Shown here one piece after another: positions 1 to 64,000 of a stretch of 64,000 nucleotides of DNA (positions are counted from its first letter, which is position 1; the number at the start of each line of letters is the position of its first letter). The translations under genes were made by a program, and so were the position numbers. The notes beneath the pieces are model-generated. The model ran no database searches and was not told the DNA's origin. It saw nothing but the letters and a program-made list of their open reading frames with translations. The stretch lies in assembly GCA_030141605.1 (NCBI GenBank), contig JAQGDQ010000094.1:372001-436000 (forward strand). The letters run 5' to 3'. Origin of the DNA: Tubiluchus corallicola (taxonomy: Eukaryota > Priapulida > Priapulimorpha > Priapulimorphida > Tubiluchidae).

Positions 1-602
1 ATACAATTTGACCTAGTATAAACATGAGTCCAGCATTCAACATCAGAGCCTGCCTAATGTTGACACAGTGGCAGGATTGGAACCTGGTTCAGTTGCAAGA
101 GCAACACTCTGAGATAGGCACTAAACCAGCAAATGTGTCTCAGACATGTTCAAATATGTATAACAACCAGTATCATATCCGAAATGAAAGCACTGAGAGT
201 GAGTATTGAACTGAGGCAAGCCATTCAAGCATTCACTGACCAACATCAGCATGCTTAGCTTTGGTGTTTAAGCACAAAAAATATGAATATTCCGAACATG
301 ATCAGGTCAGTAGAGAACTATTTTGGGCAAGCCAGGGCGAATATGTAATACCAGGCTTCTCGAACAATGACCTCATGTGTTACAAAATGCTGAATAACTT
401 AACACGCATATCAGTTACAGAATTACTTTTATTCTCAGTTTTATTAAAATTGTAAGAAGCCACTAAATACTACATGTTTATTTGCTATTATTGCATTTAT
501 AATTATGAAAATGTGAATAAATGGCATGCACTCATATCTCGGTTTGCTGGATCGGCAAATTCGGACCGACATCTCCTCGCTTTTGTCAGGCAAACCAAGA
601 TC

Positions 603-705
603 TGAATGTACACACAACCACAACCACCCACACGCACGAACGCACTCACACACACACCCTCACACACTCACTCATGCGCACGCACGCATACACACACACA
701 CAAGT
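603..705. repeat. CA-rich simple repeat
   Basis: This is a degenerate CA/CACG microsatellite of about 100 bp. It opens spurious Thr/His-rich frames on the plus strand. I read it as noncoding and probably intronic to the minus-strand gene at 1114-3901. Confidence 0.85.
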
Positions 706-1113
706 GTGCATGTGACCACTCAGCTGTTCACCCTGCTTTACGACAACAACATATTATTAGCTTTTAAAAAGAGTAGAAAGTAGTTTTACAGAACTTCCTC
801 CTCTCACACATCAAGTGTAACCTAGATGCAACTTTATCAGCTGGAGGTAAGAAAATCCATAGGCTGTGTGAACAAAATCTGAACTACATTTTAAACACAT
901 TTTGTGTTCTTAAGTTTAGCAGTTAGGTAGGTGTTAGGATAAATTTTCTATAATTGCAGGTAAACCAACTTAAAAATTTCATCAATTGTTTCACATCAAC
1001 CAAAAAAGGTGAGCAGACGAAATTCCCATCCATATTATACTTATGCGCACACCTACTTAACAACTCACATGAATCATACTCAGTAATCTAACAAAAAGAA
1101 ATATAAACATTAC

Positions 1114-3901
1114 CTAGTATTACATCCCGCTCGCGCTTCGCCGGTCGTTCGACGTCCTGATCCATACCCAATGACATAAGATGTTTGTCAATTGTGGACA
1201 TATTGAGAGTATCATACAACAAACGACGGGTTCTGCTGCTCCTCCGACAATAGGCACCTCCATTTATTAGTTCATATTCATGCAAGTTTTCTCTGTTTGA
1301 TGCGCGCATCTTAGAGCTCCTAAAAGACATGGCTGAATTATTAATACTATTAGCAGTCACGTAACAAATGACTATAGGCTATTTTTCACTAAAAACAACT
1401 CTAACATTTACTATCAATGCACAGTTAATTAACTACATGCAGCACAAAAACAAATAAATCATTGGCAACTTACTTAACTAGTAGCAGAAAACACCTAATC
1501 ATCCACCTATTATTGTACACACTGAATTAAAAAAAATCCTATAATTAAAAAACAAGGAAAAGAAAAGAGACCGCCAATGCAGTTCATCTTCGTGACAAAG
1601 AAAAATCACATGGAATCATTAAACTAAAAATTGCTTTTTTAGTAAATAAACCACGCTTGTTGAAGTAGAATTTGGCATATTTTGGTTTAAACTTATTCAA
1701 CATTTCGCTACCTACTCTTCGAAGTTCAAAAAGACTTGATTCAAAAATCGATGACGCCAAATTCAACTGAAATTACTTGGCCTCAATTTCTTCGAATATG
1801 GCAGCATCAACTTTTAAATCTAGATTGTGCATATTGTAATTCTGACTATATATTCTTGAAAAGGATGTAATGTCAAAATATTGAACAAATTTAAATCAGA
1901 TTTTGCAACAACAACACTGATTATTTATTTATTTATTTAGATGGTATAATTCCAAATAAAGATTGCAGAAGCATTCCAACTAGTTAAAGTGTTGTTTTTA
2001 GTAGCAGTGATTCCCATTCAGTAGCATGCTTCAAACCTGAAGATAAAGTGTAGTGGCAGTGTGAAATTCATTTTTTCTTTCTTTTTTCCTTGTAGGACTT
2101 ATTAATTCATCGTTTAGTATTCTTGTCGTCAATAAAAATTAATGTGTGTTATTACTGTACATGTATTGTACAAACTTCTAGTTCGTCATAGCAGATGTTT
2201 TAAAAGTATATTGTTCAAGACTGTCTACGGGAATGTCAAAAAATAATTTAAACTTTTGTTAAGAAAAAATTACAGAAATATAACTATGGAAAGTTTGCAT
2301 ACACTTTTTTTATTTTAACTTCCTTGTCAGATTCGCTTTCATCATTGGCCGGAAATTTGTGTTTGGTAGTTGGTGTATAATCCTCATCACTGGTAGTATC
2401 ACTGTCTTTGTCAAAACCCTGTTAATTAAAAGAAAACCAAATACACGACAATTACTAAGAGAAAATTTAATATTGACTTCAAATTTAATTTAAGCAATAA
2501 TCAAATAGCACAAGGTAACTCAATAAAATATCTTGGCATCACTATTGATAACGACTTTTTATGGGCCACGCATGCAAAAAATATTTCGTATAAACTCAGT
2601 GAAACAGCAGGGGTTACATCGAAACAAAGGTATTACATGGATACTGAAACTCTGAGACTAATATATTATACTCTAAGTTACCCTTATCTTCAATACTGCA
2701 TACCAGGGGAAATGCTAATGATACCACACTTCATACTGTTACTATGCACAAAACAAAATAATTAAACTAATGATTTTTACTAACTACAGGCAAGGGCTAC
2801 TCTGTCACACATTGCTCTAGGGCCTCAGCAAGTAGTAACATATATCAAGACAGATTACGTTCTAATCAAGGTTTCCGTACAAAACAACATCTTGGTACTA
2901 TTTTCTGGAACTTCCTGTGTCAAGCTATTAAATTCTCCACATCCATTAAAACACTAATATCAAAATATAGAAATATAACTCTGTCCCTATGGTGTTTCGC
3001 TTACACAGCATTTCGATCTTCAAGTTATATATATTAATTCCCTTAAAAAATTATCTACCCACAAGATTTTGCCATCTATTATTTTTCTCATTATTCTATG
3101 TATATGTATGTGCGTAGATAATCTATAATATAGATAAGTGTTGCATTTTTAGTCAATTAATATAATTATAACTTTTTTAATTGCCACTGGCACAATATTA
3201 ATGTTACTAACATCTAATTAGACATTTAAAGGTGAATGACTGGGTGACCGCATGGTCTTTCGTCTCATCTGCTTATACTTAAGTGTATCAAATGCACTAA
3301 AGCCTTAATTACTGTATTTCTAAAGCTAAATAAATTTACTATTACTTTAACTATGTAAATTTTGGCAAAAACAACTTCATGCACTGGGCGTGGGCACTTG
3401 GAAATTTTCTCCACGAAGATACATTTTTTCGTATAATTAGAATATAATTATTATTCTAAGTTTGCACTAAGAATTAATAATCATCAACAGAAACACCAAA
3501 CAACGTACACGTTAAGGTGTTAGTTAATTTGTTTAGCAACAGATGGCAGCATTTGTCCTTTTTTCGTTCTGCCCGAGCATTGAACTTGTTTCTAAACAAA
3601 GAATCATAAATTTATGGTCCACTAAATAAAATTAGAATGCAATTATCATGTGCAAATAATGGCTAACATTTTTTTGTTAAATTTCCTTATATTTATTATA
3701 AGATGCAGCTAAATATCACACTTCCCCAAACGAAACTGCTGTAAGACAGTTGAAGTACAGTGACAGTTCAGACTCATTAAAGGCACTTACCCTTTGTCTT
3801 GGGTTACTGCCCGGAGGGTTCGCTCTTCTATTACTCTTAAGCGTAAGGAAATCTTCGGGTATATCTTCTGATGAGACCTCAGAATGTCTCGTTTTTACCA
3901 T
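1114..3901 (-). CDS. 5' exons of a minus-strand gene, possibly ATAD2-like (partial)
   Basis: Three candidate exons are visible. Exon 1 (3901 down to 3791) starts with a Met-Val-Lys-Thr-Arg N-terminus and contains an EDFLTLKS motif; it ends at a GTAAGT donor in phase 0. Exon 2 (2418 to 2305) follows a good TTAACAG acceptor in the same phase and encodes an acidic, Ser/Asp/Lys-rich stretch; its donor (GTGTAT) is weak. Exon 3 (about 1331 to 1114) encodes a CRRSSRTRR basic motif followed by a LYDTLNMSTIDKHLM segment, and ends at a GTAATG donor. The order of an N-terminal DFL-L motif, an acidic linker and RRS-R-R followed by an LFDKL-like helix recalls the N-terminus of ATAD2/ATAD2B, AAA-ATPase bromodomain chromatin factors. 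The AAA and bromodomain exons would lie beyond the left edge. The exon 2-exon 3 join is unresolved: the best-looking acceptors for exon 3 do not give phase 0. I trust the existence of exons 1 and 2 more than the family name. Confidence 0.4.
2430..3370 (+). mobile_element. Decayed LINE 3' fragment (CR1-like RT C-terminus and 3' UTR)
   Basis: The plus strand at about 2515-2700 encodes a broken reverse-transcriptase C-terminal segment. It contains the YLGITIDNDFLWATH motif followed by the typical SYKLS, LRLIYYTLSYPYLQYC arrangement, interrupted by stops and frameshifts further on. The tail around 3232-3262 carries the TGACC-loop-GGTCTTTC stem-loop shared with two other LINE ends in this window. 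The fragment is 5'-truncated and sits in the first intron of the gene at 1114-3901, antisense to it. Confidence 0.7.
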
Positions 3902-3922
3902 TTTATCGGACTGAATGTGCAA

Positions 3923-4467
3923 CCAGTCCTTTCATCACTACAAAAACCGAAGCACTAACCAGAGAAATTACAACAGTAAATAGTTCGGGAGACGTAACAT
4001 GAACTTTAATTTAAGATAACAATTCTGGCAATGTTTATATACTACGTGGCATCTACTTTTCATCTTTCACAAAGAGGCAAGTTCTAATTAATATTTACGA
4101 GTAAATGCGAAAAAAACATTTACTACGATAAAGCGGAAGAATACATACTCACCCTAATAGTAACTGTAATGAGGTTTCTACAGTCCGTATGTCCTCGACA
4201 CGCTAGCGCGCGAAACTTAAATTTTGTAGATCTCACATTTACTGGCTAGTCCTAAAATTCGACAACGTACTCATCCATAAAAATTATGCCATTACACTTC
4301 TATTTAAAGGGTTTACAGTCTGAATGCTAATTAATTTTGGCTGTGTTCTTAGAAATTTAAATTGGTACGTGGTAGTCCGAAGCGTGGAGCTAATGTCGTA
4401 GGCCTATACGTAGGTTGTGCCAATTTTTATCATAGAGAGAGAGCCATCCGCCCTGCATGCGTCAACA
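3923..4467. other. Upstream region of the ATAD2-like gene
   Basis: No convincing ORF is present. This is the probable promoter and 5' UTR of the minus-strand gene starting at 3901. A locally GC-richer patch with GCGCGC lies near 4200. I see no clear TATA box. Confidence 0.4.
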
Positions 4468-4474
4468 CACGGAG

Positions 4475-4654
4475 CAGGGTCGGCCTTAGGTAATTGGAGG
4501 CCATAGGCGAAGTGAATTTGGTGGCCCCAAATGAAATAGAAAAAAAATACGAAAAAAATGAAATTACGCAATTTATTAAAAACTATAATGTATGTTACCT
4601 CGGCGTGAGGCCCTAGGCGGTTGCCTAGTTTGCCTATGCTTAAGGCCGGCCCTG
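4475..4654. mobile_element. hAT-like MITE with 7-bp target-site duplication
   Basis: A 180-bp element begins CAGGGTCGGCCTTA and ends TAAGGCCGGCCCTG, an imperfect terminal inverted repeat of about 14 bp. It is flanked on both sides by the direct repeat CACGGAG (4468-4474 and 4655-4661). CAGGG-type ends are typical of the hAT superfamily, whose duplications are usually 8 bp, so one position may have diverged. There is no coding capacity. Subterminal sequence resembling its right end recurs near 12270-12324. Confidence 0.75.
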
Positions 4655-4661
4655 CACGGAG

Positions 4662-5319
4662 ACAGGGCCCACTCTACCATTAGGCAATAGGCAGTTGCCT
4701 AGAACGACAAATTTTTTTGGAGGGGCCAAATTCTGGAAAATTCTTTAATTTTTTAGGTTTATCTGTAGCATAAATAATAAGATAATGTACGTGTTACTGT
4801 TTGCTTAGATACACAACACTAATTTAATGAAAAAGCTGCTCGAGTTATTTTCCTGTCAAAATAATAATAATTCATTCACTCGAATGTGGAACTCGATCTC
4901 TTCCCGGATCGAGCTCATTCATTTAATAAAAAAATTCTTGCTGTAGCCGCTTATCCAATTATAGCAGATTAATCTATACGAATTGAAGCTTTCAGGAGCG
5001 TAATACAAGTTAGAAAAGCTGGCGGACACCGAGCAGCGCAACGATTCGCAAATGAACTATTTGCAAACAGACCACATTTATGGGTATAAAGATGATGTAA
5101 CTAGTGAAATGGTGTATAATTATGAAAAAGAGGAGTCAGTGTTTCAAAAATTTTCTAATGAAAATGCTACGCAAAAACCTAGCCAAGAGCATGTACATTG
5201 TACACGATCAGAAAATGCAGAAATTTTGATTACTCTTGGAGACCCAGAACATGCATGGAATCATAAATTCAATTTCAAATGAAATCAACACGAGCTGTAG
5301 ATAGTTAATTAACAATTAA
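4662..5319. other. Unassigned region with a second CAGGG-type element end
   Basis: A related sequence starting CAGGGCCCACTC at about 4664 looks like the end of another element of the same kind, but I cannot find its partner. A 76-codon open frame at 5052-5282 has no recognisable motif. It may belong to a relic element, and I do not call it a gene. Confidence 0.3.
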
Positions 5320-5351
5320 TTTGTACACTATAATATAGTATAGTGTACAAA
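5320..5351. repeat. 32-bp near-perfect palindrome
   Basis: Arms TTTGTACACTATA and TATAGTGTACAAA (13 bp each) are separated by 6 bp. The palindrome lies immediately upstream of the LINE at 5360-11310, so it may mark its insertion site or be part of an older element. Confidence 0.85.
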
Positions 5352-5524
5352 CTTGTCAGTTGTCAGTTGTCCGGTGCACATCGTTTGTCTCGTGCTCCGG
5401 TTGCTAATTATACCAGTTAGTGTTGAATAGATTGTGATTAGGCCGTGAGGCCAAGGCTGTACAAATTTACTTATAGTTAAAAGATACTACGTCGAACAAA
5501 GTATATGTTAAAAGACATACATGA

Positions 5525-7078
5525 ATGGCAAGGAAAAGTTGCACGCTTTGCAAAAGTGCAAAAAATCCAATAAATAAAAATCAGCTATTTCTTGCAACGT
5601 GCGAAAGGTGCTTCAAAAAACATAGGCAAACGACGAATATGGGAAATGATGGACACGAGGCGGCAGAAATTGTGTTTCCCGACTTCGTACTTGTTGGTGA
5701 TCCAGAGGGCGAACGATATAAACAAATGCTAATTGCCTTGCAAATAAAAACCAAAAATGACGAAAAAGAGAGTAAAAAGACAATTCAATGCTTGGAGTCA
5801 AAACTAGCTGCCAGCTATAAAGAGCAGTCAACTCTCATCGAAAAGGTTCATAAATTATCAACGGAACTCTCTGAACTACAAAAAAGAAAACGAAATGTAA
5901 GCAACCAAACAAGTGATAATTCCTCCAAAGATCCCAGTCACACAGATGAAGCAAGTCAAACTTTGCTTGTGAATGGAGACACCTCCTCATCGAAACACGG
6001 CAATAATGACCTTCCATCGCAGGGCGAAACCTTGCAGGAAAAGGAAACTTGCAATGCCACAATAACTGTGAATCAAAGAAGGAAAAATCATAAGACCATA
6101 CATGCAACCACTCAAACGCTAGTCCTGGGAGACTCACGGACCGTATACTTAAATCCAAAGGACATCGGGCAAAACGTCCAGGTACACTCATACAGAGGCT
6201 TAACATTAGAAGAGTTAAGCACAAAAGTGTTAAACCATTATCCAGCTATGAAGCTTGAAAATGTGATCATCGCTTGTGGTGTAAATGACATAAGACGGCT
6301 AGCGCAAAAATGCGACGAGGTTGGACAGCAAATCGACAAAGAATCATCAGTTAGAGACATCATTACAATTGCAGACAACTGTGCAAAAAACATTGCAAGT
6401 AAGTTTAAAGCTGCAAACATTTTTATTTGTAATATACCGCTGACTTCAAAAAGTAAGCATTTTAATGCAAAACCATGTAATATCTTTCTGACAAACGAGC
6501 TTATACGCTCTTTCAATGATGATCTAGTCTATTTAGCTAAAAAAAAGGGCTATTTATTGTGCAACATTCAAAGTCATTTTTTAGCTGAAGGGTTAATGGC
6601 AAGAGACGGTTTACATTTAAGTCGTGCTGGTGTATCAAAATTAGCAGAACGACTGAACTTATGTTTACACAATGATCCTAAGCGTTGGTACGTGAAAACA
6701 AGACGCAAGCCAATGTCCCATACAAACCCATACCAACACAATTCTGCAATTTCGCGCCTAAATAACTCGTTTAATTTACGTATTGGTTCATCTCACAATA
6801 CCAGCTATTCAGACGCAGTTAAGAAACCTGGTCTTCTCCCAACGCCAGTAATTAACGACCCACAGCGAACCTACTCCGTTTCGAACCGGAGAGAGCCATC
6901 TGAACGAAGCAGTTTGTACTACACAGAATCGGCTAAAGCTCATTATCCTAATAAATGTTCTACAACACTGCCAAGCCAAAATGAACCGCTGCTGTTAACT
7001 CAGGAACCAGTTCTAAAATCCGAGATTGAAAACATACTAACCAAAGCCTTTAAAGAGCTTATCTCCAAGTTCATATAG
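5525..7078 (+). CDS. LINE ORF1 protein with Cys-pair finger, coiled coil and SGNH esterase
   Basis: This 517-residue ORF1 is intact. Residues 6-29 hold two CxxC pairs (Cys6, Cys9, Cys26, Cys29), a probable zinc-binding module. Residues of about 70-125 are Lys/Glu/Leu-rich and likely form a coiled coil. Residues of about 200-370 form an SGNH (GDSL-like) hydrolase: the nucleophile block LVLGDSR is near residue 204, the GVND oxyanion block near 251, and the DGLHLS Asp-His block near 361-364. The C-terminus is basic and Ser/Asn-rich. Esterase-bearing ORF1 proteins are known from CR1-type LINEs, where they are thought to act in RNP assembly or membrane/lipid interaction; their substrate is unknown. 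An in-phase start is assumed at ATGGCAAGG; another ATG four bases upstream is in a different frame. Confidence 0.88.
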   Translation: MARKSCTLCKSAKNPINKNQLFLATCERCFKKHRQTTNMGNDGHEAAEIVFPDFVLVGDPEGERYKQMLIALQIKTKNDEKESKKTIQCLESKLAASYKEQSTLIEKVHKLSTELSELQKRKRNVSNQTSDNSSKDPSHTDEASQTLLVNGDTSSSKHGNNDLPSQGETLQEKETCNATITVNQRRKNHKTIHATTQTLVLGDSRTVYLNPKDIGQNVQVHSYRGLTLEELSTKVLNHYPAMKLENVIIACGVNDIRRLAQKCDEVGQQIDKESSVRDIITIADNCAKNIASKFKAANIFICNIPLTSKSKHFNAKPCNIFLTNELIRSFNDDLVYLAKKKGYLLCNIQSHFLAEGLMARDGLHLSRAGVSKLAERLNLCLHNDPKRWYVKTRRKPMSHTNPYQHNSAISRLNNSFNLRIGSSHNTSYSDAVKKPGLLPTPVINDPQRTYSVSNRREPSERSSLYYTESAKAHYPNKCSTTLPSQNEPLLLTQEPVLKSEIENILTKAFKELISKFI

Positions 7079-7174
7079 GCCTAGTATCGTTTAGCTTGGT
7101 TTTAGACATTACTCTGAACTTTAAAGCTAGTCTGCGTAAACCTGTTATAAAACTCTTTTTTTTACTATTCTATT

Positions 7175-10100
7175 ATGATTTTAATGATGACACTGAATAA
7201 CAGAAAATTTTTAGCACTGCTGCTAGTGAATTTTTACATAATATGGCAAAATAGGCCAATCCATCCTAACTCGTGTAAAGATTATAACGTAACAATTGTG
7301 TATACTAGTATTATAATAACAATTATCTCACCCACGTTATTACATAATAGGAAATATTTACTTCTTATAGTACTGTATTCTATACAAGCCCTTTTACTCG
7401 CAACCGATATTAGTATCCTTATGATCGTTCTAAAATTAATTTACCACGCATGTGTAACGTTCTACTGTGTAAGCTTGATACTATGCTGCCGTATTACTGC
7501 AAAAAAACTGCAAGTTAAAGTTATTTTATTTGTGTTAATAGGTACATTTTGGAAACCATACGAATTTACTTCTTGTATCATAGTTGATATTTCTAACGTA
7601 TCTTATCATAAAATTACCAAATTTATTTGTGATTATGGGAGCCTTTGTATATTTAACGCCAAATATCAAACAGTTAAGTTCTTTTATTGTAACTATGCTT
7701 ACGTCTTAGTTATACTACGTACATTACTATACATACTAAAACTGAAAATGATCTACGTAACAGTAATTTGTAATGTAATGACTAAAGGTAATTTAAACAA
7801 CTTTTTCATTGCTTTTCCTGTAAATAGCGATAGAATAAGACACTCTATGCAATTTATTTTAAAAAGATTTGTATCCATCTTAAAAGTTGTGTACCTCGGT
7901 GCTATAAGACAAATGCGTCATGTCAATCTAAAATACGTAGCACTAAAAAAATTGGAAAAATTACAGATTTCATCTAAATTTGAAAGCACTCTATACTCAT
8001 GTTCTGAACTGGCTTACATTTTAACCATAATTCGTTTACTACTTATACTTGGTGGTATCGAAACTAACCCTGGACCCATTTTGCCAAATAATAATAATAA
8101 TAACACCAACAATAATAATACCAGTGATGAGCTAAAAGAATTCATGATTACTTATAAAAAGAACATCAAATTTCTAAATATAAATATTCAAAGTCTCGTC
8201 AAAAAACACTGGCTGCTGAAAGATACAATTCACGCCACCGAAAATCTGATTGTAGGCATAACAGAAACTTGGCTACATAAACAAATACTTAGCAACACTA
8301 TAGAATTACCTAATCACACATTAATAAGAAGAGATCGATGTAAAAATAAGAAAGGTGGAGGGGTTGCGATGTATATACCTTCACACCTGAGACCACAAGA
8401 AATGAAAAGCATCAGAACCGGCAAGATTGAATCTGTTTGGTGCAGCATTGAGAACTATGTAATAGGAACTATATATAGACCACCCAATCTCAAACACAAA
8501 ACATTTTTCAAATACTTTAGTGAAGAACTAGAACGCAGTGTTTTCGAAAATAAAAAGTTCTTATAATGGGCGATTTCAACCTTGATATTTTAGCTACAAA
8601 CACACTGGCATACAAAACATACACCGAGCTCTTAAAACAATATAATGTCCACATACTTAACAACAATAAACCTACTCGAATTTCTAAAACATCAGCCACA
8701 GTAATCGACCATTTCATTTCGAATAGTAACAATAATTTCGTAGCATATGATACTTTTCCGTGTGATTATTCAGATCATCATTTCATAATATTAGTAGATA
8801 AAATGACCCCACAGCATAATAATAACCAAAATTCAGTCTGGCATTTAATGAGAGACTACGCCCAATACAACAAACATTCATACTTAATCGACTTAGCAAA
8901 AATGAACTGGACCTCCGTATATATGACTGATAAAATAGATACACAAGTTAATATTCTGACATATAATGTCGAATATTGCCTTAATGTACATGCACCATAT
9001 AAAAACGTAAAGCAAATCCCACAACAAAGCAAACTCTATAACGAAAGTACCTGGACAACACCTGAACTTGACAAACTAAGAATAGCGAAAAACAGAATGT
9101 ATAATATATGGGAAAAGAACAAAACTAAAAACAATCATAACAATTATAAAAAAAAAGAGAAATCAATTTAATAATCTTAATAAATGCTTGAAAAATAAAC
9201 ATATACAACAACAATGTAAAAACGCAACAAATACCAAAGAAAAATGGAAAATTATTAACAATGTAATAAATAAATGCCGTAACAAACTAATGCGTGTTGA
9301 CGAAATTAAGATCAACAACACTGTTATTACAAAACCCAAAGATATTGCCAACGCGCTAAATGCAATATTCCTGAATCTTGGAAATTTTAAGGGAGTGGCT
9401 TCTCATATTAGCAATAATATAATTAATAAATTAAAAAACAAATCGTCTAACACAGTATTCTCGTTCAAAAGCGTCACAGTAGGAGAAATTAACGACATAT
9501 TAAATAACCTAAGTTCCAACAAAGGGAGTGGACCATCAGATATTCCTATCAAAATTCTAAAAGATAGCGCATCTGTAATAGCCCCGCATATGACTTACAT
9601 TACTAATCAGATAATTATGAGAGGCGAATTTCCAACGGTATGTAAAATGGCAAACGTGACTCCAATCCATAAAAAAGATCCAAAATGTGATCCCATGAAT
9701 TATCGCCCAATTTCCGTAATCCATTGTTTCGGTAAAGTTTGGGAAAGGGTAATTTATGATCAGATAAATTCATATGTAAATAAACATGAACTTTTATCAA
9801 AACATCAGTTTGGCTTCCGTAAACACCATTCAACCATTGACGCCCTAATACACACAACAGAAAATTGGAGACATAGTTTAGACAACAAGCACTACATTTT
9901 AGCAGCATTTTTGGATTTAAGTAAAGCTTTCGATAGCATTAATCACGAACTACTTTACGATAATTTAAAACAAATCGGATTAGATTCGATATCGTTAAAA
10001 CTGATACAAAATTATCTCAAAGATAGACAACAACGAGTAAAGTTAGATACAACCAACTTTTCTGACTGGGCCACGTTAAATAGAGGTATACCGCAAGGAA

Positions 10101-11138
10101 CACTACTAGGTCCGTTATTATTTTGCCTATATATAAACAACATATCCAGTGTATTAAAACACTCACAAATAACGCAATACGCTGATGACACTACAATCTA
10201 CATAGCCCATGAAAATGTCCAAACTGCAAAAAATTATTTAGAAGAAGATATAAAAAAATATAAATATGGCATTTAGTCATTACAAGCTAAAAATGAATAA
10301 TGACAAAACAGAATTCATGATACTGTCACCCTCATTAAATACTAATGATGCATCATCAACCACTTTGACAATAGATAATGCTGTAATCAAACAAACTAAC
10401 AATGTTAAATTCCTGGGCATACAAGTAGACAATAATCTTTCATGGGATGATCACTTTAATAACATATACACAAAAATGGCATCTAGCACATCATATCTCC
10501 GACAAGTTAAAGGGCAACTAACAAAGGACACTAAAACACTAATATATAAAACTTTAGTTCTACCACACTTCTTATATGGATGTACGCTACTTCAAAAAAC
10601 CAAAAGAGAAAATTACTTAAAATTAAATCTCCTTCAAAACTATGCGTTGAGATTGATAGCTGGGTACTCATACAAACACAAGGCAGGTAGACAAAAATTC
10701 AAAGCTTCAACAACTAACCTGAGAAAAACTTTAAAATTCCCAATCATTGAAGCACACAAAGAATATTTTACTCTGCTTTTTATATTTAAATACATTAACA
10801 ACATCAGCAAACCATTCCAGAATAACAGATTTACCTTTTTTCCAAATCCTATCGTTAATTCCAGAACATTCAATCTAAAACAAATTAGGACAAATACCCA
10901 CTATGGAACGAACTCTGTAATCAAACAAGCAATTTTACTTTGGAATTCTCTACCATTACAGGTTAAACAAATCAAGTCCCTATCAGCATTTAAAACAAAA
11001 TTAAAATCACTAATATTAACCAGATATGAAATACCATCACACCAGTACGACAACATACACACTAATTCCGAATTCATATACCCACGGCCATATTTATTAA
11101 ATCATAGTTTTTTATTTTTTTTATTTTTTTGTGTATAG
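7175..11138 (+). pseudogene. LINE ORF2: hydrophobic leader, 2A-like motif, endonuclease, reverse transcriptase (three frame breaks)
   Basis: The ORF begins with about 292 very hydrophobic residues of unknown function, then GGIETNPGP (residues 293-301, 8051-8077), a 2A-like ribosome-skipping motif. The APE-type endonuclease follows: the ITETWLHK block near 8255-8282, GDFNLDIL at 8569-8592, an IDH block near 8705 and DYSDHH near 8767. The reverse transcriptase shows MNYRPIS, AFLDLSKAFDS (motif A, about 9905), RGIPQGTLLGPLLF (motif B, about 10085) and YADD (motif C, about 10179). The C-terminal WNSLP region is near 10940. Frame breaks occur at 8564-8568 (TAATG stop/start overlap), in the A9 run at 9148-9156 and in the A7 run at 10252-10258. 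As printed it cannot encode one continuous enzyme. Confidence 0.85.
8051..8077 (+). other. 2A-like ribosome-skipping motif (GGIETNPGP)
   Basis: The codons read Gly-Gly-Ile-Glu-Thr-Asn-Pro-Gly-Pro, preceded by the hydrophobic run TIIRLLLIL. The canonical 2A core is D-[V/I]-E-x-N-P-G-P, so every position matches except the first, where Gly replaces Asp. 2A motifs at the ORF2 N-terminus are known in some CR1-type LINEs, for example in sea urchin. Cleavage would occur between the last Gly and Pro, releasing the endonuclease-RT from its leader. Confidence 0.75.
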
Positions 11139-11310
11139 TTGTAAATATGTTTGATTTTATTCGTCATTACTGCACAGTAGTTTAGATTGCACTGACGCAT
11201 TTGCCTTCAGCAGTGTAAGTTTTTATTAACTAACACTGATTGATTATCTCTATAAAGTTTTTATCAGTGATTATCAATGTTTTTAATGGCAAATAAATAA
11301 TAAAACAAGA

Positions 11311-12250
11311 ATGCACTCAGTAGAAAGCAGATCTCTGCCAAAGTCGAACAATGGTATTCTTATTCATCTGATTTTTTTGATTAAAAAATTTAATACAAAG
11401 ATAAACAAACAAATATACAATAATGTACATGTGTTGGCATTATATAGACTAGCAAAAGACTCACATATTTGTTCATTAAATGAATTTATAATCAATAATG
11501 CTCGAATGTTCCACATGGTGTTTCTCTACCTTTTCACCAATAATTTTGGGGGTAATAGACTGACAAATATATACGTATCAAGTCATTATAAATTATAGAC
11601 AACGTTACACACTTTTACAAGCGTGAATTTCTAGAAAAGGAACTGGAACTAACACGCTGTTGTTTGTCATGGTAGAGGTAATAAAAAAAGAACTAAACAC
11701 TCCCTCTGAGATCTCCATGAACGTTTCTTGTATGTAGTTTTGCTAATAAAAGAACTGGCGAAAAGATTCCCGTTTTGGCAGTCTTTCTCCACCAAATTTG
11801 CGCAATTTTCCCCTGTACTATTTGTACGTACATTCCACAGGTGCCATAATACTTCATTACACAAAAATTCTGTTTTGTGGGCGGGGTGCATTGTGAATGG
11901 GTTAACAATTGAGGGAGCTAAAAATGCTTTTGCCTAGGCAGGGACATATTACGACGCTCTAGGCTGATAGTTCTGTCCTACCCATCTCTTTAATGTAATG
12001 AGCAGATTAAATAATTACTTGTAGTGTATTAGAAATATTATTAACCTGGTTTCTACGTTGTCATTATTAACTGCATAGCGCTTACATTTAAGCAGGCTGC
12101 GCAACTGCTTGTTGTGTGATACCTTGCACCTTTTCGTTATGTGAGATTTATATGTCACCTGAGCACAATAACTGCCTGTGGTGTGTTATAAAATTCGCCC
12201 TTTACATGAATAGGGAAGCATAGGCATTCTCCAAGAAGAATAGGTTTTTT
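11311..12250. other. Intergenic, mostly unassigned
   Basis: There are short open frames on both strands (for example 11311-11598 plus and 11667-11891 minus), with no motif, no splice context and low-complexity composition. I see no gene. The stretch probably contains old, unrecognised transposon sequence. Confidence 0.35.
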
Positions 12251-12269
12251 CTAAAATTTGACGAACCTC

Positions 12270-12324
12270 AAACTTTAGCGCCCTAGGTTGTAGCCTAGTT
12301 AGCCTATTGGTTAAAGCGCCCCTG
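12270..12324. mobile_element. hAT-like element end (fragment)
   Basis: On the minus strand this reads CAGGGGCGCTTTAACC, then AGGCTAACTAGGCTAC and a CCTAGGGC block. The right end of the 4475-4654 element carries a closely similar AGGCAAACTAGGCAAC...CCTAGGGC block just inside its terminus. I could not find the other end. Confidence 0.45.
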
Positions 12325-12884
12325 TGCCTATATGGCGTCCTATTACCCAGAGCTGACACTGCATAGATGTGTCTATCAATTTTTAACAGTGCATGGGCAA
12401 ATATGTGAATCAAAACGCAGAGCAATAATGAGCAATTAAATAATAGTTATTATAATTTTACAGCCTAAAATGCACTAAAATTTGTAATGAACGAGACAGT
12501 TCTTCTTAATTGATCAAGGTTATAAAGTCTACAAAGGGTTATGCAAGTAACATAACATAACATAGTGCAATGCAATACAACAGAACACCATCACATTATA
12601 CAACACATCTTAATTTATATGATCTAATAACGTGACGTAGTGTAACACAACGCTGTAAATTGTTCTGATATAATGTGCAATTTATATCTATTTATATCAT
12701 TGAGATACTAATGTGACATAATTATGTCAGACTCTCTTGAATGCCAATTTTATTTAATTATATCACATTGTTGTGTTACTGCATCTAAACACTGTCTAAA
12801 CGAGAAACGTTATATCCACATACTCTCACTCATTTTATTTTTTTGTAAAAAATTTGTGTTACATTTACTGTACAGTTTGTAGCA

Positions 12885-13516
12885 ATACCATAGTATGGTT
12901 TGTGTAGATCAAAGATCTCGGTGATTGCTTAGCAGTGTTCTGCATTCTAGACTGTCTTGCTGTCCTGATCTTCTTTTTCACTTCCTCAGTTTTATCACTA
13001 AGTGCAAGTTCTATATACAAGCTAAATTCTTCACGCCATTTTTTCCATGCTTGTCACACATTGTGTGATTCGAAATTTAGTGCGTTAGGTGGTTTTAGCT
13101 GATTCGTGGTTCTCTATAAATTTGCCGTCCGAATAAATATTCAAAACAAACTAGTTCACTTCTGACACCATGTTAAACGCTACAATAATATTAGCAGCCA
13201 GACAAATGTGTGCATAATAAAGTAGTATTTATTAAGCTAATTAGGAACTTAAACAAAGAAGATCAGGACAGCAATACAGTCTATTATCATCATCATACGC
13301 CCGTCACGTCTATTGTAGACATTGGGCAGGCAGAATTCTAAAATAAAAGAAATCTGCCTTCAGACAGATAAACGCAGCAGTAATCCAGCAAAAAATCTAG
13401 ACACTGCTACGCCAGTGGCTTGTCAGCACCACCTCCGAAAAAAGACAGTCTAGAATGCAGAACACTGCTAAGCAATCACTGAGATCTTTTATCTACATAA
13501 ACCATATCTATGGTAT
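12885..13516. mobile_element. Fold-back element with about 73-bp inverted arms
   Basis: The left arm (12885-12957) and right arm (13445-13516) are inverted copies sharing a long stretch that includes GATTGCTTAGCAGTGTTCTG and CATTCTAGACTGTC, at high identity. A third inverted segment at about 13255-13285 (AAGATCAGGACAGCAA) pairs with 12955-12981, giving a nested hairpin. The interior has no coding capacity. I found no target-site duplication. Confidence 0.7.
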
Positions 13517-13794
13517 CGTTACACAGTCCAAATTATTATTTTATATAGATAGATAATGCTTAAATATTCCGAAATATCTGATCAAACAGTGCCATTAAAC
13601 GGCCTAGTTTAGTCAGACCCTTACTTTACTTTAAACTTCACTTGACTACGTTTTCTGCGCATTTTTTAATTTTATTTTATGATCGGTAAGGAGTCACATG
13701 ACTTGTATTTTGCTGTTTAAATCCTATCTTAAAATTAACTTTTACTTGCTTAAAACAGCGATGTGATGTGCAGAACACTGCGCATTGTTCATCG

Positions 13795-13950
13795 CGTCTT
13801 AACATAACAACGTAACATAACATAACATAATTGGATGACTAGATGACCAATTGGTCTTTCGCTGCCCTTTCTTCACATTTTTGTTGCTAAATTAATTGTA
13901 TTGTAACTGTGCGCGTTAAAAGATAAATAAAAGATTATTATTATTATTAT
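13795..13950 (+). mobile_element. LINE 3' tail fragment
   Basis: This is a short 3' UTR remnant. It contains GGATGACTAGATGACC, a 4-base loop and GGTCTTTCGC (13833-13862), the same stem-loop as at 3232-3262 and 14563-14596, and ends in an ATT microsatellite. An ACATA/ACATAAC simple repeat precedes it. Confidence 0.55.
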
Positions 13951-14298
13951 AACTTAATGCAACATAACACAATATAACATACCATATATAATATACATTC
14001 AGATGTTGCTCAGTATTCTATTGCTGTAGCATTGCAGAGGGCCACGTTAAAACCTGTACTATAACTCAGTACTTAATTTTTAATTTCATGCCTATTTTCA
14101 TTTTTACATTTATTACTCTCTGTACCCTAGCATTGAGTTTTAACAACTCTTCCGTTTCAATTGTTTTAACTTTTAAGACATCTAGCTTTATTCCTGGCTT
14201 CTCTAATGATTTCCCAAGCGATGGCGCGCAGGAAAAGTCGCTAAACCAAAAACACGGAGCGTCAAAATTATTTGAGTTAGAAGTGAATGAATGTTAGG

Positions 14299-17200
14299 AT
14301 GGCGGCGTCCAGTCCTCAAAAACCTTGGGAAACTGCGTATCAAGGCATTTCAGGGCTTACACCGAGTACATTAACGTCTACGTTAGTATATTTTTATGTG
14401 CAACATTTACTAAAATTTGGTGCGTTGTGTCATTGGTTACAGAAGGCGTAGCCGACTCGATAAGTCATTTATTTCACATTACATAGACATTTTATTTTTC
14501 TCCAATTTGCGTCACAAATTTTCGTTTTACAAAAAATAACTTTTGTCTGTGGAGATGGGGCGAGGAAAGACCGTAGGTCATCTACTCACTCACCCCTTAT
14601 AATTTAATGTCGATGACAGAAAAAGCATTGATGACACAGGATGCAAATAAACTAACAAAATAAAGCAATAACAAAAGCAGAATTATAAAAGCAAACATAA
14701 CAACAATAGCATAAGCGAAAAAAAAGAATAAACAAACAGTGGTAAAAATAAAATGATGATGAAATTAATCACAATGCCGTAATTTATGTAGATTTCTCAT
14801 ATTAAACGAATTTACACGAAATATTAGATACACATTTACAATAGTTTCATGTAGTAGTAGTAGTAGTAGTTAATCTCCAGTAGTTATAATATAACTTTTG
14901 AGACAAATAGTTCTTCGACTGTAATTGCGACAAATTGCACATTTAATAGATTGTCATCAACACCTAGGTGACTCCACTGGCAAGTTTTCTCACTATAATA
15001 TGTAATCCAGCATCCTTGTTATAGGCATGTTCCAATTAGCACGGTGATTAAATTTCAATGGATGATGTTCATAGTGTCTATCTAATTTTGATTTAAATAA
15101 ATTTACAGATGTTGCTGTTCTCACATCACAGGGCAATCTATTCCAGATTTCTGGCATCGTACAAGAAAAATAGTCGTATTTACCAGTTTTGTGTGCAGTT
15201 CTTGATTTATGAAGAATAGGACCTGATCTTGCTGTACGATGTACTTCTAATTTAACAGGACAATCATCACAGCTGTAAACTCCAGATACATATTTGTATA
15301 CATCAATTAGTTGGCCACGTAAACGTCTAAAAGCTAATGTAGTTAAACCTATTCGTTTTAACTGACTTTCATACGTCAAGTTCATTAGTTCCGGTAACAT
15401 GTTGAAAGCTCTCATTTGGACAGTTTCGACTGGGTCCACTATATATGCCCTAGGACTATTCCAAATACTACTTCCATACTCCACTTTTGATCGCACAAGT
15501 GCCACATATAGAAGCTTGAAAGTTTGCAGATCTAGGTACTTGAAATTCCTCCTTATTAAAGCATTGTTTCGTTTGGCACTCTTTATGATTTCTGCTATGT
15601 GATCTTTAAAATTTAGTTTATTATCAAGTAATAATCCAAGGTCTTTCTCACAAGCACTAAAGTCCAATTCTGCCGGAATGCCACTTGCATCATACATTTT
15701 GTATTTATATTCATATCCTGCTCCCACAGATACAACCTTACACTTGTTGGGATGGAACTGCATACCATTTTCAACTGCCCAATCACAGAGCCCTTCTAGA
15801 TCCAATTGAAGATCATTACAGCTGGTAAAAGAATCAGATTCAGACCAGATTTTGCTGTCGTCGGCAAAAAGACGAAGAGAATTACTCACACAACTAGGCA
15901 AGTCATTTATAAATACCACAAATAAACACGGACCTAATACCGAACCTTGCGCTACACCACTAGTAATCAAGGACTCAGTCGATTTGCAACCATCAACACA
16001 CGTACATTGACTTCTATTTTCTAAGAAGTTTACTATCCACTGTAAAACTGAACCAGTTATACCACAATTTTTAAGTTTTGCAAACAGAAAGTGATGAGGT
16101 ACAACATCAAACGCCTTTTTCAGGTCCAGTAGTATTATATCAAAAGGCTTATTAGCATCTTTTAACTCAAACCATGCATCGTAACATTGTAACAGTTGGG
16201 TAACCGTTGTTCTACCCTTAACAAACCCATGTTGTTCTTCACAAATAATGTTGTATCTTATCAGATGGTTCATTATATGTTTCCGCATGATTTTTTCTGT
16301 CACCTTATTAATTGTATTTAGTAAGCTAACTGGCCTGTAGTTCGATGGATCTGACTTGTCCCCTTTTTTATGAATGGGAGTAACCTGTGCCACCTTCCAT
16401 TGTCCAGGTAACTGACAATCAGCAAAAGACCTATCCAGTAAGGTGTATATAGGCTTAAAAAGCACAGTTCTACATTCATTTAAAATACGTGGATGGTAAC
16501 TATCTGGAGCGGATTTGTTTACATTGAGATTTTGTAACTCATAAAGCACCTCTTCTTCAGTTATGGAAACATTGCTGATATCAGGATATTGTTGCACTGT
16601 AGTTACTTCATAGTCAGAAGCGTTGGGACTAAATACACTAATGAAAAAATCGTTCAAAATTTGTGCCTTCTCCTCTGAATCAGAGACAAGAATACCTTGG
16701 GAATTCTTCAGTGAATGAATTCTAGACTTTGGCTTCCGAAGCGCATTGATATACTGCCAGAATGCCTTGGGATTACTCTTGCAATTACTTGCTAAAATAC
16801 GTTCATATCTTTTTCTCGCAGTAGTTATAAGGTTTTTCACCACATTACGCCTTGCAGCATACCGTTCATAAGAAAGTTTTGTTCTTCGTCTCTTCCAGTC
16901 AAAAAACAACTTTTCTTTCTCCTTAATACAGCCAAGCAACTGCTTAGTTAACCAAGGAGGCCGAGGTCGACTACTCTTATTATAAAAACTTGGATAGAAA
17001 CTAGGCACATATTCATCAACAACTGACATGTACACATTATGAAATTTTGTCCACATATCATCAAGAGTAAGATTACTATTTAAAACATTAATCCAATCAA
17101 CTTGGCTAAATGCATTACACATACTTTCATGTACAATATATAGGCTTTTATAGTGAAAGGGCCTACAATGAACATAATACAAATAAGCTTCTTATTGTTT

Positions 17201-20200
17201 CTGCAAAAGAAAAGCCTCACACACTGTTCACCTATGTACAAATGTGTTGTGGGCAATCAAAAAGCATGGCTTGTTAGATTGTCCCACACAGTGAAAGAAA
17301 AAAAGTAATAGAAATAATCAGGAAATTTAAAGTGAATCGTATGATAAAAAAACATTTAGTGCTTAAAATGGAATGATGTAATGAACGAAGCTCATATATA
17401 AGATGATATAAAAGATAGAAAGACTATTATTTATTAATAGTATGTAAAATTAAGATAAGTTGAGTAAGATAACACCACTGTTTTGCCATTACTGTGAGGA
17501 TGGATACTGATAGAAGTTTTGATTACTCACTGATACTTACTTAAGTTTTTTATCATTGCATTTTAAGTTTCAGTTTGTAAACTATAGCAGCTATGGATGT
17601 TGACACAGGGTATAAGAGTATATGGATTCGTTTTTAAATCTTCAGGAATTCCAGAATCCCTCATCCACATGGAAATAATGTCCGGAATTACAGCTCCACT
17701 ACAACTGTTAGTGGATCAGGTGGGGGTGACCAGCAGCCTCCACCACTTCCAACTCGACCAGCTCAGCAAGTGAATAGGTATTCCGGTTTTACTCCATATG
17801 GTACTGGTTTGGGAGGCATGTACTCACCATACAGTACAGGGTATGACACATTCATTTTTGTTTATATTGGCAGTAAACGGCAAAGTATTATAATCAATTT
17901 TCATTGTGAAATTATTTTAACAATTATTAATTTTGTTTGTGGTTTTATACAGTTCGACTCACTGCAAGCCGCTATCCGTACTTACAACATTTACTTAATG
18001 TAGGTGGTTGTAGCAGTAACATAATAACGTAACAGAACTCAACTCATTACAAAATAGTTACTCTTTCTCTTTATTTTGCACTATGGTTTTCAAACTGTGA
18101 CAATAGTTTTTACATTCTCTGTTTGTGTCTATTTTTCAGACTTTATGGTGGTTATGGTGGATATTCAGGAATGTACAGCAATGGACTTTATGGTGGACCA
18201 TATAATTCAGTTGGAGCTACTGACCAGAGTACCTTTGCCAGAGCAGCAGAGGAAAATTCGAGGTATCTATTTTCGCCATGTATTGAATTTATTTTTTCTT
18301 CATTCTCATTCGTACGAGTTGTTACTATGGTAATTTGATAATGCCATGTTTTTACAACCTACCATAGAGCTTTAAAGCAATGCATGATGCGTATTAACTG
18401 TTTCCAACTAGATGCAGAGCAACATAATTATTGGCTTCTTCCAACATTCCAAAAAAAATGGAAGAAGTAGTAACCAAAACTCACCTAACCAGGAAGCCAA
18501 TTAACGACACTGGTCAACAGAAACATGAAAACTCGCTTAATCGTCTAAGCAATGACTGTTTCCCATCTGCATGATATAGTGTTCACATTCATCTGAATAC
18601 TTGTCATGCATCACACGTTATAGATTGTGCATTAAATACATGTGGAAACACTTCCAATACACACAATGTGTATGCAAATACAAACTGTAGTATACGCTCT
18701 ATGCATCATGGACCATGCATCACACATTTACTTGTACATGGAGTGCGACCTTTATGCATATTGAAGAAGCAATCATGCAGAACAATAAAACCTTGGTTTT
18801 GTTAGGAAACTATTCTGCTTAACCTTGCTTGGCTCACTATAACTTTGTTAGGCGAGTATGTTTTTATGTAAGTGGTAAAAATGAAATGATGAAGAAATAA
18901 AGTGAAATGCATTTGCCAAGACACAAAATTCTACGGATGCCTTCCAATGGGAAAGCCTGTAGCATGAGAGTTAATGCCGCACCAGTTAATAGGCCTTTGT
19001 TTGTATCGGCGTTACATAATTGATAAGAGCTTGTCTATTTCCAAGCTGTTTTATAGCGCTGTTTTGGTCACTTATTTCAAACTGCATAGAGATAAACTGT
19101 ATTTTGTTTATTATGCAATCTGCCAAATAAGCTATGTAGAAAAGAGAGAAAAGAACAGCAGAATAAAGGATTATCGCACAAAACAAAAAAATATCAAAAC
19201 AATGATCTGAAGAACAAACTGCTTTTGCATCATTTGGATTTATATTTAGCTAAGGCGAAGCAAACCAAAGTGTTGAATTTTGATTTTTGAACTAGTTGTG
19301 GTATTGAATAAATTTCTAAGTAATGCATTCTGTTGTTATAGGCAAGCATTTCAGTCTATAGAGTCAATTGTTCGAGCAGTTGGGTCTGTCAGTATGATGC
19401 TAGAATCGACTTTCAATGCCGTGTATAGTTCATTCCGAGCTGTTTTGGGTGTGGCTGACCACTTTTCCAGGTAGGTTATAATGGACAGCCATCAGTTGCC
19501 GATGTATGTTAGTTTTATTTGAAAATTTTTGCAGCATGCAATTTTGCAAAGGCCTACCTGAGTGTACCAAGTTTTACCCCGTCAGTGTTGTATGTCTAGT
19601 CCGCACAACTTGGTCAGGGTTTTTACTATGATGTCATTGCTTACAAACTTCTTGCCATAGTAATTGCTAAGGTGTTGTTGTTACTATGTAGTCGTTGCCA
19701 AGAAGCAGTGTCTAACCCAAAATTCTTTAAAGTTTTTGCACTATAGTAATCAAATTGTCTAAAGTTTTTACGTCAGTAACCAAATTTTCTAAAGTTTTGG
19801 CTCTAGTAACCAAATTTTTTAAGATTTTGCTCTAATAACCAAATTTTCTATACTTAAAGCTTTTGCGCTAGTAACCAAATTTTCTAAAGTGCACTAGTAA
19901 CTATAATGTGATATTTTAGAGAATGCAATTAAGAATTAATAGAAAATCTTTAAATTTTATTTTCAAAAATTTTTGTGATTGGCCAATTGGTCAGATGCAA
20001 CAGTGTGATTGGCTATCTCTGTAACTAAATAATGCTGTTTTAAATGCTATTTTCAGTGCAATAAATGCTTCTTGTTGATGTTCACGTGCACTGTTTTGAG
20101 GTATTATATAAACACATGATGTGATTTTGTTTCTTTAGGACACATAAATGTAAGAAAAGGGACATTTGACTGAATTTCAATTTCAAGATTCAGCTTTAGA

Positions 20201-23200
20201 TGACAGTCATAAATTGCTTGTACAATATAGTTTGCAAACTGATTTGTTTGTTTACAAATATCCATTGGATATTTTTTGTTAGGCTCTGAATCTCATTTAC
20301 TGTTGTAGAATGTGCAAACTCTTGTGTTTAGATTTGTGCTTGTTTGTTAATGTAAGGTACACATGTGAAGATGTGTATCTGTTTGCATTTAGATTATGTC
20401 TGACAATAATATAAAAATATTGTACACATATTTAATGATAAACAATGATGAACAAAATAAGGCTTTAGGAAAGGTTCTCCAGTTGAATTACCATTAATAA
20501 ATGTTTGCGAAATTTTAATTAAGTGTATGGAAAATAACTCGATTACTGTTGGTATATTTTGTGATCTCTCTAAAGCCTTCGATACCATTGACCATGTTAT
20601 ATTACACGATAAGTTATCTTTCTATCTTGATAACCATAAGCAGTGCATCAGATGTAATAATTATACCTCAACTGAACTCTCCGTAAATTGTGGTGTTCCT
20701 CAGGGTTCTGTTTTAGGACCACTTTTATTTTTGATTTATATCAACGATATAAAAAACATTTTTAGTTGTCATAATATTATTCAGTTTACTGATGACACCA
20801 CACTCTTTTTCAATTTCATTCATTTCAGCATTACTAACATAAATAATAGTTTAAAAGCCAACAAATTATCTCTTAATCCCACTAAAACTAAGTACATTCT
20901 ATTTCGATTCCTTTACATTGTAGTCTTTATATTGATGGCCTTCCTATAGAAGGTGTTCAATTTACCAGATTTTTAGGTGTAGTTTTGCATCTGGACTGCT
21001 GGACTGGAACTCTCATATAAAAATGATTAGTCTAAAAATAGCCAAAAATATAGGTATTATGTCCCATATTAAATACAATTTGTCCAAATCACATATACTT
21101 ACTGTTTATTATTCTTTATTCTATCCTTATTTAAATTATGTTAGTTCCCTTTGGGGAATCACATACGCGACAAATCTTAACCCTTTACATTGACTTCAAA
21201 GAAAATTTCTTCGTTTGTATTTCAGATGAAATGAATTCACCCCAGTATTTAACTCTTTAAACAATGTAACATCTTGTCTATTGATAACATAGTGTTTAAT
21301 AATATTGCAATTTTCATGTTAAAACTAATAGCAAATTATTACACAAGTTCTTCAAAAATCCTATCAAACTGAATGCAAGATTTCATACTCCACGATTTAA
21401 TCAATACTTTCTTCCATATGTCCGAAAGTTGCCAAGTATTCATTTCCTTTGCTGGGCCATTAATTTGGAACTATCTACCTAATCATATAAAATCAGAACA
21501 TAGTATTTGTAAATATAAAAAAGCCTCAAACTCTTTATTATGAACCATAATCCAAACATTTATCATCTGTAATGTTTCATATCACACTCAAAGATGAACA
21601 AGAATGGATTATACTCCATAACAAGAAGAGGTGAAAGAAACTTTGTAGGCAGGTGGACATAATCTCACTCCTCTCACCATTTGCAGTTGTGTTTGCCTTG
21701 CTGATTTATTTACATTTATTACGTTTTTATTAGCTCATGTGAATCGAATTCTCTACTTTTTTATTTTTTTCTTCTCTCACTTTCATATTACATTTTTCAT
21801 ATCCCTTCACTTTTCATACTCCTTTTCTTCCCATTAACCACCTTTTATTCTTGCATCTATGCTTTTCTTTCTATTTGCCATATTGGGGCTGACTTCTACA
21901 AGTTTTCTTTTTGGACAGCCCCAATAATCCATTAATCAACTTTATTATTTACATGCTTGTTTCTTTTAATTTGGTATTTTGTATTTTCACCATATTTATG
22001 TGTTATTTGGTCATGGCAAATGGAATAAAATAAACTAAACTATTTATGCATTTTTGTTTAATGGCCATTATAAAAAGTGCAGTGTAGAGGAGTTGAATAT
22101 GATGGAAGGGAAATTGAAGGAATTAAATTTAAGCTTTATTATAAAGTTGTTATGCAGTTTTATTGTTGTATTCTCTAGGTTAAAATTACATTTTACCCAG
22201 ATTCTTTCCGCTGTGGCACTCATACGAACATTAAAATGGCTGTGGAGGCGTCTGCTGGTCTTGCTAAGGTTCCGACCACCAGGTCTTCCAGAAGATGCAT
22301 GGGCTGATGCAGTTGGGAGTCTGAGTGCTGCTGATGCTTTACCATTTGACTCATATGATAGGTAATTACTAAATCAGATATTTAGAGACAGATATTACTA
22401 GAGATATTACTAGAGACAGAAACAGCCAAGCATTTTAGCTTAAAAATAGGATAGTGCTCTTCTCAGATTAGCCATGGTCATAATCGTAAAAGAAGTTAAA
22501 ATGCCCATAAATCTCAAAAAATTCTTTATTTTTTCTTTGGAAGCTTTCGTCCTCTCGGACTTCATCAGCTGCACAGAAAGATACAATAATAAAAAATTAC
22601 AAATTTTACTTTTTCTTTTTCTTTATTTTTAATTCAGCCTCCTCATGCTTTTTGTACACTTTATTTTACTGACATTGCACATCATTATTTTATATGTAGC
22701 TTCATCTGTAATTTTTTATTATTATATCTTTCTGTGCAGCTGATGAAGTCCAAGAGGACGAAAACTTCTGAAGAAAAAATAAAGATTTTTTTGAGATTTC
22801 TAGCCAAGCATTTTATTAAGTTCATTATTTTGTTTCAAACTGTCAAAAATTTCCTTTTTTTCAAATTGCTTTAGACTACAATTAATTAAAATATAACGGT
22901 GTTCCTGTGTTTTTCTCTATTATCTAATGTGATTAATCTGTTTGGCCCAAAACGCTGTAAATGTATTTATGTCAGAATGGCAAGATTATCACTAGAACGC
23001 TGATGCTAACACACCACAAATATTTTAAGAATCAGCACATTTTATTTGATCTAAGGCTGTGGGTCCCTGGCGAGCTTCCTTAACGTGAAAATTTAACATT
23101 ATCAGAACAGATAGACAAACAATCAATTAGGTGTAAACTCAATATTATTTAACGTAAGAAAAACACATTTGAGAAATAAGTAACAAAGATATATTAAGAA

Positions 23201-26200
23201 TTATTGTTTAGCTACTGTCTTTAATTTTAACCGGGATTTTTAAATGTACCACAAAACAGCATAAACTGTACTTATCGTGAGTCTCTGTGCACACGTTGGC
23301 TAGCTAGCTTAACCTCGTCACTGTCGCTGTCGAGGCAGTAGATGGCACTACTATGCTTGCCTGAGAGATAATAATTACATAGATAAACAAAATAAGTATT
23401 TCGCTTAATAATGCAAAATTAAACTCATTGGCACTACTCCGCTTAATTTAGCAAACCTAATTGTAGAAATTTAATTAGTACGATAAAATGAGAGCACTAT
23501 TGTATAGGGCTGTCACATCTAACAATTTATGAAAAAAATGGAGTGTTTGCTTGGTCATTTCTGACATGCCTTGTATTTTATATTATCAAATTGGCATTTC
23601 TTTAATACAGCAAGAAGTCGAGCTGGCCAATCATCATGTTTTTTGCTGTTGCGTTTGGTGGACCTTGGCTAATATGGAAATTGCTCAAATCAGTGTGTGA
23701 TACAGATAACAAAGGTAAGCAACTTTGTTCAGAAACATACTTTTCTGAAGCTGAATAATGGCAAGCTGGTTAGTTACAGTTGTATGGCGTGTTTTATATC
23801 AATTACATTTTGGTACAAATTCAGTGAACTTTAGTTCCATCAATTAGGAAGTTGCACATATTAATAAAATTGCTGTATGAATGACAGTCAAACACCTGAA
23901 AGCAATGATTATTTAGGATTTGTAATAAGTACCATAGTTCAACTTCTTTGTGATATAATGTGGCAAAACAATTAATTTGGCGACATCTCAAAGAGGAGTG
24001 AGTATACCATAATTAAGCAATAGTAGTAGATGTTGTAAATGTTCTAAGAAGCATGCAACTCTTGTTTCATATTTTGTTACGCACATTTTCTGCAGATTTA
24101 AAATTGAAACAACTTTTTTAATTTAAACATAATTTTATTGGTTAAGTTTTTTTTAAAGATAAAGGCTGGGAATCTGGTAAAGGTGATCATTTTGTTGCAC
24201 GTGCAGAGTACAATTTCTTGTCTGCTCAAGAAGACGAAGTTGCATTTAGAGCTGGACAGTATTTGAATGTTGCACCAAAAGGTTTGTGCAAGTTTTCATT
24301 TTTGTGTGACAGTTCTGTGAATTTTATTTAGCTAGCTAAAGATGTGGTGTTTTACCAATTGCCTAATTTTTGTGAAAATGTGAGAACTATAATTTGTCTT
24401 CACCCTTTGTTTCATTTATATAGCAGTTAGATGGTCAAGTTGCATTTTAGATTTAATGAGTAAAGATTATTTAAACAAATCTCCTATTGATCTCTCCTTG
24501 ATCTCCTATTTTGATCATATGAATGAAATTTACATTATCTGTAGTAAACTGATTTCCAGATACATTGTATCAGAAAATGTTGTAAAAACAAACCTTGTTA
24601 TACCGCCCATCATTATAATGCCAACTTTTGGCTTTTCCAGATTTCCATAATATATCATATAGGGAATACCGCCAACGTCGCTTTTGCCATCTGTCACCGT
24701 ATCTGCTGTGCAGGAGTGTATTCTACATAATAAATCTACCCCGTTATAATGTCAGCCAAAATAAAGCATAGTGAATTGCTGCCGGAAAACAGCCGTTGCT
24801 TTGTGAAAACAGTGATCTCTGATAAAAAAACTGTTTCGGTGTTTAGATTAAAATTTAGCTAGGTTTCATAACAAGTTACTGTACAAAAGTGAATGTTGAG
24901 GTTTTGAACAAGGAACATGCATTTTAAGAATGCAAGAGTTCTAAAGTTCAGTGCTGAACTGATGTAAATTTAACACCCGTTAAAGCTGCTCAATTTATGT
25001 GTCACAGTTACTTTAGAGCCTTAATTGTCAAGTAATGTTATGTTGGACGCATGGACAGCTTGGTTGCATATTTCTCTTATCAGCAGTTGGCCAATTACCA
25101 GTCTATTTCACAAGATTGCTTCTGCATGTTGTGTTACGTAAGTTTTGCAAGGTGCCACTGTAGAATTACACCTGTTTTGTTAATGTTTCAAAAACATGCA
25201 GTATAACACATGTATTGTTGTAGGTATAATAATACTATTTATCACATACAAAGTTAACAAGGAAATAAAATCGAGGCTGCACAGTAGAATGTCTTTAATG
25301 TTTAATGAACATTGTCTTATTGTCAACCCTGCTATAACACCACATTTAGTAGTGCCCCAGACCTGGCATTATAATAATGTTTAATTGTATTTCAAATATC
25401 CATTTTTCCTGATGTTTATCCCAGACTTTTCTTTGCTCATAGAATTGCAGCCCAGGGTACGAGGATGGCTTCTTGCCAGTGCAGATGGCCAAAAGACTGG
25501 TCTTATTCCAGCAAACTACGTTAAAGTTTTGGGAAAACGGAAAGGTCGAGCAAATACATCTTCTCCAACGCAGGTAATGATGGCCACAAGTGGCTCTATT
25601 AGTAGTTATAATTATCTTTTTTCAATAGTTTATAATTCCAGCTAGGGTAAGATTCTGAACTGGGGATTGTACATGATAAAACTATTTGAATTAACTAACT
25701 CTAAAATGTATTTTCAACAAACCGTTATTATTAAATAGATACTTTCTCTGTTGCTTTAGTGTGAAAATAATATGCAAAGATTGTGAGAAAGTAGATTACA
25801 ACTAACTACTAAACAGTGGCAAATGTTGCACACGTTAAGTGTTTTGTCATTGCTGTTAATATTATTATTATTAGGACTTCGTTCTTCTGTTTGTTTTTTT
25901 CCTTTATACACTGTTGTGCAATAAAGAGTATGTTCGTTTGCGTAAGCCCAACAACAACTTTTTTTCGAAAACGAATCATTTGATTTACAGGGGTGGTCAT
26001 ATAACCTTTGTGACATTGAACAGTCTTTTTGCTGACACTTGCCTTGCCAACATTCAGTAAATACATATATTTTCTTGAGATGTGCAGGTATATTCTTACG
26101 AAAAGTTCCTGCATTTTCCACAAGCTAGATAACAGCAAACTTAGCATCTGTATTTAAGCCTTAGCAACTGCAAAAAAGAAGTCCCAAGTTCCAGAGCTAC

Positions 26201-26871
26201 TACTACATTTGCAAATGTGCATCATTTATTTTCTACTAATGGAGAAATAAAATTACTGTTTACTGTAAACATTGAGTGAGAAACGGACAGTGACCTCCCC
26301 ATTTAATATCTGTTGACATGTCGATGCGGTGGCACTATTTATCGCTCTCCCAAATTTTGTTTTTGGGAGAAGTGGTGATAAAAATGCAAAGAAGTAGTGA
26401 AGGCATGAACATAGCCATAACTGAAAATAAAACAATATATTACATTCACTGATGTACAATCAGTATAGTGATATTTGTGCTTTAATGCTTGTGTTATGTC
26501 GTCAGGTAGGCAAGGCGCATATGAGGAATCCATGACTAATGGTAATGCTGGGTTGGATCAAGTGCAGGTACAGGAGATACAAATAGGCCGACGATGTGTA
26601 TACCATGCTCATGTTAAAAATTATGATTCTCCTTTAGGCACTACTCAATGGTATTTTCTTGCAGGCTCAGCCATCAGCTTTGCAGCTGCAGCAGCCGGTT
26701 GCAAGTATCCAAAGCCCCAGTCAAGTGAACCTAGATGAATATTTTGAGAACCCATCACCAGAAAGCGACAGACCAGGAACCATGCAAGCAAGCAACACGA
26801 TCGCAGAGCTTACAGATACCCAAAGTAAAAACACTGAACTGAATGTGCTGGCAGCCGACATGCTTAAATGA
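14299..26871 (+). CDS. PEX13: Peroxisomal membrane protein PEX13 (peroxin-13)
   Basis: Docking-complex protein of the peroxisomal membrane that binds the import receptor PEX5 and PEX14. Nine exons: 14299-14381, 17646-17840, 18140-18262, 19342-19470, 22179-22361, 23611-23714, 24159-24281, 25443-25573 and 26665-26871. All have GT-AG borders and matching phases, giving 425 residues (human about 403). The start PQKPWET follows the family N-terminus. Residues of about 30-125 are Gly/Tyr/Pro-rich (SPYSTG, LYGGYGGYSG). The conserved core FARAAEENSRQAFQSIESIV leads into two membrane segments (about residues 178-200 and 240-260, the latter with GGPWLIWKLL). The SH3 domain is at about 281-345 (ARAEYNF, RGWLLASADGQKTGLIPANYVKVLG). 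The C-terminal tail is Gln/Ser-rich and not conserved. Intron 1 holds an antisense LINE, intron 4 a LINE relic and a minisatellite, and intron 5 a fold-back element. Candidate poly(A) signals are ATTAAA at 27236 and AATAAA at 27648. Confidence 0.95.
14480..17190 (-). mobile_element. 5'-truncated CR1/Jockey-type LINE in PEX13 intron 1 (antisense)
   Basis: A minus-strand insertion retains the long reverse-transcriptase frame at 14993-17182 and a 3' UTR running to about 14480. The UTR includes the GATGACC-TAC-GGTCTTTC stem-loop (14563-14596) and a run of CTA/TAG triplets (14852-14869). The endonuclease region and any ORF1 are missing, so the copy is 5'-truncated, as usual for target-primed reverse transcription. 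It accounts for most of PEX13 intron 1. Confidence 0.85.
14993..17182 (-). CDS. LINE reverse transcriptase, uninterrupted frame lacking the endonuclease
   Basis: A 729-codon frame without stops. It begins downstream of where the endonuclease would be, and the first Met is simply the first available one. Motifs in order: the HKKGDKSDPSNYRPVSLL finger block, QHGFVKGRTT, ILLDLKKAFDVV (motif A), SGVAQGSVLGPCLF (motif B), LFADDSKIW (motif C, FADD), GMQFHPNKCKVVS, and the C-terminal LRRNFKYLD-like and LKRIGLTTLAFRRLRGQLIDVY region shared by CR1/Jockey-group elements. The intact frame indicates a fairly recent insertion. It lies antisense in PEX13 intron 1, so expression from the host promoter is not expected. 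Confidence 0.88.
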   Translation of the reverse strand: MYYVHCRPFHYKSLYIVHESMCNAFSQVDWINVLNSNLTLDDMWTKFHNVYMSVVDEYVPSFYPSFYNKSSRPRPPWLTKQLLGCIKEKEKLFFDWKRRRTKLSYERYAARRNVVKNLITTARKRYERILASNCKSNPKAFWQYINALRKPKSRIHSLKNSQGILVSDSEEKAQILNDFFISVFSPNASDYEVTTVQQYPDISNVSITEEEVLYELQNLNVNKSAPDSYHPRILNECRTVLFKPIYTLLDRSFADCQLPGQWKVAQVTPIHKKGDKSDPSNYRPVSLLNTINKVTEKIMRKHIMNHLIRYNIICEEQHGFVKGRTTVTQLLQCYDAWFELKDANKPFDIILLDLKKAFDVVPHHFLFAKLKNCGITGSVLQWIVNFLENRSQCTCVDGCKSTESLITSGVAQGSVLGPCLFVVFINDLPSCVSNSLRLFADDSKIWSESDSFTSCNDLQLDLEGLCDWAVENGMQFHPNKCKVVSVGAGYEYKYKMYDASGIPAELDFSACEKDLGLLLDNKLNFKDHIAEIIKSAKRNNALIRRNFKYLDLQTFKLLYVALVRSKVEYGSSIWNSPRAYIVDPVETVQMRAFNMLPELMNLTYESQLKRIGLTTLAFRRLRGQLIDVYKYVSGVYSCDDCPVKLEVHRTARSGPILHKSRTAHKTGKYDYFSCTMPEIWNRLPCDVRTATSVNLFKSKLDRHYEHHPLKFNHRANWNMPITRMLDYIL
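19722..19903 (+). repeat. Minisatellite of about 30-36 bp units in PEX13 intron 4
   Basis: About five imperfect tandem copies of a unit resembling TTTTGCTCTAGTAACCAAAT, each followed by TTTCTAAAG. Units vary in length and in the run of T. Confidence 0.8.
20440..22035 (+). mobile_element. Decayed LINE relic in PEX13 intron 4
   Basis: The plus strand encodes a reverse-transcriptase fragment: GFRKGSP near 20467, GIFCDLSKAFDTIDH (motif A) near 20550-20594, CGVPQGSVLGPLLF (motif B) near 20690-20730 and QFTDDTTLF (motif C, altered to FTDD) near 20784. Part of the segment between motifs A and B is missing. Later C-terminal pieces are broken by stops. The 3' end is A-rich near 22020-22035. It is 5'-truncated and inactive. 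Confidence 0.8.
22508..22799. mobile_element. Fold-back element with about 93-bp arms and hammerhead-like cores
   Basis: Arms 22508-22602 and 22707-22799 are inverted copies with high identity, separated by about 100 bp of T-rich sequence. Each arm, read outward, contains CTGATGA, A, GTCC, a 4-base loop, GGAC and GAAA (plus strand 22740-22763; minus strand 22568-22545). This resembles the conserved core and stem II of hammerhead ribozymes, with one extra A. It lies in PEX13 intron 5. No ORF is present. Confidence 0.7.
26506..26567 (+). other. Possible alternative 62-nt exon of PEX13
   Basis: This segment lies in intron 8 and is flanked by a GTCAG acceptor and a GTACAG donor. It is 62 nt long, so including it after exon 8 shifts the frame and meets TGA within ten codons. 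In another frame the segment is open. It may be a cryptic or premature-stop exon, or chance. Confidence 0.25.
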
Positions 26872-29370
26872 AGTGAAATACTTATAAACACAAAGTAATG
26901 ATTACTAAATTAATGATGGTTACACACAAGAAATGAACAGTACAAAAAATACGCAGAATTAATTGTAGTTTACTATTGATCATTGTAGTATCTTCGAAGT
27001 GATTTCCTGCAACTTTCCATAATCATGCAAAAATAGAAAATGTTACAGAGCATTTTTAACAATTTTGGAAAACAAAAATTTGGGTTTGGATGTCTTTCCT
27101 CTCTAGTTTAAAGTTTTAGTAATCTGTGCGAGCTATTGGGTAATGCATGTGTCATTTTATGTAGAATGAATTTGTACAAAATGTAAATAATGATTGCAAA
27201 AATCTATTCACTGTGGCTCATTTGTTATAAATTTTATTAAAACACAATGTTTCTTAAGTTAATAATAATAATGATTGTTTTTCGATGCTTTCAAAACTGG
27301 CTAAGAACTTGTAGCAATGGCTGGGTTATATAACATGTCCAAAGCATTGCAAAAACATACCAAAAGCACGATTTTGTATTTGTGCTTTGTTACTCATCAA
27401 TACCTTAAATTTGTTTATCTTGATTTGTTTACTAACACGTTTACAGTGAAAATACAAAATAACAGTAAGTAGATATCAGCAGTTATGTATTTATCAAAGG
27501 CGGAAAAATCACTAGATTTACACACAATCTTATGAAAGGATACTAATTGTCATCTCATAAACAAAAACAAAATTCATTTTACTTTAATATTATTCAATGT
27601 TGTATTTAACTTTAATCACACTTAGGTAAGAGTGCTGCTGTGCACACAATAAACATTATGAAACTATTACATATATTGTAATTGTATCACACATAATTTA
27701 ACATCACATACATGCTATAACATTAATTAATTTGCATTTGCAACAATGAAAATGTTTTGCAGCAACGAAACAAATGACACCATTTATACTTAAAATGACA
27801 ATTTATGACTAACATTCTTGGGCAATTACTGCGTACCTTCAAGAAAGTGTATTAGATGACTATGTACAGAAAAAATCAATTTTGTTATCTATACTACAAG
27901 TAGTTAAGTAGTACCTTTACACAGTACCCTAGATTGTTTGCTAGCATCCACCTGAGCCTGATCATAAAGCATAGCTAATCGAAATTAAACGAGGGTTGGC
28001 CTTACGGGTGCGGAACCGTCCAGTTGCATAGCACTCACAGCTTTTGGGGGTTTGAAAAGAAGACTGATCTTTGCAAATATTTTTTTGCTTATGCACCTGC
28101 AATTTGTTTATATAACTGTTCGTGTTTATTTTATGTTTCATGTTTTAGTACATTCCTATTACAGAGGCTGAAAATTGTAAATTATTGATTAAATTGCTCT
28201 TTTTTGCTATTTTTACAAACTTCATTTGTGTATTTACTTTTGCTGAATATTAAGATTAAATTTAAATGTTCTATTACTAATTAAAAATCCTAAGGCCTCT
28301 TTTGATATAATTTATAGTAAGAGGTATAAATAATCTATTAGAATAAGCTATTACAGGTGCTTTTGTACAGTAAAATTTTTATGCGTTTGTTAACGATTTA
28401 CTAAAGTGGAATGACAACCACTGAAAACAATATAACTTTTGCCATAGGGTAGTCATGGCCCGCACAAGCTGTTTTGTACGGGGCCCGAAATATCTTAAGG
28501 CCGGCACTGACTAAGCACTGTTTATATTGACGACGTAGAAAACATATCCTGTCAAGAACTCCTACAATCCAGGAAATAACTTGTAATAAATAAATAAACA
28601 GACATGATGTTTTAGCACATCACTGCGAACTATATTTACTTAGACAAAAAAGAATGAAGTAGTGCAATAATCACTATATATGAATCTTTTTGGCATTTAG
28701 AATTATAAAATAATCATTAGTGAAGCACAAGAAAACTCAAAAGAAAGAGCACAAAAAGCATGAAATATTGCTAATAACAAGAAACATCATGGTAGCAGGA
28801 ACATCAGCTAAGATGCAATGAATACTACAATTTAGTATCTTTTGTGCTTTGAACATGTTTTTCAGCTGTGGATAGAAATGTGGTGTACTTTCATTTCTTT
28901 GGTGCAGTTTTATAAATTTGCCATTTTCTGTTCCTATTTTCCCAAGTACAGAAAGGTAACATACATTTGCACATGATTAACTTTTTCTCGAGGGGTGTTT
29001 CTCTCACTTTATAATAAAGTCCTAATAAGGAAAAAACAACGTAGAAGTAGTAATAACTAAAAAAGTCTGTTCTTAGTATGTTCTTACTCTCTGAAAGTGA
29101 TACAGCAAACAGATGCACAAGTGATGTACAAGTGTATAACTATTCTCATCTGCTACATAACAAAAAACATACTTCCTGCCATGAACCTTGTCAAGTGATG
29201 TAAGATCCTGTTAGGTATCAGGCATGTAAGTTTATATAACTTGTGCCAGCCCCGCCTGTAAAACATCTTTCTGCATAATTGCATACACCTGCTTGCATAA
29301 TTATAGTCTCGGGTGTTGTCAGTTGACCAACTGCACAGTTTCCTCCAAGTTAAGTGTATATTGTCCGGTG
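26872..29370. other. PEX13/NMT convergent intergenic region
   Basis: It holds the PEX13 3' UTR and the downstream flank of NMT. A possible old hAT-like element spans about 27988-28512 (left end GGGTTGGCCTTACGGG, right end CTTAAGGCCGGCACTG, imperfectly inverted). I find no other gene. The open frame at 28891-29118 has no features. Confidence 0.4.
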
Positions 29371-40293
<10,923 letters not shown>

Positions 40294-40549
40294 CATTATT
40301 CCATACAACATTACTGCCATCTGGTGTAGGAAATTTGGAGATAGAATGAGTCACTAAATCTACTGTAGAATGCACACTGTACAGATGTGACTTACGTGAT
40401 GTGTGACTGAACGTGCAGTAATTAAATTTTAGAGTTAACGGTTAACTTTATATCTTTGTAAAGGTGTAAGAAGTGGTACCAGAGCTAACGTCTTTTTTGC
40501 AGCCCTATGTTTACTTTTTATTTTAATGACATCACGCTGTAATTATCTG

Positions 40550-41337
40550 ATGGCTGCGAAGAATCTGACATTTGGGTTCTCGGTATTTGGCAATATTATG
40601 GCATTAGGGGAATTAAATGAGGTAGGTCTGAATAAAATTTATGGTAAACATTTGGGTGAAAGAGCATGGAATGTGCATATAGAGAAAACTATAGCTGAAT
40701 TATAGCGGGATTAAAAATGTAGAATGAAAAGTTAAGTAAATGTTCGACAGTAGAAAGATATAGAGATTGCAAAAGTTGTATATAATTTGAACCCTGGATG
40801 AACGATATATGGGGTGCAGAATTGCTTGTCAAAGCTAGGGTTGGTGCATTAGAAGTATTGGGAAATCTTTTGTATGCTTGGAAAGTAGATTACCGCATAG
40901 AAAAAAGGCTTTGTAAATGTGGTAAAAATATTGAAACTGCAGAACACATAATATTAAGTTGCGAATTTTACACACAGTTGAGAATCAAAGTCCCTTGGCA
41001 AGGAGCAGCTGACGAAAAATGCTTGAGATGGCTGTTATTTGGAGAGGGAAAAATTTATGCAGTCTGCCTACTGAAGGACATAATGGTCAAAAGAAGAAGC
41101 ATTGCGAATGTTTAACTTTAAAGCTGAAAAGATAAAGAGGAATATATATTTAGCTCTGCGTAATGGCGGTATAACATTTATAAATCCAAATTTTGTTTTG
41201 TGGTGCTGTAGCATTGGTGCAAGCATATGTGTGCGCCTTACGTTTTTGAGTAGAAAATTAGCCTAGTAGTACAACAATCGTTGCTACTCGCCCTGATATA
41301 TAAAAGGGATTTAGGCACCGGATGGATGGATGGATGG
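40550..41337 (+). mobile_element. LINE fragment, family 'B', plus-strand copy
   Basis: This is the C-terminal part of a LINE protein, with KARVGALEVLGNLLYAW and a C-terminal Cys-Cys-His-Cys knuckle of the form CKCG...ETAEHIILSC (40798-41115). A 3' UTR follows, ending in a GGAT microsatellite (about 41319-41337). The same sequence occurs inverted at 43297-45015. The fragment is 5'-truncated at about 40550 and broken upstream of 40798. Confidence 0.78.
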
Positions 41338-41879
41338 ACTGAATTTGAATACAATAAATATTACAGATACATATACTACAGCGCACATACGAAGTAGAGA
41401 AATACACAAATAACACCAAAGCTTATGATTTACGTCTACTGTACGTAATTACAATTCTGGTCCACTGTTAGGTCAAACGCTTTTAAATTTCACTGTTGTT
41501 TCGTTGTTTCCGCAGTGACCATTCTGTCTGGTTAGATAGGCACAAATGAATGTCACCATGCGAGACACAAGTAACGTGTCTTTACTTAATCAACTTTAAC
41601 TCTTTTATTTTGGCTAAATTTCCAGTTTGTCACCTCTTCTCTTTCATTCTTCCATTTACTATATATTTGTGGATTTTTTTACTCAATCAAATGTTCAATA
41701 TTTATTTCTGCGATCTCCACAGAGGAAGAAATCAGATTATATGGCAGCAAACTTTGATCATAATTCTTTTATAACTCATTCATTATTATTCTATTCTTTA
41801 TGAACTTTTATTCAAATAGCTGAAACAAATACTACTCAAGTCAATTTTTCATTGAGTAGTAAATTGAATTGAATTGAAT

Positions 41880-42640
41880 TGGTTGGTAATACATTTTTTT
41901 ATTACTGTACATTTGAATAGCTGCTCTGCTCTGTCGTGTCTTCTTTACTACATAGCAGACACCATAAATCTTCTTTAAACTTACTCTTATAATTACATTT
42001 TATTCATAGCATATTGAGCTTTATTTCTAATATAATTTTTGTGTTCTGGCCTCAATTTAGTGACTTTATCATGCTCATAGGTTAAGAACCTTAACTTAGT
42101 TTTTGAGCGTATCTTGTGATGTGCACTGACTTTAATGAATTTTCTTATATTCCCTTTAGCATGCTTCTTCCTGACTTCTTAAGTGTCTTTGTAGACCCAA
42201 ACTGAATAACTATATCATACTTCTTACTTAGACTTCTAACTTCTTTTATCTAACTTCCTTCTATTTTTTGTCCCACATACTTTCCATCATCTTTGGACTC
42301 TCTTGAATTTATTAGATTATGTAAGAACATCAATCTTTTGTGATCGATTCTCTGTTCAATTAGCCACACGCTTGCTTCTATTGCCATACCCCAATAACTG
42401 ACTGACACCTGTGATAATAGATTTGTAACATTTCCTTCTGAATTTTTTCTATCCTGCCCATTTCTATTTTCATTACTATATGTTGCTCGTTTATATATTG
42501 CTGTATCAGAGTATTGCACAATATGTGAAGGTAGATTATTCCACTGGATGAATGAACATGGTGCAAATGAATATTTGAAACAATCTTTTTTGAACTGGTA
42601 GCATTGAAGTTTACGCTGATGCAAATTATGGTTTTTCCTG
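41880..42640 (-). mobile_element. LINE-derived minus-strand fragments
   Basis: The minus strand at 42620-42500 reads HQRKLQCYQFKKDCFKYSFAPCSFIQWNNLP, a typical LINE ORF2 C-terminal block (shown here only as motif pieces HQRKLQ, KYSFAP and WNNLP). Downstream, 42450-42250 reads LMFLHNLINS and KYVGQKIE, which looks like the C-terminus of a different retroelement. Stops and frame changes show decay. Confidence 0.5.
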
Positions 42641-42879
42641 GTAGCTTTGGTAAATAATATATTGCTATTAATATTTACATAGCAGTCAATGAACCATGCA
42701 CAAATGTTGTAGTGCGATTTTAATTAAGCTCCATTTAAGCCATTCTGTTGAGTAGCCAGTTAATTCAATAATATTTTCGACACATATAGGTTACAAGACT
42801 AGTGAGCAAATAGTCGTCATTGTTCTTAACTGCGTTATTTATTTTTGACTATAGTTTCCACAATCCATAACTATAATCT

Positions 42880-45240
42880 GTCAAAGGGGATTTGTCAATG
42901 TTGCTAATACTGATACCTCTACTTTTTAAAGGAGACGTAAATACTAAAAAATTTCAGAGATGCCATCAGTGGAGGACATATCTAGCTAAACTATGCTGCT
43001 CCCAAAAAGCCAGTGAGGATCAATGAATTTTTCAGGATGATTCTGCCAATACTTATCTAAGCGAGCTTTGAATTTGGTTATACTGGTTGGCTCGTGGTTC
43101 CAGGAGCATATGGTTTCAGGAACATTTTTTTCTTTTGTTCCAACTTCTGCGGAGTCTCATTTTATGCAGTTTCAATGAATGTCTTCAATGGTCTTTTTGT
43201 GTCATGTATTTTTATATGCATGTCTAAAAGTGGTCTGTCTATCCCAGTTAGTGTTCTGTATATTTGTATCATGTTGTCTATTTCTAATGGCCTTCCATCC
43301 ATCCATCTGGTGCCTCAATCCCTTTTATAACGGGAGAGTAACAACATATATTGTACTTTTAGGCTGCTTTCTACTCAAAAACGCTAAGGCACACACACAT
43401 GCTTGCACAAATGCTACAACACAGCAAAACAAAATTTGGGTTTATAAATGCTATATCACTGTTATGCAGAGCTAAATATATATTCTCTTTATCCTTTCAG
43501 CTTTAAAGTTAAATATTTACGATGCTTCTTCTTTTGACATTATGTCCTTCAATAGGCAGACTGCATGATTTTTTTCCCTCTCCAAATAACAGCTATCTCA
43601 AGCATTCTTCATCAGTTACTCCTTGCCATGGGACTTTGTTTCTTACCTGTGTGTAAAATTCACAACTTAATATTATGTGCTCTGCAGTTTCAACATCTTT
43701 ACCATATTTACAGAGTCTTTTTTCTATGCAGTAATCTACTTTCTAAGCATACAGGGGATTTCCCAACACTTCAAATGCATCGACTTTGGCTTTGACAAGC
43801 AATTCTGCTCACCATGTATCATTCGTCAAGGGTTCAAATAATGTACAACTTTTGCAACCTCTATATTTTTCTACTGTTGAACATTTACTTTGTTTTTTGT
43901 TCCACATTTTTAATCCCGTTTTAGCTATAACTTTCTCTATATGCACATCCCATGCTTTTTCACCCAATTGTTTATCACAAATTTTATTCAGACCTACCTC
44001 ATTTAATTACCCCACTGCCATAATATTGCCAAACACCGAGAGCTCAAATCTATTTCCCAAATGCCTGATTCTTTGCAGCCATTTTGGTCAAAGTCTGTGT
44101 GTCACTACCCTTATTACCATTTTTTCAGTAACCGAACTTCACTTATAATTATAATTCTTTTAAAAAATTTTAGGTGAGTCTTTGTTTCTCGTTTTTCAAA
44201 AGATGAAAACCCAGCTTCACTTCTGATAGCAGCGCCACTGCATCCTTTTGCTTTCTAGAGCCATCTTACAAATTCTTCTTGTATGCTATTACATCAATCG
44301 ATTTCTTTTTGGCTGTACGTTCTGTCTACACAACCAAACATTATTTTTGGGCCTACATTTGCTTTCCAGCCTGTTCTCCCTATTTCTAATCTTGCTTCTG
44401 ATTGCATTGCCACAAATTTTACAGCACCTATGGTTCTTCTAATATCTGGTATTCTTTCTTTCCAGCTATGTTCATCTTCTATGGTTCTTATAATTACCCC
44501 GAGGTATTTTTCTCTTTCTGTTGCATGTATACTGTATAGGTACATCTCCTATGATCTTAAAAACTTTATTAGCATTACCTCCACAAAGGAGAATTGATGC
44601 ACTTGGTCACACTGAATTTCATGCCAAATTCTTTTACAAGATCATTAGCAATCTTCAACAACACCAACATATCACCTTCAAATTCTGTAATTAGCGTTGT
44701 GTCGTTAGCAATTTAAGCATGGGATCACCCTGTTTTACACCTGACTATACTTTAGATTATCCGTTCTGATGTTTCTCCAAACAAATTTGACATTAAAACC
44801 ATGGTATCATGATTTCCAAAATTCGAAAAAGGATTGCTCTGTACTTAAATGTGTCAATACTTGCCACAGCTTTTTTCTACATCTAACATCACCACCCACT
44901 TTAAAGACCAGCCCTAACTTCTTGATTGTGGATATTCTTTTTCTCATATGCTTGGAAGTAATGTAGTAGGTTTCCTTTGAGTTCTCTCTGCAAGCCTTGT
45001 CTGATCATACCTTGTCAGATGCTGTTATTACACCTGCATAGTTAGCAATGGGTCTTACCATAGATTTGTACAACTTCATCATTGTTACATGGGTGCTACC
45101 AAATACCTTCCCCTTTATGAGCATTAACTTTTGATGTGCTTTATTTGTGATATACATGATTTGTTACTTAATATCAAGGTTACTATCAGTGATAATATTA
45201 AGATCCCTTTTGGTGTGTACTTATTATTATTGCTTCTTAT
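42880..45240 (-). mobile_element. CR1-like LINE copy split by a nested LINE insertion
   Basis: The minus strand from 45240 to about 45015 reads a CR1-type RT C-terminal block (DLNIITDSNLDIK, LYKSMVRPIANYAG). The continuation appears after 43297 as LEIDNMIQIYRTLTGIDRPLLD and then TSITKFKARLDKYWQNHPEKF (43090-42990), the usual CR1 C-terminus. About 1.7 kb of an unrelated LINE family lies between the two halves, in the same orientation. Confidence 0.65.
43297..45015 (-). mobile_element. LINE family 'B', minus-strand copy nested in a CR1 copy
   Basis: Read on the minus strand it carries a degraded RT (GVKQGDP-like block near 44740, then DMLVLLKIANDLVKEFGMKF near 44650 and YLGVIIRTIEDEHSWKERIP near 44500-44430), the same C-terminal knuckle region and 3' UTR as 40550-41337, and ends in the GGAT microsatellite at 43297-43308. 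The two copies are in opposite orientation and about 2 kb apart. The many stops show it is inactive. The upstream boundary (about 45015) is approximate. Confidence 0.7.
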
Positions 45241-45587
45241 TGCAGCTCATTGTGCACTTCGTGTCAATATTTGATCAGCTCACAGTTAAAACCGTACATT
45301 TATCATAGTTAAGAGCATTAACGGGTTATCATGGTTTCAGCTATTCATTTCTTAATTTTATTTTTATTGTAGGTTTGTGGTGTGTCTTGGTATTATGTGA
45401 TGGATCTTTTGCAGAGGCAACAAAACAACATTAGCCAATTTCGTGTTTTCTACTTGGCTCAGTTGGCTGTGACTGTGTTAAAAATTTGAATCTAAACTTG
45501 GCAGTTTCTAAGTTTTATACTCCAGTTAAGTGAGTGTGGTATTAAATTTAGTGATTTTTTATTGGACTGGACAGATTCTGTTCTTAC

Positions 45588-48500
45588 ATGGCAAAATTAC
45601 TAATGGTGCGAAGGTTGGGTGCGCCAACCGCCATTCCATCTGTGGTGCAAGAGATACGAGTGACTTGTCTAGGAACTAGCAGACCGCTGCAACAACATTC
45701 GCCAAGTAACAAGGACATTGACAGATTGGCAATAAATAGTCCTTTAAGTTCTTGTTACAGTATTAGAAATTATTATTGCTTGTCAGCACAGCAGTATGTT
45801 TTTAAAAATGCAACTCATTGTCGTTTTTATGGATTGAAGTTTGAAAGCCGCTTAATGAGCTCAGCTGCCAGATTCGGATTATTAGTCTCACGGTTGCTAA
45901 GGCTGAGGTACCTATTACTTGGTTCAGCAATTGGAGGTGGAGTGGCATTAGGAAATACATACGAGGCTTGGAAAGAAAGACTTCCTGACATGAGCTGGAT
46001 GAAAGAACATTTGCCTAACAGCAATGATTACAATAAGTTTGTCAACTGGATGAAAGAGCTAATGCCTAGTAAAGAATATTACGAAAAGCTTAGTGACTGG
46101 TTCACGCAGAAGAAAGGTAGTATTCAAATACCAGATGGAAGTGAATATATACGTGTAGGAAGAGAGAAACTGTCAGAATGGAGAGATAACTCTGCCGAGT
46201 GGATAAGTTCTGCAGGTCATATCGTTAGTAATGTGGTACAAGGAGGTGATGCTGGTGCTTTTCCCGAAGAGTCCACAGTAACCACAAAGGCAGCACCATC
46301 TGTAATGTCTTTCAATCCGTTTCAGTCAAAGACGAAAGATGCCGATGATGACTATCATGTGCTAACAGACAAGGAGAAGTTAGAAGAACTGCAAAATGAA
46401 CTTATGCAAGTCCAACTTAAATATCAACGAGAAATTGAACGTTTAGAGAAAGAAAATAGAGAATTAAAGAAGCAGTTACTGATCAGAGCTGAGAAGCATT
46501 CTAGGGTGAAAAGAAAGTTTAAGAAGTCTCTGATTGACATGTACTCCGAAGTTCTAGATGAACTTTCCATATATGACTGCAGCTACAATACACAGGATCA
46601 TTTGCCAAGAGTTGTTGTTGTTGGTGATCAAAGTTCCGGAAAAACTAGTGTCCTGGAAATGATTGCCAGAGCACGTATTTTCCCACGAGGTTCTGGCGAG
46701 ATGATGACACGAGCGCCTGTAAAGGTAACTTTGAGCGAAGGTCCATATCATATTGCTACATTTAAGGATAGCACTCGTGAATTTGATCTGTCAAAAGAAT
46801 CAGATTTGGTTGAATTGCGAAAAGAAGTAGAATTACGTATGAGGAACAGTGTCCGGCAAGGGAAAACTGTGAGTAGCGAAACCATTTCCATGACTGTGAA
46901 AGGCCCTGGTCTGCAGAGGGTAGTTCTAGTTGATTTACCAGGCATTATTAGCACGCAGACAACAGAAATGGCTGATGATACTAGAGATTCTATCCATGGC
47001 ATTTGCAGGACTTATATGGAGAATCCAAATGCTATAATTCTTTGCATTCAGGATGGTTCAATAGATGCAGAACGAAGCAACGTTACGGATCTTGTGCGAG
47101 AAATGGATCCAAATGGAAAACGAACTATTTTTGTTCTAACTAAAGTTGATTTAGCTGAAGAGAACATGTTCAACCCAGACCGACTAAAGAAGATTCTAGA
47201 AGGAAAACTGTTTCCCATGAAAGCTTTAGGATATTTTGCTGTCGTGACCGGTCGTGGCAATGTGAATGATAGTATTGCAACAATACGTGATTATGAGGAA
47301 AATTTTTTCCGAAATTCCAAACTTTTTAAAGATATGAACTTTAAGGCTACACAGCTGACAACCCAAAATATGAGTATGGCAGTATCTGCGTGCTTTTGGA
47401 AAATGGTAAAAGAGTCAGTCGAACAGCAAGCTGATGCTTTCAAGGCAACACGTTTCAATTTGGAAACAGAATGGAAAAACAATTTTCCGCGAGTGCGAGA
47501 ACTTGATCGTGATGAGCTGTTTGAGAAGGCAAGGGGAGAGGTTCTAGACGAGATTATAAATCTAAGCCTAGTTACACCCAGAGAATGGGAAGAAGCTTTT
47601 TACAATCATCTCTGGCAGTCTGTCAATACCTACATGTTTGAAAACATTTACATACCCGCTGCACAAGCTGATAGTCCGGGAACTTTTAACACAATGGTTG
47701 ATATCCGATTGAAACAGTGGGCAGATCAGGTTTTGCCAAAACGATGCGTAGAAGTGGGGTGGGATACGCTAATGATGCAGTTTCGGGATCTCATTGATAA
47801 AGATTGTGAAAGTAAGGATCATGATGCTTTGTTTGATAAGTTAAAATTAGCCGTCATCGATGAAGCAGCCAGTCAACATCGTTGGGACAGGAAGGCTCCA
47901 GATTCTCTGCGTGTGATTCAACTGAATGCTTTAGAGGATCGGTCAGTGCCTGATAAGCAAACATGGGATCAGGCCATTACGTTCATGGAAAAATTTTTAA
48001 GGTTAGTATTTACTTTTTTTAATTGCATAACCAAACAGTAAACAAAGTAAAGGTCTTTTTTGTTCTAAATGTGTGTTGAATGCCTTTACTATAGTTTTCA
48101 GGTGGCATTATAAATATTGAATTAAGATACATTATAGAAAATTTCCATTGATTTGACATTGAAAATTGTCACCGAAAGGGGAAATGTGATAGACTAATGT
48201 TTATTCATTAAAGAGAGAAACTTGACCAGACTGAGTTGTTGACGAAGCAGTTAATGGGACCAAGTTTAAGAGAGCAGTGGATGTTCTGGAAATCCATATC
48301 AGATGAACAGAGAAAATGGCGTGCCACCATGTTTGAACTGAGCAAGATCATACAGGGTGAAGAAAAAGCGAGACCCATTCTAACACTAGAAGAACTGACA
48401 GCAACAAGAAAAAATCTGCAAGTGAGTTGGATCATAATTAGCACTGAATTAACTTTCAAACCTAGTTGAATTAAATAATGACTTGTATCTGAGAAAGATC

Positions 48501-50274
48501 AGCGGAGAAATTAAAAATAATGAGATAATTCAGAATTTGAAATACACATTGAATGAACACGTAATTTACTAGTTACATAACATATTACAGTTTGCTGTAG
48601 GCTATAATAGTTTGGTGGTAGAGAATGAGTGTGATCACTACTAAGTCTTGGGTTCAAATTTTCATTGAGTCAGTTTTTTATCATTTTCTGTTTGTCTTTA
48701 ACAAATCAGAGCCTGGGTTTACTGATTAGCAGGTTTGGTAATTAGATACCTGGCACTGATTAGAGTTGCTAGGTTTTGTTAATCGTAACATCTTTTGCTA
48801 CTTGCTTGTAAAATAGCCTAGGAGTTTTTCATGATGTTGTTATCGTAGGCTTACTCGTTATTTGACTGATTGGTAGAAACCAAAAGATGAATGTACAATG
48901 CACATTTGCAGTGAATTGTTCTTTTAAAATCACTTTTGTATGTAGAAGAGACATTTCCTGCAGAATTTTTAGCTTTAGGTCCAGTTTTCTCTGTTTCGCT
49001 CTGTGATTTTAATATACTTAGTTTTGTCTTTGAAAAGCCTTGAACATTTTTTAAGGAAAAGTACCTGGCCTTGTACTCAGAGGTAATCTGAAGATTAACA
49101 GCGAGAGTGCATTGACATTGCATTTTATGTTCCTTTTAGGTTTCGGGTGTCGATGTGGACTTTGAGTTCATCCGTGACACATGGTTCCAAGTTTATCGCC
49201 TTCATTTCCTCAATACAGCCATTCAGAAAGCTGGAGATTGCAGAAAGGGATTTTTTCACTATCAACAGGGTTACACGGAGCAAGGACTCGAATGTCACGA
49301 TATTGTTCTGTTTTGGAGAATACAGAGAATGTTACAGATTACTAGTAATGCATTACGTCAACAGGTAGGAGCAGCATTTTCATTCTGTTGCATGATTACC
49401 TTTTCCACAATCAATTTTTTGTCGAATAAACAACATATTTCGGAAATTCAAAGTCAACTTTTTTTCTAATTGAACAGACCTACTTGCTGTAGATGAATAT
49501 CTCATTATCGAAGAAAATTCTGTAAGGTGAGACAGTGAACTAGGAGGGCAGAGCTAACAGTCAGATGTGTAATGTGTACATCCTTCCTCAATGAGGTGAA
49601 TGCTAAGGACAGTTTTCTAGATGGTCACACATCCGCTGAGTGACTAACGTCACCATTGTTTAATTTCACTCGCTAACCTCAATATGTGACAACTTGGCTA
49701 TTCTCGTTATGCTAACTAAAACTGCCTTGTACTGTCTTGGCAACGCATTACACAGTTATTTTGCTGTGCTAATGATTTCATTCTAAGCAAGCATTAAACA
49801 ATAAATTACTATAGCAAGAGACAGACTTTTTTAATAAAATAGTGTCAGTTTTTCAGCTCCACAGGTTCATACTAAACCAAAAGCAACATCAAAATAGGTT
49901 TGAAAAACTCTTCACTTCCTTTTAAAAAGAAACATATTTTAATAAGCTTGCAGAGGAAGCTAAACAATACAGCTGCAGAAAAAATACCACAAGTTTGAAT
50001 TAGCAAGTCCTGTCACACATCTCACGCGGAGTGCACACATCACACATTGTGTTTTTATTTGAATACTTTTCAAATCTTGTAGGTGATGAGTACTGAGGCA
50101 AGACGTTTAGAGAAGGAAATAAAACAAGTGCTAGAGGATGTCAGTCAAGATAAAGAGCGAAAAGAACAACTTCTCACTGGTAGAAGAGTTACTCTTGCTG
50201 AAGATCTGAAAAAAGTGCGGCAAATTCAAGAAAAATTAGAGGAATTCATTGAACAATTAAACAAGGAAAAATAA
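45588..50274 (+). CDS. OPA1: Dynamin-like GTPase OPA1, mitochondrial
   Basis: Inner-membrane fusion and cristae-shaping GTPase. Four exons: 45588-48001, 48214-48421, 49140-49364 and 50083-50274, phases matching, giving 1012 residues (human isoforms about 960-1015). The N-terminus is basic and hydroxylated, consistent with a mitochondrial presequence. A membrane anchor lies at about residues 107-122 ([15 protein letters not shown]), followed by MSWMKEHLP-type repeats, a coiled coil at about 265-305 and the G domain: P-loop GDQSSGKTS 346-354, [13 protein letters not shown] 449-452 and TKVD 518-521. The stalk and GTPase-effector region includes [22 protein letters not shown] and the final [17 protein letters not shown]. 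The first 804 codons are one exon, so the OMA1/YME1L-processing region, alternatively spliced in vertebrates, cannot be varied by cassette exons here. A good acceptor at 45371-45372 suggests a 5' UTR intron upstream. Confidence 0.95.
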
Positions 50275-51490
50275 CATATAGTGTAATTAACTGTCTCAAC
50301 ACGCATACACGTGATCAAAGCTCAAGTATAGACATGTGGAAAGATAATTCAGTGTTTAGCAACATATTGTCTTTTCCAAGAATTATTCGAATGTTGAAGA
50401 ACTCATTTATGCACGTTTTCAGTTCTTGACTTAGCATAGCTTTGCCTTAAGCTAAATTTGCTATCTAGCTGAGTGAAATTACTGTGATTTGTCACTTTAG
50501 CAATGAATTTAAAATATTCTGTTGTGCATACATGTAACAGCCTAAGCTGAAACTTATTTCTGTCAAAAGGTAAGAACTAGTCTAGATTCATTTGAATTTA
50601 TACAGATTTTAACAATTTTTTAAAAGGTATTTATCATTATAGACAATGTTGATATGCAACATTAAATACATTAGGTTATTACATAATTCAGTGTTGTTTA
50701 TTTGACAGTTGTGATTGAATAGCTACTAAACGTGGTCTATTAAATTTTGAGTGTATTTTGATGAATCCCATTCGTTGAAACAAATGAACACAGATGTTTA
50801 TAGAAAATAGTGATATAATCATACAAACACTACCTAAAATTTTAACAACTGAAGATTCTAATTTTATTTTAGTCACCAATATTGACATGAAATATTACTT
50901 AGGTTTAGAAATTACACCACAATTGTTAAACATATACAGAGTAAGAAGTTTGCATAAACCATATAGAAGCCATTTCAGTGTGAAATTAAAGTACGAACAA
51001 GTGCACCATTCGCACAAAAATGCTATACCGCATTTGCAGAAAAGTCCATACTTGAGCAAAAATCTGGCTTGTCAAAACTCTTGATGCCGTCGTTCAATAC
51101 AACAAAAATTACGATCTCATAGTCGTGTCCGACATATCAATGGGAACTCAACCAATGACTATCTTTTATTATCAGTCATGTCTTAAAGGGCATAAAACCA
51201 GTAGTACGCCTTACATTTCATGTAACAGAATCTGTATTTTAAACAATATTCCTGAAGATACCATATTCTTGTATACTTATATATATATATACTGAAGTCA
51301 GCTGTTGCTTCTACAGATTGCTCATGTTTCATCAAGAAGTTCATCAATGCATGGCATTACCAACTGGTATTTTTATATCTGTATCCTTGCAAGAGAAAAA
51401 TAGTTTCATAAGTCTCTACTTTAGGGTGAACACAGCTTTATTTATACAACACGCGAATATTTACACAAAGCAAAAATGCAAGTCAAGTCC
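50275..51490. other. OPA1/PSMC5 convergent intergenic region
   Basis: Probable OPA1 3' UTR (possible ATTAAA signal at 50661) and the PSMC5 3' flank; a minus-strand AATAAA lies at 51437-51442, about 50 nt past the PSMC5 stop. A TA microsatellite is near 51280. The frame at 50794-51084 shows no motif and is not called. Confidence 0.5.
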
Positions 51491-62632
<11,142 letters not shown>

Positions 62633-63240
62633 GGCGATTTTTAAGTTTGCGCAGGGCAAAACGCGCACGTTTTAATTTAAATGTAGCTGCGAATTCGGTA
62701 TTCCAAATTCGGGCTAAATTCTACAGTCTGTGCACTTCTTCTGATAATAACTTGTTTCAAGCTGGTCAGGAAAACGTAACTAATTGCGTTTGTTTTCCCA
62801 TTAAACTGATTCTGTACAAAAAATATAAAGTAATAATAATTATAATTTCTTAAATAGTTTAGAATTGAAGGCCAAATTTACGTGGGCTTCATGCTGTAAT
62901 TTTTACCGTGATTCGTGAAAAACAGAAAATTTGTACATTATTGTTACATCTAATTTGGTTTCGGACACGGAAATTAAGACATTATATCAACAGGCGTATG
63001 GTATCGGCTTTTTTATTCCAAAAATAATTCCGATTTCTTAAAACTTCTGTTTCGTGAAATTAAGTTCCACAAAATTACAACAAAAATTTAATCTTGTGTA
63101 CAAAAGGTTCTATGTTATTATGCCACCACAAGAATTGTAAGTCGAAATGGCAACATCAGTTTTCAAACTAAAATTTTTGTTTTGAGGTCAATCTACTTAG
63201 ATAAAAAAAGACCGTCTAGCGTTTTTCCACAGTTAAAGAG
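62633..63240. other. PSMC5 upstream region
   Basis: Probable promoter and 5' UTR of PSMC5. A GC-rich patch (GCGCACG) lies just upstream of the start codon at about 62660. No TATA box is evident and there is no plus-strand gene; the frame at 62626-62853 overlaps the PSMC5 start and is not credible. Confidence 0.4.
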
Positions 63241-63334
63241 TAAGTAAGAATCTTTATTTATCACCTTTTTACAAGAAAAACAAAATCATTTGCACTAATT
63301 TTGTACTTGGAATCAGACTGCATCTGATATAATT

Positions 63335-64000
63335 TTACATACCATGAATGGTGAATTCATCTGGGTCATTATCTTCATTAGCAGCACACAATAGATCAGA
63401 GTAGAAAGAGACCGTATTAGTAAGATTCAGCAGTTCAGTCTGGTCACCCAGTGCATCAAAAAACTCATCCTCAGTTAGACTTTGATAAGGTAGTATGCTG
63501 TTAATACACTGCAAACAGAAAAAGGAATCGTTAGTGTTCGTTAGTAGAGCAAACTCATTATTGGATAATAAAGTGCAATTTCCGTGTATCCTATTTTTGG
63601 AGATATCACAAAAAATTGCACTTTGATTTATTCGGCATGGTTTATTGTAAGAAATGCAAGGGTAACGAATTACCATAATTCTGATAAAAAAACTAAGGTA
63701 TATCTCTGCTTATTTACGTGTTAAATGAAACAATGAGGATTGACAATTTATCTTAATTTATTCAAGTCGGCTTCAGTCTTAATTTCAAAAGGCTCACATT
63801 CATCATTAACTTTTAAGTAGATACGTCCTTGATTAGTCCAAACTGATTTGTACTTTTTGAGTTTCTTAAGTGCTAGGCACTTGGTAAACAGGTCTTTTCT
63901 GCACCTTGTTAGACATTCGTTGATAAAGATTTTGCCATTTTTAAGAATGCTTAGCTTATGAAGGTCTGGCATTTTCATTTGGGATCTGTAAAACATGTCT
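63335..64000 (-). mobile_element. LINE N-terminal remnant with PHD-type finger (continues off the right edge)
   Basis: Two minus-strand frames are present. One (63996-63748) reads INECLTRCRKDLF, KKLKKYKSVWTNQGRIYLK and a C-terminal TEADLNKL, resembling the C-terminus of a LINE ORF1 (gag-like) protein. The other (63676-63335) carries a Cys-rich module, YPCISYNKPCR, IFCDISKNRIHGNC and FFCLQCI, resembling the PHD-type finger that opens ORF2 of several LINE families. One expected metal ligand (a Cys near the start) is changed to Ser. No endonuclease is visible to the left, so the copy seems internally truncated. Confidence 0.6.

Follow-up and report, generated by a model that had tools for sequence, protein, structure and literature searches.

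2A-like (StopGo) peptides have already been described in LINEs, namely in L1Tc (Heras et al. 2006) and by Odon et al. 2013, both as cited in PMC11512398 and PMC12846837. In viruses, the core was widened by Li et al. 2026 to (D/G/C/N)(V/I)ExNPGP, and Gly at position p12 was found to be as prevalent as Asp among viral StopGo sequences (PMC12846837). The same work reports that D12G and D12C had been tested for function before, D12G being an established functional variant, and describes an L-rich class (motif 5) that finishes in (A/G/S)G at p12; motifs 1, 3, 4 and 6 were assayed, motif 5 not being among them (PMC12846837). Similarly, the 2A of DHAV-1 works with GxExNPGP (PMC6249498). The D12A change abolishes activity in F2A, and the context of p12 therefore matters; in the F2A structure Glu14 touches rRNA, and E14Q is only partly active. 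In sea urchin NLR, the 2A also acts as a signal sequence, and the protein that follows it is partitioned in this way (Roulston et al. 2016, PMC4981915). For the LINE ZfL2-1, the ORF1 esterase was found to bind acidic membranes, and a membrane step in LINE replication was proposed (PMC3905857).

The 64-kb stretch of Tubiluchus corallicola DNA analysed here (the window) carries a LINE in which the motif GGIETNPGP, in all probability a 2A/StopGo peptide of the leucine-rich type with Gly at p12, lies within ORF2, between a leader and the endonuclease and reverse transcriptase. The bounds of the element were taken from the initial annotation, and its 3' tail (AATAAATAATAAAA, at about 11290) was read from the sequence; a search for a target-site duplication around this copy found none. 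The features are as follows.

5360–11310, plus strand: LINE of putative CR1/L2 type (family A), near full length, ORF2 frameshifted; from the ORF layout and Pfam GDSL, endonuclease and RVT_1 matches
5525–7078, plus strand: ORF1, 517 aa, with a Cys-rich N-terminus and a GDSL/SGNH esterase (GDS, GVND and DGLH blocks visible)
7175–8074, plus strand: ORF2 leader in an open frame, 300 residues ending in NPG, with several hydrophobic segments and no Pfam match
7991–8077, plus strand: predicted 2A/StopGo region, the last hydrophobic segment LAYILTIIRLLLIL plus the core GIETNPG/P
8051–8077, plus strand: GGIETNPGP, with the core octapeptide GIETNPGP at 8054–8077; at the predicted skip one codon ends at 8074 and the next starts at 8075
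8078–8134, plus strand: Asn-rich linker between the 2A and the endonuclease, from the sequence
8135–8566, plus strand: start of the endonuclease in the frame of the motif, with a frameshift near 8550 and a TAA at 8564–8566; other copies remain open here
8554–9171, plus strand: C-terminal part of the endonuclease in another frame (PF14529, Exo_endo_phos_2)
9086–10276, plus strand: reverse transcriptase in a further frame (RVT_1, E = 1e-32)
10254–11138, plus strand: C-terminal part of ORF2 in a further frame, joined to the reverse transcriptase in the intact sister ORF2 (L069)

The clade name CR1/L2 was assigned from the domain layout and is to be read as probable. An esterase of the GDSL/SGNH type in ORF1 was recognised through PF00657, which scored above the Pfam cut-off in a sister ORF1, the match in the window copy (PF13472, E = 4e-4) falling below it. 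In ORF2, an APE endonuclease and a reverse transcriptase were found above the cut-off in the sister L069 (PF03372 and RVT_1), and RVT_1 also in the window.

The nucleotides GGTGGTATCGAAACTAACCCTGGACCC encode GGIETNPGP at 8051–8077 within an open frame of 7151–8566, ahead of the endonuclease and downstream of a hydrophobic run (AYILTIIRLLLIL directly precedes the motif), as had been stated in the initial annotation. No other NPGP occurs in any of the six frames of the 64 kb. The first ATG of the frame, 96 nt past the ORF1 stop, is at 7175, and counting from it gives the 300 residues that had been placed ahead of the Gly–Pro junction (8074/8075), the bond predicted to be skipped. GIETNPGP agrees with the widened core in frame, and LLLILG-G resembles, by eye and against the published description, the L-rich class ending in (A/G/S)G at p12; the peptide is additionally conserved at the amino acid level across related coding sequences, as detailed below. 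The earlier reading of ORF2 held for the motif and the endonuclease start, which share a frame, but this frame stops at 8566 and the remainder lies in three others. The shifts occur near 8550, 9140 and 10260, each within an A-run, and may for this reason be either real decay or assembly errors. Their position in A-runs resembles long-read errors, and the shift near 9140 is also present in other copies. Being frameshifted downstream of the motif, the window copy in its assembled form is unable to produce the enzyme.

Elsewhere in the window, an OPA1-type mitochondrial dynamin was observed in a long single open frame (45555–48041, plus strand; OPA1_C and Dynamin_N), together with the reverse transcriptase of another LINE, only distantly related to the first (14993–17191, minus strand; RVT_1, 732-codon frame) and a further RT-like fragment (31531–32076, plus strand). 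The Rfam search of the 64-kb window gave no match.

The pattern RTN-GAR-NNN-AAY-CCN-GGN-CC, which encodes (V/I/M)ExNPGP, was matched 57 times in the 343.5-Mb genome, against 6 matches for the reversed pattern, and the Cys-type pattern 20 times against 0 for its control. Most of the excess of 57 over 6 belongs to the window LINE or its sisters, in which the ORF2 position of the motif is always the same. Some of the other 2A-like matches (L011, L026 and L037) were rejected as noise, as they contained stops or had no enzyme downstream. One and the same locus recurred in five nested contigs (C1796, C2016, C2136, C2140 and C2209); the assembly is thus redundant, so that matches of 100% are not all separate copies and copy counts are inflated. 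An alignment of other copies had been proposed in order to decide between GGIETNPGP and GDIETNPGP, and it settled on the former, with Gly at p12 in 22 of 22 distinct family A copies; GGIETNPGP is therefore the state of the family rather than a change from GDIETNPGP peculiar to the window copy. The initial doubt over Gly in place of Asp was mostly removed by the published data on p12 = G and D12G, the skipping of this exact peptide staying a prediction.

At least four LINE families carry the motif, as GGIETNPGP in family A, GGIESNPGP in B, GCIESNPGP in C and GCTETNPGP in D, whose endonuclease and reverse transcriptase regions are 55–61% identical to one another. The sister families are located as follows.

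L069–L072: family B, GGIESNPGP, with an intact ORF2 and a leader of 221 residues to NPGP
L022, L024, L031 and L075: family C, GCIESNPGP
L073, L074 and L077–L088 (e.g., G000:C1171:14985–15010, minus strand): family D, GCTETNPGP in about 15 places

The ORF2 of L069 comprises 1219 codons (1218 aa) and holds the leader, 2A, endonuclease and reverse transcriptase in one frame (Exo_endo_phos and RVT_1), and several family D copies have open frames of 983–1141 codons. Family D has fixed Cys at p12 together with Thr at p13, and this Thr is covered neither by the published StopGo core nor by the rare variants listed for it. Single relics were also found with GCVECNPGP (L090) and GCVEINPGP (L028), and a distant one (L016) with AGDIELNPGP followed by a weak endonuclease match. 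In a five-taxon tree p12 was left unpolarised, the sole outgroup being on a very long branch. The string LL(I)xG[G/C]xE[T/S]NPGP is kept in all of the families A–D. Between families, the core octapeptide presented pS values of 0.65–1.0 and pN values of 0.06–0.18, compared with a pN of about 0.5–0.66 for most of the leader. Synonymous sites are saturated, yet NPGP, Glu14, Gly at p11 and the Leu/Ile run are fixed across families, and the flanks are not. Since the residues of NPGP are constant although encoded by different codons, selection has acted on the peptide in the frame of the motif.

Several hydropathy segments above 1.6 (19-residue mean) were found in the leaders of families A, B and D and of the C-type chimera described below, the last one in the A, B and C leaders being the 2A run itself; beyond the leader, ORF2 is essentially devoid of such segments. 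The family A leader carries a net charge of +23 (computed on copy L049). The several hydrophobic segments and the net positive charge suggest that the leader is probably a membrane-bound protein, its location being a predicted one. Neither the window leader nor that of a sister matched Pfam, AlphaFold gave a mean pLDDT of 39 for the family B leader, and BLASTP of the A against the B leader returned weak, composition-prone matches only (E = 3e-5, 28%). Homology of the leaders is accordingly proposed only near the 2A and between family C and the chimera. In the chimeric copies (L063–L066 and L014), the match to family A starts only at window position 7906, and the leader upstream of it is that of family C; the two are fused in frame at shared RQM residues, which gives an open leader of 240 residues ahead of GGIETNPGP. 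These copies have the joint in common, and their mutual similarity stops at different upstream points. The in-frame joint of a C leader to the 2A and endonuclease of family A indicates that the leader is a module that can be exchanged without loss of frame across the 2A. Pairwise dN/dS values for the leader in chimera-related copies were mostly 0.35–1.1, compared with 0.34–0.73 for the endonuclease in decayed copies of this kind; any constraint on the leader would thus be weak to moderate, similar to or weaker than that on the endonuclease in the same decayed copies.

That the octapeptide arose by chance within a decaying repeat is suggested by nothing beyond the frameshifts of the window copy, and can practically be dismissed, given the 57 against 6 matches genome-wide and the same placement in separate families; it is refuted by the conservation of the peptide. 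A conserved ORF2 peptide that does not skip, and is kept for another reason, such as the end of a membrane anchor or a linker, is improbable. It would fit the presence of GGIATNPGP in L057/L059 and L060: the E14A change (window position 8061) is common to these copies, as is one further diagnostic difference. Since the 5' junction of L060 is its own and the flank there is unrelated, the E14A source made at least two insertions; the lineage was thus still mobile, although its 2A is probably dead. It may be that skipping is not needed in cis, that it is supplied in trans or that Ala is tolerated at p14. Against a peptide without skipping stands the fixation of NPGP, Glu14 and Gly at p11 at saturated synonymous divergence, not extended to the flanks, which is the pattern of a working 2A.

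Partial skipping for dual targeting, in which the leader serves as a signal-anchor, the unskipped product is tethered to the membrane and the skipped product is cytosolic, is a less likely though conceivable reading. The multi-segment hydrophobic leader with the 2A itself as its final hydrophobic segment, the precedent of a 2A doubling as a signal sequence in sea urchin NLR (PMC4981915) and the membrane binding of the ORF1 esterase in the related ZfL2-1 (PMC3905857) are in its favour, but the viral examples of the motif assayed in the literature mostly displayed near complete skipping. The preferred reading, StopGo parting the leader from the enzyme, would proceed by the published tunnel mechanism: the nascent ORF2 chain (...YILTIIRLLLILGGIETNPG) would lodge in the ribosome exit tunnel, the Gly–Pro bond would be left unmade and the leader of about 300 residues freed, and translation would resume at Pro to give a separate endonuclease/reverse transcriptase. 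With the leader probably bound for a membrane, the enzyme would be released from the leader by skipping, and whatever product failed to skip would remain tethered. As a tentative extension, a swappable multi-pass membrane leader might draw ORF2 translation to the membrane, with StopGo setting the amounts of freed and tethered enzyme, and with CTETNPGP used in family D.

As far as the citing papers describe the 2As of APE-type non-LTR retrotransposons, both those and the present ones are in-frame 2A-like peptides associated with LINE proteins; the present ones differ in having Gly (A and B) or Cys (C and D) at p12 and a multi-hydrophobic leader of 220–300 residues, a comparison that draws on the citing papers rather than on the details in Odon et al. 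2013. With viral motif 5 they share an L/I-rich hexapeptide ending in G, followed by G(V/I)ExNPGP (PMC12846837). In contrast to viral StopGo (PMC12846837), p15 is Thr or Ser and not the preferred Pro, and the host element is a LINE, not an RNA virus. The sea urchin NLR 2A is likewise hydrophobic, and the present one may also double as a membrane-targeting segment; however, the former is a 26-residue N-terminal signal (PMC4981915), whereas the latter closes a long multi-segment retrotransposon leader. ZfL2-1 and the present LINEs have in common an ORF1 GDSL/SGNH esterase and an ORF2 with APE endonuclease and reverse transcriptase, the leader and 2A in ORF2 being a feature of the latter (PMC3905857). 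A 2A in LINEs and Gly at p12 in viruses are already known. Features that seem to be new are the fixation of Thr at p13 in family D, the exchange of the leader in frame and, provisionally, the long multi-segment leader itself.

Among the related cellular elements of this one genome, p12 is occupied by Gly, Cys and probably Asp, and p13 can be Thr; such naturally occurring variation lends itself to tests of the tolerance of the core outside viruses. A membrane step in LINE biology was earlier hinted at by the membrane-binding ORF1 esterase, and a leader that is open in several families and has been swapped upstream of the 2A links StopGo to this unexplored step.
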